Assembly (NCBI RefSeq): GCF_000337675.1
Contig: NZ_AOIB01000015.1
Span: forward strand, 173,651 to 232,276
Direction: 5' to 3'
From: Natronococcus amylolyticus DSM 10524
GTDB taxonomy: Archaea > Halobacteriota > Halobacteria > Halobacteriales > Natrialbaceae
Length of the DNA: 58,626 nucleotides
Below, one piece after another: positions 1-58,626 of the stretch. The notes under the pieces were generated by a model. It was not told the origin of the DNA, searched no databases, and saw nothing but the letters and a program-made list of their open reading frames with translations. Numbering within the stretch: position 1 is the stretch's first letter; every line of letters starts with the position of its first letter. The position numbers and the translations under genes were made by a program.

Positions 1-584
1 CGTTCAAAAACGAGTACCCCGAGGTCGACTTCGAGGAGTTCGCCGACGACCCGATGATGCCCTTCGACTACGAACAGCAGTGGAACGCCGACGGTGAAGT
101 CGACGTCTACCACTGGACCCAGGCCGTCGAGGAACTCGTCGACGAGGGCCGACTCGAGCTGTCGGGGACGGAACTCGACTACACCGTCACCTACCACGAT
201 CCGTGTCACCTCGGGCGGTACAACGACGAGTACGAGGCCCCCCGCGAGATCATCGAAGCGACTGGCTGCGAACTCGAGGAGATGCCCCGCAACCGCGCCG
301 ATTCCTTTTGCTGTGGCGGCGGCGGCGGCGGGCTCTGGATGGAGTTCGACGAGGAGCCAAAGCCCAGCGAGGAGCGGCTTCGGGAGGCCCTCGAGGACAC
401 CGACGCTGGCGCGGGCATCGAGAAGTTCGTCGTTGCCTGCCCGATGTGTATGACGATGTACGAGGACGGCCGCAAGACCGGCGGCTTCGAAGACGAGATC
501 GAGATCGTCGACGTCGCCGAACTGCTCGTCGAGGCGATCGGCGCGCGGGAGAAAGCGGGGTTCGAGCCAGCCACGGCCGACTGA
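1..584 (+). CDS. Fe-S oxidoreductase with CCG domain (C-terminal part)
   Basis: Open from the window edge; the reading frame begins at base 3, so the N-terminal part is missing. The visible part carries a CCG (heterodisulfide-reductase type) cysteine domain: DPCHLGR near base 208, then a CCGGGGGG run near 310 and a second ACPMC motif near 440. In HdrD/GlpC/LutA-like proteins such cysteines bind an iron-sulfur centre and take part in electron transfer with a partner flavoprotein or quinone. Which donor this one serves cannot be told without the N-terminal half. The last residues are ordinary acidic haloarchaeal sequence and the stop is TGA. Confidence 0.85.
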   Translation, partial: FKNEYPEVDFEEFADDPMMPFDYEQQWNADGEVDVYHWTQAVEELVDEGRLELSGTELDYTVTYHDPCHLGRYNDEYEAPREIIEATGCELEEMPRNRADSFCCGGGGGGLWMEFDEEPKPSEERLREALEDTDAGAGIEKFVVACPMCMTMYEDGRKTGGFEDEIEIVDVAELLVEAIGAREKAGFEPATAD

Positions 585-692
585 TCCCGCGAGCCGTTCG
601 AATAGCAGTAGATCGGAGTACCGTTTCTTTGTTCGGGACGTATGGCCAACTACTGTTAGCCCGTTCCGTGTTCGTTCTGAGCCGAGTGCCGA

Positions 693-1124
693 CTATATCG
701 ACTGTGGATCGATCCGCTCAACGATTCCATCGAAGTCGTCGTCGAAGCTACAGACGGCGTCAATCCCGCCGTTCTCGATTAGCGAGATGAGACTTGCATC
801 AGTAAAGCTGAGATCGTGATCATCGTACCGCTCGAACGCCCGAACCGCCTGTTCGAATCGATCCCGCGTTACGATCAGGAGTTCGATCCCTCCGGGAAAC
901 GAACCGCGGCCTGCGATCCGGTCCCCAACGAGACGCGCTTCGCGGTGCGTTCCGGTTCGTTTCCGAGCGAGCGTGACGGCCTCATCGTAGACGTAATCGG
1001 TAGTGTATGGTGCGCCAAACGCTCCGCCCAAAACGGCTGTCAATGCCTCCGTCGCTGCGTCGTGATGCTGGTCTCGGTCGTTCTGGACAGCGACGAAAAC
1101 GCCCGTATCGATGAGGACACTCAT
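693..1124 (-). CDS. PIN-domain toxin (VapC-like)
   Basis: 143 residues starting MSVLIDTGVFVAV. This is a PIN-domain ribonuclease, the toxin of type II toxin-antitoxin pairs: an N-terminal Asp (LIDTG), a mid-protein Glu (YDEAVTLA), and late acidic residues in DLSFTDASLI and FDDDFDGI match the metal-binding acidic set of the family. I chose the ATG at 1124 because it overlaps the stop of the upstream antitoxin-like gene by four bases (ATGA); the longer in-frame extension has arginine-rich sequence unlike a PIN protein. All key acidic residues are present, so it is probably active. The RNA target cannot be predicted. Confidence 0.88.
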   Translation of the reverse strand: MSVLIDTGVFVAVQNDRDQHHDAATEALTAVLGGAFGAPYTTDYVYDEAVTLARKRTGTHREARLVGDRIAGRGSFPGGIELLIVTRDRFEQAVRAFERYDDHDLSFTDASLISLIENGGIDAVCSFDDDFDGIVERIDPQSI

Positions 1125-1399
1125 TCTCCGTACAGCACATCGTCGATGTCGTCTTCGGTCGTCTCGACGCCCCAGTCCGAACTTCCGGCTAGCCACTGCT
1201 CGATCTCATCGTCGGATAGCGGCTTGAAATCGTCGCGAAACGACTCGATTAGTTTGTCTTTCGACTCGTACGATTCCGTTACGATTCGCTCGAGGAGTTC
1301 CTGCTGTGTCACCTTCGATCCAGTTTCGAGCCGGATCTCCGCCTGTAGCTCCTCGAGGCGAGATTTCGTCGTGTCCGTGACTTTGACCGAGGTGCTCAT
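1121..1399 (-). CDS. Antitoxin of the VapBC-like pair
   Basis: 92 residues, very acidic C-terminus (ETTEDDIDDVLYGE). The first 30 residues (MSTSVKVTDTTKSRLEELQ) look like the ribbon-helix-helix or short DNA-binding start of haloarchaeal VapB-type antitoxins. It is the promoter-proximal gene and its stop overlaps the PIN toxin start by four bases, the usual antitoxin-first order that couples translation. Antitoxins of this type normally repress their own promoter and neutralise the toxin with the acidic tail; that is inferred here from family behaviour and context. Confidence 0.75.
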   Translation of the reverse strand: MSTSVKVTDTTKSRLEELQAEIRLETGSKVTQQELLERIVTESYESKDKLIESFRDDFKPLSDDEIEQWLAGSSDWGVETTEDDIDDVLYGE

Positions 1400-1506
1400 A
1401 GCGGCTAGTAGCGGATGCTACTGAGAAAACTGTTCCGCCGAGTTCCGCCGGGCTACTCGAAAATCGAAGCCGGGAGTGTAAATCGAGCGAATCCGAAAAC
1501 GTATGG

Positions 1507-2238
1507 TCAGTCCGAGGATCCGGCTCGCGTCGACGTCGCTCCGCTCGAGGTAGCCTCGGATGACTGCAGTTCCACGACGTACTCGAGGAAGTTCTCGAAG
1601 ACGAGCTTTGCCTCGCCCGCGTTCCGATAGTTCTCGTCGGTGATCTCAGCGAGCACCGAGTCCCGCCGTTCGTCCGACAGCTCCTTGCGGCGAACGAGCT
1701 CGCGGGCCGTCTTCTGGTCGTACTCGGGATGGAACTGGACGCCGAAGACCCGATCCTTGCGGAAGCCGTGGTTGGAGTACTCGTTCTCGGCAAGCGGTTC
1801 GGCACCGCCGGGCAGCGCCGAGACCTCGTCGGCGTGGCTCGTGAAGACGGTGAACTCGCTCGAGATCCCGTCGAACAGTCGGGACTCTCCCGAGTGTTCG
1901 ACTCGACTGTAGCCGACTTCGTAGGTACCCATATCCTCGACCGTTCCCCCGAGGACGTCCGCGAGTAGCTGGTGGCCCCAACAGACGCCGAGAAACGGCA
2001 CGTCGCGAGCGACCGCTTCGTCTACCCACTCCTTGGTAGCCGCGATCCACTCCTCGTCCCAGTAGACGGACGTTCGCGACCCCGTGACGACGGCGCCGTC
2101 GAAAGCGTACGTCTCGGGTAGTTCCCCCTGCGTGATGTCGAACTCCGCCAGCGAGGCGTCGAGTTCGCGTCGAAAGTTTCGTGTCGTGTTCGCGTCCTCG
2201 TGAGCCGCGTTCAGGACGGCGATGCGTAGCTGACCCAT
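1507..2238 (-). CDS. Class I glutamine amidotransferase-like protein
   Basis: 243 residues. The nucleophile elbow GVCWGHQ puts the catalytic Cys at residue 86, and QFHPEYD supplies His170 and Glu172, so the Cys-His-Glu triad of class I glutamine amidotransferases is complete. The length fits stand-alone GMP-synthase-amidotransferase-like or YLR126c-type proteins rather than a subunit of a named synthetase. The ATG at 2238 is the only start that removes a long arginine-rich extension and leaves a normal Rossmann-like beginning (MGQLRIAVLN). No synthetase partner is adjacent, so the acceptor is unknown; hydrolysis of gamma-glutamyl compounds is possible. Confidence 0.85.
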   Translation of the reverse strand: MGQLRIAVLNAAHEDANTTRNFRRELDASLAEFDITQGELPETYAFDGAVVTGSRTSVYWDEEWIAATKEWVDEAVARDVPFLGVCWGHQLLADVLGGTVEDMGTYEVGYSRVEHSGESRLFDGISSEFTVFTSHADEVSALPGGAEPLAENEYSNHGFRKDRVFGVQFHPEYDQKTARELVRRKELSDERRDSVLAEITDENYRNAGEAKLVFENFLEYVVELQSSEATSSGATSTRAGSSD

Positions 2239-2341
2239 CACCACACCCTGGCCGCTCGGAGGAAAAATGCCTTCTGCTACGGCCGGGCGTTGCCGGAAGT
2301 TCGGAGCCACGGAATCGAGTAGTCGCGAGCCGATAGCGTCC

Positions 2342-3583
2342 TCACGGCCGGCGGTAGCTCCCGTCGTCGATCCGACGGAACTGCTCGCCGGTGTCGAACC
2401 AGTCGTCGGCGAGCCTCGGTGCCGACTTCGAGGCAGCCTCGCTGCCGTCGCGGTCGTCGGCAGGTGTTGCGTACCCGTCGGCGACCACCGGGCCGGAGAG
2501 CCGCAACTGTCCTGTCGCCTCGCCCTCGAGCACGGTCCCCCCGTCGTCGACCAGCTGCGCCTCGCAGTCGAGCACCGGCCTCCCGATCGCGTCGTCATCC
2601 GTCGGTCCCGCCACCGTCCGAGTCGCTGCCGTGGGGCACGCCGGCGCGCCGTAGGCCCGTGAAACCGTGACGCCGTACTCGAGAAGCGTCTCGACGGGCG
2701 CCTCGTCGACGGCGTGATCGCAGATCGCGCACTCGAGGTCCGCGAGCGCGTCGGCGTTCTCGTGGGCCGCGAGTTCGCGGATCGGCGCCCGTCGGCCCGA
2801 GACGACCGCCACGTCACCGTCATCGATTGCCGTCAGCGTGTCGCTGGGATCGAACGCCCGGTCGAGCAGGAGCTGCCCACCGACGTACAGCACGGGGAGC
2901 GCGGTTCGAAACAGTCCGTCGGCCGTCGAGAGTGGGTCGAGAACGAACCCCGAGTCCTCCCGGGAGAGGCCCCACTCGAGGACGGCGTCGATGCAGTTCC
3001 ACTCGACGGTCTCCGGCGAGAGGGTCGCCACCGACTCGCCCGACTCGTCGTGGATCGCGAGCAACGGTGCATCGATGTCCCGCTCCGTTCCGGCGTCGAC
3101 GGCGGACGCGTCGGTCCCCGCGAGCTCCTCGAGCGTGACGGTTCGATCGTGTGGGATCGAGCGCATGAGATCCCGCTGGGCCGCCTCGGCGACGACGATG
3201 GCAGGCTCGAGCACTTCGAACGGACGAGTTACGGTCGCGGGCGTCAGCCGGTGCGAGATCGGGGCGAGCGTCGCTCCGAGTCGGCGGCAGGCGAAGACGA
3301 GCGCCAGCGACGCCACCCGGTTCCGGGTGACGAGACAGACGGTGTCGCCGGAGCCGACGCCCCGTTGCTCGAGCGCGCCGGCGAGCCGGCCCGCGATGCG
3401 GGACAGCTCCGCGTAGGTGACGCGGTCCTCGCGGACGGTCTCGGCCGGCGCGTGGAGACGGTTCTCGGAGACGTCGACGATCGCCGTCCGATCCGGAAAA
3501 CGCTCGGCGCGGCGGGCCAGCGAGAGAGTCACGACGGCGTCTTCGACGGCTGACACCGTAGTAGCACGGGTGGACAGGTGCAA
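2342..3583 (-). CDS. Degenerate AMP-binding (acyl-CoA synthetase-like) protein, C-terminal domain absent
   Basis: 413 residues. The N-terminal half aligns with the ANL superfamily (RVTYAELSRIAGRLAGAL; GDTVCLVTRN; ATLAPISHRLTP), but the signature motifs are eroded. The phosphate-binding loop, normally YTSGTTGxPKG, reads AIHDESGESVATLSP at about 176-190; the YGMTE motif reads AYGAPACP at about 310-317; the TGD motif is TGE at 398-400. The protein stops ten or so residues later, so the whole C-terminal lid domain and its catalytic Lys are absent, and only 100 bases remain before the next gene. It follows the hydrolase gene by 15 bases, suggesting one transcript. It is probably a pseudoenzyme or a decaying gene. 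Confidence 0.7.
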   Translation of the reverse strand: MHLSTRATTVSAVEDAVVTLSLARRAERFPDRTAIVDVSENRLHAPAETVREDRVTYAELSRIAGRLAGALEQRGVGSGDTVCLVTRNRVASLALVFACRRLGATLAPISHRLTPATVTRPFEVLEPAIVVAEAAQRDLMRSIPHDRTVTLEELAGTDASAVDAGTERDIDAPLLAIHDESGESVATLSPETVEWNCIDAVLEWGLSREDSGFVLDPLSTADGLFRTALPVLYVGGQLLLDRAFDPSDTLTAIDDGDVAVVSGRRAPIRELAAHENADALADLECAICDHAVDEAPVETLLEYGVTVSRAYGAPACPTAATRTVAGPTDDDAIGRPVLDCEAQLVDDGGTVLEGEATGQLRLSGPVVADGYATPADDRDGSEAASKSAPRLADDWFDTGEQFRRIDDGSYRRP

Positions 3584-3598
3584 GCCGTCTCTCAGCCA

Positions 3599-4396
3599 TC
3601 ACCGATCGTCGTCCGAGCGCTCCTCGAGAAAGCCAAGCAGCCAATCGTTGACCGTCCGCGAGCGCTCGATCCCGACGAGGTGGCCCGCCCCCTCGAGCGG
3701 GACGAACTCGCCGCGGGGCAGTCCGGACGCCAGCTCGCGGCTCGCCTCGGGTGAGACGAGCTCGTCGGCGGTGCCGTGGAGAACGCATGTGGGCTGGGTC
3801 ACCTCGACGAGCCAGTCGCGGGCGTCGAACCCCTCGAGGGCGGCGAGCTGTGCCTCCCACCCCTCGCTGGTGGCGTCGCCGTCGACTCGCCAGTCGACGA
3901 TGCCGTCGACGACCTCGGACTGGGACTCGCGGAACTCGGCGGAGAGGGCCGACTCGAGCGAGGTCCGAAGCGCCGCGCGGTCGTCGGGCGAGGCGAGCAG
4001 GGGCTCGAGGCCGAACGCCTCACCGCGGGCCGCCGTGCCGAGCAGCGACAGCGTCGCGATCCGCGTCGACTCGCGAGCCGCGGCGAGCGCGACCGCGCCG
4101 CCGAGCCCCGCACCGACGAGGTGGGCGTTCCGGGCGTCGACGGCGGCGAGGATCGTCTCGAGATCGTCGACGAGCGTTCTCATCGAGTACGGCCCGGACG
4201 GTGCGTCCGATCGGCCGGTTCCGCGAAGATCCCAGACGACGGTCTCCGAGGGACCGGTCAGCGCGGCGTGTTGCCACCCCCACGACCAGCCGCCGAGGCC
4301 GGCCTCGGGGACGAAGACGACGGGCTCACCCTTGTCCCCGTTCTCACCCTCGCGGCGGTAGTACAGCGAGACGCCGTCGTTCGAAACAGTTGACAT
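3599..4396 (-). CDS. Alpha/beta-hydrolase fold protein without nucleophilic serine
   Basis: 265 residues with the order of an alpha/beta hydrolase: VVFVPEAGLGGWSWGWQ oxyanion region, DLRGTGRSD, the nucleophile elbow region HLVGAGLGG at 92-100, an acid in HGTADELVSP and a late His in GAGHLVGIE. The nucleophile position (residue 97), normally Ser in GxSxG, is Gly (codon GGG). The acid and His are retained. It is first in a probable two-gene transcript with the degenerate AMP-binding gene 15 bases downstream. It may be a non-catalytic binding protein or a cofactor-free enzyme of another kind; a normal serine hydrolase seems unlikely. Confidence 0.8.
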   Translation of the reverse strand: MSTVSNDGVSLYYRREGENGDKGEPVVFVPEAGLGGWSWGWQHAALTGPSETVVWDLRGTGRSDAPSGPYSMRTLVDDLETILAAVDARNAHLVGAGLGGAVALAAARESTRIATLSLLGTAARGEAFGLEPLLASPDDRAALRTSLESALSAEFRESQSEVVDGIVDWRVDGDATSEGWEAQLAALEGFDARDWLVEVTQPTCVLHGTADELVSPEASRELASGLPRGEFVPLEGAGHLVGIERSRTVNDWLLGFLEERSDDDR

Positions 4397-4444
4397 ACTC
4401 GAGGAGTGGCGTTCACAGCCCAGGTCGGTTTCGGTTCGCGAGGG

Positions 4445-5683
4445 TCAGGCCGCGAGGTACGACTCGGCGGCCGCCGCGAGGGTCTCGCTCGCGACGAGCA
4501 CGTCGTCCCACGCGATCGTCTCGTCGGGGAAGTGCGCCTGCTCGATGTTCCCCGGGCCGAACAACACCGTCGGGATTCCGGCCTCGACGTAGTGGCGGCT
4601 GTCCGCGCCGTAGGTCCCGGCCCGTGGGTTGGTCCCCCCGAGCCCCTGGGCCGTCATCGCCGACTGCACCGCCCGGACCACCGGCTCGTCGGCCTCGATC
4701 TCGGCGGGTTCGAACTGGATCGAGAATCGCTCGAACTCGCAGTCGACGTCGGTTTCGGCGACGACCTCGGCCAGCCGCCGGTCGAACTCCCGCTCGACCT
4801 CATCGACGGTCTCGCCCGGCGCGACGCCGATTCGGATCTCGGCGACGAGTTCGTCGGCGACCGACGACGCCCAGCGTCCCGCCTCGAGACGGCCGACACA
4901 GACCGGCCACGGGATCGGGAACTCCTCGTATAGCGGGTGGGTGACGCGTTCGCCGCGTTCGGCCTCGAGTTCCTCGAGTGCCCGACGGATTCGCTCGAAC
5001 GCGGGCAGCACCGACTCGCCGCGCCAGCGCATCGCCGCGTGAGCGGAACGGCCCTCGAGCCGGAGTCGCTTCATCAGGCTTCCCTCGGTCGCGATTACCG
5101 GGCTGCAGTCGGTCGGCTCGGCGACGATCGCCGCGTCCCGCTCGAACGGGTAGGGGTTATCCAGGGCCGCGGCGGCCGCCCCGATCCCGCCCTCCTCCTC
5201 GCCGGCGACGCTTTCGACGACGAGCTGGCCGTCGATCTCGGGGCTCGAGGCCTCGAGGTGGCGCGCCGCGAACACGCAGGCCGCCAGCCCGCACTTCATG
5301 TCGGCGGCGCCCCGAACGGTGAGACTCCCGTCTGCCCACCGGGGCTCGAACGGATCCCCCTCCCAGCCGCTGCCCGCCGGCACCACGTCAATATGGCCGT
5401 TCAAGACGAGCGTCCGTCCCGCATCGGGATCGCCGAACTCGAGCACGCCGCCGACGCTCGGCCTGTCGGTCGTTTCGATCTCGGCGGGATCGTCGGGAAA
5501 CGAGGGGTGGTCGGCGAGCGTCTCCGCATCGGCCTCCCATCGGTAGGTTTCGAAACCGGCCGACTCGAGGGTGTCGCGGACCCACCGCTGGGCGGGCGCC
5601 TCGTTTCCCGCGGTCGTATCGAACCGGCACAGCTCGTCGACGAACGACTTCAGGTCAGCCTCCCACGTCGTCGCGAAGGTCAT
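4445..5683 (-). CDS. M20-family metallopeptidase (ArgE/DapE type)
   Basis: 412 residues. Zinc-site motifs of the M20 family are visible: NGHIDVVPAG (His and catalytic Asp), GAADMKCG (bridging Asp), ESVAGEEEGG (catalytic Glu and metal Glu), AEPTD and the C-terminal AHFPDE His. The dimerisation lid (GRSAHAAMRWRGESVLPAFERI) is in the usual place. Members remove acyl groups from amino acids (acetylornithine, succinyl-diaminopimelate, carbamoyl-amino acids) or cleave dipeptides; the substrate cannot be read from sequence. It lies 81 bases downstream of tctA on the same strand, so it may be co-transcribed with the transporter. Confidence 0.9.
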   Translation of the reverse strand: MTFATTWEADLKSFVDELCRFDTTAGNEAPAQRWVRDTLESAGFETYRWEADAETLADHPSFPDDPAEIETTDRPSVGGVLEFGDPDAGRTLVLNGHIDVVPAGSGWEGDPFEPRWADGSLTVRGAADMKCGLAACVFAARHLEASSPEIDGQLVVESVAGEEEGGIGAAAAALDNPYPFERDAAIVAEPTDCSPVIATEGSLMKRLRLEGRSAHAAMRWRGESVLPAFERIRRALEELEAERGERVTHPLYEEFPIPWPVCVGRLEAGRWASSVADELVAEIRIGVAPGETVDEVEREFDRRLAEVVAETDVDCEFERFSIQFEPAEIEADEPVVRAVQSAMTAQGLGGTNPRAGTYGADSRHYVEAGIPTVLFGPGNIEQAHFPDETIAWDDVLVASETLAAAAESYLAA

Positions 5684-5764
5684 ACTCGAGAGAGCGACGG
5701 ACGGACCAAAAGAGCAGCGACAGGCCGTCGGGCGGTAGAAATCGAGTGTGGTAGCTGGAGCGGG

Positions 5765-7276
5765 TCAGACCGCTTGTCGCCGCTCCCACCACTGCTTGAC
5801 GTACGGCCCGAAGATGAGCAGGACGATCAGGACGCTCAGGATCAGCGACAGCCACCGTCCGTACTCGAGCGGGTTCACGAAGATCATGAACGAGCCGTCC
5901 GAGAGCTGCAACGCGGTGTAGAGGTTCTCCTCGGCGATATCGCCCAGCACGACTCCGAGAACGAACGCGATCACGGAGTAGTTGTACCGGACCATATAGA
6001 AGCCGATGATCCCGAAGACGATCACGGTGAGGATGTCAATCGGGTTGATCCGCAGAGCGTAGGTGCCCAGGAACGAGAGGACGATGACCATCGGGATGAT
6101 GTAGTCCGTGTCGATCTTGGTGAGGTAGCCGAGCTGAGTCACCATCGACAGTCCGAACAGCAGAATGACGACGTTGCCGACGAGCAGCGCCAGCAACATC
6201 GTGTACGTCAGCGTCAGTTCGCCGCTGGGATCGAACATGCTCGGCCCCGGCCGGAGGTCGTGCATGAGCAGGCCGCCGATGAGGACGGCCGTCGACGAAC
6301 TCCCCGGAATACCAAAGGAGATGGCGGGGACGAGCGACCCCGCGACGGTCCCGTTGTTCGACGCCTCCGAGGCGATGACGCCGATCTCGTTGCCCGAGCC
6401 GAACGAGTCAGGGTCGCTCGAGGAGCGGACCGCCTCGGAGTAGGCGACGAAGTTAGATACCGTTGCGCCCGCGCCGGGGATCGCGCCAACGATCATCCCG
6501 ATGTTCGCGGACTTGAACACCGTGATCGGATGGTTGATCGTCGATCGGACCCCTTCGGTGATACCGGCTCTGTCGATCGTGACCTCGTCCTTGGCGATAC
6601 CGCCCTCCTGGCCGGCGAGTTTCATCATCTCCGCGATCGCGAACAGCCCGATCAGGACGGCGACGAAATCGATACCGTCGTAGAGGTACATCGTCTCGCT
6701 GTAGCGCTGGTCGAGCGACATCGGTGCGATGCCTACGGTCGTGACCAGCAACCCCGCGACGCCCGCGAGGAGCCCCTTCGCGAGCGATCCACGGGTGACA
6801 ACGGTGATCATCGCCAGCCCAAGGATCGCCACGAGGAACCGCTCGGGCGTTCCGACCGCCAAGACCATCTCGATCAGCGCGGGCGAGAATAGAATCAACG
6901 CGGCGATCGTAAAGAGGCCGGCGAACGCCGAGGCGGTCGCGGAGATGGCGAGTGCCGTCGCCGCTCGTCCCTGTTGGGACATCGGATAGCCGTCGAACAT
7001 CGTCGCTGCCGAGGAGGACACCCCCGGTGTGTTGATCAGGATCGCAGCGATCGAGCCGCCGTACATCGAACCACTGTAGACCCCGACCAACAGAATAATC
7101 GCGTTTGCCGCGTCGAGAGGTAACGTCAGCGGCAGAATAATCGCCATTCCCAGCGGTGGCCCGAGCCCGGGCAGTCCGCCAACGATAATGCCGATAATGA
7201 CACCGGCCAGCAGCCAGATCATCGTCTCGACCGTCAGGAGTGCCTCGATCGCACCGACGAACGATTCGACCGTCAT
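5765..7276 (-). CDS. tctA: Tripartite tricarboxylate transporter, large membrane subunit TctA
   Basis: 503 residues of hydrophobic sequence with about 11-12 membrane spans. The N-terminal GGLPGLGPPLGMAIILPLT and the internal GAIPGAGATVSNFVAYSEA are the duplicated PGxG-type motifs typical of TctA. It forms the sodium-driven channel with TctB and takes substrate from the TctC binding protein. The start is the ATG at 7276, overlapping the tctB stop by four bases (ATGA). Homologues carry citrate, other carboxylates, terephthalate or similar anions; the flanking peptidase and amidase genes hint at an N-acyl or amide compound here. Confidence 0.93.
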   Translation of the reverse strand: MTVESFVGAIEALLTVETMIWLLAGVIIGIIVGGLPGLGPPLGMAIILPLTLPLDAANAIILLVGVYSGSMYGGSIAAILINTPGVSSSAATMFDGYPMSQQGRAATALAISATASAFAGLFTIAALILFSPALIEMVLAVGTPERFLVAILGLAMITVVTRGSLAKGLLAGVAGLLVTTVGIAPMSLDQRYSETMYLYDGIDFVAVLIGLFAIAEMMKLAGQEGGIAKDEVTIDRAGITEGVRSTINHPITVFKSANIGMIVGAIPGAGATVSNFVAYSEAVRSSSDPDSFGSGNEIGVIASEASNNGTVAGSLVPAISFGIPGSSSTAVLIGGLLMHDLRPGPSMFDPSGELTLTYTMLLALLVGNVVILLFGLSMVTQLGYLTKIDTDYIIPMVIVLSFLGTYALRINPIDILTVIVFGIIGFYMVRYNYSVIAFVLGVVLGDIAEENLYTALQLSDGSFMIFVNPLEYGRWLSLILSVLIVLLIFGPYVKQWWERRQAV

Positions 7277-8163
7277 CCGATCACCACGCCCCACTGGAGC
7301 AGGTCACCGGCGTGGATCCAGAGACCGAGCAGATCGTCCGGCGCTGGGAGCTCCCAGCCGGTGAGCCACCCTTCGGCGATATCATCCTGAATCAGGTCGT
7401 AGAAGAGGTAGGCGGTGACGAAGCTGAGAACGGTGAGCGCGACCGCTTTGGGAACGTCCATCCGAACCCAGAGCGTCCAGGCGATAACGAAGATCGGTGT
7501 CGCGTACAGCATTCCGATCGTGAACGTCAACAGCATGTACCCGACACAGAGCGCCCCGGTAACCACCGGTCCCTTCGGATCGTCGATCTCGTAGACGTAC
7601 ATCGCTGCCGAATCGCTCTCCTCGCCGCTCGACGCTCGGTCAGCGTCGGCCGTTTCCGAGTCGGCCTCGTCGGCCGGCGGTTCCTCGTGTTCGGTCTCGC
7701 TCTCCGGTATGGCATCGGTCGTATCCGTATCTCCCATCACCTGTATCGGCTCGGCGACGAACGACTCGACGCCCTCGCCGAACCGCTCACGGAAACCAAC
7801 GACCGCGACCAGGAGTCCGACACCCGCCACGAGCGACACCAGCCCGCCGCCGTCGGCGAGGAACGTGGTAACGCCGTCGTACGTGAGGTACGCACCCAGG
7901 CCGGCCCCGACCAGCGGGGCGACGACGGTCAGGTAGTTACGAGCGAGCAGGAGGAACGCGAGAACGGCCGTCCCGCCGGCCATGAGTCGCGGGAACGTCT
8001 GAGCGTCCGGCGCGAACTCGGAGGCGCCCTGGTACATGTAGACCCCGACGACGAGAAACAACAGCAACAGGACGTGTTCCATCGTCGGTCGCTCGCCCAG
8101 CACCGTCTCGAGGGGGGCTCGAACGCGGTCCGCGATCGAGCCTACGGTGTCGTCCTGTTCCAT
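7273..8163 (-). CDS. tctB: Tripartite tricarboxylate transporter, small membrane subunit TctB
   Basis: 296 residues, longer than bacterial TctB (about 150). One hydrophobic pair lies at about 28-70, another near 85-125, then an acidic soluble stretch (ESETEHEEPPADEADSET region, about 153-188), followed by two to three further spans (VTGALCVGYMLLTFTIGML; VALTVLSFVTAYLFYDLI). The extra acidic loop is a haloarchaeal feature. It is the middle gene of tctC-tctB-tctA, 197 bases after tctC and overlapping tctA by four bases. Confidence 0.85.
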   Translation of the reverse strand: MEQDDTVGSIADRVRAPLETVLGERPTMEHVLLLLFLVVGVYMYQGASEFAPDAQTFPRLMAGGTAVLAFLLLARNYLTVVAPLVGAGLGAYLTYDGVTTFLADGGGLVSLVAGVGLLVAVVGFRERFGEGVESFVAEPIQVMGDTDTTDAIPESETEHEEPPADEADSETADADRASSGEESDSAAMYVYEIDDPKGPVVTGALCVGYMLLTFTIGMLYATPIFVIAWTLWVRMDVPKAVALTVLSFVTAYLFYDLIQDDIAEGWLTGWELPAPDDLLGLWIHAGDLLQWGVVIG

Positions 8164-8360
8164 GGCTGGATTCGTCTAACGGCGTGGAGTTCGACCGAAT
8201 CTCGATCGGTGCTGGTCTCGGTACGGCGTCGTTCGCGAGAGCTTCGAGTGGCGTCGGTAGCAGTAAACTTGTTCTGTGACATCTCTCTTTTTCGTGGCCT
8301 CGAAAGCAACGTAGTCGGCGTCTCGAGTCGGGATCGGCTTCGATGTTCCGGTTCCGGAGG

Positions 8361-9422
8361 CTACTCCTCTTCGTCCTCTTCCTCTTCAACCAAGCGCTGG
8401 AACTCGTCGAAGCCGCCGATCGACTCGTCGACCTGTGATTCGATTTCCTCGACGCTGCCGACGTACTGGTCTGCAGCGTCGTCCATGTCGCCGAACTCGA
8501 CGATGTTTCCGGTCTCCTCTTCCCACTCCTGGGTCTCCTCGTGTTCGGTCGCCTCCTGGATCGCGTCCATGAGGACCTCCCGCTCCTCCTCGGGCGTCTC
8601 CGGCGGCGCGACCTGTACCTGGTAGAACTCCGTGATCCAGGCGAGGCTGTCACCGTAGTCCGTGATCGGATCGATATCGGGGAAGACGTGGTCGAGGTCG
8701 ATATCCATCAGGTTGACGATGGCGGTCGCCTCGCCGGACTCCTCGGCGGCGACGGCGGAGGTGTTCGTCGCGAACCCGGCCGCCACCTCGCCGCCGATCA
8801 CCGCCTCCATGGTGGGACCGCCCCCGTCGTAGGGGACGGCGCTGTCGTAGTCGAGATCGTACTCTTCGCGTAGCAACAGCGTCGTCAGGTGACTGTCGCT
8901 GCCGGCGCCCTGATAGCCGAAGCCGCTGATCTCGTCGTCGGCGTACGCGTCCCGAAGCGACTCGAAGTCGTCGATTCCGCCGGCATCCTCGGCGGCATCG
9001 TCGTTTACGATGAGCGTGTAGCCGAAGACGCCGGAGTAGGCGATCGGCTCGAGATCCTCCGGTTCCCAGGCGTCCACGTCCTGGGCCCGCCAGGTGAAAC
9101 TCCATCCCGGCGGGTTGACGGTCCCGAACGTGTAGCCGTCGGGGTCCTGCTGGACGAGCCACTCGCTTCCGAGCATGCTGCCGGCGCCCTCCCGGTTGTC
9201 GATCTCGATCGACTGATCGAGCGGGTCCTCCATCAGCGGCGCCATCTGACGGGCGTACGTGTCCGTTCCGCCACCCTCTCCCCAGGGGATCATCCACGTC
9301 AGTGATTCGGAGGGGAAGTCGTCCCCGTTATCGCCATTGTCGTCCCCGAGGCACCCGGCAAGTCCGGTCAGTCCCACAGCCCCAACTGCACCCGTTGTCT
9401 GGACGAACGTTCGTCGGTCCAT
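8361..9422 (-). CDS. tctC: Tripartite tricarboxylate transporter substrate-binding lipoprotein TctC
   Basis: 353 residues from MDRRTFVQ. The start has a twin-arginine signal (DRRTFVQTTG), a hydrophobic stretch and the lipobox LAGC, so it is exported folded and lipid-anchored. The mature part matches the TctC/Bug fold: LTWMIPWGEGGGTDTYAR near the N-terminus and the late domain (DGGGPTMEAVIGGEVAAGFA). It presents substrate to TctAB. The ATG at 9422 is preferred over an upstream ATG because it puts the twin arginines right at the N-terminus. A 197-base gap before tctB could hold a stem or internal promoter. Confidence 0.92.
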   Translation of the reverse strand: MDRRTFVQTTGAVGAVGLTGLAGCLGDDNGDNGDDFPSESLTWMIPWGEGGGTDTYARQMAPLMEDPLDQSIEIDNREGAGSMLGSEWLVQQDPDGYTFGTVNPPGWSFTWRAQDVDAWEPEDLEPIAYSGVFGYTLIVNDDAAEDAGGIDDFESLRDAYADDEISGFGYQGAGSDSHLTTLLLREEYDLDYDSAVPYDGGGPTMEAVIGGEVAAGFATNTSAVAAEESGEATAIVNLMDIDLDHVFPDIDPITDYGDSLAWITEFYQVQVAPPETPEEEREVLMDAIQEATEHEETQEWEEETGNIVEFGDMDDAADQYVGSVEEIESQVDESIGGFDEFQRLVEEEEDEEE

Positions 9423-9450
9423 GATAACGGAGAACATGAATCAAGAGTAC

Positions 9451-9460
9451 ATAATAGTTT
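9451..9460 (-). promoter_or_regulatory. Likely promoter of tctC
   Basis: On the minus strand AAACTATTAT lies 29-38 bases before the tctC ATG, the normal place for a haloarchaeal TATA box with a very short leader. Confidence 0.5.
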
Positions 9461-9487
9461 TGGATATCCGGTGCGCGTCTCGAGAAA

Positions 9488-9516
9488 CCCTTGAATTCAT
9501 TATATTATTCGAAGGG
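9488..9516. repeat. Imperfect inverted repeat in the divergent tctC/peptidase promoter region
   Basis: CCCTTGAAT on the left arm is matched by ATTCGAAGGG on the right (one base inserted), separated by an AT-only decamer. It sits between the two divergent TATA boxes and may be an operator shared by the transporter and the peptidase. Confidence 0.45.
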
Positions 9517-9599
9517 CCGTTACTGATTACATATCTCGGCGCTATTCTCGGATATATGTAAGTATCACTTCAGGTGCTGGTGACCGAATCACTCGTACC

Positions 9600-9605
9600 T
9601 ATATC
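9600..9605 (+). promoter_or_regulatory. Likely TATA element of the M20 peptidase gene
   Basis: TATATC lies 22-27 bases before the ATG at 9627, consistent with a leaderless transcript. Confidence 0.45.
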
Positions 9606-9626
9606 GGTCCCCCACTACCGTCCCGC

Positions 9627-10931
9627 ATGGACGAACGAACGGCGAGGAATCGAGTCGAAGAGGCGATCACCGATCGAGAGGACGACCTGCTGGGACTGCT
9701 CGAGGATCTCGTCGCCGCGAAGTCGGTGACCGGTCACGAACCCCGCGGACAGGACGTGATGCTCGAGGCGTTCGACGACCTGGGTCTCGAGGTCGACACG
9801 TGGGAGCCGAGCGTCGAGGAGCTCGAGGAACATCCGGGATTCTTCCGGACGTCGTCGTACGACGAGCACGGGTACGACGGCCGGGAGAACTCGGTGGCGA
9901 CCGTTCCGGGTTCCGGCGACGGGCCAACCCTCGCGCTCTCGGGGCATATCGACGTCGTCCCTGCCGACCCCGAATCCGCCTGGGAGTCCGATCCCTGGAC
10001 GCTTCGGTGCGAGGGCGACGAACTCTACGGCCGCGGCGTCTCCGATATGAAGGGCGGGCTCGCCGCGATGCTTGTCGCGGTCGAGGCTCTGCAGGACGAG
10101 GGGATCGACCTGGCCGGCGATCTCTACGTCCAGAGCACGATCGAGGAGGAAGCGGGCGGGGTCGGCGGCCTGCTCTCGGTCCTCGAGCGCGGGTACGTCC
10201 CCGACGCGGCGATCGTTCCCGAACCTTTCGGCCTGCCGAACGTCGGCATCGCCAGCGCGGGCGTGATGTTCTTCGACGTCACCGTTCCAGGGAAGAAGGC
10301 CCACGCCGCCTGGGGCCACCAGGGCGTCAGCGCCTTCGACAAGGCCTGTCTCGTTCGCGGGGCCCTCGAGGAACTGAACGATGAACGGCAGGCGGCCATC
10401 GACTTTCCGCCGGCCTACGGCGCCGATCCCGACCTCGAAGGTCACGTCACAAACATCAATCTGGGCGTCGTCGAGGGCGGCGACTGGCCCGCCTCGGTGC
10501 CTGCCGAGGTCCTGTTGAAGGGACGTGTGGGGTGGCCGCCGGGAGAGTCTCGAGCCGAGGTCCGGGAGGCGATCGAAGGGGCGATCGACGACGCCTCGAG
10601 CGAGGACGAGTGGCTCGCCGAGAACCCGCCGACCGTCGAGTGGACCGGGTGGAACGCCGCGCCTCACGAGGTTCCCCGGGACGCCGAAATCGTCGAAATC
10701 GCGAAACGAAACGCCGAGTCGATCACCGGCGAGGACGGGACGTTCGTCGGCGGCAACGCCGCCCTCGACGAACGCTTCTACCAGCGCTACTACGACGTGC
10801 CGGTCGTCACCGCGGGTCCGTACGGCCCGAACCTCCACGGCGTGGACGAGTACACGACCGTCACGTCGCTGCTCGAGACGGCACAGACCATCGCGACGTC
10901 CGCGATCGATTACTGCGGACTCGCGGAGTGA
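9627..10931 (+). CDS. M20-family metallopeptidase (ArgE/DapE type)
   Basis: 434 residues. Motifs: SGHIDVVPADP (metal His and Asp), GRGVSDMKGG (bridging Asp), QSTIEEEAGG (catalytic and metal Glu), VPEPFG and the C-terminal NLHGVDEYT His. The lid motif KKAHAAWGHQG is present. It differs clearly in sequence from the other M20 gene at 4445-5683, so the two are probably not recent duplicates. It is divergent from tctCBA and is followed by an acetamidase gene on the same strand; together they suggest hydrolysis of imported N-acyl or amide compounds. This is inferred from context only. Confidence 0.9.
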   Translation: MDERTARNRVEEAITDREDDLLGLLEDLVAAKSVTGHEPRGQDVMLEAFDDLGLEVDTWEPSVEELEEHPGFFRTSSYDEHGYDGRENSVATVPGSGDGPTLALSGHIDVVPADPESAWESDPWTLRCEGDELYGRGVSDMKGGLAAMLVAVEALQDEGIDLAGDLYVQSTIEEEAGGVGGLLSVLERGYVPDAAIVPEPFGLPNVGIASAGVMFFDVTVPGKKAHAAWGHQGVSAFDKACLVRGALEELNDERQAAIDFPPAYGADPDLEGHVTNINLGVVEGGDWPASVPAEVLLKGRVGWPPGESRAEVREAIEGAIDDASSEDEWLAENPPTVEWTGWNAAPHEVPRDAEIVEIAKRNAESITGEDGTFVGGNAALDERFYQRYYDVPVVTAGPYGPNLHGVDEYTTVTSLLETAQTIATSAIDYCGLAE

Positions 10932-11008
10932 CTCGCGCGACTCGAGTGTTCGCACCGCCATCTCCGGCATCCGGGGATCACCACACATCGGCGACAAGAG
11001 AAGCCGCA

Positions 11009-11016
11009 CTTATTTT
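11009..11016 (+). promoter_or_regulatory. Promoter of the acetamidase gene
   Basis: CTTATTTT lies 26-33 bases before the ATG at 11042, the classical haloarchaeal TATA spacing for a leaderless mRNA. It shows that this gene has its own promoter although the peptidase is only 110 bases upstream. Confidence 0.6.
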
Positions 11017-11041
11017 CTGAAAGACAGTATCGTGAGATGGA

Positions 11042-12028
11042 ATGACAAAACAACACCACGGACACCGCGTCGACTACCACCTCAGCGACGCCGACCACAA
11101 CATCCACAACGCGTGGGACAACAGCCTCGAGCCCGTGCTCACGGTCGAACCCGGTGATGTCGTCCGGTTCGAGTGTCGCGACGCCGTTGACGGCCAGGTA
11201 ACCGTCGAGTCCGGTCCCGAGGAGTTCTCGAACGTCAGCTTCGATCCCGTCCACCCGCTGACGGGACCCGTCGCCGTCGAGGGGGCCGAACCGGGCGACG
11301 CCCTCGTCGTCGAACTGCGCAGCTTCCAGCACAAGGGCTGGGGGTACACCGGCTTCCTCCCCGGCGAGATGGGGCTCGGCCTCCTTCCCGAGGACTTCCC
11401 CGAGGCCGGAGTTCACATCTGGGACCTCGAGGACGACGTCGGTCACTTCGTCAACGGAATCGAGGTTCCGCTCGACCCGTTCCCCGGAACGATCGGCGTC
11501 GCGCCGGCCGAGTCCGGCGAACACGACACGCTCCCGCCCCGTCGCGTCGGCGGCAACATGGACGTCAAACATATGACCGCGGGCTCGACCATTCGCCTTC
11601 CCGTCGAGGTCGACGACGCCCTCTTTTCGATCGGCGACTGCCACGCCGCACAGGGCGACGGCGAGGTGTCAGTGACAGGGATCGAGGCACCGATGTTCGT
11701 CACCGCCCGGTTCGACCTGCAGAAAGACGCCGAGATCGAACAACCCCAGTTCGAGACCGACGGCCCGTTCACGCCGACCGGGCGCGACGAGCGGATGTAC
11801 GGGACGACCGGAATCGACGACGACCTGATGGAGGCGGCGCGACTCGCGGTGCGACACATGATCGATCACCTCCACGAGAAACGCGGACTCACCCGCGGGG
11901 AGGCCTACATCCTCTGTTCGGCCGCGGTCGATCTGAAAATCAACGAGATCGTCGACGCACCGAACTGGGTCGTCTCGGCGTACCTTCCCGAGAGCATCTT
12001 CCCCGACTCGGGCGTCGACACGATCTGA
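11042..12028 (+). CDS. Acetamidase/formamidase family protein
   Basis: 328 residues matching the FmdA/AmdA family along its whole length: DNSLEPVLTVEPGDVVRFECRD near the start, HPLTGPVAVEGAEPGD, the metal-site region GGNMDVKHMTAGSTIRLPV and SIGDCHAAQGDGEVSVTGIE, and the C-terminal RMYGTTGIDDDLMEAAR. These enzymes hydrolyse formamide or short amides to ammonia plus the acid. The start is fixed by the TATA box 26-33 bases upstream. Position beside an M20 peptidase and a TctABC transporter suggests a small catabolic cluster; the real amide substrate is unknown. Confidence 0.92.
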   Translation: MTKQHHGHRVDYHLSDADHNIHNAWDNSLEPVLTVEPGDVVRFECRDAVDGQVTVESGPEEFSNVSFDPVHPLTGPVAVEGAEPGDALVVELRSFQHKGWGYTGFLPGEMGLGLLPEDFPEAGVHIWDLEDDVGHFVNGIEVPLDPFPGTIGVAPAESGEHDTLPPRRVGGNMDVKHMTAGSTIRLPVEVDDALFSIGDCHAAQGDGEVSVTGIEAPMFVTARFDLQKDAEIEQPQFETDGPFTPTGRDERMYGTTGIDDDLMEAARLAVRHMIDHLHEKRGLTRGEAYILCSAAVDLKINEIVDAPNWVVSAYLPESIFPDSGVDTI

Positions 12029-12056
12029 GCCGACGGGCCGCTCGGTTCGACGCCGA

Positions 12057-14837
12057 TCAGGCGTCGAGGATCTGTCGAACGACGTCGGGGGCGTCCTCGA
12101 GCGTCTCGTCCAGTTCGTCGACGTTCGGGCCGCCGCCCTGGGCGAAGTCCGGCGGGCCGCCCCCGCCGCCACCGACCTTCGCGGCGAGTTCGCCGACGAC
12201 TTCGCCGGCGTTGACGCCGACGCCGTCGGGAACGGCGACGACGAACTGGGCACCGCTTTCGCCGCTTCCGAGCACTGCGATCTTGCCCTCGTCGCGGATG
12301 GCGGTCGCCGTCGCTCGCAGCTCGTCCATGTCGGCGTCGATGCGGTCGACGACCGCCGCGGTGTCGCCGACCTCGATCTCGTCGCCGCCGCCACCGCCGC
12401 CCGCGCGGGCTGTGGCGAGCTGTTCTTTCAGGTCCTCGATCTCCTTGCCGCGGGCCTTCCACTCCTCGAAGAACCGCTCGGCGGTGTCGGGAACCTCCTC
12501 GGGCGAGACGTCGAGGACCTCGGCAGCCCCGTAGAGGGCGTCCTCGGTCTCCTGGGTCGCCGCGATGGCAGCCTCGCCCGCGGCGAAGGTGAGTCGCTCG
12601 ACCCCGTCCTGGACCCGCTCGCTCGAGCGGATCTTGATCGTGCCGATCTCGCCGGTTCGGGCGACGTGGGTCCCTCCGCAGGCCTGGACATCCTCGTCGA
12701 CGTGGATCAGCCGGATCTGCTCACCCGGCGGGATCCCGCCCTGGTAGAGGTCGAACCCGTGCTCGCTCTCCGCGTCGTGGCGGTCGGGCCACTCCTGGGT
12801 CACCGGGGCGTTGTCCATCACGATCTTGTTTGCCTCCCGTTCGATTCGCTTGACGTCCTCGCGGGAGATCCGATCGTAGTGGCGAAGGTCGATCCGCGAG
12901 GAGTCGACGCCCTTCTGGGCGCCGGCCTGACGGACGTGCTCGCCGAGCACCTGGCGGGCGGCGTGGATGACGATGTGGGTCGCCGTGTGGTGGCGCATCA
13001 GCTGTCGCCGTCGGTCGACGTCGAGGTACCCTTTCACGAACTCGCCCTTGTCCGGACGGGCGTCGGTCCGGTGAAGGACGACGTCGTCCTCGATCTGGAC
13101 GTCTTCGACCTCGACTGTCGTCTCGTCGGTCGAGAGCGTCCCCGTGTCGGCGGGCTGGCCCCCGCCCTCGGGGTAGAACATCGTCTGATCGAGCACGACG
13201 TCGTAGCCGTCCTCGCGCTCGAAGACGTCGAGCACGACCGCCTCGAACTCGGTGCGTTGCTGGTCGTCGTAGTACAGCTTCTCGGTCTCGGGGAGATCCT
13301 CGAACCGGGAGTCGGTCTCGCCGGTCGCCTCCTCGAGCGCCTCGACGGTGTCGTGGCGCTGTGCGACGAGACTGTAGAAGTCGTCGGGAACGTCGACGTC
13401 TGCGCCGGCCTCGGCGGCGATCCCCTCGACCATGTCGGGCTGGATCCCGTGGGAGTCGTAGAGTTCGATCAGCTCCTCGGTCGGGATCGGCTCGCCCTTC
13501 TTTGCGTACTCCGCCGCGAGGGCTTCGACCCGGCGACCGCCGCGCTCGAGGGTCTCGCGGTACTTTTCGACCTCGGTGCGGACGATGTCGCGGATCGTGT
13601 CGCGGTTCTCGTACTCGAGGCGTTCGGCCTGCATGTCGACGAGCTCGTCGAGCGGTGCGTCGACGCCGACGTTGTCACAGAGCCGTTTCGTTCGGCGAAG
13701 CACCATCCGGGCAAGATACCCCGTCCCGACGTTCGAGGGGACGATGCCGTCGCCGAGCATGTACGCGAGGGTCCGGCAGTGGTCGGCGATGGCGTAGATA
13801 TCCTCGAGGGGTTCCATCAGTTCCTCGAGTTCGCCGGCGTCGACGCCGAGTTCGTCCGCGATCTCGCCGCGGGCGGTCTCCATATCCTCGGCCTCGTCGA
13901 TGTCCATGTGGCCCGCCAGCTTGGCGGCACGGTGGACGAGTTCGCTCTCGTCGTCGGAGTGATCGAGCTCGGCGTTGTTCTTCAGAAACTCGATCATGTC
14001 GGGGTAGATCGCCTCGTAGACGGTCGGCGTCCCCTGGGACACCCAGGTCCAGCGCTCGAGCCCGTAGCCCGTGTCGACGATGTAGGTGTCCATGTAGGAG
14101 TAGGCGTTCCCGTCTTTCATCTCGAACTCCCCGTCGGGATCCTGCTCCATGCACATGAAGACGAGCGTCGCGAGTTCGACGCCCTTGAAGATGACCTCGA
14201 TCGCGGGGCCGGCGTTGCCGCCGCCGACCCACGGATCCTCGATGTAGATGACCTCCTCGAGGTCGACGCCCATCGAGTCGAAGAACTCGTCGCAGAGTTC
14301 TACTGTTCGGTCCTTCCAGTAGACCTCGCCCTGGTAGGCGTACTGGTCGGGGTTCTCGAGGTCCTCGCGGGCGTTGAACGCGTGGTGGGCCATCATCTCG
14401 AACGCCATCGTGTGTCGACCCGTCTTCCCGACGTTGTCGATGTCCTGCATCCGGATGCAGGGCTGGGAGATGGTCAGGGGATTCGCCGGCGGCGGCGTCT
14501 CTCCGCTCGTTACGAGCGGCTGGAAGTCATAGATCGACGCCTGGGTCAACAGGACGTCGTCCCGCCAGCGGTTCGCCGCGACGGGGTAGGGCTCGATACG
14601 CTCGTGGTCGTGGCCCTCGAAAAAGGAGAGGAACGTCTCCCGCATCTCTTCCAGACTGTGCTCCTCGTCGAACCCGGGGTTGCCGATGAAGTCGTACTCC
14701 TCGCAGGGCGGCTCGCCGCAGGTCTCTCGCTCGTAGTCGCGCGTCCAGAAGTACGCGCCACAGGAGGGACACTCCTTGCGCTCGAAGCCTTCCTCCTCGA
14801 AGTACTCGAGGCGGTACTCCTCCTCCAGTTCACTCAT
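12057..14837 (-). CDS. alaS: Alanyl-tRNA synthetase
   Basis: 926 residues, normal for archaeal AlaRS. The N-terminal zinc-like cysteines ([20 protein letters not shown]) are an archaeal trait. Class II catalytic motifs follow ([55 protein letters not shown]). The editing domain carries [13 protein letters not shown] and [15 protein letters not shown], which bind zinc and clear mischarged Ser/Gly. The C-terminal oligomerisation/C-Ala part ends [15 protein letters not shown] chose the ATG at 14837 because the longer extension lacks similarity and the TATA box is 26-34 bases upstream of it. It is an essential cytoplasmic enzyme. Confidence 0.98.
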
Positions 14838-14862
14838 TACACGTGTGTTGGCCCCGCAGCGG

Positions 14863-14871
14863 GTAAAATAG
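14863..14871 (-). promoter_or_regulatory. alaS: Promoter of alaS
   Basis: On the minus strand CTATTTTAC lies 26-34 bases before the alaS ATG at 14837. Confidence 0.6.
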
Positions 14872-14956
14872 TTCCGCAACCGTTATTCGGGATAGATCGC
14901 CTAACGGCGGCGGTCTCGGGCTCGGAACGTCGATCGACCTCCCTCGCAAGCGGGCG

Positions 14957-15451
14957 TCAGCGGTAGGCAAACGCCACCGCCAGGAGGACGTCGAACGTAC
15001 TCGCCAGCGCGCCGACAGCGACGACGGCGTCGTCGACCTCGAGCCAGACGAGGGGAACGAACGCGAGCAATAGGACGCCACAGCCGATAACGACGAACCC
15101 CAGCCGACGGCCAGTCTTCCGGTCGACGTCGGGCGTGGTCAGCAGTTCCCGACGATCGCGAACCGCGACGAGCCACCCGAGAACGAAACTCAACAGCGCG
15201 CTTGCGAGGATCGTCGCCCTCCTGACGATCGCAGACGGAAGCTCGAGGACGATCGCCCCGGCCAGCGCGAACAGTCCGACGCCGACGATCCCGAGGACGG
15301 CAGCGTTGGCTCGAGCGCTCGCATCATTGTCCGGCTCGAGGCCGTATAGCCGTCGCGTCCAGCTTCCGGACCGAAGGGAGGCGATCGCGAGCGCGAGACA
15401 GCCAGCGCCGACGGCGAGGAGAACGGCGATTCCGCCGGTCGAGGGAGACAT
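14957..15451 (-). CDS. Small membrane protein of unknown function
   Basis: 164 residues with four predicted membrane spans: GGIAVLLAVGAGCLALAIAS, ANAAVLGIVGVGLFALAGAI, ATILASALLSFVLGWLVAV and the pair FVVIGCGVLLLAFVPLVWL / AVVAVGALASTFDVLLAVAF. No catalytic motif is seen. An ATG six codons further upstream is also possible; 15451 gives the more typical MSPSTGG start. It lies upstream of alaS on the same strand, but alaS has its own TATA box. Function unknown. Confidence 0.65.
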   Translation of the reverse strand: MSPSTGGIAVLLAVGAGCLALAIASLRSGSWTRRLYGLEPDNDASARANAAVLGIVGVGLFALAGAIVLELPSAIVRRATILASALLSFVLGWLVAVRDRRELLTTPDVDRKTGRRLGFVVIGCGVLLLAFVPLVWLEVDDAVVAVGALASTFDVLLAVAFAYR

Positions 15452-15469
15452 GGCTGGCGAGCGGTACAT

Positions 15470-16066
15470 TCCGAACTGCGAAAGCTACGTCGAACGGATC
15501 GATACCAGTAGCGTGGTTCTTCTTTCAGAAACGGATCTGGGACTCCGTTGGGCAGTTCGGTCACTACACGTGCGTCTGGACCGTCCGGCCTCGAGTCTGC
15601 AGTACTGGCCAACCGCTTCGGGGTGGGACTGAAAGGGGCTGACGCGTTGAGCGGACGCTTCGCGTCCGCGATGCTCGGGAGAGCGAAGCTCTCCCGCTGC
15701 TCGAGGTGCGAGGGGATGCAAGCACCGCAGAGAGCGAAGCGACCGAGGAGCGCAGCGAGCCGCAGTCCTCGAGCGGGTCAGGGGCTTTCGTGGTGTTGTT
15801 GACGAGTAGCAGGTTCTGCTCGCACGAACACAGGGGATCGCCACGTCCTCCCCAGCCGACTCGCTCGGTCGCGTTGCTCCCTCGCTCATCCCTCGCGCAG
15901 CATCGTTGACCACCCTCACTGGCGTTCGGCCGGTCGACAGCGCGCGCCTCCGCAGAAAGAGTGGTCGGACCGAACTGAGACGTAGTCCACCTGTACGGAA
16001 CGCGAGGTTCACGGCCACACTGGATAACGAACTCGCAGCCCCGGCTACCGATACCGAACGTCGCGT
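15470..16066. other. Gene-free stretch with a structured repeat
   Basis: Nearly 600 bases lie between the small membrane protein and the RFC gene stop. Open frames here are arginine/serine-rich and not credible as genes. The middle (about 15621-15910) holds the stem-loop-rich element described separately; the flanks show nothing I recognise. Confidence 0.6.
15621..15910. repeat. Structured intergenic repeat element, haloarchaeal REP-like
   Basis: Bounded by GGGACTGAAAGGGGC and GTCAGGGGCTTTCGTGGTG, with two perfect 8-bp hairpins between them: GCGGACGC-TTC-GCGTCCGC at 15651-15669 and GGGAGAGC-GAA-GCTCTCCC at 15677-15695. A further stretch (about 15841-15910) contains CCCCAGCCGACTCGCTCGGT and CTCATCCCTCGCGCAGC. 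I recall near-identical boundary sequences in intergenic regions of many haloarchaea, where they cause spurious ORF calls. The function is unknown. Confidence 0.6.
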
Positions 16067-19000
16067 TCAGTTCTCGTTCTCGAGGGCCAGCGACGCCAGC
16101 ATCGCCTCGAGCTGGAGCCGTTCGTTCGCGCCCTCCGTGATCCGGTAGTCGACCTCACCGAGTCGCTCGAGCAGCCGCACGGTCGCCTTCTCGGGGAGGT
16201 CGAACTGCCACGCGGAACGGTGAAGCTGGTCGATAACGTCCCCGCCAGCCAGCCCGCGTTCGGTCAGCAGATCCTCGAGGGCCGCGCGGGCGGCCGTGAA
16301 GTCGCCGTCGATGGCCTGGTCGACCATCGCCTCGACCTCCTCGGGTCGAGCGGTGGAGGTGATCGCGAAGACGGTCTCCTCGTCGACGACCTCGCCCATC
16401 ACGGCCGCGGCCTGGAGGCCGTTGATCGCCTTACGCATGTCGCCGTCGGCGGCGTAGACGAGCGCATCGACCCCGTCGTCGGTGACCTCGATCCCCTCGT
16501 TTTCGGCGATGTCGCGGATCTGCGCTTCGACGGCGTCCTCGGTGAGTTCGGTAAACCGGAAGACCGCACACCGCGACTGGATGGGGTCGATGATCTGGCT
16601 CGAGTAGTTACACGAGAGGATGAAGCGGGTGTTGTTGGAGAACTGCTCCATCGTCCGTCGCAGCGCCGACTGGGCGTCGCTCGTCAGCGCGTCGGCTTCG
16701 TCGAGGAAGATAATTCGGTGGTCGTACCCCCCGAACGACGAGCGGGCGAAGTCCTTGATCCGATCGCGGACGACGTCGATCCCGCGCTGGTCGGAGGCGT
16801 TCAGCTCGAGGAAGTTCTCGCGCCAGTCGTCGTCGTAGACCTCGCGGGCGATGGCCTGGGCTGCGGTCGTGTTGTGCATAACGGTCGGAACGTCACCTGC
16901 GACGTAGTTCCGCGTTCCGGGGACGGTGAGATCGTAGACGCGACGCTCGTCTTCCACTCGCTCGATGTCGGTTACTCGGTCGAAATAGAGCGTCTCTCGC
17001 GAAAGACGGTCGAGTGCAGCCAGCTGTTCGACGACTTCCATCGAACACATTTCCGAGGCGACGTCGAGAATTCGACCAGAAACGGTCTCGAATCGCGGCA
17101 GCGACGCGAGATCGTGATCGTCGTTCTCGAGAAGGTTCCGCACGTCCATCCCGGTCAGTTTCGTGCCGTCGGCGATTCGGTTGTCCGAGACACTGAGCGA
17201 GTCGATCGCCTCCCGTAGCGATTCTTGGACGGAGACGGTGTTCGGCGTCTCGGTACGCGATGCGAGCGTGACGAGCAACTCGCCTGCACGGCTCGCAACT
17301 GGCGATCGCCGCCCGTCCGAGTACTCGAGCAGGCGATCGCTTCTTATTCCGGTCGCTACCTGGATCTGCTTTCGCGACTCGAGCGGTTCCAGTTCGCTCC
17401 GCTGATCGACCCACGTCGCTGGCACGGCACTCACTGACTGGATATCGCCACGAACTCGTTCGATATCCTGTTTTACCTTCTGTGCCGCCTCGAGACGGGC
17501 GGATGCCGCCTCGAAAACGCGGTCGATGTCCTCGAGATAGGATTCACGGCCAGGGTTTTCGGGATTCAACGAGCCGGTGACCAGCGGTTCTTTCGTTAGG
17601 GAAAGAGTCTGGCACAGGTCGTCGACGGCATTCTGAGCGGGAATTGTATCGTGGTTCGGATTTCCGATACCTTCTGTAACGTCGGCGAGTCGGTCGCACT
17701 TGTAGTCGATAGTGAATCCGATGGTGTCCTCGAATTGAGAAAGCGCCGAAACTCCAGAGAGATACAGTGTGTGATACTCGCGAGTCGTCCCAGAGCCGTT
17801 TGTCGCCACCTTTTCGTCCCGTTTTCGCCGTACTGGGATCCCGAACGAGGCGAGCAGGTACGAACAGAGCGTGATGAGTGATTTATCCTTCTGTGTCAGT
17901 TCGACCGTTGCCTGTTCCGCGACGTAGGCTTCCGAATCGAAGACGGCTTGCAGGAAGGCCGCGCGAGCGTCTGCCGGAGCGTGGATCAAGGTTGACCCAA
18001 CCGCGGACGTCGACGAATCACCGAAAATGTCGAAACACGACTCGAGGTAGTGGTGGAGCGACTTGGTTCGAAGTTCCACGTATGGAACATCTTTTTGAAG
18101 GCCGCGGGTCGTCTCGACGTCGAACAGATCCTGTGCGAGTCGTTCGAACGATTCACGGAGTGCTTCGTCGGTGTTGTAGAACTTGATGCGGCCGTTCTCG
18201 ATACGCGCTTCGCTGACCGCGAGACCGATGAAACGTGCTAGCTCCGGCGTAAGTTCCCATGGAGGCACAATCGGACTGGACCGCCTGTTGAACGGTGTTA
18301 CGTAGCGGACCGATTCGACCTGAGATCGAAGTTCCGATTCCTCGACGTCGAGTGATCGGAGATAGCCGAGAGAACAGGTTGTCGAGGCTTCTTCGAGGTC
18401 GATCGATACCGTTCGCGCGTAATTCGCAGCAGTTTTCGGCGAAATATCGTGCTCGGCAGCGATTTCCTCGACCGTATAACCGCGACGAAGGCAACCGAGT
18501 ACCGTCTTCTTCTGTCCGACAAAATTTTCTTCGGCCGGAATCTCGTATCGCATGGCAAACGACTCCGAAACGGTGACCAACGTCCGGTTGGCGTCCATCG
18601 ACGAAAGCCAGTTGAGCGACGTATCCGAGTCGTCGGCGACCGGTGTTTCCAGCGGGCGGACGATCCGCTCTTCACCGGAGAGCGACCCGGCCTTTCGCCA
18701 CTCGAGACCCGACTCGTTTGCAATGAGGAGTTTGTGTTCCGGTGTGACCGTGAACTCGTTTCCGTCTCGTGTTTTGACCGAAACGAGTTCGGCCGCCTCT
18801 TTCGAGAATGTGTGTGACGGAGAGACATACTCGAACGAGCCGTCGTTACTGTACGTCAGTATCTCAAGATCTTCGTCAGGTTCGTCGAATCCATCGACTT
18901 CTCCGACGACAGCTGAAATAGGGGCGACGCCCTCGTTCGTCAGCACCGGTGTCTCGCCGGTGACGCACTTCCCGGTTCCGGCTGGCCCCGCGAACATGAG

Positions 19001-19156
19001 GTGGGGCAGGTCGTCCTGCTCGACGTAGCGCTGGAGGCGCGGCACGATGTTCTCGTGGCCCTTGATCTCGTCGAGCCGCTCCGGGCGATACTTCTCGATC
19101 CAGACTTCGGTCTTGCCGGGAGTCGGCTCCGCCGCCTCGGCGTCGGCCTCGCTCAT
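16067..19156 (-). CDS. rfcS: Replication factor C small subunit, intein-containing precursor
   Basis: 1029-residue precursor; without the intein about 330 residues, the normal size for the archaeal clamp-loader small subunit. Extein motifs: [18 protein letters not shown], Walker [10 protein letters not shown] (split by the intein after its Lys), [13 protein letters not shown], Walker [11 protein letters not shown], and the arginine-finger motif QSRC. With RFC large subunit it loads PCNA onto primed DNA. The intein must be removed to make a working ATP site, so splicing controls activity. Start at the ATG encoding MSEADAE; an in-frame start three codons upstream is also possible. Confidence 0.97.
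16871..18967 (-). mobile_element. Intein with LAGLIDADG-like endonuclease in the RFC P-loop
   Basis: 699 residues, starting at Cys ([10 protein letters not shown]) and ending at His-Asn (VPTVMHN) before a Thr. Splicing blocks: A at 1-13, B with TPEHK at 75-79, F/G at 676-699 ([17 protein letters not shown]). Between them lies a helix-turn-helix-like stretch (about 162-187, [18 protein letters not shown]) and two endonuclease motifs with the acidic residue kept as Glu: [12 protein letters not shown] at 243-254 and [11 protein letters not shown] at 337-347. About 240 residues (425-665) after the second motif are not explained by the usual intein layout. The DNA is visibly less GC-rich than the exteins. 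Confidence 0.93.
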
Positions 19157-19320
19157 ACCCACCACGAGGGGTAGCCGAAAGATAAAACGACCGAAGGCCG
19201 CGGCCGTCGTCGACGTGCCGGTTCGATTCCGTCGTCCGACTCGAGGACGTTCCGTGCTGACCCCCTCGAACCGAAGAGAGCGGGTGTCATGTTTTTCATC
19301 TCACACGATGTGAAGAGCCT

Positions 19321-20415
19321 ATGGGGACCGAAACGTCCGTCCCGAAGCGACTCGCCGTCGTTCTACTCGTCGTCGTCCTCCTCGGTGCGGTGCCAACGGG
19401 GGTCGCCGCCCAGTCCGAGTCGACCGTCGGCGGGACGGTCGTCGTCGAAGAGGGAGAGACGATCGAGGACCTCGAGGCCGTCGCCGGCACCGTCGTCGTC
19501 GAGGGGACGGTGACGGGCGACGTCTCGGCCGCGGCCGGCGACGTCCGGATCGAGAGCGGGGGCGAGGTCGGTGGCGACCTCGAGACCGCGTCGGGAAGCG
19601 TAACGATCGACGGCACCGTCGCCGGCGACGTCGACGTCGGAGCGGGCAACGTCGCGGTCGGCGAGGACGGAACCGTCGGCGGCGACTTTACCGCCGGGGC
19701 GGGGAACGTTGTCGTCGACGGCACCCTCGAGGGCGACGCGGCGATCGGCGCCGAGACGATCACCCTGGGTGAGGGAGCATCGATCGCGGGCGACCTGCGC
19801 TATAACGGCGACCTGCAGGGTAACACCGACGCGGTCGCGGGCTCGATCACCGAGGATTCCACACTCGGGTTCGACATCGCGCCGACGCTGCAACCGCTGG
19901 CGTCGTGGCTGGTTTCGCTGTATACCCTCGCGCTGAACCTGCTGCTGGGTGCCGCCCTGCTCGCGCTGTTCCCGCGCTTTTCCGACGGCGTCGCCGAACG
20001 GGTCGCGACCGACCCCCTTCGGACCGGCGCGGTCGGTTTCGGGGTGCTGATCGGGGTGCCGATCCTGCTCGTCGCCGCGGCGATCACGATCATCGGCATC
20101 CCGTTCTCGATCGTCGGCGGGTTCGCGTTCGCCCTCGTCGTCTGGGTCGGGATCGTCTACGGGCGGTTCGCCGTCGCCGCCTGGCTGCTGGGGTACGCCG
20201 ACCTCGAGAACCGATGGCTCGCGCTGGTCGTCGGCATGATCGGCGGAGCGATCCTCGCCCAGCTCCCGTTTGTGGGCGGGCTGTTGAACGTCCTGATCCT
20301 CCTGCTCGGGCTGGGTGCGCTGGCCTGGGGGCTGTACACGCGCCGACGAACGCCGGGGACTCGAGAGCCCGAGCACCGCGATCGGATCGGGCCCGACGAG
20401 CCGGCGGGCGACTGA
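19321..20415 (+). CDS. Bactofilin-like polymer-forming membrane protein
   Basis: 364 residues. A signal peptide (RLAVVLLVVVLLGAVPTGVAAQ) is followed by about 130 residues of short repeats of the form GTVxGDVxVxAGxV, the right-handed beta-helix pattern of bactofilins. The rest holds about five membrane spans (LYTLALNLLLGAALLALF, TGAVGFGVLIGVPILLVAAAITIIGIPFSIVGG and following) and a charged tail. It probably places a beta-helical domain outside the membrane. Similar two-part proteins are common in haloarchaea with unproven roles in envelope or cell shape. Confidence 0.8.
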   Translation: MGTETSVPKRLAVVLLVVVLLGAVPTGVAAQSESTVGGTVVVEEGETIEDLEAVAGTVVVEGTVTGDVSAAAGDVRIESGGEVGGDLETASGSVTIDGTVAGDVDVGAGNVAVGEDGTVGGDFTAGAGNVVVDGTLEGDAAIGAETITLGEGASIAGDLRYNGDLQGNTDAVAGSITEDSTLGFDIAPTLQPLASWLVSLYTLALNLLLGAALLALFPRFSDGVAERVATDPLRTGAVGFGVLIGVPILLVAAAITIIGIPFSIVGGFAFALVVWVGIVYGRFAVAAWLLGYADLENRWLALVVGMIGGAILAQLPFVGGLLNVLILLLGLGALAWGLYTRRRTPGTREPEHRDRIGPDEPAGD

Positions 20416-20471
20416 ACCTCGGACACACTCGCAGTCGACGCGCTCAAGTCCACTCTCGAGCAAACACCGCC

Positions 20472-20690
20472 ATGCGCGTCACCGTCGATGTCAAGGGTGA
20501 GGGGAGCCACGAACTCGAACTCGAGGAGGTGGCGACCGACGCCCCCGAGCCGACCTACGCGGACCTGCTCCGGGCGGTCGATCTCAGCCCTCACGAGGTG
20601 AGCGTCTTGGTCGACGGCCGTCCCGTCCCCGAGGACCAACCCGTCGAGAGCGAGCGCGTGACCGTCCTCCGACTGATCAAAGGAGGCTGA
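20472..20690 (+). CDS. samp2: Ubiquitin-like small archaeal modifier protein SAMP2
   Basis: 72 residues with a beta-grasp sequence ending in the conjugation signal LIKGG. The middle (TYADLLRAVDLSPHEVSVLV and DGRPVPEDQ) is very close to what I recall of Haloferax volcanii SAMP2. The terminal Gly is adenylated by the E1 UbaA and used both for isopeptide attachment to protein lysines and as sulfur carrier for tRNA thiolation (known for the family). The ATG at 20472 gives the expected short protein; it sits 56 bases after the bactofilin gene. Confidence 0.92.
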   Translation: MRVTVDVKGEGSHELELEEVATDAPEPTYADLLRAVDLSPHEVSVLVDGRPVPEDQPVESERVTVLRLIKGG

Positions 20691-20746
20691 CCCCGTATCG
20701 CTACTCCTCGGTTTCAGGCGTCGTTGCTCCCCGAGATCGAGCATCC

Positions 20747-21454
20747 CTACTCCTCGACCTCGATCGGCTCGAGCGCCGTCGCCCGCGCCGCGGTCGCTTT
20801 GAAGGAGGCGACGACCTCGCGACCCGGCTCGAGCCCCAGTCGCTCGCGACTCGAGCGCGTGACGAGCGCCTCGAGGTCGATTCCCTCGGCCAGTGAAAGC
20901 GTGACGCTGGCGATCGCCTCGCCGTCGTCGATCGCCGCGACCGTCCCGGAAAACCGGTTCCGCAGGCTCGTTCCGTCGGGTTCGGGCGTCTCCGTCGGAT
21001 CCGTCAGGACGACGGCGTCCGACCGAACCGCGACCTGCACCTCGCGTGCGCCCGGCGGGACGAGCGCCGTAACCGGGCCGACGGCGGTCTCGACGGTCGC
21101 GAGTTCGCCGGTTCGTTCGGTCACGGTGCCGCGAAAGACGGACTCCGTCGCGGTGGCCACGCCGTCGAGTTCGCTCTCGTGGCGGTCGAACTGCCGGCGA
21201 AGCTCGTAGGCGGTCTCCGTCAGTCGGGTGCCGCCGCCGTCGCGGCCGCCCCGCGTTCGCTCCGTGAGCTCGCCGAGTTCGTCCTCGAGTTCGACGACCC
21301 GATTCTGCAGTCGCGCGTAGGAACGGCCGAGCGACTCGGCCGCGCCGTGTAACGATCCCTGCCGGTCGATCGCCTCGAGCATCTCGATGTCGCGGCGGTC
21401 AATCGTGAGGTTACCCGCCGAGAGCTTGGTGCTGAAGTCCTTCTGGATCCCCAT
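20747..21454 (-). CDS. ModE-like transcriptional regulator with TOBE domains
   Basis: 235 residues. The N-terminal winged helix-turn-helix is ModE-type (TIDRRDIEMLEAIDRQGSLHGAAESLGRSYARLQNRVVELE), followed by two TOBE-like ligand modules (about 100-165, SVFRGTVTERTGELATVE; and 170-235, NRFSGTVAAIDDGEAIASVT) that bind molybdate or tungstate in ModE. It probably regulates molybdate/tungstate uptake or a related oxyanion response, but no transporter is nearby. Start set to MGIQKDF at 21454, removing a long unsupported extension. It is divergent from the GNAT gene 108 bases away. Confidence 0.87.
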   Translation of the reverse strand: MGIQKDFSTKLSAGNLTIDRRDIEMLEAIDRQGSLHGAAESLGRSYARLQNRVVELEDELGELTERTRGGRDGGGTRLTETAYELRRQFDRHESELDGVATATESVFRGTVTERTGELATVETAVGPVTALVPPGAREVQVAVRSDAVVLTDPTETPEPDGTSLRNRFSGTVAAIDDGEAIASVTLSLAEGIDLEALVTRSSRERLGLEPGREVVASFKATAARATALEPIEVEE

Positions 21455-21562
21455 CGTTCCTCCTCGCGTGATCCGACAGACCAGCCCGCGGTCGATAAAC
21501 GTCCGGGTTCGTCGAGGATGTGACCGACGGACTGTTGGCGAACAGCGACGTACGACCGACCG

Positions 21563-21970
21563 ATGCACGTCCGAGTCGCGGGCCCCGACGACGCCCTCGA
21601 GGTCCGGCGGATACTGGACGCCGCGATGCTCGAGCCGGGTGACGTCGAGGGTCGGATCGGGGACGGCGACGTCCTCGTCGCCGGCGACTGGCGGGGCGGA
21701 TCCGACGGAACCGATGAACGGCTTCTGGGCGCGCTCGTGCTCGAGCCCCGAGAGCGAGGCGCCCACGTCGCGAGCGTCGGTGTTCGCCGCCGCCACCGCG
21801 GTCGGGGGATCGGTCGACGACTGGTCGAGCGAGCGCTCGAGCGCGAGCGTCGGCTCACCGCGCGGTTCGACGACGGCGTCCGGCCGTTCTACGAGGTGCT
21901 CGAGTTCGCGATCGAACCGATCGGCGAGGACCGACACCGCGGCGTCGCCGTGGCGGACCGAGGCGAGTGA
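21563..21970 (+). CDS. GNAT-family N-acetyltransferase
   Basis: 135 residues. It opens MHVRVAGPDDALEVRRILDAA, typical GNAT beta1-alpha1, and holds acetyl-CoA motif A in VASVGVRRRHRGRGIGRRLVE (R/Q-x-x-G-x-G/A). The C-terminal RPFYEVLEF matches motif B. The substrate is unknown. It starts on the opposite strand from the ModE-like regulator, so a shared control region is possible. Confidence 0.85.
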   Translation: MHVRVAGPDDALEVRRILDAAMLEPGDVEGRIGDGDVLVAGDWRGGSDGTDERLLGALVLEPRERGAHVASVGVRRRHRGRGIGRRLVERALERERRLTARFDDGVRPFYEVLEFAIEPIGEDRHRGVAVADRGE

Positions 21971-22031
21971 GGGGCGTCCCCGTCTCGTGCCGGCGGAAGT
22001 TTAACACCGAGAGCGTGGTACGATCCGTCGC

Positions 22032-22397
22032 ATGGCGCTCCAACGGATGCTCAGCGGAGACCCGTCGAAGAGTTCGAAGCTGTACATCGCGATCGGGCTG
22101 CTCTCGCTCGCGAAGGCGATCGTCGTCTACAAGGACCGAAACCGGTTCCGGCGGGAGCTGATCGACGCCGCCCTCTTCCTCGGCGTCGGTATCACGCTCC
22201 GGAAGTACAGCCAGCTCAAGGCCGAAAAGCGCGAGGAGATCGAGTCGCAGGTTCCGGACTGGCTGGCCAGCGCCGCCCAACCCGAGGCCGCCAGGCAGGG
22301 CGTCCGTTCGGTCGCGAAACGAAAGCTCGCCGGGGAGCCCGAACCCGAGCCGGAGCCGACGTTCCGCGACCGCGCTCGAGACGCCGTCTCGCGGTAG
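22032..22397 (+). CDS. Small conserved haloarchaeal membrane protein
   Basis: 121 residues with two weak membrane stretches (KLYIAIGLLSLAKAIVVY and ELIDAALFLGVGITLRKY) followed by a charged C-terminus with an EPEPEPEP repeat. No domain is recognised. Codon use and acidic composition agree with a real gene. It follows the GNAT by 61 bases; a T5 run at 22418-22422 just downstream could end the transcript. Confidence 0.65.
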   Translation: MALQRMLSGDPSKSSKLYIAIGLLSLAKAIVVYKDRNRFRRELIDAALFLGVGITLRKYSQLKAEKREEIESQVPDWLASAAQPEAARQGVRSVAKRKLAGEPEPEPEPTFRDRARDAVSR

Positions 22398-22450
22398 TCG
22401 CGGTTTCGCTTCTCGGCTTTTTCTCGCGGTACCGTCGCGGTTCGCTCGGC

Positions 22451-23800
22451 TCAGGAGGAGCCCGTCGGCTCGAGCGTCGCCGTGAAGTGGCGGATCTCGG
22501 CCATCTCCGGCTCCTCCTCGATCTCGAGTCCGGAGACGTCCTCACGTCGCTCGAGGACCGCGGCAGCCGTCTCGGCGACGTGTTCCAGGTGTTCGCGGTG
22601 GTAGGTCCTGCGGGGCAGCGCCAGCCGAACGAGCTCGGGTCGGTCGGTGTCGGGAAACGCGAAGCTGCCCAGTTCGACCCCACGGACGCCGCCCTCCCGG
22701 TAGAGCTCGCAGACCAGCGCCTGGCCCGGGAACGCCTCGGGCTCGAGGTGGGAGAGGAAGGCGCCGGCGTCGAGGTAGACCGCGTGTCCGCCCGCGGGCG
22801 TGTAGATCGGCACGCCGACGGACTCGAGGGCGTCGGCGAGTTCCTGGACCTGTCCGACGCGGTCGGCAACGTAGGCCTCGTCGACTGCTTCTCGGAGACC
22901 GACGGCCATCGCGGCGATATCCCGACCTGCCATCCCGCCGTAGGTGGGAAACCCCTCGTAGAGGATCGCCCGCTGTTTGCAGGACTCGTACAGCGCGTCG
23001 CTGTCGGTGGCGACGAACCCGCCTGCGTTGGCGAGCCCGTCTTTCTTTCCGCTCATCACGACGGCGTCGGCCAGGCCGAGCTGTTCGCGAGCGACGTCGG
23101 CGACCGAGGCGTCGGCAAACTCGTCCTCGCGCTCGGTGACGAAGTAGGCGTTCTCGGCGAACCGGCAGGCGTCGATCACGAACGACGCGCCAATCTCGTC
23201 GGCGAACTCGCGAACCGCTCGGGAGTTCTCGACGCTGACGGGCTGGCCCGCCGCGGAGTTGTTCGTGATCGTCTGGACGACGACCGGAACCCGCTCGGGA
23301 CCGTGCTCCTCGACGACCGCCCGGGCGCGCTCGAGCGAGGTATTCCCCTTGAACGGGCCGTCGGCCGCGGGGTCGCGGGCGTCGTCGACCGGGCAGTCGA
23401 CGGGGTCGGCACCCTGGTTTGCGATGTGGGCCCGCGTGGTGTCGAAGTGGGTGTTGTTCGGAACGACGTCGCCCTCTTCGACGAGGCTGCCGTAAAGGAC
23501 GTTCTCCGCGCCCCGGCCCTGGTGGGCCGGGACGACGTGCGAAAAGCCCATCACGTCGGCGACGGCGTCCTCGAGTTCGCCGAAGCTGCGCGAGCCCGCG
23601 TAGGCCTCGTCGCCCCGGAACAGCGCCGCCCACTGCTCGTCGCTCATCGCACCCGTCCCGCTGTCGGTGAGCAGATCGATAAAGACGTCTTCCGAGTCGA
23701 GATTGAAGACGTTGTATCCGGCCTCCTCGAGGGCGCGCTCGCGCTTCGTCCTCGAGGGGAGGTGGATCTGCTCGGCGACTTTCGACTTGTATCCGACCAT
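22451..23800 (-). CDS. tnaA: Tryptophanase (beta-eliminating lyase)
   Basis: 449 residues, slightly shorter than bacterial TnaA (about 470). PLP-enzyme signatures: LTDSGTGAMSDEQWAALFRGDEAYAGSRSF, VPAHQGRGAENVLY, VVVQTITNNSAAGQPVS, FVIDACRFAENAYFV and the PLP lysine in VMSGKKDGLANAGGF. It cleaves tryptophan (or tyrosine in the sister enzyme) to indole (or phenol), pyruvate and ammonia. The first residues, MVGYKSKVAEQIHLPSRTKRERAL, fit the family. No tryptophan permease is adjacent. Tyrosine phenol-lyase is the alternative; residue-level discrimination was not possible. Confidence 0.9.
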   Translation of the reverse strand: MVGYKSKVAEQIHLPSRTKRERALEEAGYNVFNLDSEDVFIDLLTDSGTGAMSDEQWAALFRGDEAYAGSRSFGELEDAVADVMGFSHVVPAHQGRGAENVLYGSLVEEGDVVPNNTHFDTTRAHIANQGADPVDCPVDDARDPAADGPFKGNTSLERARAVVEEHGPERVPVVVQTITNNSAAGQPVSVENSRAVREFADEIGASFVIDACRFAENAYFVTEREDEFADASVADVAREQLGLADAVVMSGKKDGLANAGGFVATDSDALYESCKQRAILYEGFPTYGGMAGRDIAAMAVGLREAVDEAYVADRVGQVQELADALESVGVPIYTPAGGHAVYLDAGAFLSHLEPEAFPGQALVCELYREGGVRGVELGSFAFPDTDRPELVRLALPRRTYHREHLEHVAETAAAVLERREDVSGLEIEEEPEMAEIRHFTATLEPTGSS

Positions 23801-23996
23801 ACAACCCCTTCGAGAGCCGCGCAGTTCAATTCGAGTGACGGAACGTGCTCACGAACGGTTCGGATCGACCCTCGGCGGATCGATTCGGCGTTCGACGGCC
23901 GAATACCGCCATCAGCAGACGGGTTCGCGGACCGAGGTGTTCTCCGAAGCAACGCTCCGCGAAACAATGTAAGCGTACTGTTCGATAGACGTGCCA

Positions 23997-24004
23997 TTAT
24001 TAAA
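23997..24004 (+). promoter_or_regulatory. Promoter of the acyl-CoA synthetase gene
   Basis: TTATTAAA lies 22-29 bases before the ATG at 24026, supporting that start over a TTG nine bases earlier. Confidence 0.55.
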
Positions 24005-24025
24005 CCCCGATAATAATTGTCGAGT

Positions 24026-25654
24026 ATGGCTGGCTACGACCAGACGCTGCGACCGTTCCTCTGGCGCGCCGAACGACTGCATCCCGCCCAGGAGGTCGTC
24101 TCGCGAACCCACGACGGGATCGTCCGCAACACTTACGCGGAGTACGGCGACCGCACTCGGCAGTTGGCGAACGCCCTCGAGGACGCTGGGATCGAGTACG
24201 GCGACCGCGTCGGCACGTTCTGCTGGAACCACCACCGCCACGCGGAGGCCTACTTCGCGGTGCCAAACATCGGAAGTCAGCTCCACACGATCAACCCGCT
24301 ACTCCCGGCCGAACACATCCAGTACATCGTCGAGAACGCCGAAGACCGGCTGCTGTTCGTCGATCAGTCGTTGCTCGAGCCACTCGAGGCGGCCTACGAT
24401 CCCGAAGCGTTCGAGAGCGTCGAGCAGTTCGTCGTGATGGGCGAGTCGGTTCCGGAGACCGACCTCGAGCCGGTCACCGACTACGAGTCCTTTATCGGCG
24501 CCCAGACGGCCGAGTACGAGTGGCCGGAACTCGACGAGGAGAGCCCGGCGGGGATGTGTTACACCTCGGGAACCACGGGCAAACCCAAGGGCGTCGAGTA
24601 CACCCAGCAGATGCTCTGGAGCCACACGATGATGACGCTGACCCCGCAGGGACTGGGCATCGCCGAGGACGACGTCATCATGCCGGTCGTCCCGATGTTC
24701 CACGTCAACGCGTGGGGACTGCCGTTCTCGACGACCGCCGCGGGCGCGAAACACGTCTACCCCGGCCCCTCGCCCGATCCCGCGGACCTGGTAGAACTCA
24801 TCGAGGAGGAAGGCGTCACGATCACCGCAGGCGTGCCGACAGTGTGGTTCGGTGTTCTGGAGTACGTCGAGGAACACGGAGCCGACCTCTCCTCGCTCGA
24901 CCAGATCGTCATCGGCGGCAGCGCGGCCCCCGAGAGCCTGATCCGCGAGTTCGACGACCGCGGCGTCGAGGTCGTCCACGCCTGGGGGATGACCGAGATG
25001 TCCCCGCTTGGCACCGTCGCCCACCTCAAGGCCGACCTCGAGGACCTGCCCGCCGAGGAACGCTACGAGAAGCAGGCCAAACAGGGACTGGTCGTCCCCG
25101 GCCTCGAGTTCAAGGTCGTCGACGACGACGGCGAGGAAGTCGAGTGGGACGGCGAGGAGTTCGGCGAGCTCTACGTTCGTGGGCCGTGGGTCACCGATTC
25201 CTACTTCGAGCGCCCCGAGGCGAACGAGGCCGACTTCGAGGGGTCCTGGCTCAAGACCGGCGACATCGTCACCGTCGACGAGGACGGCTACGTCAAGATC
25301 GTCGACCGCGCGAAGGACGTGATCAAAAGCGGCGGCGAGTGGATCTCCTCGGTCGAACTCGAGAACGCCATCATGGCCCACGACGACGTCAGCGAGGCGA
25401 CCGTCATCGGCGCCCCCCACGAAAAGTGGCAGGAACGACCCGTCGCGTTCGTCGTGCCCACCGCCGACGCCGAACTGGAGGAGGACGAACTCCACGACGA
25501 GATTCAGGCGTTCGTCGCCGATGACTACCCCGACTGGTGGACCCCAGACGCGGTCGTCCGCATCGACGAGGTGCCCAAGACCGCCACCGGCAAGTTCGAC
25601 AAGAAGACGCTCCGTGAGGAGTACGAAACCGAGAGCCTGCTCGAGGACGAATAG
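24026..25654 (+). CDS. Long-chain fatty-acid/acyl-CoA synthetase (AMP-forming)
   Basis: 542 residues, complete ANL enzyme. Motifs are intact: phosphate loop [17 protein letters not shown] near 190, [12 protein letters not shown] near 318, the [35 protein letters not shown] hinge near 410-440, and the catalytic Lys in [14 protein letters not shown] near the C-terminus. It makes acyl-CoA from a carboxylate, ATP and CoA, probably for medium- or long-chain fatty acids. The start ATG is placed by the TATA box. The gene is a useful intact reference for the eroded homologue at 2342-3583. Confidence 0.93.
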
Positions 25655-25802
25655 GCGATCCGGCTTCAATTGGGACTCGAGTACGAACCGAGACCGGATC
25701 GACGGCCGAACGGCTCCGAACGGTCCCTCGACTGTCGGATGTTGCGACCGCAAGAATCGGATTGGTTGCCGCGACGATACGCCTGTCAGTGCCGCCCTGC
25801 CG

Positions 25803-25949
25803 TCACAGCAGCAGCGACAGCACGGCCAGGACCAGGAACGCGAGGACGAGCCACTTCGCGATGGCCATGGACATACCTGCGACGCCGCCCGCACCGAGCG
25901 CCGCGGCGATCAGCGCGATGACGAAGAACACGATTGCCAGTTCTAGCAT
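25803..25949 (-). CDS. DUF1328 small membrane protein
   Basis: 48 residues read directly from the minus strand: [18 protein letters not shown], then [17 protein letters not shown] and a second hydrophobic segment ending SLLL with TGA at 25803-25805. This two-helix pattern with a GAGGxAG turn is the DUF1328 (YtjA-like) family, found in many bacteria and haloarchaea. It is too short for many gene callers. The function is unknown; the protein is predicted to sit in the membrane. Confidence 0.88.
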
Positions 25950-26081
25950 ACCTCTACCTTGGAGGGGTTACTAAAAGTGCGTTGAGCCTGAATCTGCCAT
26001 GCGGTAACTTTTCGAGAACGGGTTCGCGGGAGAGAAGCGCCACAGGGGCGATCGGACGCCGTCGGACGGCTGTCTTGCGGG

Positions 26082-27260
26082 TTAGAAGAGCCCCTGCGTT
26101 AGCTCGAGGGTTTCCTCACGGTCGTCCCAATCGACGAAGATGGCGACGCTGGTCGCGCTCGTGATGATGTCGTGGACGTTGATCCGGGCCTCGGAGAGGG
26201 GGTTGACGATGTCGCTGATGATCCCCGGCTGGTTCGGCAGTTCGCCGCCAGTGACGCGGACGACGGCGAGCGACTCGTCGACGGTGACACTCGAGAGTTC
26301 GTCGCGGGCGATGACCTCGCGGTGGAGGATGTTCTCGGCGCGCTCGGCGTCTTCCTCGTCGACGTAGAAGGTGACGCTGTCGAGTCCGCTGGCGACGGCG
26401 TCGACGTTGATGTCGCTCTCGCTGAGCGGTTTCGAGAGGTGGTTGAAGACGCCGGGCTGGTTGCGAATCGCCCGTCCGGCGATCGTCAGGCAGGCGAGCG
26501 GGCGCTCGCGCAGGTCGACGAGGTTCTCGAACTCGCCTTCGATGCTCGTGCCGCCCGAGAGGAGATCGCCGTGCTGGTAGTGGACGACCCGAACCGACAG
26601 CGTGTCCTCCTTGTAGGACAGCGCGGAGGGTGCGACGACCTCGGCACCCCGAAACGAGAGATTTCGAAGCTCGTCGACCGAGATCTCGCCGACGTTGCGG
26701 GCCCCTTCGACGACGTTCGGGTCGCCGGTCATGACGCCCTCGACGTCCGTGACGATGACGACCTCGTCGGCGTCCATGTACTTGCCCATCATCACGGCGC
26801 TCGTGTCGCTGCCCCCACGACCGAGCGTCGTCACCGACCCGTCCGGTCCTTCGGCCAGGAATCCGGTGATCACCGGCACCGTTCCGTCGAGGTCGGCGGC
26901 GACCTCGCGGGCGCGACGCTGGGTCTCCGGAACGTCGACCTCGCCGTGCTCGTCGGTGACGATCGGCCAGTTCTCGCTGCCGGGCTCTAAGAAGACCGCG
27001 TCGACGCCCCGCGCGGTCAGTGCGGCCTTGAGCATCCGGACCGAGGTCCGCTCGCCCATGCTGACGATCTGGGCTCGATCGGCCTCGTCGGTTTCGAACG
27101 TGATCTCGTCGAGCAGTTCGTCCGTGGTCGACCCCATCGCGCTGGCGACGACCGCGATTTCGTGGCCGTCCTCGACGGCCGCGGCGATCGAGTTCGCGGC
27201 GCGGTTGATTCGGTCCCCACTACCGAGACTCGTCCCGCCGAACTTCGCTACGACCCGCAT
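26082..27260 (-). CDS. lysC: Aspartate kinase
   Basis: 392 residues. The kinase domain opens MRVVAKFGGTSLGSGDRI and continues with GFLAEGPDGSVTTLGRGGSDTSAVMMGKYMDADEVVIVTDVEGVMTGDP. Two ACT domains follow (about 250-320, TIAGRAIRNQPGVFNHLSKPLSE; and 325-392, RVTGGELPNQPGIISDIVNPLSE) and normally bind lysine or threonine for feedback control. It phosphorylates aspartate, the first step towards lysine, threonine and methionine. It is monocistronic by position. Confidence 0.96.
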   Translation of the reverse strand: MRVVAKFGGTSLGSGDRINRAANSIAAAVEDGHEIAVVASAMGSTTDELLDEITFETDEADRAQIVSMGERTSVRMLKAALTARGVDAVFLEPGSENWPIVTDEHGEVDVPETQRRAREVAADLDGTVPVITGFLAEGPDGSVTTLGRGGSDTSAVMMGKYMDADEVVIVTDVEGVMTGDPNVVEGARNVGEISVDELRNLSFRGAEVVAPSALSYKEDTLSVRVVHYQHGDLLSGGTSIEGEFENLVDLRERPLACLTIAGRAIRNQPGVFNHLSKPLSESDINVDAVASGLDSVTFYVDEEDAERAENILHREVIARDELSSVTVDESLAVVRVTGGELPNQPGIISDIVNPLSEARINVHDIITSATSVAIFVDWDDREETLELTQGLF

Positions 27261-27448
27261 GCTGACACCTCACGGTCCGCCGGCAACCTGGTGAATTGAC
27301 TCATGCGAGGTGGTTGCAAGGGCGGGCAGATAACTGTGTCTCATCGCCCGCATTTTTACCCACACCGATCTGCTTCCCGCAGACTCGGTCCGCTTCCCGC
27401 GTCGATGTCGAAGACGACGCACGTTCGAACGCCTCGATTCCAACTGGA

Positions 27449-27475
27449 TTTATATTTGTGGGTATCATTACCACA
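27449..27475 (+). promoter_or_regulatory. Promoter and overlapping palindrome of the GNAT gene
   Basis: TTTATATT at 27449-27456 lies 25-32 bases before the ATG at 27481, so the mRNA is probably leaderless. An imperfect 19-bp palindrome, TGTGG-9 bases-CCACA (27457-27475, 7 of 9 pairs), covers the space between TATA and start, where a repressor would block transcription. Confidence 0.5.
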
Positions 27476-27480
27476 CTCTA

Positions 27481-27918
27481 ATGAACGTACGGGACGCACT
27501 CGAGGCGGACGCCGACGCGCTCGCGGCTATCGCCGACTCCCCGACCGACGTGATGCGGAACCTGGTTCACGATCGGACGGTTCGAGTCGCCGAGGACGGC
27601 ACCCACGACCCGAACGCTGACGTCTCGGAGTCCCAGTACGGCGGCTCGGATCCGGAAGACCTGCTGGGGTTCGTCAGCTTCGACGCCCGCGAGGACACCG
27701 TCCACGTCACCCAGCTCGACGGGACGCCCGAGGCATGTAAGCGACTGCTTGCCGAGCCGGTCCGGTTCGCCGAGCGCGAGGGGATGGCCGTCGAGGTGCT
27801 GATCGCGACCGACGCCGACCTCATCGAGGACGCCGCTCACGAGTTGGGGTTCGATCGCTACGGCCCGGGCCCACAGTTTAATGGTGCCTCGACGGTCCGG
27901 TTTCGTCTCGAGTCCTAA
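27481..27918 (+). CDS. GNAT-like acetyltransferase family protein
   Basis: 145 residues. Opening MNVRDALEADADALAAIADSP is GNAT beta1-alpha1; FVSFDAREDTVHVTQLDGTPEACKRLLAEPVRFAEREGMAVEVLI fits the acetyl-CoA region, but a clean Q/RxxGxG/A loop is not obvious, and AAHELGFDRYG resembles the final GNAT helix-strand. It may be a divergent GNAT. It converges on the DP1 gene: the two stops overlap by four bases (27915-27918). Its own TATA box supports the start. Confidence 0.7.
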   Translation: MNVRDALEADADALAAIADSPTDVMRNLVHDRTVRVAEDGTHDPNADVSESQYGGSDPEDLLGFVSFDAREDTVHVTQLDGTPEACKRLLAEPVRFAEREGMAVEVLIATDADLIEDAAHELGFDRYGPGPQFNGASTVRFRLES

Positions 27919-29576
27919 CTGAACTTCTGGACGGTCACGTCGAGCGTATCGAGGTCGACGATCGGCGCGAACCCGGCGTCGGGCTGGATGTTGACGCTCT
28001 TCTGGAAATCGGTTTGAGACTGCCAGCAGCCGGAGTTGATCGCGAGCACGTTGTGGTACTTGCCAAAGCCCAGCTTGTGGACGTGGCCCGTATGGAAGAT
28101 GTCCGGCACCTCCTCCATGATCAGGTAGTCCTTCTCCTCTGGTGCGAGTCGGGTATGACCTCCGAACTGCGGCGCGACGTGGCGTTTCTTCAGGAGCTGG
28201 TACATCGCCCGGTGGGGATCGTCGTAGCTCGCCTTCTCCTCGGGGAGTTCAGCGATAACTTCGTCGAGGCTGACCCCGTGATACATTAGCACCGAGACGC
28301 CCTCGAGGGTCACCGTCGAGGGGTTGCTGACGATCCGGGCGTCGTGGGCGGACATGATCCCTCGCAGCTCCTCGTCGAAGCCAGGTTGGGGTTCCGCGAG
28401 CCGCACCGCGTCGTGGTTGCCCGGGATCATGACGATCTCGATGTCGCCGGGTACCTGTTTCAGCCGCTCGTTGAACGCCTCGTACTGCTCGTAGATGTCG
28501 ACGACGTCGAGCTCCTCGTCTTGGTTCGGATAGACCCCGACGCCCTCGACCATGTCGCCCGCGATCAGCAAGTATTCGACGTGCTGGGCTTCGGGCGTGT
28601 GGAGCCAGTCGGCAAATCGGTTCCAGGCCTCGCTCATGAACTCCTGGCTGCCGACGTGGACGTCGCTGATCAGCGCCGCCTGGACGTGGCGATCCGCCGT
28701 CGTGGGCTCGTGCGTGCGCGGAACGTCCGGAAAGTACATCGAATCGACGAACGCGATCCCCGAGTCGTCGGCGAGGGTGCCCTCCATCGCCACCACCTCG
28801 TCGTACAGCAGTTCGTCGACCAGATCGGCGTACTCCCGATCCTTCATCACGAGCCACGGGAACGTTCCGGTGGCGTCCTCGAGTTCGATCAGCCAGTGAC
28901 CGCTCGCGGTCGATCGCACGTCGTTTACCAGACCAACCATTCCGGCCTCGCTGCCGCCCGGCATCGACTGGATCGCCGTCGCCGGGCGGTGATTGACCCG
29001 CCCGCGGAGCTTCGATCCCAGCCGCTCGAGGCGGTCCCGGAACACCGAGACGAAGTCCCCGTACTCGCCGGTTCCCGTGCTCTCACCGGTCATATCTCCG
29101 GCGATCTCGAGCGAGCGCTCGAGCGGATCGGCCGACCGACCGCTCCCCTCCTGAACCCCCCTTGTTTCAACTGGACCTCCGGCAGCCGTCGGTCGAGAAG
29201 TCGGTCGTTCGTCTCCAGTCGAAGGGGAGGTGTCGCGAGTTGACGGTTCGGTCGGATCGGGGCCGTCACCGGCCGATGATTCGCTCGAGCCGGAGCCATC
29301 GTCGATCGGCGATTCCCCCGAATCGGAGCCGTCGTCGGTCGGCGAACCGATCGGATCGGTGGTTCGAGCGCCGTCGGAAACGGGCGCTCGCTCGAGGAGC
29401 GAGTCGACGTGTTCCGAGCGGACGACCAGCGCGTCGTCGGGAAGGTCCTCGAGAACCGCCTCGAGGGTCGTCGCCGGGTTCTCGGTCGCGGCGATCCGCG
29501 TCACTGCCTCGCGCTCGGCGTTGTAGCCGCGACTCGTGAGTTCGCTGACGATCCGAGCGGGTCCCTCGAGTGGCAC
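27915..29576 (-). CDS. polB: DNA polymerase D small subunit DP1 (3'-5' exonuclease)
   Basis: 553 residues from a GTG start read as MPLEGPARIVSEL. A short N-terminal helical domain (1-65) is followed by a disordered Ser/Asp/Pro linker (about 66-150), an OB-fold (about 205-300), then the calcineurin-like phosphodiesterase motifs SDVHVGS (304-310), GDMVEGVG (340-347), GNHDA (386-390) and HTGHVHK (495-501). All metal ligands are present, so the proofreading nuclease is probably active. It works with DP2 (not in this window) in replication. An upstream TTG is possible but the GTG matches the family N-terminus I recall. Two ORB-like sequences lie within its linker codons. Confidence 0.95.
   Translation of the reverse strand: MPLEGPARIVSELTSRGYNAEREAVTRIAATENPATTLEAVLEDLPDDALVVRSEHVDSLLERAPVSDGARTTDPIGSPTDDGSDSGESPIDDGSGSSESSAGDGPDPTEPSTRDTSPSTGDERPTSRPTAAGGPVETRGVQEGSGRSADPLERSLEIAGDMTGESTGTGEYGDFVSVFRDRLERLGSKLRGRVNHRPATAIQSMPGGSEAGMVGLVNDVRSTASGHWLIELEDATGTFPWLVMKDREYADLVDELLYDEVVAMEGTLADDSGIAFVDSMYFPDVPRTHEPTTADRHVQAALISDVHVGSQEFMSEAWNRFADWLHTPEAQHVEYLLIAGDMVEGVGVYPNQDEELDVVDIYEQYEAFNERLKQVPGDIEIVMIPGNHDAVRLAEPQPGFDEELRGIMSAHDARIVSNPSTVTLEGVSVLMYHGVSLDEVIAELPEEKASYDDPHRAMYQLLKKRHVAPQFGGHTRLAPEEKDYLIMEEVPDIFHTGHVHKLGFGKYHNVLAINSGCWQSQTDFQKSVNIQPDAGFAPIVDLDTLDVTVQKFS
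29157..29176 (-). promoter_or_regulatory. ORB-like site A, inside DP1 coding sequence
   Basis: Plus-strand sequence CCCCCTTGTTTCAACTGGAC matches the origin ORB (CCCCTTCGTTTCGACTGGAG) at 16 of 20 positions and shares GTTTCAACTGGA with the reverse complement of site H. It falls in the disordered linker codons of DP1. Confidence 0.4.
29212..29229 (+). promoter_or_regulatory. Degenerate ORB-like site B, inside DP1
   Basis: CTCCAGTCGAAGGGGAGG equals the ORB reverse complement with five bases (AACGA) missing. It is inverted relative to site A, 35 bases away, so it is probably a remnant or a chance match. Confidence 0.25.
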
Positions 29577-29712
29577 ACCCCTCGCATTCGCGAGCGAAGT
29601 CAAAAACGTAGCGGAGTCGACGTTCGCGAGCGGGATCGGCGTGACGAACGAAACCCGATCGTCGGTGTGACGAACAGAACCTTGATGGCCGGGCCCGGTA
29701 TAACACGGGACG

Positions 29713-30720
29713 ATGAGCGGTCCCGATTCCGGCGACGAGAGGAGCGACGACAGCGGTGAGCCACGCCGCCACGACCCGAGCGAGGCCCCGCTGGACGGGA
29801 CCGACGAGCCGGCACGTGGCTCGAGGTCGGCGAACGACGGCCGACCTCGAAACGGAGTCGGAACGGAGGACGAGGAGTCGGTCGTCCAGCGCAGCGGATC
29901 GGGGTCCGAAAGTGACGACGTCTCGATCGAGGACGACGGGATCGTCCGGTGGTTCTTCGGAACGAACGACGAGTCGGTCGTCCTCGTCCGGGATATCCTG
30001 AGCAGCGTCGCCATCGTCGCGGTGATCGGGCTCTTGTTGTTCGGGATCAGCGGCGTCTGGCCGCCGCTGGTCGCCGTCGAGAGTGGCAGTATGGAACCCA
30101 ACATGGAGGTGGGTGATCTCATCTTCGTCGTCGCGGACGACCGCTTCGTCGGCGACGACTCGACCGGAGACACCGGCGTCGTCACACACGAGGACGGCGA
30201 GGACCACGAGAAGTTCGGCAAGGCCGGTGACGTCGTCGTCTTCGAACCCAACGGGCAGGCTCACCAGACACCGGTGATACATCGTGCACACTTCTGGGTC
30301 GAAGAGGGCGAGAACTGGGTCGACACCAGGGCCGAACCCGAGTACGTCGACGGTGCAAGCTGTGACCAGCTCCAAACCTGTCCGGCCGCCCACGACGGGT
30401 TCATCACGAAAGGTGACGCGAACCCCTACTACGACCAGTATCAGCGCGGCGGCGCGAACACCGACGTCGTCCAGCCCGGGTGGATCACCGGAAAGGCGTC
30501 GTTCCGGGTTCCGTGGCTCGGTTACGTCCGACTCACGTTCGATTCGATCCTCGGTGGGATGCTCGCACCGCAGCCGGGTCTCGAGACCGTTGCGGACACG
30601 GTCGGGACGGAGACGCCGGTCTCGAGCGCCGGAGCGGTCGGAGCGAGCGTCGGTGCGGCGGGCGTCGCCGCGGCCGGTACGGGTGCTGCGATGGCTGCGG
30701 GCCGGCGGCGTCGACGGTAG
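29713..30720 (+). CDS. sec11: Signal peptidase I, archaeal Sec11 type
   Basis: 335 residues. About 85 disordered acidic residues come first, then a membrane anchor (about 95-122, LSSVAIVAVIGLLLFGISGVW). Catalytic elements: Ser126 in VESGSMEPNM, His190 in TPVIHRAHFW and Asp235 in TKGDANPYYD. The His in place of the bacterial Lys identifies the Sec11/ER type. A second span and an alanine/glycine-rich tail (AGVAAAGTGAAMAAGRRRRR) close the protein. It removes signal peptides from Sec-exported proteins at the outer face of the membrane. Divergent from DP1 with 136 bases between. Confidence 0.93.
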   Translation: MSGPDSGDERSDDSGEPRRHDPSEAPLDGTDEPARGSRSANDGRPRNGVGTEDEESVVQRSGSGSESDDVSIEDDGIVRWFFGTNDESVVLVRDILSSVAIVAVIGLLLFGISGVWPPLVAVESGSMEPNMEVGDLIFVVADDRFVGDDSTGDTGVVTHEDGEDHEKFGKAGDVVVFEPNGQAHQTPVIHRAHFWVEEGENWVDTRAEPEYVDGASCDQLQTCPAAHDGFITKGDANPYYDQYQRGGANTDVVQPGWITGKASFRVPWLGYVRLTFDSILGGMLAPQPGLETVADTVGTETPVSSAGAVGASVGAAGVAAAGTGAAMAAGRRRRR

Positions 30721-30732
30721 CCGGCCGCGTCG

Positions 30733-30752
30733 CTCGAGTCGAAACGGAGGGG
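30733..30752 (+). promoter_or_regulatory. ORB-like site C, between signal peptidase and orc1
   Basis: CTCGAGTCGAAACGGAGGGG matches the ORB reverse complement at 18 of 20 positions. From AGTCGAAACGG onwards it is identical over 21 bases to the reverse complement of site D inside orc1, which chance hardly explains. Confidence 0.55.
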
Positions 30753-30814
30753 TCAGCGAGAGGGAAAGAGTGGGATCAGCGGAATGAGGTCAGGGTCGGA
30801 GACGAATTCGGCCC

Positions 30815-32473
30815 TCAGTTTTCGAACCGGGCCTGGACGAACGGCTGGATGTCGTCGATGTTGCTCAGTCGGGAGTCCGAGAGCAGGACCGCCTCGGTCT
30901 CGTCGATCGGAACCGAGAGGCTGATCTCCTTGGTCCGACCGTAGCGCCCCTTCGAGACGACGACGGCGTTGACGATGCCGAGCATGTCGAGTTCGCTGAT
31001 GAGGTCGGTCACTCGTCGCTGGGTGAGGACATCGGCGTCGATCTCCTCGCAGAGGCGCTTGTAGATGTTGAACACCTCGCCCGTATTGATGCTGTGAACG
31101 CCGTTTTTCTCGAGCAGGATGGTCGAGAAGAGGACGAGCTTTGACTGCGTGGGAAGGGTGCGAACGACCTCGACGACCCGATCGAGTTCGATCTTGTCCT
31201 GGGCCTGCCGGACGTGTTTCTCGACGATCGTCTCGGCCTGGGAGCGCTCGGCGAGCTCACCCGCCGTTCGGAGCAGATCCAGCGCGCGACGCGCGTCTCC
31301 GTGTTCTTGGGCGGCGAAGGCTGCACACAGCGGGATCACGTCGTCCGACAGCGCATCGCCCTTGAAGGCGACGTTGGCTCGGTGCTGAAGGATATCCCGG
31401 AGCTGATTCGCGTCGTACGGTGGAAAGACGATCTCCTCCTCGCCGAGACTGGACTTGACTCGGGGGTCCAGAAAGTCGGTGAACTTCAGATCGTTCGAGA
31501 TTCCGATGATCGACACGCGAGAGTTCTCGAGTTCGGAGTTCATCCGCGAGAGGTTGTACAGCGTGTCGTCCCCGCTCTTCTCGACGAGCTTGTCGATCTC
31601 GTCGAGCATGATGACGACGACCCGCTCGTCGTAGTCGACGGCGTCGAAGAAGACGCTATACACCCGATCGGTCGGCCAGCCGGTCATCGGTACCTCCTGG
31701 AACGACTCCTTGTCCTCCTCGAGGGAGTTGATTCGGTCCTCGACCTCGTCACGAGTAGAGAACGGCGTGGACGCAAGCGGGTGTTCCCCGTCGGCTACGT
31801 CCGAATCCGCCGGCTCGGCTGACCCCTCCGTTTCGACTGGAGAACCGGACGACGGCGACTCGATGTCGGTTGCAAACGAAACGTCGTCGTTCGGAACGGA
31901 GCCGGTTGCGTCCTCGACGGATTCGCCGGCGGAATCGTCGCGACCGTCGTTCGCTTCGTACTCCTCGAGCGCCTCGAGGCGCTCCTCGAGCGACTCGATC
32001 TTTCGGTCGATCCGTGCCTCGTTCTTCTCGATGAACTTGTTCGCGAGCTGTGCGAGGACGCGGTACTGGGTGTCGGTCACCTCGCAGTTGATGTACTCGA
32101 CGTCACAGGGGACGCTGTACTTCTGAGAGGTGCTCTCGAGTTCCTTGCTGACGAACTTCGCGCTCGCGGTCTTTCCAGTTCCCGTCTTTCCGTAGATCAG
32201 GATGTTCGAGGGCGTCTCGCCCCGGAGTGCGGCGACCAGGATCGTCGCCATCTTGTTGATCTGGTCGGTCCGGTGGGGGAGTTCGTGGGGCGTGTAGGAC
32301 GGACGCAGCACCTCCTTGTTCTCGAAGATCGGCTCGCCGCTGAGCAGGTCGTCGAACAGTCCCTGGCTCGGTTCCTCGTCGCCGATCGCCGTCTCCTCGA
32401 GCGACGTCGAGAACCCGTCGGTCTCGCCCTCGACGTCGTCGGTTCGTGGCGGCTCTGAGTTGTCGTCTGACAT
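30815..32473 (-). CDS. orc1: Origin recognition protein Orc1/Cdc6
   Basis: 552 residues. AAA+ motifs: Walker A GKTGTGKT (95-102), Walker B VVVIMLDEIDKL (286-296), sensor SIIGISND, arginine-finger region LDPRVKSSLGEEEI, sensor 2 GDARRALDLLR. A winged helix follows at the C-terminus (TGEVFNIYKRLCEEIDADVLTQRRVTDLISELDMLG). An acidic coiled-coil/disordered insert (about 150-260) lengthens it beyond the usual 400-odd residues. It faces away from the adjacent origin, the order known for oriC1 with its cognate Orc1 in haloarchaea. It binds ORB elements and recruits the MCM helicase. Confidence 0.97.
   Translation of the reverse strand: MSDDNSEPPRTDDVEGETDGFSTSLEETAIGDEEPSQGLFDDLLSGEPIFENKEVLRPSYTPHELPHRTDQINKMATILVAALRGETPSNILIYGKTGTGKTASAKFVSKELESTSQKYSVPCDVEYINCEVTDTQYRVLAQLANKFIEKNEARIDRKIESLEERLEALEEYEANDGRDDSAGESVEDATGSVPNDDVSFATDIESPSSGSPVETEGSAEPADSDVADGEHPLASTPFSTRDEVEDRINSLEEDKESFQEVPMTGWPTDRVYSVFFDAVDYDERVVVIMLDEIDKLVEKSGDDTLYNLSRMNSELENSRVSIIGISNDLKFTDFLDPRVKSSLGEEEIVFPPYDANQLRDILQHRANVAFKGDALSDDVIPLCAAFAAQEHGDARRALDLLRTAGELAERSQAETIVEKHVRQAQDKIELDRVVEVVRTLPTQSKLVLFSTILLEKNGVHSINTGEVFNIYKRLCEEIDADVLTQRRVTDLISELDMLGIVNAVVVSKGRYGRTKEISLSVPIDETEAVLLSDSRLSNIDDIQPFVQARFEN
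31823..31842 (-). promoter_or_regulatory. ORB-like site D, inside orc1
   Basis: CCCCTCCGTTTCGACTGGAG matches the best origin ORB at 19 of 20 positions. It lies in the codons for SPVETEG in the disordered insert of Orc1, so the protein tolerates it. Confidence 0.6.
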
Positions 32474-32487
32474 CCGTCGTTGGGATA

Positions 32488-32507
32488 CCCCCTCGTTTCG
32501 TGTGGAG
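32488..32507 (-). promoter_or_regulatory. ORB site E, immediately upstream of orc1
   Basis: CCCCCTCGTTTCGTGTGGAG, 17 of 20 matches to the consensus, ends 14 bases before the orc1 ATG at 32473. Bound Orc1 here could control its own expression. Confidence 0.6.
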
Positions 32508-33016
32508 AGACGGACCCGAAAGCAGTGATACAGCGTTTGAACGGCCAGTGCGGCCGATCAAGCGGAATAGCGATCGGTTTCGGATCCAGTTGATGCAAAC
32601 GAAACAGAGGAACACCGCGATATTAAATTCTTCCCTTTCACTCACGTAGGATATGATTCTTTTTGGACGGGTCCGGCCGCGAATCGAGTTGGAGCCGGCG
32701 GCTGATCCTGGCGGCGTTTCGGATCGACTCCGGTTCCAGCGGCGGACGGAACCGCACTGCTATCAGTTCGAGTCCCCGTTCGACAATACTCGATCTCTTT
32801 GGGATGATACCGATACTCGTGGAGTCTTCGGATGGAACTGATACTCGTGGTCGGCAGTTCTCGTTCGGTCAGTCGTCGAGGCGCTCGACGATCGTTTTGG
32901 CTCCGTAATTACTCCCTGCTGGATCCGTTCATCCGGAGTGTTCGATCCGAAGCCGAGGTAGTGGTGGTGATCCGGTGAGGAGAGATTAGCTTCGACGTCG
33001 AAGGAAGCCGGTCGCT

Positions 33017-33036
33017 CTCGAGTCGAAGAGGGGGGG
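33017..33036 (+). promoter_or_regulatory. Degenerate ORB-like site F
   Basis: CTCGAGTCGAAGAGGGGGGG keeps AGTCGAA and the G-run but lacks the AAACGA core. It lies 26 bases from site G and in the opposite orientation. Confidence 0.4.
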
Positions 33037-33050
33037 TTGGTTGTGGCGTT

Positions 33051-33081
33051 CCCCTCCCCCACCCCTTCGTTTCGACTGGAG
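33051..33081 (-). promoter_or_regulatory. ORB element G (reference copy)
   Basis: A CCCCTCCCCCA run joined to CCCCTTCGTTTCGACTGGAG (33062-33081). This is the left major ORB, with the long G-string (on the other strand) that is typical of haloarchaeal origins. Confidence 0.82.
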
Positions 33082-33169
33082 ACCGACGAGGGAGTGGGGT
33101 GGGAGAAACGGGAAGACAGCTACAGGGGACAGAGGTCGAGTCTTGATCGGGTGATTTCGGGGAGCTCGA

Positions 33170-33330
33170 GCGATATACGGGAGTTCCGTAATGAAAGTTG
33201 TAGACTAGTTACTAAGAGTGAAAGTTCGGTAAGGAGCTAGTAACTAGATGCACAAGCCTAGTAAATATCTCTTCTCTAGATCTAGTACGGATATCGTTTT
33301 TCTTGTGAGTAGATAAAGTCTTCCCTTCAC
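33170..33330. other. Probable duplex-unwinding element
   Basis: AT-rich tract between ORBs G and H, in strong contrast to the GC-rich surroundings. It contains six CTAG tetranucleotides within 33205-33285 and the inverted repeat CTAGTTAC (33205-33212) / GTAACTAG (33240-33247). AT-rich DUEs between opposed ORBs are established for archaeal origins. Confidence 0.7.
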
Positions 33331-33364
33331 AAAGCACCCTCCCCTCCCCCTCCCTTTGGAGCGT

Positions 33365-33394
33365 TCCAGTTGAAACGAAGGGGTGGGGGGGTTC
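33365..33394 (+). promoter_or_regulatory. ORB element H
   Basis: TCCAGTTGAAACGAAGGGG at 33365-33383 followed by a TGGGGGGG run to 33391. It is inverted relative to G, so both G-runs point away from the AT-rich tract. With the base before it, it matches the G core at 18 of 20 positions. Confidence 0.82.
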
Positions 33395-33640
33395 CAACAT
33401 CTCGTCCGATCGTTCTGCTCATCGTGAAGTACCTCACCACAAACCAACCACCAAGACTTTCTTATTTGTAGACCGGTACGCAATCGATCCTCCTGTCTTC
33501 CAGCACTTTGAGTGTCATTTGCTATCTTCTTTCATGGAACTCTTTCACAGCAGTCGAATTCTCTACACGTCTGACGTAGGCTTAAGTGAATTCAGTTTGT
33601 AGTACGCGCAGACGCACTTCGCGGTGCCAGAGGGCCAAGG

Positions 33641-34279
33641 ATGGGACTGTTAACAGGACTCAAAGATAGTATCTCCCGGGTTACGGATCGGTTGTTTACC
33701 GACGAGCAACCCAAACGAATCGGAATCTACGGACCGCCCAACGCTGGAAAGACGACGCTTGCGAATCGCATCGCACGGGACTGGACCGGCGATGCGGTCG
33801 GAACCGAAAGTCACGTTCCACACGAAACACGCCGCGCACGGCGAAAGGAAGACGTCGAGATCGAACGTGACGGACGGTCGGTCTCGATCGATATCGTCGA
33901 TACGCCCGGCGTAACCACCAAGGTGGACTACGAGGAGTTCACCGACGAGATGGAGGAGGACGACGCGATCCGTCGGTCCCGCGAGGCCACGGAAGGCGTC
34001 GCCGAGGCGATGCACTGGCTTCGGGAGGACGTCGACGGTGTCATCTACGTTCTCGACAGCGCGGAAGATCCGATCACGCAGGTCAATACGATGCTGATCG
34101 GTATCATCGAATCCCGCGATCTGCCGGTTCTCATCTTCGCGAACAAGATCGACCTCGACGAGGCGAGCGTCAAACGGATCGAGGACGCGTTCCCCCAGCA
34201 CAAGACGGTCCCGCTCTCCGCGAAGGAGGGCCAGAACATGGACGAGGTCTACGACAACATCGCGGAGTACTTCGGGTGA
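33641..34279 (+). CDS. oapA: Origin-associated Era-like GTPase OapA
   Basis: 212 residues. GTPase motifs: G1 GPPNAGKTT near 31-39, G3 DTPGV near 88-92, G4 NKID near 167-170 and G5 SAKEG near 189-193. It is a small Era/Obg-type GTPase without extra domains. The gene is first of three on the right side of the origin; the oapA-oapB-oapC order is that of Haloferax oriC1, where oap denotes origin-associated protein. Its exact role in replication or elsewhere is not proven. ATG at 33641. Confidence 0.93.
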   Translation: MGLLTGLKDSISRVTDRLFTDEQPKRIGIYGPPNAGKTTLANRIARDWTGDAVGTESHVPHETRRARRKEDVEIERDGRSVSIDIVDTPGVTTKVDYEEFTDEMEEDDAIRRSREATEGVAEAMHWLREDVDGVIYVLDSAEDPITQVNTMLIGIIESRDLPVLIFANKIDLDEASVKRIEDAFPQHKTVPLSAKEGQNMDEVYDNIAEYFG

Positions 34280-34285
34280 TCAGTC

Positions 34286-34690
34286 GTGCCCAAGGCAACT
34301 AACCCGGACGACCCCAACGGTAACGACGGCGTACAGATCGATCTCATCAGCGGCGAGCGGATGGACACCCTCGCCTCCACGGAGAAGATCCGGATGATCC
34401 TCGACGGCGTTCACGACGGCAACATCGTTATCCTCGAGGAGGGGCTCACCCCCGACGAGGAGAGCAAGCTCATCGAGATGACGATGGCCGAGATCAGCCC
34501 CGACGCCGGATTCAACGGCATCGAAATCGAGACCTACCCCAAGTCGGAGACGAAGGACTCGTCGCTGCTGGGCCGGCTCATGGGGTCGAACGAGTCGGCG
34601 GCGAAGTTGACGGTGATCGGGCCCGCCAACCAGATCGAAACCCTTCACAAGGACGAAACGCTGATCAGCGCGCTCGTATCCCGTAACTAA
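34286..34690 (+). CDS. oapB: Origin-associated protein OapB (DUF2073)
   Basis: 134 residues, GTG start, six bases after the oapA stop. GVQIDLISGERMDTLASTEKIRMILDGVHDGNIVILEEGLTPDEESKLIE is characteristic of the DUF2073 family, which is always next to the OapA-type GTPase in euryarchaea. The stop shares a base with the next ATG (TAATG), so the three genes are translationally coupled. It has no catalytic motif. Confidence 0.92.
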   Translation: MPKATNPDDPNGNDGVQIDLISGERMDTLASTEKIRMILDGVHDGNIVILEEGLTPDEESKLIEMTMAEISPDAGFNGIEIETYPKSETKDSSLLGRLMGSNESAAKLTVIGPANQIETLHKDETLISALVSRN

Positions 34691-35673
34691 TGCCACACCA
34701 GTGTACGAACTGTGGCCACACGTTTCCGGACGGCTCGAAGGAGATGCTCTCGGGCTGTCCCGACTGTGGCGGGAACAAGTTCCAGTTTACGCCGAACTCG
34801 GACCGGAGCGCCGAGGACGGCGCCGACGGAGATGCCGACCCTGAAACGCCAGCGGCCGATTCCACCGAAGCGGAAGCCGACGGCGTCGCCTCTCGAGCGG
34901 CCGAAACCGTCCGCGGCTGGGTTTCTTCGGAGCCGACCGACGAGTCGGCTCCCGACGCCCCGGAGCCACCGGCAGCCGACCGATCGACGGCGAGCGCCGG
35001 CACGGCTGATCCCCAGCCGACCGGTGACTCTCGAGGGTCCGACCCGACCCGGAACGAGCGGTCGACGTCCCCCGGAGATCGGGGCCGAGCGAGCGACGAC
35101 GGGGACGACTCGTTTACCGAGTGGCCCGACTCGGCTCGTCGCCCCGAGGACCGCTCGTCGCCGTCTGCGGAATCCACGGCCAGCGATGCCACCGACGACC
35201 GCACCGGCTCCGAACTGAACTCGAGTGACCACCGGACCGATCCGATCGCGGACGCCTCGAGCGAGCGCTCCGAGCCCGACCACGAGACGGCGGCGGTGGC
35301 GGACTCGGAGGACTCCGCGCAGGCGAGCGCCCGCAGCGAGGTGGTCCCGGCCGACGATCTCCCGACCGGTTCGGACGTAGCTGGCGAAGGTGACTCGATC
35401 ACCGAGGTCGATCCCATCGACGACGGCGGGAGCGAGGAAACGCCCGATCACGGGCGGGTCGTCAGCGAGCCATCGGGTGAGCAGCCGTCGATCGAGGAAC
35501 TTCGCGCGGAACTCAACGAGCAGTTCGAGAGCATCAAGATCCTCCGACCGGGCCAGTACGAACTCAACCTCATGGAGCTGTACAACCGCGACGAGTACAT
35601 CATCTCGCTCCAGGAGGACGGTCGGTACGTCATTGACGTTCCGGAGTCCTGGCACGACGACGCCGACGAGTAA
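34690..35673 (+). CDS. oapC: Origin-associated zinc-ribbon protein OapC
   Basis: 327 residues. An N-terminal zinc ribbon (CTNCGHTFPDG at 5-8 onward, then CPDCGGNKFQF) is joined by about 220 disordered acidic Ser/Asp/Glu/Pro residues to a conserved C-terminal module of about 55 residues (IEELRAELNEQFESIKILRPGQYELNLMELYNRDEYII). The long linker is expected to vary between species. Third gene of the origin-linked operon; it may interact with OapA/OapB, which is inference from gene order. Confidence 0.9.
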   Translation: MPHQCTNCGHTFPDGSKEMLSGCPDCGGNKFQFTPNSDRSAEDGADGDADPETPAADSTEAEADGVASRAAETVRGWVSSEPTDESAPDAPEPPAADRSTASAGTADPQPTGDSRGSDPTRNERSTSPGDRGRASDDGDDSFTEWPDSARRPEDRSSPSAESTASDATDDRTGSELNSSDHRTDPIADASSERSEPDHETAAVADSEDSAQASARSEVVPADDLPTGSDVAGEGDSITEVDPIDDGGSEETPDHGRVVSEPSGEQPSIEELRAELNEQFESIKILRPGQYELNLMELYNRDEYIISLQEDGRYVIDVPESWHDDADE

Positions 35674-35679
35674 CGCCGA

Positions 35680-35699
35680 CCCCTTCGGTTCGACTGTAG
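35680..35699 (-). promoter_or_regulatory. ORB-like site I, just after oapC
   Basis: CCCCTTCGGTTCGACTGTAG matches the reference ORB at 18 of 20 positions and begins six bases after the oapC stop, in an intergenic gap. Confidence 0.55.
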
Positions 35700-35724
35700 A
35701 CGGCCACCACCACCCCTCGAGTCG

Positions 35725-35742
35725 CCCCTTCTTCGAGTCGAG
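35725..35742 (-). promoter_or_regulatory. Degenerate ORB-like site J
   Basis: CCCCTTCTTCGAGTCGAG retains the CCCCTTC end and the TCGA centre. It lies 25 bases from site I in the same orientation; weak on its own. Confidence 0.25.
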
Positions 35743-35857
35743 TTGCAGTCGAACTCGGGGTGTGGCCAGCGAACGACGATCGGTCGAGAAACCCTGGCGT
35801 CTCGCGGTTTCGGCCGAGACAGATGGATTTAAGCGACGCGACCGATAGCGTCCGAAC

Positions 35858-35947
35858 ATGAGCACTGCAACCAAGGCCGTTCTCGCGACGATCACCGTGT
35901 CGGCGCTGCTGTCGGGGCTGATCATCTTCCAGACCGTTCTCGTCTGA
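35858..35947 (+). CDS. 29-residue single-span membrane microprotein
   Basis: ATG at 35858 encodes MSTATKAVLATITVSALLSG and then a short hydrophobic end (LIIFQTVLV) with TGA. The whole product is one membrane helix preceded by a single Lys. Its stop shares a base with the ATG of the next gene (TGATG), so it is translationally coupled, which argues for a real gene. A GATTTAAG element about 30 bases upstream suits a promoter. Function unknown. Confidence 0.6.
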   Translation: MSTATKAVLATITVSALLSGLIIFQTVLV

Positions 35948-36735
35948 TGTTCACCGCCCGAGAGCTCTCGTCCCCGGTTGCGGCGATCCGGGAGGAGCAC
36001 GCTCCCGACGCCGTCGTCGTCGACTGCGATCGGGACTTCGAGACGCTCGCGCCTGCCCAGGCGGAGGACCTAGGCCTGCTCGTGGACTCACTCGAGCCGG
36101 CGACGTACCCGGCCGCGTGGCTCCCCGAGGATGCCCCGGAGCTCCTCGCCCGTTACGCGAGCAGCGACTTCACGGTCGGAATGCCCGGCGACGGGAGCAT
36201 CACCTGGACCCACCAGACCGACCCACCGACAGTCATCGTCAAACCCCGCGTCGAAGGGTCGCCCGAACCGTTTCTCGACTTTCTGCTCGCGGAGGCGCTC
36301 GTCGAGGTCGGACTCGAGGTTCCCGAACACTTCCTCGGGTTCTTCGAAGAGGAGTACCGAAACCTCGAGCAGGCGACGGCGCTCGATCCGGCCGGCACCT
36401 ACCAGATTGCCGCGGCGCTGTACGACGGCTGGACGGGGCTTCACACGCGCGACGTGTTCGCAGCGTGGGACGAGGACGGAACGCACCCGGAGCTGGCCGA
36501 CGCCTGGCACGACGCGGGAACCCGCCTTGAGGACCGTGTCTCGGGGCTTCCGGGTGCGGTCGCTCGCGGTGAGACCGACTTCGCGGACGCGACCGAACTG
36601 GCCTGCGCCGCAATCAAACACGCTCTCGAGCTCCCGGCGCCGTTCGACGCGCTCGACACCGACGCCTACCGGGATCACGGGCCGGACTACGCGGTAACGT
36701 GGGCCGAAAAGACGTTCGACGCGCTCGAGGATTAG
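35947..36735 (+). CDS. Conserved haloarchaeal protein of unknown function
   Basis: 262 residues, soluble and acidic, no membrane span and no recognised motif. Recurrent aromatic/hydrophobic helices (EPFLDFLLAEALVEVGLEVPEHFLGFFEEEYRNLEQAT; AAALYDGWTGLHTRDVFAAWDE) suggest an all-helical fold. It is coupled to the microprotein upstream and converges on the next gene, the stops overlapping by four bases. I do not recognise a function. Confidence 0.7.
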   Translation: MFTARELSSPVAAIREEHAPDAVVVDCDRDFETLAPAQAEDLGLLVDSLEPATYPAAWLPEDAPELLARYASSDFTVGMPGDGSITWTHQTDPPTVIVKPRVEGSPEPFLDFLLAEALVEVGLEVPEHFLGFFEEEYRNLEQATALDPAGTYQIAAALYDGWTGLHTRDVFAAWDEDGTHPELADAWHDAGTRLEDRVSGLPGAVARGETDFADATELACAAIKHALELPAPFDALDTDAYRDHGPDYAVTWAEKTFDALED

Positions 36736-37310
36736 AACGTCGCGTCGATGCTGCCGTCCTCGTCGAGATCGATCGTGCCGTCGAATAGCGCGCGGAACTC
36801 CTCGACGAGTTCCTCGTCGTGGGGATCCTCCGAGAGGTGGAACAGCCCGACGGCGTCGTGTTCGTCGAGCAGCTCGAGAATACGGCTTGCGGCCTCGAGG
36901 GCTTGCTCCTCGCCGGCGTAGTAGGCGAGTTCGGTCACCGAGTCGAAGCTGAGCCGGAGTTTGCCGTCGTGATTCTCGAGGAAGCCGTCGATGTGATCGA
37001 CGATGCCGTCGACGTCGTCGGGCGCGGCGACGTAGTGGACGGTGTCGCTGGTCCGCCGCGAGTAGCCGCGCTCGATGGAGAGCGTGTCGAGGATCTCGGC
37101 GCGGTTCTCGTCGACGTCGTAGTACTCGAGTTTTTGCTTGGCCTCCCGTGCCGTCGTCCGGGTGGAGATGACGAGGAAGTTGTCGGTATCGGTCTTGAGA
37201 AAGTCGGTGTCGATGCGGTCGGTCTCACCGGTACTCGGGTGCAACAGAAGGATGCCGGTTCCCCCGGGGACCGTCTCGGGCGTCCCCTCGATCGCCAGTT
37301 CGTACTCCAT
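36732..37310 (-). CDS. RecA/KaiC-superfamily-like haloarchaeal protein without P-loop
   Basis: 192 residues. The layout VPGGTGILLLHPSTGETDRIDTDFLKTDTDNFLVISTRTTAREAKQKLEYYDVD recalls KaiC-like or RecA-superfamily proteins (often labelled HTR-like in haloarchaea), yet the usual GxxGxGKT loop is replaced by GGTGILLLHP. Later strands (LRLSFDSVTELAYYAGEE; AVGLFHLSEDPHDEE) fit the same fold. It is probably a non-ATPase relative. The assignment is tentative. Confidence 0.6.
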   Translation of the reverse strand: MEYELAIEGTPETVPGGTGILLLHPSTGETDRIDTDFLKTDTDNFLVISTRTTAREAKQKLEYYDVDENRAEILDTLSIERGYSRRTSDTVHYVAAPDDVDGIVDHIDGFLENHDGKLRLSFDSVTELAYYAGEEQALEAASRILELLDEHDAVGLFHLSEDPHDEELVEEFRALFDGTIDLDEDGSIDATF

Positions 37311-37405
37311 ACTGCGTGACCAATTGCCGGAACCGACTTAATACTGAGGATATGTCGTCCCACAGCACGCGACGGCCGTTCCCGAACCACACCGTCGGTC
37401 CCCTC

Positions 37406-37425
37406 TTCGAGTCGAAACGAGGGGG
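37406..37425 (+). promoter_or_regulatory. ORB-like site K, embedded in an inverted repeat
   Basis: TTCGAGTCGAAACGAGGGGG matches the ORB reverse complement at 17 of 20 positions. The enclosing sequence is CCCCTC-13 bases-GAGGGG (37400-37424), so it also could act as a terminator for the iron permease gene ending at 37472 on the minus strand. Confidence 0.4.
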
Positions 37426-37471
37426 AAGACCGGAATCGCCGTGCTGACGATCGGGAGCGTTCGGCCGTCGA

Positions 37472-39082
37472 TTACACCTCCTCCTGTCGGAGGAGCACGA
37501 GCATCGAGAGCCCGGAGATCACCACCAAAAGGAGGGCGGGGACGGCCGCGTACCGATAGGCCAGCGCGTCCTGTGCGCCCCAGATGATCGAGACGAGCGT
37601 GTCCATTCCGACGGGCTGGAGCATCAGGGTCACCGGTAGCTCCTTCATCGTCGTCAGGAAGACCAGGACGCCGCCGGCGATTAGCCCGGGCATAATCAAC
37701 GGCAGCGTGATCCGGCGGAACGTCTCGAGACGCCCGGCGTTGAGCGTGCGGGCGGCCTCGATCGTCTTATCGTCGATCTGCAGGACTGACGACCGGACGG
37801 TGCCGACCGCCTGTGGAAGGAATCGGACGACGTACGCGAACACGAGCAGGGCGACGCCCTCCCGGTAGAACGAGGGGAGGGTCCTGGTACCGAGGAAGAC
37901 GAGCGCGAGTCCGATGACGACGCCGGGGACGGCGAACCCGACGTAGGTCGCTCGCTCGAGGATCCGCGAGACGAGCGAGTTCGATCGGCCGGAGTAGTAC
38001 GCGACCGGCAGCGCGAAAAGACACGCGACCAGCGCGGCCAGCAGGGCGAGGTACACCGAGTTGAACGCGAACTCGGGCTGGAACTCGAGTGACGGAATGG
38101 GATCGCCCTCGCTGCGGAACAGCCAGTTCGTGAAGATCGCGACCGGGACGACGAGCGTAAGAAACCCGATAAACGAGACGAACCCCATCGCCGGCCACTT
38201 CCAGCGGCCGAGGCGAACGACGCTCCCTTTCGCCGTCCCGCCGGCGACGTCCTCGTCGCGGCCAATGCCTGCTTCGATGACGAGCACGATCGCAACGATC
38301 GCGATCAGCTGTAGCGCGAGCAACGCCGCGTACTCGACGGCGAAATTGCTGAACTCCCAGTAGATCGTGCTCGTGAAGACGTCGGCCTGCATGAACGCCG
38401 GCGTTCCGAAGTCCGAGATCGCATAGAGGGCCGCGAGCAACGCGCCGGCCGCGATTCCCGGCCGAATCTGCGGGAACGTGACGCGACGGAACGCCTCGAG
38501 GGGGCCGGCGTTGAGCGTCCGAGCCGCGTCGACGAGCGAGTTGTCCATCGACAGCAACGCGGCGCGGGTCGTCAGGAACACGTAGGGGTAGGTGTACAGC
38601 GTGATGATCAACACCGCTCCCGACAGGCCGTCGACGCGCGGGATCGTCGCACCGAACAGCGTATCGACTTCGCCGCCCGGACCGAACATCCCCGCGAACG
38701 CGATCGCGCCGATGTAGCTCGGGATCACGAGCGGCAGCGCGGCGACGATCGTCCAGAGTCGAGGGTACGGGAGGTCCGTTCTCGTCGTCAACATGGCGAG
38801 TGGAACGCCGAGCAAGATCGAAAACACGGTGACGAGCACCATCAGCGTGATACTGTTGAACGTGATCCAGGCCGTCCGCGAGGAGACGACGAGGTCGTAC
38901 GCGCGCGTAGCCTCGACCGTCGTCGCCTGCCAGAACAGCCAGAACATCGGGGAGACGACGAGAAACGCGACGAGACCGCTCAGAAGTGCCAGGATCGTCA
39001 TCGAACGGTCGGTGTTCCCGAGTCGATCCTGTACCGACTCGAGTCTCCGCGAGGAACCGAGATAGTCCGTAGGTGGTTTCAT
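37472..39082 (-). CDS. Iron(III)-type ABC transporter permease (FbpB/SfuB family)
   Basis: 536 residues, about 12 membrane spans, made of two fused permease halves. Each half has an EAA-type loop: EAFRRVTFPQIRPGIAAGALLAA and ETFRRITLPLIMPGLIAGGVL. Such fused permeases import Fe(III) with a periplasmic-type binding protein and an ATPase. The binding protein is the upstream gene (39233-40396); no ATPase gene is present in this window, so one must be supplied elsewhere. A DtxR/IdeR-like box at 39135-39150 precedes it. Confidence 0.9.
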   Translation of the reverse strand: MKPPTDYLGSSRRLESVQDRLGNTDRSMTILALLSGLVAFLVVSPMFWLFWQATTVEATRAYDLVVSSRTAWITFNSITLMVLVTVFSILLGVPLAMLTTRTDLPYPRLWTIVAALPLVIPSYIGAIAFAGMFGPGGEVDTLFGATIPRVDGLSGAVLIITLYTYPYVFLTTRAALLSMDNSLVDAARTLNAGPLEAFRRVTFPQIRPGIAAGALLAALYAISDFGTPAFMQADVFTSTIYWEFSNFAVEYAALLALQLIAIVAIVLVIEAGIGRDEDVAGGTAKGSVVRLGRWKWPAMGFVSFIGFLTLVVPVAIFTNWLFRSEGDPIPSLEFQPEFAFNSVYLALLAALVACLFALPVAYYSGRSNSLVSRILERATYVGFAVPGVVIGLALVFLGTRTLPSFYREGVALLVFAYVVRFLPQAVGTVRSSVLQIDDKTIEAARTLNAGRLETFRRITLPLIMPGLIAGGVLVFLTTMKELPVTLMLQPVGMDTLVSIIWGAQDALAYRYAAVPALLLVVISGLSMLVLLRQEEV

Positions 39083-39134
39083 TGTAGATCGTCTGCCCGG
39101 ATCGGCGGAGCCGTGGACGTGGTCGGCCCTTGGA

Positions 39135-39150
39135 GCTAGGCGCTCCTAAA
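39135..39150 (-). promoter_or_regulatory. Weaker DtxR/IdeR-like box before the iron permease gene
   Basis: On the minus strand TTTAGGAGCGCCTAGC, keeping TTTAGG and CCTA with the same spacing as the two strong boxes. It lies about 53-68 bases before the permease ATG. Confidence 0.4.
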
Positions 39151-39232
39151 TCCCCCGAAGCGTTCCCGAGGTGTGGGAAGCCGAAAAGCGGTAGCCACGG
39201 CGTCTCTGATTGGGTATATGCTTACAGCCGCG

Positions 39233-40396
39233 TCAGACCGTCATCCCTTCCTCGCTGAGGAGGTCCTGGGCCTCCTCGAGATCCATGTCGAAGTCGCTCA
39301 AGTCGAACTCCGGCGGCTCGAGCTCCTCGAGGTCGGGGAGGTCGCCGACGTAGTCGACGTCCTCGACGACGGGGTACTCTCCGTTTGCGTCCATCATGAA
39401 CTCCTGGCCCTCCTCAGCCAGCAGGTGACGGACGAACTCCGCGACGAGCTCGGGATCCCCCACGTCGTTCGTGACCCCGACGCCCGCGACGCTGAACAGA
39501 CAGCCGGGATCGTTCTCGGTGAACGCCACGTCGATCGGCGCGTCGGGGTCCTCGTTGAGGATACGGGCGGCGTAGTAGCTGTTTCCGAGCGCGACGACCG
39601 GGTCGTCGTCGCCACCCCTCTCGATAGCCTCCGCTTGGTCGGAGCCACCCGAGAACAGCTGGATGTCCTGGTCCTCGACCATCGCTCGGACCCACTCGCG
39701 AGTTTCCTCCTCGCCCTCGAGTTCGACCATCGCCTGAATGAACCCCCGGAAGGTTCCGGAGTTGGGTCGCGTCGAGATGATCCCCTCGAATCGGTCGTCG
39801 GTCGCAAACTCCATGATGTCGGTCGGAAAGTCGTCGCCGTCGCCGTCCCAGCGCTCGGTGTTGTACAGAATCGAGCGAACCCGACCGGAGACACCGGTCC
39901 AGTAGCCGTCCGGTTCGCGGTAGCTCTCCGGAACGGCGTCGACGACGTCCTCGGGCAGTTGCTGGACGGCACCCTCGCGCTCGAGCTCGGCCAGCGCGCC
40001 CGGATCCTGTGAGTACATCAGATCCGCCGCGACGGCGTCACCCTCCTGGAGGATCTGGTTAACCTGCACGTCGTTGTCGTCGTAGTCGACGTTGAGCGTC
40101 AGCCCGTCGTACTCCTCCTCGAGCGCGACGAAGACGGGATCGATCTGGTCTCGGGTGCGCCCGGAGTAGATCGTCAACTCACCCTCGAGGTCGCCCAGGT
40201 CGTCCCAGGAGACGGCCTCGGAGTCGACCGACGCCTCGCGGGGACCGACGTCGGCGACCGCCCCGGCGCTTTCGCCGTCGTCGCCGAGACAGCCTGCGAG
40301 TCCCGCGAGCCCTGCGACCGATACCCCCGTCGCCGCGAGAAATCGTCGCCGTCCGGTCGCCGTTCGCTGCGTTCGATCGTCGTCTCGCTGGTGCAT
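39233..40396 (-). CDS. Iron(III)-type ABC transporter substrate-binding lipoprotein
   Basis: 387 residues. Twin-arginine signal (GRRRFLAATG) and lipobox (LAGC) near residue 36. The mature chain follows the FbpA/FutA pattern: LTIYSGRTRDQIDPVFVALEEEYDG, DLMYSQDPGALAELEREG, VSGRVRSILYNTERW, ENDPGCLFSVAGVGVT. It captures iron outside the cell and feeds the permease gene downstream. The strong palindrome at 40403-40420 lies right between its TATA-like element and the ATG, as expected for an iron-repressed gene. Confidence 0.92.
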   Translation of the reverse strand: MHQRDDDRTQRTATGRRRFLAATGVSVAGLAGLAGCLGDDGESAGAVADVGPREASVDSEAVSWDDLGDLEGELTIYSGRTRDQIDPVFVALEEEYDGLTLNVDYDDNDVQVNQILQEGDAVAADLMYSQDPGALAELEREGAVQQLPEDVVDAVPESYREPDGYWTGVSGRVRSILYNTERWDGDGDDFPTDIMEFATDDRFEGIISTRPNSGTFRGFIQAMVELEGEEETREWVRAMVEDQDIQLFSGGSDQAEAIERGGDDDPVVALGNSYYAARILNEDPDAPIDVAFTENDPGCLFSVAGVGVTNDVGDPELVAEFVRHLLAEEGQEFMMDANGEYPVVEDVDYVGDLPDLEELEPPEFDLSDFDMDLEEAQDLLSEEGMTV

Positions 40397-40402
40397 ATCT
40401 AG

Positions 40403-40428
40403 TTTTAGGCTGGCCTAAAACACTAATA
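40403..40428 (-). promoter_or_regulatory. DtxR/IdeR-like operator and TATA of the iron-binding protein gene
   Basis: A perfect 18-bp palindrome, TTTTAGGCTGGCCTAAAA, spans 40403-40420, 7-24 bases before the ATG. The minus-strand TATTAG at 40423-40428 (27-32 bases before the ATG) is the TATA candidate. Metal-dependent DtxR-family repressors recognise TTAGGxxxxCCTAA-type sites, so binding would hide the transcription start. Confidence 0.75.
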
Positions 40429-40510
40429 CCTTCCGATTGTTCCCGTCAGAAGGACCGAGAGGTCGGGGTAGCTACCGCTTCCCGTTTAGCCCGAATCCGA
40501 TGCCCACGGA

Positions 40511-40526
40511 TTTCGGCCGACCTAAA
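40511..40526. promoter_or_regulatory. Half-conserved DtxR/IdeR-like site
   Basis: TTTCGGCCGACCTAAA keeps one full half-site (CCTAAA) and part of the other. It lies 32 bases (start to start) from the strong box at 40543 and could bind a second repressor dimer. Confidence 0.3.
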
Positions 40527-40542
40527 CCTCCACGTCGATCTT

Positions 40543-40558
40543 TTTAGGCAAGCCTAAA
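40543..40558 (+). promoter_or_regulatory. Second DtxR/IdeR-like operator
   Basis: TTTAGGCAAGCCTAAA, a perfect 7-bp-arm palindrome, 75-90 bases before the methyltransferase ATG on the plus strand. Directed away from the iron-binding protein gene, it suggests iron control of the methyltransferase as well. Confidence 0.65.
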
Positions 40559-40632
40559 GAGCCTGTCGGTGATCCCCGTCTTCCGGGGCGAGAGCCGAAC
40601 CGGTTTTGACCCTCTGGAGGAAACCAGCCGGT

Positions 40633-41313
40633 ATGAGCGTACGTGAGGAGTTCGACGAGTGGGCCGCGAGCGGTCGCGACAGGGGAATGGAGGAACGGCA
40701 CTGGCACACCGCCAAACACGCGCTCGCGCGGATGCCCGTCGAACCGGGCGACACGGTTCTCGACCTGGGCTGTGGTAGCGGCTACGCGGGTCGTGCGCTG
40801 CGAGACACCAAGGACGCCGGTCGAATCTACGGACTCGACGGCTCACCCGAAATGGCACACAACGCCGCGGGCTACACCGACGATCCGCAGGTCGGCTACG
40901 TCGTCGGCGACTTCGGCGCCCTGCCCTTTGCCGACGACTCCGTCGATCACGTCTGGTCAATGGAGGCGTTCTACTACGCCGCCGACCCCCACGAGACCCT
41001 CGAGGAGATTGCGCGCATCCTCCGGCCGGGCGGGACGTTCTACTGTGCGGTCAACTACTACGAGGAGAACGTCCACTCCCACGAGTGGCAGGACAACATC
41101 GCCGTCGAGATGACCCGCTGGGACCGCGACCAGTACCGCGAGGCGTTCCGCTCGGCGGGCCTCTCGGTCGCCGAACAGGACAACATCCCCGACCGGGAGA
41201 TCGCGATCCCCAGCGAGGCGGAGTTCCCACTCGAGGAGTGGGACACTCGCGAGGCGATGGTCGAACGCTACCGGGAGTACGGCACCCTCCTCACGGTCGG
41301 GGTCGCTCCCTGA
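40633..41313 (+). CDS. Class I SAM-dependent methyltransferase
   Basis: 226 residues. SAM motif I VLDLGCGSGYAGR (about 37-49), acidic loop GLDGSPEMA, and post-I region ALPFADDSVDHVWSMEAFYYAADPHETLEEIARILRPGGTF, the UbiE/ubiquinone-type layout. The substrate is unknown. I chose the ATG at 40633, which has a GGAGG element at 40616-40620, over an upstream TTG. A DtxR/IdeR-like box in its leader suggests metal-responsive expression. A small hairpin (CCCCG-TCTTC-CGGGG, 40574-40588) also sits in the leader. Confidence 0.85.
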   Translation: MSVREEFDEWAASGRDRGMEERHWHTAKHALARMPVEPGDTVLDLGCGSGYAGRALRDTKDAGRIYGLDGSPEMAHNAAGYTDDPQVGYVVGDFGALPFADDSVDHVWSMEAFYYAADPHETLEEIARILRPGGTFYCAVNYYEENVHSHEWQDNIAVEMTRWDRDQYREAFRSAGLSVAEQDNIPDREIAIPSEAEFPLEEWDTREAMVERYREYGTLLTVGVAP

Positions 41314-41377
41314 TTTCGGGTCGACGCTCCGGTCGAACCCCTTGATTTCCACTCGAGCGTTCGGACGTCCACCGATT

Positions 41378-41391
41378 TCCGCTCGAGCGGA
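41378..41391. repeat. Short palindrome between methyltransferase and next gene
   Basis: TCCGCTCGAGCGGA, perfect 14-bp palindrome, with a related TTTCCACTCGAGCG copy about 30 bases before it. It may be a terminator of the methyltransferase gene; unproven. Confidence 0.3.
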
Positions 41392-41436
41392 CAGCCCCGC
41401 ATAACGCTTACCTGGTCCGTGCCGGTATCGGTACGT

Positions 41437-41709
41437 ATGACACTGTCTCGCCGACTCCGCTCTCGACGAGGGATCGTTCTCGGTGCCATCGCCGCAGTCG
41501 GTGCGGGATTCTCGACGTACCTCGGGACGGCAGCCAGCGACGACGAGACGACCGCCGAAACGCCGATCGAACGTGACGGTACGGACGAGGGCGAGATCGA
41601 CCAGTCCGCAGCGGAACGCGACGAGGGCCGCGACCTCCCGCCCGCCCAGCACGAACGACTCTGTCGGTGCCCGAGCTGTATGGGTGGCCTCGGTGCCCCT
41701 GGCGAGTAA
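41437..41709 (+). CDS. Small membrane-anchored protein with C-terminal cysteines
   Basis: 90 residues. An arginine-rich start (LSRRLRSRRG) runs into one hydrophobic segment (IVLGAIAAVGAGFSTYLG), then an acidic spacer and a C-terminal LCRCPSCMGG with three Cys. The start looks like a twin-arginine or type II anchor. The three cysteines could bind metal or a cofactor. I do not recognise the family. The upstream ATAACGCTTA (about 41401-41410) is a possible TATA box for the ATG at 41437. Confidence 0.6.
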   Translation: MTLSRRLRSRRGIVLGAIAAVGAGFSTYLGTAASDDETTAETPIERDGTDEGEIDQSAAERDEGRDLPPAQHERLCRCPSCMGGLGAPGE

Positions 41710-41711
41710 CG

Positions 41712-42287
41712 CTACTCGAACCGCTCGCCCGCCGGAATCGTCACCTCGAGCCAGTTCTCTTCGGGAGGGAGGGGACAGTCGAACGTCTCGCTGTAGGCAC
41801 AGAACGGCGTGTACGCGAGGTTGAGGTCGACGACCAGCTCGTCACCGGTCTCGAGGTCCCGATCCGCGGCCAGTTCCATGTACCGGCCGCCCTCGTAGGT
41901 CTGCTGGCCCGTCGTCTTGTCCCGGAACGGGACGAAGTAGGGCTCTTCGTTCGGGCTCTCGAGCTGGTAGGCCGCCAGCTCGAAGGTTCCGTCCTCGAGG
42001 TCCTCGTCCTCGCGATCCAGCTCGAACTCGAGCGTCGCCGCCCGGAGGTAGCGCATCTCTCGACCCGCCGTAGTGTCCATCAGAACGACCTCCGGCTCGT
42101 CGTGAGTGGTCACGGTCGCGGTCACCCGATAGGTCGGATCCGGCTCGAAGTAGTCCAGCCCCTCGAACCCGTCGCGGTCCTCGGGCGGCACCGGCGACTG
42201 GGGATGTTCGGCGAAGAAGTCGTCCTTCTCGGCGCGCTTGGCCTCGAGTTCCGCGCGCCACTTCTCGACGTCGATCGAATCGCTCAT
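41712..42287 (-). CDS. DUF1684 family protein
   Basis: 191 residues. The C-terminal LNLAYTPFCAYSETFDCPLPPEENWLEVTIPAGE is the signature part of DUF1684, and the N-terminal WRAELEAKRAEKDDFFAEHPQSPVPPEDRDGFEGLDYFEPDP also fits. The family has no established activity, and there is no signal peptide, so it is presumably cytoplasmic. Start at ATG 42287; upstream in-frame sequence is not family-like. Its stop lies two bases from the stop of the small Cys-protein gene on the other strand. Confidence 0.88.
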   Translation of the reverse strand: MSDSIDVEKWRAELEAKRAEKDDFFAEHPQSPVPPEDRDGFEGLDYFEPDPTYRVTATVTTHDEPEVVLMDTTAGREMRYLRAATLEFELDREDEDLEDGTFELAAYQLESPNEEPYFVPFRDKTTGQQTYEGGRYMELAADRDLETGDELVVDLNLAYTPFCAYSETFDCPLPPEENWLEVTIPAGERFE

Positions 42288-42646
42288 ACCGTCGGTTGAG
42301 CAGCGAGACTCGAAGGCGTTGCGTTTGACAGACGGGAGACTGACCCCGCGAACGATAGTCGCCGCTGACAGCCAGTTCATGCGCTTGATCGCACGGGGGA
42401 AGCGCAGTCCGAACGAACAGCGTAAGCGAGGACCAGGGGACGGCGAACGGGGGGACGGAGTGACTCGCGAGCTGCAGATCCGGGTGTCGCCAGTCCAGTC
42501 GTTACCTCCCTCCCAAGACAGATTGGCACGTCCAGACCGGGCCAGGAGCCGAAGCTCCGACACCACGGCTAACCAGACAATCAGCGTGCCCTTTCGGGGG
42601 TGGTTCCTCGAGTAAGTACGCTGTACTCTGGTCCGGACCGGGACGG
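42288..42646. other. Gene-free stretch with nothing recognised
   Basis: About 360 bases upstream of the DUF1684 gene. No credible open frame, repeat or RNA was found by eye; the operator and TATA of the zinc operon follow directly. Confidence 0.5.
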
Positions 42647-42662
42647 ATTAGCCGCGTCTAAT
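42647..42662. promoter_or_regulatory. Candidate metal-repressor operator of the znu operon
   Basis: ATTAGCCGCGTCTAAT: arms ATTAG/CTAAT around a CGCG centre, 7 of 8 pairs. It lies 21 bases before the TATA box of the transporter operon and recalls the TTAGxxxxxxCTAA pattern of DtxR/MntR/SirR-type sites. Confidence 0.45.
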
Positions 42663-42683
42663 AATCTGTGTAGAAGCACAAAC

Positions 42684-42691
42684 TATTTTAA
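42684..42691 (+). promoter_or_regulatory. Promoter of the znu operon
   Basis: TATTTTAA lies 24-31 bases before the ATG at 42715, so the mRNA is nearly leaderless. It decides between this ATG and an in-frame GTG 18 bases earlier. Confidence 0.6.
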
Positions 42692-42714
42692 TTGGTGTGG
42701 CGGAATACGAGCTA

Positions 42715-43728
42715 ATGACAGATCTCTCGAGGACTACTCAGCCTCGCTCTACGCGCCGAACCGTCCTCGCTGCGGGGGTCGGAACGCTCGCCGCGGGTAT
42801 CGCGGGCTGTCTCGACGAGGATCCCCAGGAGGACAACGGTGTCGACGGCGACGATATAACAAGTGAAGACGACGGAGACGGTGAAGACGACGCGTACACC
42901 GTCGCTGCCGGAATGCCGGCGCTTTGGGATTTCACACGGGAGGTCGGCGGCGATCACGTAAACGCCGTCGATCTGGTTCCGACCGGCGAGCACGGCCACG
43001 ACTACGAACCCGGGCCGGGAATCGTCGAGGAGATCGAGGAGGCCGACGCGTTCGTCTATATGCGGGAGTTCGCCGGCTGGATGGACGACGCCGTCGCGGA
43101 GCTCGAGGACGACGACAGCGTCGCCGTCATCGACGCCTCCGAGGGGATCGAGTTCTTCGACAGTCCTGCCGAAGACGACGATGAACACTGGTGGATGGAT
43201 CCGATCGAGTGTCAGAACGGCGTCGACAACATCGCGGCCGGCTTCGCGGAGCTCGATCCCGACCACGCCGACGAGTACGATGAGAACGCGACCGCGTTCA
43301 ACGAGGAACTCGAGGAGATCCACGAGGAGTTCGAGGAGCTGGTCGATCGCGCGACTCTCGACGAAATCGTCATCGGCACCCACGACTCCTTCCAGTGGTG
43401 GAACCGACGATACGACATCGACGTCTACTCGCCGATCGGCACGTCGCCGGACGGAGAGGCGTCCGCACAGGACATCGAGGAGGTCGAAAACCACATCGAG
43501 GAGTACGGTATCGAGCACGTCCTCTACGACGTCGGCGAGCCGGCCCACCTCGCCGAATCGATCGCCGACGAGACGGGCGCGGAGGTGCTCCCGATCTCGC
43601 CGGTGGAAACACAGCTCGACGAAACCACGGAGGTCGGGGACGTCGAGATGGAGTCTGACTGGGGGTACGTCGCCCACTACCAGGAGATCAACTTCCCGTC
43701 GCTCGAGCGAGCCCTCCAGACAGCATGA
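42715..43728 (+). CDS. znuA: Zinc/manganese-type ABC transporter substrate-binding lipoprotein
   Basis: 337 residues. RRTVLAAGVGTLAAGIAGC supplies a twin-arginine-like signal and lipobox. The mature part is cluster-9 (ZnuA/TroA/MntA): LVPTGEHGHDYEPGPGIVEEIEEAD, HWWMDPIECQNGVDNIA, IVIGTHDSFQWWNRRYDIDVYSPIGTSPDGE and a late GAEVLPISPVETQLDE. Three His-containing motifs and a terminal acid fit Zn or Mn binding; which metal is not decided by sequence. It is followed by the ATPase and permease genes. The promoter and palindrome upstream suggest repression by metal. Confidence 0.92.
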   Translation: MTDLSRTTQPRSTRRTVLAAGVGTLAAGIAGCLDEDPQEDNGVDGDDITSEDDGDGEDDAYTVAAGMPALWDFTREVGGDHVNAVDLVPTGEHGHDYEPGPGIVEEIEEADAFVYMREFAGWMDDAVAELEDDDSVAVIDASEGIEFFDSPAEDDDEHWWMDPIECQNGVDNIAAGFAELDPDHADEYDENATAFNEELEEIHEEFEELVDRATLDEIVIGTHDSFQWWNRRYDIDVYSPIGTSPDGEASAQDIEEVENHIEEYGIEHVLYDVGEPAHLAESIADETGAEVLPISPVETQLDETTEVGDVEMESDWGYVAHYQEINFPSLERALQTA

Positions 43729-43788
43729 GAGTTAGCAGCCTCGAAAGATTTGGATAGCTCGAGAACAAAAACTGGTTACCAACCTCAA

Positions 43789-44541
43789 ATGAACGCTGCA
43801 ATAGCCGCCGAGAACGTCACCTTCGCCTACGACGACCAGCCCGTGGTCAAAGACGTCTCTCTCACGGTCGAAGCCGGCGATTTCCTCGGACTGATCGGAC
43901 CGAACGGCTCCGGGAAGACGACCCTGTTGAAAATCCTGCTGGGACTCCAGACGCCGGATACGGGGTCCGTCGAGCTGTTCGGCACCGACGCGACGTCGTT
44001 CGACGAGGGGACCCGTCTCGGCTACGTCTCACAGCAGTCCTCGGAGGCCGACACGACGATGCCGATCTCCGTCCGTGAGGTTGTACGGATGGGACGGTAC
44101 GCCCACGCCGGCCTCTCGCCTCTCGCGTCCGACGATCATCGGATCGTCGACGACGCCCTCGAGCAGGTCGGTATCGTCGACCTGGCCGACCGGCAGATCA
44201 GCTCGCTCTCGGGCGGACAAAAACAGCGGACGTACATCGCTCGCGCGCTCGCGTCCGAAGCCGATCTGCTGGCGCTCGACGAGCCGACGGTCGGCGTCGA
44301 CGCCGACTCGCGGGACGCGTTCTACGATCTGTTACACGAACTCAACGAGGCAGGGATCACGATCGTCCTGATCGAACACGATATCGGCGTCGTTACCGAG
44401 CACGCCGATACGATCGCGTGTCTCAACCGCGAGCTCTACGAACACTGCGGTACGGAACGGTTCCTTGAAACCGACGCACTCGAACGCGCGTTCAGCTCGG
44501 CGCGAGCAGCGCAGTCGACAGGCGTTGCCTCCGGGGACTGA
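43789..44541 (+). CDS. znuC: Zinc/manganese-type ABC transporter ATP-binding protein
   Basis: 250 residues. Walker A GPNGSGKTT, Q-loop YVSQQSSEAD, signature LSGGQKQR, Walker B LLALDEPTVGVD, H-switch IEHD. It drives import by the ZnuA/ZnuB partners. ATG at 43789 begins MNAAIAAENVTFAY; the upstream in-frame extension is not conserved-looking. The stop overlaps the permease ATG by one base (TGATG). Confidence 0.95.
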   Translation: MNAAIAAENVTFAYDDQPVVKDVSLTVEAGDFLGLIGPNGSGKTTLLKILLGLQTPDTGSVELFGTDATSFDEGTRLGYVSQQSSEADTTMPISVREVVRMGRYAHAGLSPLASDDHRIVDDALEQVGIVDLADRQISSLSGGQKQRTYIARALASEADLLALDEPTVGVDADSRDAFYDLLHELNEAGITIVLIEHDIGVVTEHADTIACLNRELYEHCGTERFLETDALERAFSSARAAQSTGVASGD

Positions 44542-45509
44542 TGATGAACGACGATACGTTCCGGTCCCGGCGCGGGCTGACTGTTGCCGCGGTCGGTCTT
44601 CCTGCGGCGGTGATCGCTACCGCCGCGTTCGTCTACTGGGTTTTCCCGCCGCTTTTCGACGCGTTCTGGGGAACGACGTGCGGAGCGATCGGCTCCTGGC
44701 TCGTCTGTAGTACGTTCCTTCAGCATGGCTTCACGGCCGGCGTTCTCGTCGGGATCGCCGCGCCGCTCGTTGGCGCCTACGTCGTTAACCGGCAGATGGC
44801 GCTCATCGGAGAGGCTCTCGCTCACACCGCGTTCGGCGGCGTGGCGATTGGACTTGTGGTCGGCGCGAGTACCGAGTGGCTGAACTATCCGCTGGTCTTC
44901 GCGCTGATCGCCGCCGTCCTCGCCGCGCTTGGGCTCCAGTATCTCGCCGTGACGACGGACGCCTACGCCGACGTTCCGCTGGCGATCATCCTGACCGGTG
45001 GGTTCGCCGTCGGAGTCGCCGTCATCTCCTACGGTGAGGGTGTCGCGTTCGGTCGCGAGATCGAGAGCTACCTGTTCGGCAACATCCTGTTCGTTCCCTT
45101 CGAGAACGTCCAGCTGATGGTCGCGCTCACGATACTGGTCGTCGGCATGGTGGGGCTGACCCACAAGCAGTTGTTGTTCATCACGTTCGACCGCGAAGCG
45201 GCGCGACTGGCTCGGATCAACGTCTGGTTCTACGATACGCTCCTGATCGTCGTGACGGCGCTGGTCGTCGTCGCGGCGATGCAGATCCTCGGTGCGATCC
45301 TCGTCGCCGCGATGCTCGTCGTTCCCGTCGCGGCCGCAATGCAACTGACGAGCAACTTCAACCACGGCCTCGTTCTCTCGATTCTGTTCGGCGAGATCGC
45401 AGTTCTCGCCGGCATTCTCTCCTCGTACTACCTCGACATCGCGACCGGACCGGCGATCGTTCTCGTCGCGATCCTGGTCTACGTATTTGCAATCGTCAAC
45501 GACAGGTAG
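44541..45509 (+). CDS. znuB: Zinc/manganese-type ABC transporter permease
   Basis: 322 residues, about eight membrane spans, ABC-3 family. GALVG-like turns after AGVLVGIAAPLVGAYVVNRQMALIGEALAHTAFGG carry the coupling-helix region (GEALAH), as in ZnuB/MntB/TroC. It is the last gene of znuA-znuC-znuB. Two ATG codons stand together; the first overlaps the znuC stop and was chosen. Confidence 0.94.
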   Translation: MMNDDTFRSRRGLTVAAVGLPAAVIATAAFVYWVFPPLFDAFWGTTCGAIGSWLVCSTFLQHGFTAGVLVGIAAPLVGAYVVNRQMALIGEALAHTAFGGVAIGLVVGASTEWLNYPLVFALIAAVLAALGLQYLAVTTDAYADVPLAIILTGGFAVGVAVISYGEGVAFGREIESYLFGNILFVPFENVQLMVALTILVVGMVGLTHKQLLFITFDREAARLARINVWFYDTLLIVVTALVVVAAMQILGAILVAAMLVVPVAAAMQLTSNFNHGLVLSILFGEIAVLAGILSSYYLDIATGPAIVLVAILVYVFAIVNDR

Positions 45510-45572
45510 CGTCAACCGATGAGTAACAACACAAACGAAATGAATGCTATCAAAGAGGTGACCTGAATTCGT

Positions 45573-46196
45573 ATGTGGCCCTGGGAACACGCGATCATGG
45601 GATACGTCGCGTACTCGCTGTTTTGCCACGCCTACTACCGCGACTCGCCCGGCGGACTCGAGGCGTTCGCGGTCGTCTTCGCCTCCGTCCTTCCGGATCT
45701 GATCGACAAACCGCTGGCCTGGGAGTACGGCGTCTTCGAGGTCGGCTACGCGATCGGTCACTCGATCTTCTTCGCCGTTCCGCTGTCGATCGCCGTCGGC
45801 GCGATCGCCCGGTCGTACGGGCGTTCTCGAGCCGGACTCGCGTTCGCCGTCGGCTACCTCCTGCATCTCCCCGCCGATATCGTCGACGGCTACGTCCGGG
45901 ACGATCACCTCAGCTTCTGGATCGTGCTGTGGCCGTTCCAGCCGGACGAGGTTCACCACCACGCCCACGAGCACACCGGGTTCGCCGACCAGTTCTTCGT
46001 CCTCCTGGGGAACTACCACCAGGAGCTGTTCTCCGACGACCCGTCGACGTACGCCCTGGCCATGCTCGGTGCGACCGGCTTCGCCGCCCTGCTGTGGCTC
46101 TACGACGGTGCACCGGTTCTCCGGGAGTCGCTTCTCGCGGTCAAACACGGACTCGAGCGATCGGTCGAGCTGGTAACCGACTCCCGGAGCCGCTGA
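45573..46196 (+). CDS. YdjM/DUF457-like membrane-bound metal-dependent hydrolase
   Basis: 207 residues. It starts MWPWEHAIMGYVAYSL, and has conserved His/Asp positions in VLPDLIDKPLAW, GHSIFFAVPL, LLHLPADIVDGYV and DEVHHHAHEHTG. These match the LexA-regulated/DUF457 membrane metal-dependent hydrolase family, with about five membrane spans. A strong Shine-Dalgarno-like GAGGTGA lies 12 bases upstream of the ATG. It is 63 bases after znuB, so it could be read from the same transcript; the His-rich loop also suits a metal theme. Confidence 0.8.
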   Translation: MWPWEHAIMGYVAYSLFCHAYYRDSPGGLEAFAVVFASVLPDLIDKPLAWEYGVFEVGYAIGHSIFFAVPLSIAVGAIARSYGRSRAGLAFAVGYLLHLPADIVDGYVRDDHLSFWIVLWPFQPDEVHHHAHEHTGFADQFFVLLGNYHQELFSDDPSTYALAMLGATGFAALLWLYDGAPVLRESLLAVKHGLERSVELVTDSRSR

Positions 46197-46227
46197 TGCG
46201 AACGGGCGTCGGTCCTCCCTCCCGAGG

Positions 46228-46235
46228 TTTATATC
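46228..46235 (+). promoter_or_regulatory. Promoter of the XPD/Rad3-type helicase gene
   Basis: TTTATATC lies 44-51 bases before the helicase ATG, so the transcript should start near 46258 with a leader of about 20 bases that includes a five-codon ORF (46265-46282). Confidence 0.5.
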
Positions 46236-46278
46236 CGAAGCCGCGGCTACGGTTCGTCAACGCTATGAGCGACCGACG

Positions 46279-48660
46279 ATGAGTACGGCAGGAATGACCG
46301 ACTGGCGCTCGATCTTCGGCCACCCCCAGCCCTACGACGAGCAGGTCGACGGTATCGAGACCGCCGTCGAAACCGCTCGAGACGGCGGCTACACCGTCAT
46401 CGAGGGTGCCTGTGGGACCGGGAAGACGATGATCGCGCTCACCGCCGGGATCGACCTCGTGCGCGACCCCGACACCGACTACGAGCGCGTCCTCGTCCTC
46501 ACGAGCGTCAAACAGCAGCTTCGCCAGTTCGAGGCCGACCTCGAGACGATCAACGAGAATCTGCCCGACGACTGGAACCCCGTCTCGGGACTGACTCTCG
46601 TCGGGAAAGCCGACGTCTGTCCGTACAACCGCGCCGGTGCAGGAGGAATCGACGACGGCAACGTCTACGATCGCTGCGAGAGCCTGCGCGAGCGCACCCG
46701 CGACCTCACGGGCGAGGGCGGCGAGACGACCGCGGGCACGCTGACCGCCCGCGCTCGCCAGCAACAGACCGGCCTCGCCGACAGCGGATCGACGGGACCG
46801 ACGGGACGATTCCTCGAGACCGCGGACGAAACCGCGGCCTACCCGCCGGAGATGCCGACCTACGGCGACGGCGGCGCGGTCGGCGCCGAGACGGAGTACT
46901 GCCCGTTCTACGCCCAGTACCTCGAGGACCTGCCCGACGAGGAGGACGGCGATCCCGCCGAGGCGGTTCCCTTCGATTTCACCGACGCCGGGATGTTGAC
47001 TCCCGACGATCTCGTCTCGCGCTCGGTCCGCAACGGCACCTGCCCACACTCCGTGATGGGCGCGGCGTTAGGCCACGTCGAGGTCGTCCTCGGTAACTAC
47101 TACCACGCGTTCGACCCGACCACGACGACCGCCTTCACGGGCGCCCTGCTCGACGACTCGACGTTCGTTGTCTGTGACGAGGCCCACATGCTCGAGCCCC
47201 GCGTGCGCGATCTGGTCAGCGACGGCGTCGCGGATCAGCGCCTCCGGGACGCCGAGACGGAGCTCTCTCGAGTGCTCCAGCCGATCAGGTTCGAACGCGA
47301 GGGCCGAGAGGCCCAGGGCGGGTCGAAAACCGCCGACGCCGATCTAGTTCGGGGCGAACTCGAGGACAGCGACGTCTCTTTCGAGGAGCTCTCCCGCACC
47401 CTCGAGTTCGTTCGTGACCTCCGGGAGGAACTCGACCGTCACGTCACCGCCTACCTCGACCGGAACCATCGGGGGTGGCAGTCGAACCCGACCGAGCTCT
47501 CGGACGCCGAGATCCCGCTCCGCGACCCGCAGGAGCCCGCCGTCGACGAACTCACCGAGTGGGCCGCCGACGCGGGCTACAGCGACGCCGTCTGGGTCCG
47601 GGCCGAGAACGTCGGTGCCGTCGTCGAGCGCGTGTTGAACGAGGCCGAGGACGAGGACCGGACTCGAGCGGCGCCCGCCGTCGGTCGCGTTCTCGGCGAG
47701 TGGTACCGTCGCGATCACACCGACTACTTCCGGGAGATCGAACTCGAGCGCACCTGGGACGAGACGGAGCCGGCCGACTCCTGGCGGCGGGCCTACACCG
47801 CTCGCCTCGCCTTGCACAACTGCGTCCCCAGCGACGCCATCGGCGATCGACTGGCGGCGTTCGGCGGCGGAATCCTGATGAGCGCGACCCTCGAGCCCGT
47901 CGACGCGTTCACCGAGGTGACGGGACTCGACTACCTCGCCGACGAGGAGGGTCGGCCGGTCGTCGAACGTCGGTACGGCCTGCACTTCCCCGAGGAGAAC
48001 CGCGAGAGCTTCGCAGTCGCCGCGCCGAAGTTCACGTACGACAACCGGGGTCGACCCGGCGAGACCAACTCGACGCGCACTCACTACGCCGACGCCGTCG
48101 CGAGGGTTGCCCGGCTCCCCGGCAACGTCCTCGTCGGAATGCCCAGCTACGCGGAAGCCGAGTGGATCGCGGGCGCCCTCGAGGACCGGATCGACAAACC
48201 CGTCCTGCTCGACGCCGCCAGCGACGACGAAACGACCCAGTCGCTTAAGAACGACTTCTTCGCGGGCGAGGGGAAGGTGCTCGTCACGAGTCTTCGGGGG
48301 ACGCTCACCGAGGGGGTCGACTACAGCGGCGACCGACTCTCCGCAGCCGTGGTCTGTGGCGTCCCGATCGTCAACACCTCGAGCCCGCGAACGACGGCCG
48401 TCCGTCGGGCCTACGACGACGCCTTCGGCGACGGGTTCGAGTACGCGCTGACGATCCCGGCGGTCCGGAAGACCCGCCAGGCGGTCGGGCGGGTCATCCG
48501 TTCGGCCGAGGACGTCGGCGTTCGGGTGTTGCTCGACGAGCGCTACGCACGCGACAGCTGGGACTCGGTACGGGAGTACCTCCCCGACGACGGCGAGTTC
48601 CAGCCCGTTAGTCCAGACATGCTCGAGATGGGCCTCGACCGGTTCCGGTCGCGGCTCTGA
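46279..48660 (+). CDS. XPD/Rad3-DinG type superfamily 2 DNA helicase
   Basis: 793 residues. Helicase motif I GACGTGKTMIAL (about 45-56), motif Ia LVLTSVKQQLRQF, iron-sulfur Cys positions in KADVCPYN, YDRCESL, TEYCPFY and NGTCPHSVM, motif II VVCDEAHMLEPR (DEAH), motif III LMSATLEPV, motif IV-VI regions NVLVGMPSYAEAEW, VTSLRGTLTEGVDYSG and QAVGRVIRSAEDVGVR. The four Cys match the 4Fe-4S domain of XPD. It unwinds DNA 5' to 3' and probably acts in repair. ATG at 46279; a five-codon ORF ends inside that ATG (ATGA). Confidence 0.94.
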   Translation: MSTAGMTDWRSIFGHPQPYDEQVDGIETAVETARDGGYTVIEGACGTGKTMIALTAGIDLVRDPDTDYERVLVLTSVKQQLRQFEADLETINENLPDDWNPVSGLTLVGKADVCPYNRAGAGGIDDGNVYDRCESLRERTRDLTGEGGETTAGTLTARARQQQTGLADSGSTGPTGRFLETADETAAYPPEMPTYGDGGAVGAETEYCPFYAQYLEDLPDEEDGDPAEAVPFDFTDAGMLTPDDLVSRSVRNGTCPHSVMGAALGHVEVVLGNYYHAFDPTTTTAFTGALLDDSTFVVCDEAHMLEPRVRDLVSDGVADQRLRDAETELSRVLQPIRFEREGREAQGGSKTADADLVRGELEDSDVSFEELSRTLEFVRDLREELDRHVTAYLDRNHRGWQSNPTELSDAEIPLRDPQEPAVDELTEWAADAGYSDAVWVRAENVGAVVERVLNEAEDEDRTRAAPAVGRVLGEWYRRDHTDYFREIELERTWDETEPADSWRRAYTARLALHNCVPSDAIGDRLAAFGGGILMSATLEPVDAFTEVTGLDYLADEEGRPVVERRYGLHFPEENRESFAVAAPKFTYDNRGRPGETNSTRTHYADAVARVARLPGNVLVGMPSYAEAEWIAGALEDRIDKPVLLDAASDDETTQSLKNDFFAGEGKVLVTSLRGTLTEGVDYSGDRLSAAVVCGVPIVNTSSPRTTAVRRAYDDAFGDGFEYALTIPAVRKTRQAVGRVIRSAEDVGVRVLLDERYARDSWDSVREYLPDDGEFQPVSPDMLEMGLDRFRSRL

Positions 48661-48718
48661 TCGCTCCCGACCGGGCGGACCCGATGTGGTCCACCGACGA
48701 CCCCGGTCGGCACTCGAC

Positions 48719-48982
48719 TCACGGCGATTTCCGCACCGTGACGGTTCTGGTCGACGTCTCCGCGTACAGCGAGTACAGCAGGACCGCACAGCCGCCGGCG
48801 GTGAACGAGCTCTGGACGGCGACCCCGAGCGCGATCCGACCGGCGACGAGGTGGACGGCTCCGCCGAGAACCGATCCGGCGACGAGCAGCCCGAATCCGA
48901 CGGCGACCGCCCGGAGGGGTCCGGCACCGGTCCGTCGGAACGCACGGTAAGCGAGGACGGCGACCGCGCCGCCGGTGAGCAA
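48719..48982 (-). CDS. Small haloarchaeal membrane protein (start uncertain)
   Basis: 87 residues from a TTG, three hydrophobic stretches: AVAVLAYRAF, AVAVGFGLLVAGSVLGGAVHLV and FTAGGCAVLLYSLYA. It resembles short haloarchaeal membrane proteins with LAYRAYRRTG near the N-terminus (I think DUF7521). With the TTG start the first helix is cut short. In-frame upstream codons read INEYSVLIAAANTATL, which would complete it, but there is no ATG/GTG/TTG there; the Ile codon is ATA at 49025-49027. Confidence 0.65.
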   Translation of the reverse strand: MLTGGAVAVLAYRAFRRTGAGPLRAVAVGFGLLVAGSVLGGAVHLVAGRIALGVAVQSSFTAGGCAVLLYSLYAETSTRTVTVRKSP

Positions 48983-49110
48983 CGTTGCCGTGTTTGCGGC
49001 TGCGATAAGGACGCTGTATTCGTTTATGGGACCTCGCTTCCCGAGCGGGAGTACCGCTCGAGAACGCGTTCGTTCGCCGCTGGGTCACGCGAGTACTTCA
49101 GTCGGGTGGC

Positions 49111-49133
49111 CGGTTCCCACTCGAGTGGAACCG
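49111..49133 (-). terminator. Hairpin after the thiamine-type binding protein gene
   Basis: CGGTTCC and GGAACCG arms (one bulged base, centre ACTCGAGT) begin 11 bases beyond the stop at 49144, in the right place for a terminator or processing hairpin. Confidence 0.45.
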
Positions 49134-49143
49134 TTCGGGTCCG

Positions 49144-50304
49144 TTACTCCGCGATCGTCTCCGCCCACTCGTCGACCCACCGCTCGAGGTCGGAGCGGAG
49201 TCGATCGTACCCGACCGAGACGGGGTCGGACGGAACCGCCGCGGTCTCCTCGAACGGCTCGTCCAGTTCGAGGAACGCTCGACTGAGCGCCGGCATCGCG
49301 GAGTGATGCTCGGCGAACGCGGCCTGAACGTCGCTCGAGAGCAGGAAGTTCAGGAAGTCGTAGGCGAGATCCACCTTCTCGGCGTCCTCGAAGACGGCCG
49401 CGCCGATCGGCGTCTCGTACCCCTGTTCGTCCGGAAAGGCGAGCTCCCAGTCGTCGATCTCCCACCCCTCGCGCTCGGCGAAGGCGGCGTCGGTCGAGTA
49501 GCCGACCGTGAGCGGGCGATCGCCGTCGGCGAACGCGGTCGTCGACGCCATCCAGTCGTCGACGAGCTCGAGTCCGTTCTCCTCGAGATCGCCCCAGTAG
49601 CGGCGATAGCCGTCGTCACCAACCGCCTCGACCGTCCAGAGCAGGAAGGCGAGACCGGCGTCGGAGCGATCGGGACGCGGGGCGAGCAGCCGTTCCTCGT
49701 ACTCGTCGTCGAGCAGGTCGCTGAGTTCGTCGGGTCCGTCGAGTTCGCTCTCGTCGTACCACAGACAGCTGTACCGGACGCCGACCGGAACAACGCGCCC
49801 CGAGGGATCCCCGAACTCGAGACCGTCGCGGATGCGCTCGGTTGTCGGAAGCCGATCGGCGCCGAGTTCCCGAAACAGGGAGTGCGACGCGAGGTCGGCG
49901 TCGAGTCCGGCGAGATCCGGCGGCGTGAGTCCGAGGTAGACGTCGGCGTCGATCTCCGCGTCCTGCTCGGCCCGTCTGCGGTAGTGGTCGAGACCGGCCT
50001 CCGGAATCGTCCACTGGAGTTCGGCGTCGGGGAACTCCTCCTCGAAGGCCTCCTTGATCCACTCGCCGACGGCCCGCTCGCCGACGACCATCGACTCGGT
50101 CGTCGCCACCCGGAACGTCCCCTCGAGGTCGGGCTCGTCCGGCTCGGTGTCGTCGCGCTCGGTCGCGTCGGTCGCCTCCTCGTCCTCGTTCTCGCCGTCT
50201 TCGTCGTCATCGTCCTCATCGTCGTCCCCGACGGGGGAGGAACAGCCGGCCATCCCGGCGAGCGCTCCGACGCCGACGGTCCGCACGACCGAACGCCGAT
50301 TCAT
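49144..50304 (-). CDS. Thiamine-type ABC transporter substrate-binding lipoprotein
   Basis: 386 residues. Signal NRRSVVRTVGVGALAGMAGC (twin-arginine-like, lipobox), a run of Asp/Glu, then the ThiB/TbpA pattern: FRVATTESMVVGERAVGEWIKEAFEEEFP, DADVYLGLTPPDLAGL, VGVRYSCLWYDESELDGPDELSDLLDDEYEERLLAPRPDRSDAGLAFLLWTVEA, ADGDRPLTVGYSTDAA. It presumably binds thiamine or a phosphate form outside the cell. No permease or ATPase gene lies in this window. ATG at 50304 is preferred; CTTAAG at 50329-50334 lies 25-30 bases before it. Confidence 0.87.
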   Translation of the reverse strand: MNRRSVVRTVGVGALAGMAGCSSPVGDDDEDDDDEDGENEDEEATDATERDDTEPDEPDLEGTFRVATTESMVVGERAVGEWIKEAFEEEFPDAELQWTIPEAGLDHYRRRAEQDAEIDADVYLGLTPPDLAGLDADLASHSLFRELGADRLPTTERIRDGLEFGDPSGRVVPVGVRYSCLWYDESELDGPDELSDLLDDEYEERLLAPRPDRSDAGLAFLLWTVEAVGDDGYRRYWGDLEENGLELVDDWMASTTAFADGDRPLTVGYSTDAAFAEREGWEIDDWELAFPDEQGYETPIGAAVFEDAEKVDLAYDFLNFLLSSDVQAAFAEHHSAMPALSRAFLELDEPFEETAAVPSDPVSVGYDRLRSDLERWVDEWAETIAE

Positions 50305-50328
50305 GCTGGGAGCCACACACTGTGTCGT

Positions 50329-50334
50329 CTTAAG
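50329..50334 (-). promoter_or_regulatory. TATA-like element of the thiamine-type binding protein gene
   Basis: CTTAAG lies 25-30 bases before the ATG at 50304; it reads the same on both strands, so direction comes only from spacing. Confidence 0.35.
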
Positions 50335-50408
50335 CGCCGGGATCGGCCGCCGGATACCGAGGGCCCCCATCACAGAAAGGCTTTGACGGTCGACGGCGAT
50401 CGGCCCCT

Positions 50409-51512
50409 GTGACAGCCACCACGAACTCGCCGCGGCGGCGCCACGTGCTCGGCGGCGTCGTCGCGGTCCTCGGCCTGCTGACCGGCGCGATCCTGCTCGA
50501 GGTGCTCGGAACGATCCTCTTTGCGCTGACGGTCGCGTACGTGCTGGTGCCGGTTCAGGCGTGGCTGGTCAGGCGCGGCCTCGGCGAGTGGACCGCCACC
50601 GTCGGCGCGACGCTCGTCGGGTTCGTGAGCGCGACGGCGGTGTTCGCGCCGATCGTCCTCACGCTGTACTTCCGGGTCGACGAGGTGATCGCCCTCGTCG
50701 AGGGGGTGCCGGCCGAGATCCCGGTGACGGTTCTCGAGATGACGTACACGATCGAGACGCGGGAGGTCCAGGCGCTCGCGGTCTCGTTCCTCCGCGACGT
50801 GGCCGTTTCGCTGGCCTCGTCGTTGCCCGTCCTCGCGATCAAGTTCGCGCTGTTCGTCATCCTGCTGTTCGCGCTGCTGTACAGGGGCGACGCCGCCGCA
50901 CGCGCCGCGATCGCGCCGGTCCCCCACGAGTACAGAGGAATCGTTCGAGCGCTCGCGGTCCGAGCCCGAGAGACGCTGTACGCGATCTACGTGCTGCAGC
51001 TCGCGACGTCGGTGGCCTCGCTCCTGATCGGCTACCCGCTGTTTCACCTGCTCGGCTACGAGATGGCGTTCACCCTCGCGCTGTTCGCCGCGATCTTGCA
51101 GTTCGTGCCGATCATCGGTCCGAGCCTGTTGATCGCGCCGATCGCGCTCTACCACGTCGCCGCGGGCGACATCGTCGCGGCCGCGCTGGTCGGCGTCCTC
51201 GGCATCGGGCTCGTCGCCTGGCTGCCCGACATCGCCGTCAGACCCCGCCTCGCCCGCCGCTCGGCCGGACTGCCGGGAAGCCTCTACTTCGTCGGCTTCA
51301 CCGGCGGACTGTTCACCCTCGGGGCGATCGGGATCGTCGTCGGCCCGCTGATCGTCGCGATCTTCGTCGAAGCGGTCGAGCTGCTCGCCGACGAGGTCAA
51401 CGGGGACCTGACCCTCGAGGAGCTCACGTCACCCGAGTCCGAGCCCGATCTCGAACCCGGTACGCACGCCTCGAGTACCGATGTCGAGTCCGAGGCTTCG
51501 ACCGACGACTGA
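50409..51512 (+). CDS. AI-2E family transporter (PerM-like)
   Basis: 367 residues, GTG start, about eight membrane spans. AVPxxPGLL-type signatures of the family are represented by FAAILQFVPIIGPSLLIAPIALYHVAAGD and DIAVRPRLARRSAGLPGSLYFVGFTGGLFTLGAIGIVVGPLIVAIFVEAVELL. Members export or exchange small organic or ionic solutes (AI-2 in E. coli, sodium/proton in some). The C-terminal acidic tail is haloarchaeal. The gene is divergent from the thiamine-type gene. Confidence 0.9.
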   Translation: MTATTNSPRRRHVLGGVVAVLGLLTGAILLEVLGTILFALTVAYVLVPVQAWLVRRGLGEWTATVGATLVGFVSATAVFAPIVLTLYFRVDEVIALVEGVPAEIPVTVLEMTYTIETREVQALAVSFLRDVAVSLASSLPVLAIKFALFVILLFALLYRGDAAARAAIAPVPHEYRGIVRALAVRARETLYAIYVLQLATSVASLLIGYPLFHLLGYEMAFTLALFAAILQFVPIIGPSLLIAPIALYHVAAGDIVAAALVGVLGIGLVAWLPDIAVRPRLARRSAGLPGSLYFVGFTGGLFTLGAIGIVVGPLIVAIFVEAVELLADEVNGDLTLEELTSPESEPDLEPGTHASSTDVESEASTDD

Positions 51513-51563
51513 CCGAGCCGAACCAGCCAACACGCCTTTCTCCCTGCTCGTCGTCGACCGCCT

Positions 51564-52148
51564 ATGGTCAGTGGCCGAACGATTATCAACGCGATCATCG
51601 GGGCCGTCGTCGGAATCGTTCTCTCTTTTATCCCGTTCTCGACGGTCGTCGGCGGCGCTGTCGCCGGGTTTCTCGAGGGGCCGGACGACCGAGACGGGGC
51701 GATCGTCGGCGCCCTCGCGGGCGCGATCACGTTCGTCCCAATCGCCGCCGTCGCCGTACTGGGAATCGGCTTCGTCGGATTCGGGTTCGGTGTCGCCGCC
51801 GCACCCGCGGAGGGCTTTGCGTTCGTCGTGCTATTGATCCTCGTCGGGGTCCTGTTCGCGTTCGTCTACACCGTCGGCCTGTCGCTGCTCGGTGGGTACC
51901 TCGGGGCCTACCTCGCGCGGGAGTACCCCGGAAAACACGCGCGAACGCGGGAGACGTTCGATGGGAGGCGACGGGAGCCGACCCCTCGTTCCGGGACCCG
52001 AGCGCGCGAGCGGGACGCGGAGAGGGCCGACCGATCCGAATCGGATCGGCCGACACGAAACGAACCAGCCGACAACCGCGAGGACGACGACCTCGATCCG
52101 TCGCGGTGGCACGAACCCGAACCCCGGGACCGCGAGCGAGACGAGTAG
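51564..52148 (+). CDS. DUF5518 family membrane protein
   Basis: 194 residues. Two to four membrane stretches in the first 120 residues (TIINAIIGAVVGIVLSFIPFSTVVGGAVAGFLEG; GAIVGALAGAITFVPIAAVAV; FVVLLILVGVLFAFVYTVGLSLLGGYLGAYLA) with the VVGGAVAGFLEG glycine turn are the DUF5518 pattern, common in haloarchaea. A hydrophilic Arg/Asp/Glu-rich tail of about 65 residues follows. Function unknown. Confidence 0.82.
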   Translation: MVSGRTIINAIIGAVVGIVLSFIPFSTVVGGAVAGFLEGPDDRDGAIVGALAGAITFVPIAAVAVLGIGFVGFGFGVAAAPAEGFAFVVLLILVGVLFAFVYTVGLSLLGGYLGAYLAREYPGKHARTRETFDGRRREPTPRSGTRARERDAERADRSESDRPTRNEPADNREDDDLDPSRWHEPEPRDRERDE

Positions 52149-52154
52149 CCGCCG

Positions 52155-53366
52155 CTAGGTGAATTCGAAGAGCGCCGACGTCCGGTCGTCCTCGCGGCCC
52201 GTGAGATACAGCGCCCCAGACTCCACGGCGGGACCGCTCACCGGTCTTGCGTCGCCGTCGTACTGCCACTCGAGCTCGCCGCTTTCGGCGTCGAACGCGC
52301 CGATCGTCTCGCCACTACCCGATCCGGAACCCCGGTCGCGACGCACTCGAGCGAAGATCAGCCCGGAACCGATCACGGGTCCGGCCGCGTACGACGAGGC
52401 AGCTCGCTCCGATCGCCAGACGCGGTCGCCCGAGTCGGGCTCGACGACGGTGAGCGCGCCCCCGTCGTCCGACGCACAGACGATCCCGTTCCCGACGGCG
52501 ACGGCGTCGACGTCGCGATCGGCGACCTCGGTCCGCCACCGGACGGCGCCGTCGAAATCGACCGCGATCACCGTTCCCGACCCGGTCCCGACGTAGACGC
52601 CGCCGTCCGTGACGGCCGGTCCGGCCGTGATCTCGTCGTCGGCGTTGGTCCGCCAGCGGACGTCGCCGGTCTCGTCCTCGAGCGCATGGAGTGTCGCGTC
52701 GCCGCCGCCGAGGTAGATCGTCCCGTCCCGGCTCGCGGGGGTCGCCGTCGGTCGCACGCCGATCGGTTGCTCCCAGCGTTGGTCGCCGTCCTCGAGGTCG
52801 TGGGCGGCGAGGCCGAGCGGCGTACTCACCAGCGAGAGATCGCCAGCGATGGTCGGGTCGGACCGAAACGGTCCGAACCGAACCGACTCCTCGGTCCGCC
52901 AGCGCTCGTCGCCGTCACGGTCGAACGCTCGGAGCGAGGACCGGGAGCCGATCAGAACTTCGTCCTCGGTTACGGCGGGCGCCGTCCGCGGCTCGAACTC
53001 CTCCGGTGCAGCAGTCCACTCCCGCTCTCCGGTTTCGGTGTCGACCGCGAACAGCTCCTCGTCCAGGTCCGACGCGACGACGGTCCCGTCCCGAACGACT
53101 GGGTGAACGTGACCGATGTGGGTCTCGTACGATTCGGTCCACGAGACCGACAGCGGCGGCTTCGGCGTCGCTTCCGGGGGAACGGCCCGCGTGTTCGCCG
53201 GGTCGCCGTGGACGACAGACCACGACGTCCGGTCCGGGGCCAGCGAGGGATCGACGCTCACCTCGCCGTCGAACGTCTCGAGGTCGCTCGAGTTGCGGCC
53301 GAAACAGCCCGCGCTCGTGGCCGTTATCGCGCAGGCGCCCACCGCGAGGACGGCTCTACGACGCAT
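52155..53366 (-). CDS. PQQ-like beta-propeller lipoprotein (second of a pair)
   Basis: 403 residues. MRRRAVLAVGACAITATSAGC gives an arginine-rich signal and lipobox. The rest contains at least six repeats of the kind DGTVVASDLDEELFAVDTETGEREW, each with the W/G-x-x-DxxTGxxxW ending of PQQ-type beta-propellers. They are usually not true quinoproteins but surface-exposed adaptor-like proteins. It overlaps the stop of the upstream paralogue by about 11 bases, so the two are coupled. Start at ATG 53366 rather than an upstream codon. Confidence 0.85.
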   Translation of the reverse strand: MRRRAVLAVGACAITATSAGCFGRNSSDLETFDGEVSVDPSLAPDRTSWSVVHGDPANTRAVPPEATPKPPLSVSWTESYETHIGHVHPVVRDGTVVASDLDEELFAVDTETGEREWTAAPEEFEPRTAPAVTEDEVLIGSRSSLRAFDRDGDERWRTEESVRFGPFRSDPTIAGDLSLVSTPLGLAAHDLEDGDQRWEQPIGVRPTATPASRDGTIYLGGGDATLHALEDETGDVRWRTNADDEITAGPAVTDGGVYVGTGSGTVIAVDFDGAVRWRTEVADRDVDAVAVGNGIVCASDDGGALTVVEPDSGDRVWRSERAASSYAAGPVIGSGLIFARVRRDRGSGSGSGETIGAFDAESGELEWQYDGDARPVSGPAVESGALYLTGREDDRTSALFEFT

Positions 53367-54684
53367 CGTCACCACCGAACTTCGCGAGCCGTCCCCATCG
53401 GGTGGTCGCGTAGAGCGCGCCGTTCGCGACCGCTTGGCCGTCGGTCGGAAGCTCGCGGCCGAACGACCCGCCTTCGAAGTAGTCGCTCTCCTCGTCGTCG
53501 CCGACCGCCCCCCACCGGTGCTCGCCGTCCTCGCGATCGAGCGCGCCGAACCCGACGAGGACGCGGTCGCCGACGACGACCGGGGCGCCCGTGATCGGCG
53601 TCCGATCGGTTCCGCTCGAGGACTCGTCGTCGTCCGGGGCGAGGTTCACGTGGCGCCACCGCTCCTCGCCGGTGTTCCGATCGACCGCGTAGGCGTTCTT
53701 GGCGCCGAGGTACACCGCGTCCTCGTCGACGGTCGGGGAACTCGTCTCGTCGACGCCGGTCGCGAAGGTCCACTCGAGGCTCCCGTCCTCGACCGACCGT
53801 GCCTGTAGCTCGCCGGGAACAGCGACGTAGACGGTTCCGTCGGCGACGGCAGGAGAGGGGAACGCCCCGGACCAAATGCGATCCTCGAGCTCGATCGCCC
53901 ACCGCTCCGAGCCGGACTCCCTGTCGAGTCCGCGAACGAGCACCGTCCAGGGGGGCGGATCGTCGTTCGATCCCGTCAGTACGATGACCGTCTCGTCGCC
54001 CACTGCGGGTCGCCCCGTCGCACGATGCTCGTCTCCCAGTCCGAGTCGATCGCGGATCCCTTTCTGTCGGTCGTCCCAGCACCGCTCTCCGGTGTCGACG
54101 TCGACGGCGAAGACGCGCCCGTCGTCGGTCTGGACGTAACACCAGCCGTCGGCGATCGCGGGCGTGCGAACCGCCGCGCCAAGGTCCGTCTCCCAGACGA
54201 CGTCGCCGCCGCGGCGCTCGAGTCGGGCCAGCGTCCCGTCCCCGTCGCCGACGACGAGGCCGTCGCCGACGAGCGCGGGCGCCCCGCTCGGATCCGAGAG
54301 CGGGTGTTCCCACTCGAGTTCGCCGGTGGCCTCCTCGAGTGCGAACACCGTACCTCCGTCGTCCTGTTCCGGGGGGAACCGGTCGTCGGGAGCGGACAGG
54401 CCGTAGACGACGTAGACGCGCTCGTCGTCGACGACGGGGGCGCTGGCGACGCCCCCGTGATCGTCGTACTCCCAGGCGTCGAACCGCCAGCGTTCGGTCG
54501 GGTTGTCCGGCGGTGGGTCGCCGTCGGGGTCGAGGCCGGTGTTCGCAGCGTCGAACCCGGGCATCGACCACCCCTCGGGCGGCGGCTCGGCGTCCGTTCG
54601 GGGCGGACACTCCTCGTCGAGGCAGCCGGCGACGCCGGCGGTGCCGGCTCCGCAGACCGCCGCGAGGACGTGTCGGCGCTGCAT
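53356..54684 (-). CDS. PQQ-like beta-propeller lipoprotein (first of a pair)
   Basis: 442 residues. Signal MQRRHVLAAVCGAGTAGVAGC with lipobox, then propeller blades such as DDERVYVVYGL, DGTLARLERRGGDVVWETDLG, DGRVFAVDVDTGERCWDD, VYLGAKNAYAVDRNTGEERW. The N-terminal part (MPGFDAANTGLDPDGDPP) is a common beginning for haloarchaeal PQQ-repeat proteins. It precedes the second copy with an 11-base overlap. Both are cell-surface proteins by signal; a cofactor is not indicated because the catalytic residues of true PQQ dehydrogenases are not seen. Confidence 0.87.
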   Translation of the reverse strand: MQRRHVLAAVCGAGTAGVAGCLDEECPPRTDAEPPPEGWSMPGFDAANTGLDPDGDPPPDNPTERWRFDAWEYDDHGGVASAPVVDDERVYVVYGLSAPDDRFPPEQDDGGTVFALEEATGELEWEHPLSDPSGAPALVGDGLVVGDGDGTLARLERRGGDVVWETDLGAAVRTPAIADGWCYVQTDDGRVFAVDVDTGERCWDDRQKGIRDRLGLGDEHRATGRPAVGDETVIVLTGSNDDPPPWTVLVRGLDRESGSERWAIELEDRIWSGAFPSPAVADGTVYVAVPGELQARSVEDGSLEWTFATGVDETSSPTVDEDAVYLGAKNAYAVDRNTGEERWRHVNLAPDDDESSSGTDRTPITGAPVVVGDRVLVGFGALDREDGEHRWGAVGDDEESDYFEGGSFGRELPTDGQAVANGALYATTRWGRLAKFGGDDAS

Positions 54685-54732
54685 ACTGTTCGATTTCCCA
54701 AACCGGAGCTATATGCTTTGTTGGCCGGCCGG

Positions 54733-56094
54733 TCACTCGTACCGGAGCGCGTCGATCGGATCCGTCCGGGCCGCCCGCCAGGCGGGGTATAGCCCGGAGA
54801 GGATCCCCACGAGGACGCCGACGGCGATCGCGAGCGCGACGTACTCGAGGGGGTAGACCAGCGGCAGGTCGATGTACCACGCGCCCAGATAGCCCGCGGC
54901 CAGCCCGAGTGCGGTCCCCAGGACCGCGCCGACGACGCCCAGAATTACCGCCTCGGCGAGGAACAGCCCCAGCACGTCGCGGTTCTGGGCGCCGACGGCC
55001 TTCATGATCCCGATCTCGCGGGTCCGTTCGGTGACGCTGACAAGCATGATGTTCGCGATCCCGATCGACCCTACCAACAGGGAGATCGCCGCGATGCCGA
55101 CGATGAAGTTCTGCAGGAGGTCGAGGACGTCCTCGAGCTGCTGGAGCAACTCGGCGCTGGTCTGGAACGTCATCGCGAGCTCCTCGCCGAGGAACTCGCT
55201 CGCGTCCGAGTCGTCGCTCTCGAGGTAGTCGACCGCGGCCTCGCGGGCGGCGTCGACGTCGTCCTCGTCGGCGGAGGGGGCCTCGACGACGACCGCGATG
55301 AAGCGCGCGTCGCCGCCGTCGGCCTGCGCTTGCGCCGCCTGGTCGGCGTCGTCGGCTTCGGCGGCGTCCTCGCCGGCTCCGTCACCGACGTCCTCGCTCC
55401 CGCCCGTCCCGCCCGGTCCCTCGTCGCCGAGCCCCGCGGCGCCGGCCTGCTCGACGTAGTAGGGGTCGGTCGGCACGTAGATCCGCGGCGAGGCCTCGAA
55501 GCCTTCGAACGGGCTCAGTCCCTCGTTGCTGTCGGTGATGCCGACGACCTCCGCGGTCGCCTGTTGGCCGCCGAGGATCGTGATCGTGATCTCGTCGCCG
55601 ACGCTGACGTTCTCCTCGAACTGGCCCGCCGCGGCGGGGTTCAGTACCGCCTCGCGCTCGCCGGGCTCGAACTGCCGACCCTCGCGGAGCGTGTCCTCGC
55701 GGACGTAGGACGGGCCGGTCGCGATCACCCCGTCGCCCTGAGCGACCTGCTCGTCGCCGCTCGAGACCGCCTGGCTCTGAATCGGCGCGTAGCCGTAGGC
55801 CGCGTCGACGGCCTCGAGCCCCTCGATCGACTCGAGGTCGTCCCCGCTGACGACGGGCTGGGCGCCCGCCAGCGGTCCGCCCTCGGTGTCCGGGTCGGCT
55901 GCCCAGCCGTAGATATTGCGCTGATCGTCCGGGCTGATGTCGCCGACGATCCCCGCCTGCAGGCTCGCGCCCAGCGTGACGAACGCGATCACCGCGGCGA
56001 TCCCGATCACGATGCCGAGCGTCGTCAGCGCCGACCGGAGCTTGTGGCCCCGGATCGAGCGCCAGGAGAGTCGCAGGCTCTCGAGGAGGTTCAT
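54733..56094 (-). CDS. MacB-type ABC transporter permease
   Basis: 453 residues. An N-terminal span ([23 protein letters not shown]) is followed by a large extracellular MacB-like domain (about 40-310, with a Gly/Asp/Ala-rich acidic insert near 225-265), then three spans with the FtsX pattern [43 protein letters not shown]. Such permeases work as mechanotransmitters or exporters of lipoproteins, peptides or antibiotics. The start overlaps the stop of the ATPase gene (ATGA). The tandem propeller lipoproteins lie directly downstream. Confidence 0.92.
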
Positions 56095-56855
56095 CGCTCC
56101 TCCCTACCGCCGTCGGCTGGCTCATCCGGTTCACCCGCCGAGCCGAGCTCCTCGATCCGTTCGATCTTCCCGTCGAGCAGGTGGATGATCCGTTCGGCGC
56201 GCTCGGCGACGTGGCGCTCGTGGGTAACGACGACCAGCGTCGTCCCCGCGTCGTGGAACTCGCCGAAGAGGTCGAGCACCTCGGCTTCGGTCCCGGTGTC
56301 GAGGTTTCCGGTCGGTTCGTCGGCCAGTACGAGCGCCGGATCGTTCACCAGCGCCCGCGCGAGCGCGACCCGCTGGCGCTGGCCGCCCGAGAGTTCGTTC
56401 GGGACGTGGTCGATGCGGTCGCCGAGGCCGACCCGCTCGAGCAGATCCCGGGCTCGTTCGCGACGCTCGTCCCGGCCGACACCCTGAAACAGCTGGGGGA
56501 GCGCGACGTTCTCGAGGGCGGTCAGCCGTGGCATGAGGTTGAACGTCTGAAAGACGAAGCCGACCGTAGACCCACGAAGGGTGGTCCGCTCCCGATCGCT
56601 CAGGGTCGCCACGTTCGAGCCGTCGACGACGACGGCTCCCTCGGTCGGCGTATCGAGACAGCCGACGAGGTTCATCAGCGTCGATTTCCCGGAGCCGCTC
56701 GGTCCCATGATTGCGGTGTACGACCCCCTCGGAATCTCGAGATCGACCCCGTCGAGGGCGTGAACCGGCTCCCCGAGCTGGTAGGTCTTCCGGACGTCCT
56801 CGAGGCTGACGGCCGTCGCCCCGTTCACTTCGGTCTCGGCGCCCGGTCGTGTCAT
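56091..56855 (-). CDS. MacB/LolD-type ABC transporter ATP-binding protein
   Basis: 254 residues from MTRPGAET. Walker [11 protein letters not shown]-loop [12 protein letters not shown], signature [15 protein letters not shown], Walker [14 protein letters not shown]-loop VVTHE. It pairs with the permease gene downstream with a four-base overlap. The ATG at 56855 is preferred because a poly-T-containing TATA-like tract (CCTTTTTCG) lies about 23-31 bases before it on the minus strand; the longer upstream frame carries non-family sequence. Confidence 0.93.
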
Positions 56856-56980
56856 AGTGTTCCAAAGGCTTCCCTGGCGAAAAAGGTTCCAATCCGGGTG
56901 ATGGTCGCCGCAATCGGTGGTTTTCGAGTTGGATCGTGCTCCGGACAGTCCTGTTAGTAGGCGACGCAAAACATATGTAG

Positions 56981-57002
56981 TTGCTAAGTAAATAGTCAGC
57001 AA
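56981..57002. promoter_or_regulatory. Imperfect palindrome before the second ABC exporter operon
   Basis: TTGCT-12 bases-AGCAA (8 of 11 pairs) ends nine bases before the GTG at 57011, with a CATATG-containing element (about 56970-56979) further upstream. It may be a repressor site for the exporter operon. Confidence 0.35.
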
Positions 57003-57010
57003 ATAAAACC

Positions 57011-57940
57011 GTGACTGCAATCGACATCTCGAACGTGACCAAACGGTACGGCGACGAACTCGCCCTCGAGGGACTGAATCTCACGGTCCGAGAGGGCGAA
57101 GTGTACGGCTTTCTCGGCCCCAACGGGGCGGGGAAGTCGACGACGATCAACCTCGTGCTCGACTTCATCAGACCGACCGCGGGCGAGGTGTCGGTGTTCG
57201 GGCGGGACGCCCAGGACGCGAGTCTCAAGATCCGCGAGCGAACCGGGATCCTGCCCGAGGGGATCGAGCTCTACGATCGGCTGACGGGGCGCCAGCACGT
57301 CGAGTTCGCCATCGAGTCCAAGGCGGCCGACGACGACGCCGAGGACCTCCTCGAGCGGGTCGGGATCGCCGACGCCGCCGACAAGAAGGCCGGCGGCTAC
57401 TCGAAGGGGATGGCCCAGCGGCTCACGCTGGCAACGGCGCTGGTCGGCGAGCCCGACCTGCTGATCCTGGACGAGCCCTCGACCGGGCTCGACCCCAACG
57501 GCGCCCGCGAGATGCGCGAGATCATCCGCGAGGAGAACCGCCGCGGTGCGACCGTCTTCTTCTCCTCGCACGTCCTCGGCCAGGTGGAGGCGATCTGCGA
57601 CCGCGTGGGAATCCTCCGAAATGGCGAGCTGATCGCCGAGGACACCATCGCCGGGCTCGAGGACGCGGTACCCGACCGAACCCGGCTTCGCGTACGGCTC
57701 GATCGGATCCCCGAAGACTCGGCGGCAGCGCTGTCGGCCGTCGAGTCGATCGACGGCGTCTCCGAGGTCGAGGCCGAGGGGACGACGCTGGTCGTAAGCG
57801 TCGCCGACGAGGCGAAGACGACCGTCCTCCGCACGATCGAGGACCACGACGTCACCGTCGAGGACTTCGAGACCGACGAGTCCTCGCTCGAGGACCTGTT
57901 CGTGGCCTACACGGCCGAGGAACGAGAGGTGGCGCCGTGA
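57011..57940 (+). CDS. ABC exporter ATP-binding protein (NatA/CcmA type)
   Basis: 309 residues, GTG start. Walker A GPNGAGKSTT, Q-loop TGILPEGIELYDRL, a signature-like YSKGMAQRL (usual LSGGxxQR altered to YSKGMAQ, common in this subfamily), Walker B LLILDEPSTGLDP, H-switch SSHVL. A C-terminal extension of about 90 residues follows, as in drug, copper (NosF) and sodium efflux ATPases. Its stop overlaps the permease GTG by three bases (GTGA). Confidence 0.93.
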   Translation: MTAIDISNVTKRYGDELALEGLNLTVREGEVYGFLGPNGAGKSTTINLVLDFIRPTAGEVSVFGRDAQDASLKIRERTGILPEGIELYDRLTGRQHVEFAIESKAADDDAEDLLERVGIADAADKKAGGYSKGMAQRLTLATALVGEPDLLILDEPSTGLDPNGAREMREIIREENRRGATVFFSSHVLGQVEAICDRVGILRNGELIAEDTIAGLEDAVPDRTRLRVRLDRIPEDSAAALSAVESIDGVSEVEAEGTTLVVSVADEAKTTVLRTIEDHDVTVEDFETDESSLEDLFVAYTAEEREVAP

Positions 57941-58626
57941 GCGCGATCGCCGTCGCCAAGAAGGACTTCCGCGACGCCGTGCGCTCGCGGACGCTGCTGG
58001 TTCTGACGGCGCTGTTCGCTCTCTTCACCGTCGGCGGGGCGTACCTGGCTTCCTGGGCGGCCGAGGTGCTCGACGGTGGCGCCGAGACGACGCTCGACCT
58101 CATCATCGCGCTCCAGACGCCCGCAGGCTACCTCGTGCCGATCATCGCGCTCGTCGTCAGCTACGCCGCGATCGCCGGCGAGCGCGAGAGCGGGAGTCTG
58201 AAGTTCCTGCTCGGCCTGCCCCACACCCGCCGCGACGTCGTGATCGGAAAGATCCTCGGCCGAACCGGCGTCGTCGGGGTCTCGATCCTCGTCGGCTTCG
58301 CGTTCGGGCTGATCGGACTGTTCGCGTTCGTGGGATCGGTCTCGCTGGTCGACTACCTCGGCTTCACGCTCGTCACGTTGCTGTTCGGGCTGGTCTACGT
58401 CTGTATCGGCGTGGGGCTCTCCTCGATGACCCGCTCGACGACGAAGGCAGCGATCGGCGCGTTCGGCCTGATCGTCTTCTTCTGGTTCGCCTGGTCGATC
58501 CTCGTGCAACTCCTGTTGTACGCCGTCGAGGGCCAGTTCTTCGTCGAGGAGTTCCCCGACTGGTACGTCACGCTGCTCTCGCTGTCGCCCGACGCGGCCT
58601 ACGGCTCGGCGCTGGGGGCCGTCCTC
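57937..58626 (+). CDS. ABC exporter permease (ABC-2 type, NosY-like), cut by window end
   Basis: At least 230 residues, GTG start overlapping the ATPase stop. It begins SAIAVAKKDFRDAVRSRTLLVLTALFALFTVGGAYLA and contains IIALVVSYAAIAGERESGSLKFLLGLPHTRRDVVIGKILGR, a typical ABC-2 intracellular loop (ERESGTLxxLL...), followed by further spans. The C-terminus is outside the window. It is the partner of the ATPase just upstream; substrate unknown. Confidence 0.9.
   Translation, partial: MSAIAVAKKDFRDAVRSRTLLVLTALFALFTVGGAYLASWAAEVLDGGAETTLDLIIALQTPAGYLVPIIALVVSYAAIAGERESGSLKFLLGLPHTRRDVVIGKILGRTGVVGVSILVGFAFGLIGLFAFVGSVSLVDYLGFTLVTLLFGLVYVCIGVGLSSMTRSTTKAAIGAFGLIVFFWFAWSILVQLLLYAVEGQFFVEEFPDWYVTLLSLSPDAAYGSALGAVL

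Follow-up and report, generated by a model that had tools for sequence, protein, structure and literature searches.

Clustered CTAG sites in the inter-ORB core of oriC1 in Natronococcus amylolyticus and their incomplete association with the m4C methyltransferase gene zim in haloarchaea

The stretch of DNA analysed here (the window, 58,626 bp from Natronococcus amylolyticus DSM 10524) carries an orc1/cdc6 initiator gene (Orc1-1; NF001625, 652 bits; Cdc6_C) at 30815-32473 on the minus strand. Conserved AAA+ blocks of its product are separated by an acidic insert of low complexity (residues about 156-247), and in many genomes the best match starts only past this insert. On the far side of the origin, the plus strand displays a small GTPase gene (33641-34279), probably OapA-like judging by its position, followed by genes for the origin-associated proteins OapB (34286-34690, PF09846) and OapC (34690-35673, PF09845). 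Two inverted origin recognition boxes (ORBs) lie between these gene sets, the left one at 33057-33081 on the minus strand (one mismatch to the motif), with a C-run (its G-string) that extends left to about 33051, and the right one with its G-string at 33364-33388 on the plus strand (no mismatch). They enclose a core of 282 bp (33082-33363, GC 0.49). Inspection by eye revealed two inner G-rich stretches, at 33089-33104 on the plus strand and at 33337-33352 on the minus strand (C-rich on the plus strand), the left one similar to the enhancer repeat described for oriC1 of Haloarcula hispanica (PMC3936714). By nearest-neighbour calculation, the stability of the window over 60 bp is lowest at positions 33258-33317, which agrees with the first-pass annotation of this tract as a duplex-unwinding element. 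With an adjoining orc1/cdc6 gene and inverted ORBs with G-strings flanking an AT-rich unwinding core, the locus is, by gene neighbourhood and layout, a haloarchaeal oriC1; the same neighbourhood, inverted ORBs and AT-rich core are described for H. hispanica in the available text of PMC3936714 and of the comparative study PMC3528665.

No Rfam match was encountered within 32400-33700, and a scan for sigma-70-type promoters and terminators, with bacterial models ill-suited to archaea, came out empty. The core was also considered as an orc1 promoter, which is unlikely because its orientation relative to orc1 is flipped in the window's genus and in other genera. Within the window's genus it is inverted in all three genomes (the window's and both sisters), and it is so in genera of other families as well (loci L140, L214, L093 and L186). 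The inverted ORBs could recombine with each other and so turn the core around, and its orientation relative to orc1 seems to be unimportant.

Six CTAG tetranucleotides start at 33205, 33237, 33244, 33258, 33276 and 33282, exactly as the first-pass annotation had listed them. All six are intergenic, between orc1/cdc6 on the minus strand and the GTPase-OapB-OapC set (33641-35673) on the plus strand, and all fall within the inter-ORB core, where position counts and the family alignment delimit an array of predicted m4C methylation sites at 33205-33285. CTAG was indeed avoided, as that annotation had held: the window contains 15 copies against 85.65 expected from dinucleotide shuffles. Finding six of these within 81 bp had a Poisson probability of 5e-15 (for six or more, given the CTAG rate elsewhere in the window). 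When the 282-bp core was shuffled 5000 times with its dinucleotides preserved, such a cluster never arose, while six CTAGs anywhere in the core turned up 113 times, owing to the frequent CT, TA and AG steps of this sequence. Throughout the 4.4-Mb genome, CTAG triplets with gaps of 30 bp or less occurred in only seven separate places, four of which (oriC1 and three others) are located just upstream of orc1/cdc6 genes (binomial P 1e-8). Two CTAGs had further been assigned to an inverted repeat, CTAGTTAC (33205) and GTAACTAG (33240). The repeat exists; it was encountered in only one of the 41 family cores, the window's own, is for this reason regarded as a by-product, and was rejected as a protein site.

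The genome also harbors a gene for a CTAG-type m4C methyltransferase, zim (L017:1249-2307; PF01555 with a TSPPY motif), whose specificity is assigned by homology. Its relatives include one in Natrinema versiforme, a species with documented m4CTAG. Among four proteins from the 8 kb around zim (part of the neighbouring frames), PADLOC matched only the methyltransferase itself.

The class-wide comparison comprised 194 genomes, all of which displayed an Orc1-1 match at E <= 1e-140, and 170 a relative of the methyltransferase. Stretches upstream of orc1 were taken for 141 of them, including the window's own genome and all 24 zim-less ones, and an inverted ORB pair was found in 133. Two of the eight stretches devoid of a pair were at contig ends (G088, G182), while six were genuine cases. 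G177, with a zim match of only E 3e-21, was classed as zim-less, giving 25 zim-less origins. Families are designated by number: f1 is the window's family, Natrialbaceae as suggested by its named loci; f3 comprises Haloarcula and Halosimplex; and the apparently Halorubrum-like genus g22 is counted apart within f4.

Inter-ORB cores of f1 (41 origins) displayed 20.9 CTAG per kb against 0.69 outside, and those of f3 (13 origins) 22.5 against 0.29. CTAG is thus rare outside the cores and present in orthologous origins, so that neither of the two findings named as refuting in the first-pass annotation was made. Its suggestion that the cluster marks a site for a protein is probably right. Family f4 with zim (32 origins, g22 apart) displayed 8.1 CTAG per kb inside and 0.51 outside, about a 15-fold difference, and densities inside the cores of f6, f7 and f8 were 8.0, 10.9 and 10.1. 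Values were low in f4 without zim (0.58, g22 apart) and in g22 (2.7 without zim, 0 with zim). Sixteen named loci broadly agreed with this pattern. Core counts were six in Natrialba, seven in Natrinema versiforme JCM 10478 (from the same family as the window), eight in Haloarcula pellucida, seven in Halosimplex, nine in Halapricum, six in Haloarchaeobius, four in Halobacteriales QS_5, three in Halococcus, and one each in Halorussus and in Halobellus, whose zim match is broken by a stop. Without zim, two Halorubrum MAGs displayed one and zero CTAGs and SCG-AAA382B04 none. A Haloquadratum MAG and Halobacteriales QS_8 ran counter to the trend, with a zim match and no CTAG, and an ORB pair was missing from one Haloarculaceae MAG. 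A separate occurrence was noted at G176:C1:589249-589450, where 33-bp tandem units carry one CTAG each, away from the clusters typical of the class.

Six f1 genomes keep both orc1-1 and zim and lack the ORB pair upstream of orc1 (loci L158, L159, L166, L181, L182 and L183, from G045, G175, G005, G046, G071 and G043, respectively), their oriC1 being lost or moved. The CTAG array was likewise absent from the stretches taken upstream of orc1 in these six genomes. In them the array is missing together with the ORB pair, which ties it to the origin and not to the gene.

At least two inter-ORB CTAGs were displayed by 81 of the 108 zim-bearing origins and by three of the 25 zim-less ones. All zim losses of the sample lie in family f4, so the association reflects few independent events. 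Within that family, zim-less origins had a mean of 0.40 CTAGs (none in 18 of 25) against 1.27 where zim was present (none in 12 of 37), the difference reaching p = 0.0011 per origin and p = 0.029 per genus cell. The gene is not sufficient for an array, since five zim-bearing g22 genomes had no core CTAG and five of genus g27 had zero or one. CTAG content follows the zim gene and the ORB pair, though incompletely. In the zim tree, where the f4 genes overall did not form one clade, the five g22 genes (L231-L233, L235 and L236) clustered together (support 100/100) and grouped with second copies and genes from other families instead of with the rest of f4 (the closest fork with good support having 95/84). 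It is plausible from this topology that g22 re-acquired zim after loss, with no CTAGs at the origin. The 16 zim-less g22 cores were peculiar in their tetranucleotides, TCGA being over-represented (29 against 9.1 expected) and CATG absent (0 against 10.2). A replacement of CTAG by GATC in the zim-less Halorubrum-like origins with strong Dam-like matches was rejected (12 GATC against 11.2 expected in 16 cores).

The alignment of the 41 f1 cores, 38 of which were used for identities, revealed five recurrent CTAG sites whose 20 columns had a mean identity of 0.91, against 0.58 in the 262 other filled columns; this pattern reveals purifying selection on the f1 CTAGs. Of the window's sites, 33205, 33237 and 33258 match conserved ones, 33282 is a conserved site shifted by 3 bp, and 33244 and 33276 are extra. 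In f1 the motif often carries a one-directional extension, tCTAGtaa (T before in 0.61; T, A and A after in 0.68, 0.66 and 0.56), which is absent from the other families; these have only CTAG itself in common.

Immediately 3' of the last CTAG, at 33286-33298 on the plus strand, the window carries a conserved core element, TACGGATATCGTT, about 80 bp from the right ORB. Its f1 form, T(A/G)CGGATACTGTT, is separated from the downstream ORB by 77-82 bp. A looser pattern, T(A/G)CGG-N-TA(C/T)-N-GTT with up to two mismatches, was found in 108 of the 133 inter-ORB cores, in most families and some 80 bp from the ORB, while with a stricter matrix the element outscored every shuffle in no more than 48 of the 133. 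We know of no name for this element, which is a candidate functional part of oriC1, possibly in helicase loading or initiator contact. Taking it as anchor, in origins with a match 74-100 bp from the ORB, positions near -7 and/or +42 were occupied by CTAG in 13 of 13 f3, five of six f6 and four of five f7 origins. In family f4 these positions flanking the element were occupied in 14 of 27 origins with zim (g22 apart) against one of 16 without (p = 0.003), and in none of the four zim-bearing g22 origins.

Recurrent f1 registers, counted from the element, were -110, -90, -59, -49, -28, -7, +14 and +42, all but +42 in 10.4-bp phase. For the five ancestral sites R was 0.97, a value attained by 0.22 % of random arrays, and for the seven in-phase sites it was 0.99, which none of 4000 attained; arrays of one family share descent, and this phasing therefore represents few independent events. 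It is restricted to recurrent sites, rare lineage-specific ones appearing unphased when compared by eye with the register list. The window's own array (registers -81, -49, -42, -28, -10 and -4) retains two conserved registers and has two sites crowded next to -7; it is unphased (R 0.42, a value that 47 % of random arrays attain) and not spaced at integral turns. No 10.4-bp phasing was detected in the f3 array either, and phasing was rejected as a general rule outside f1, where 36 % of 77 genus-position cells were in register against 29 % at random (reached in 8.7 %). An origin of the phasing by tandem duplication was rejected as well, since no tandem repeat was found in the window's core or in Natrinema versiforme. 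The f1 inter-site stretches resemble one another no more than shuffled ones do (0.253 against 0.269), which likewise argues that duplication does not explain the phasing.

Further orc genes of the same genome displayed a comparable arrangement when CTAGs were counted within 1.5 kb upstream of each gene. CTAGs were located between inverted repeats in nine of nine cases on contig C13, four of four on C28 and three of three on C43, and these repeats differ in sequence, representing other ORB types. On C36 the only CTAG was between repeats, as was one of five on C14; C20 had four CTAGs and no flanking repeat found, and C5 had repeats but lacked CTAG. No such layout was seen at five more orc loci (C30, C32, C17, C33 and C31). 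Since CTAG is shared by origins with different initiators, a genome-wide factor such as Zim is a better candidate than any single Orc protein.

CTAG clusters at haloarchaeal origins are already published. Blow et al. 2016 (PMC4752239, Fig. 6D) reported them upstream of orc1/cdc6, correlating with an orphan m4CTAG methyltransferase; the text prints CATG and the figure legend CTAG. Motif, place, enzyme family and the presence at several origins per genome are as here, the present genome displaying both dense CTAG upstream of orc1/cdc6 and a CTAG-type m4C methyltransferase gene. In contrast to the strict correlation with the enzyme in that report, some of our lineages deviate. Its available text gives densities over 50 kb and does not mention inter-ORB confinement, base-level conservation, registers or 10.4-bp phasing. 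In the literature searched, which covered few subscription journals, we encountered no description of confinement, phasing or registers, and the fine layout is new here. The portions available of a 2023 survey (PMC10609329) restate the cluster without a function, those of PMC6606915 call the role of haloarchaeal CTAG methylation unknown, and those of the oriC1 papers PMC3936714 and PMC3528665 do not mention CTAG, their mutations having been in G-rich repeats and ORBs. According to the consulted parts of Ouellette 2018 (PMC5867850), only oriC2 is CTAG-dense in Haloferax volcanii, and a strain lacking zim along with other RM genes had no growth defect. m4CTAG has been detected, in a partly available record, at 89 % in Haloarcula marismortui, and in Natrinema versiforme BOL5-4 it was methylated at 97 % (PMC6696651); both records come from genera or families with CTAG arrays.

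One explanation, in which the cluster is passive and the avoidance of CTAG is simply relaxed in AT-rich non-coding DNA, draws on its rise outside origins from 0.19 per kb above 60 % GC to 3.3 below 46 % GC. Below 46 % GC, however, cores contain 35 per kb, ten-fold more at equal GC, so GC content of the core fails to explain the density; together with the conservation of the f1 sites and the rarity of CTAG in equally AT-rich zim-less cores, this leaves the passive reading strongly disfavoured and very improbable. The first-pass annotation had suggested that CTAG kinks could ease duplex opening; methylation would in this case be incidental. The cluster does overlap the window's least stable 60-bp stretch, the nearest-neighbour table used gives CTAG a weaker stacking than CATG, GTAC or GATC, and phased kinks would sum to a bend in family arrays. 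This suggestion did not fare well: zim-less origins have few CTAGs and their least stable 60 bp are equally unstable (-1.136 against about -1.17 kcal per step), so computed melting of zim-less cores is just as easy. Five zim-bearing and 16 zim-less Halorubrum-like origins of the same ORB layout manage with zero to two CTAGs, and other weak-stacking words behave differently (TATA 32 against 50.4 expected in family cores). We consider an opening role by flexibility unlikely.

The sites might also be iteron-like repeats for an origin protein that reads CTAG, often as tCTAGtaa, whatever its methylation, which would be secondary. The one-directional extension of the f1 motif, the 10.4-bp phasing and the dissimilarity of the inter-site stretches would all suit such repeats; the extension is nevertheless missing from other families, which share CTAG alone, CTAG content drops where zim is absent, and CTAG recurs at origins with other ORB types. 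This proposal seems rather doubtful to us. That the cluster is a selected, Zim-linked CTAG array, whatever its action, is by comparison very probable. The more specific reading preferred here, to which we assign a probability of roughly 0.6, is that it constitutes a methylation-site array for the presumably orphan m4C methyltransferase Zim used in origin control. It is based at the sequence level on position, enrichment, purifying selection on the f1 sites, the incomplete zim association and recurrence at other origins.

According to this methylation-site reading, Zim would methylate the core CTAGs in N. amylolyticus DSM 10524, and fork passage would leave a dense hemimethylated CTAG patch at the newborn origin until Zim acts. 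This hemimethylated state, its protein reader, or an effect on Orc1/MCM loading and melting might time or mark initiation, by analogy with GATC, Dam and SeqA at oriC of Escherichia coli, and a role in control of initiation or re-initiation may thus be envisaged. Both systems display palindromic four-base sites clustered at the origin and a methyltransferase, orphan in E. coli and presumably so here; they differ in the modification (m6A against m4C here) and in the initiator (DnaA against Orc1 here). We know of no SeqA homologue for the haloarchaeal system, and of no reader protein for m4CTAG. For efficient binding in vitro, SeqA requires a distance of two to three whole 10.4-bp turns between sites, as stated in the available part of PMC5145175; the f1 CTAG spacing of one to three turns is close to this need, whereas the E. 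coli oriC GATC sites are themselves unphased according to the same source.

A base-resolved, selected array in the unwinding core provides exact sites to mutate and makes its role testable. Since the main negative result was obtained in Haloferax volcanii, reportedly CTAG-dense at oriC2 only, array-bearing Natrialbaceae or Haloarcula would be better test hosts. The f1 phasing, of the kind that SeqA needs in vitro, leads to our boldest reading, in which a reader would bind cooperatively: the Natrialbaceae CTAGs would form a phase-locked array on one helix face (registers -110 to +14 above), bound by an archaeal SeqA-like reader of hemimethylated m4CTAG in a methylation-based, once-per-cycle control of replication. 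We put this forward tentatively, as an idea with more chances of failing than of holding. If true, archaea would possess a once-per-cycle control that evolved independently of bacteria and that, within one cell, is common to several origins differing in their initiators.
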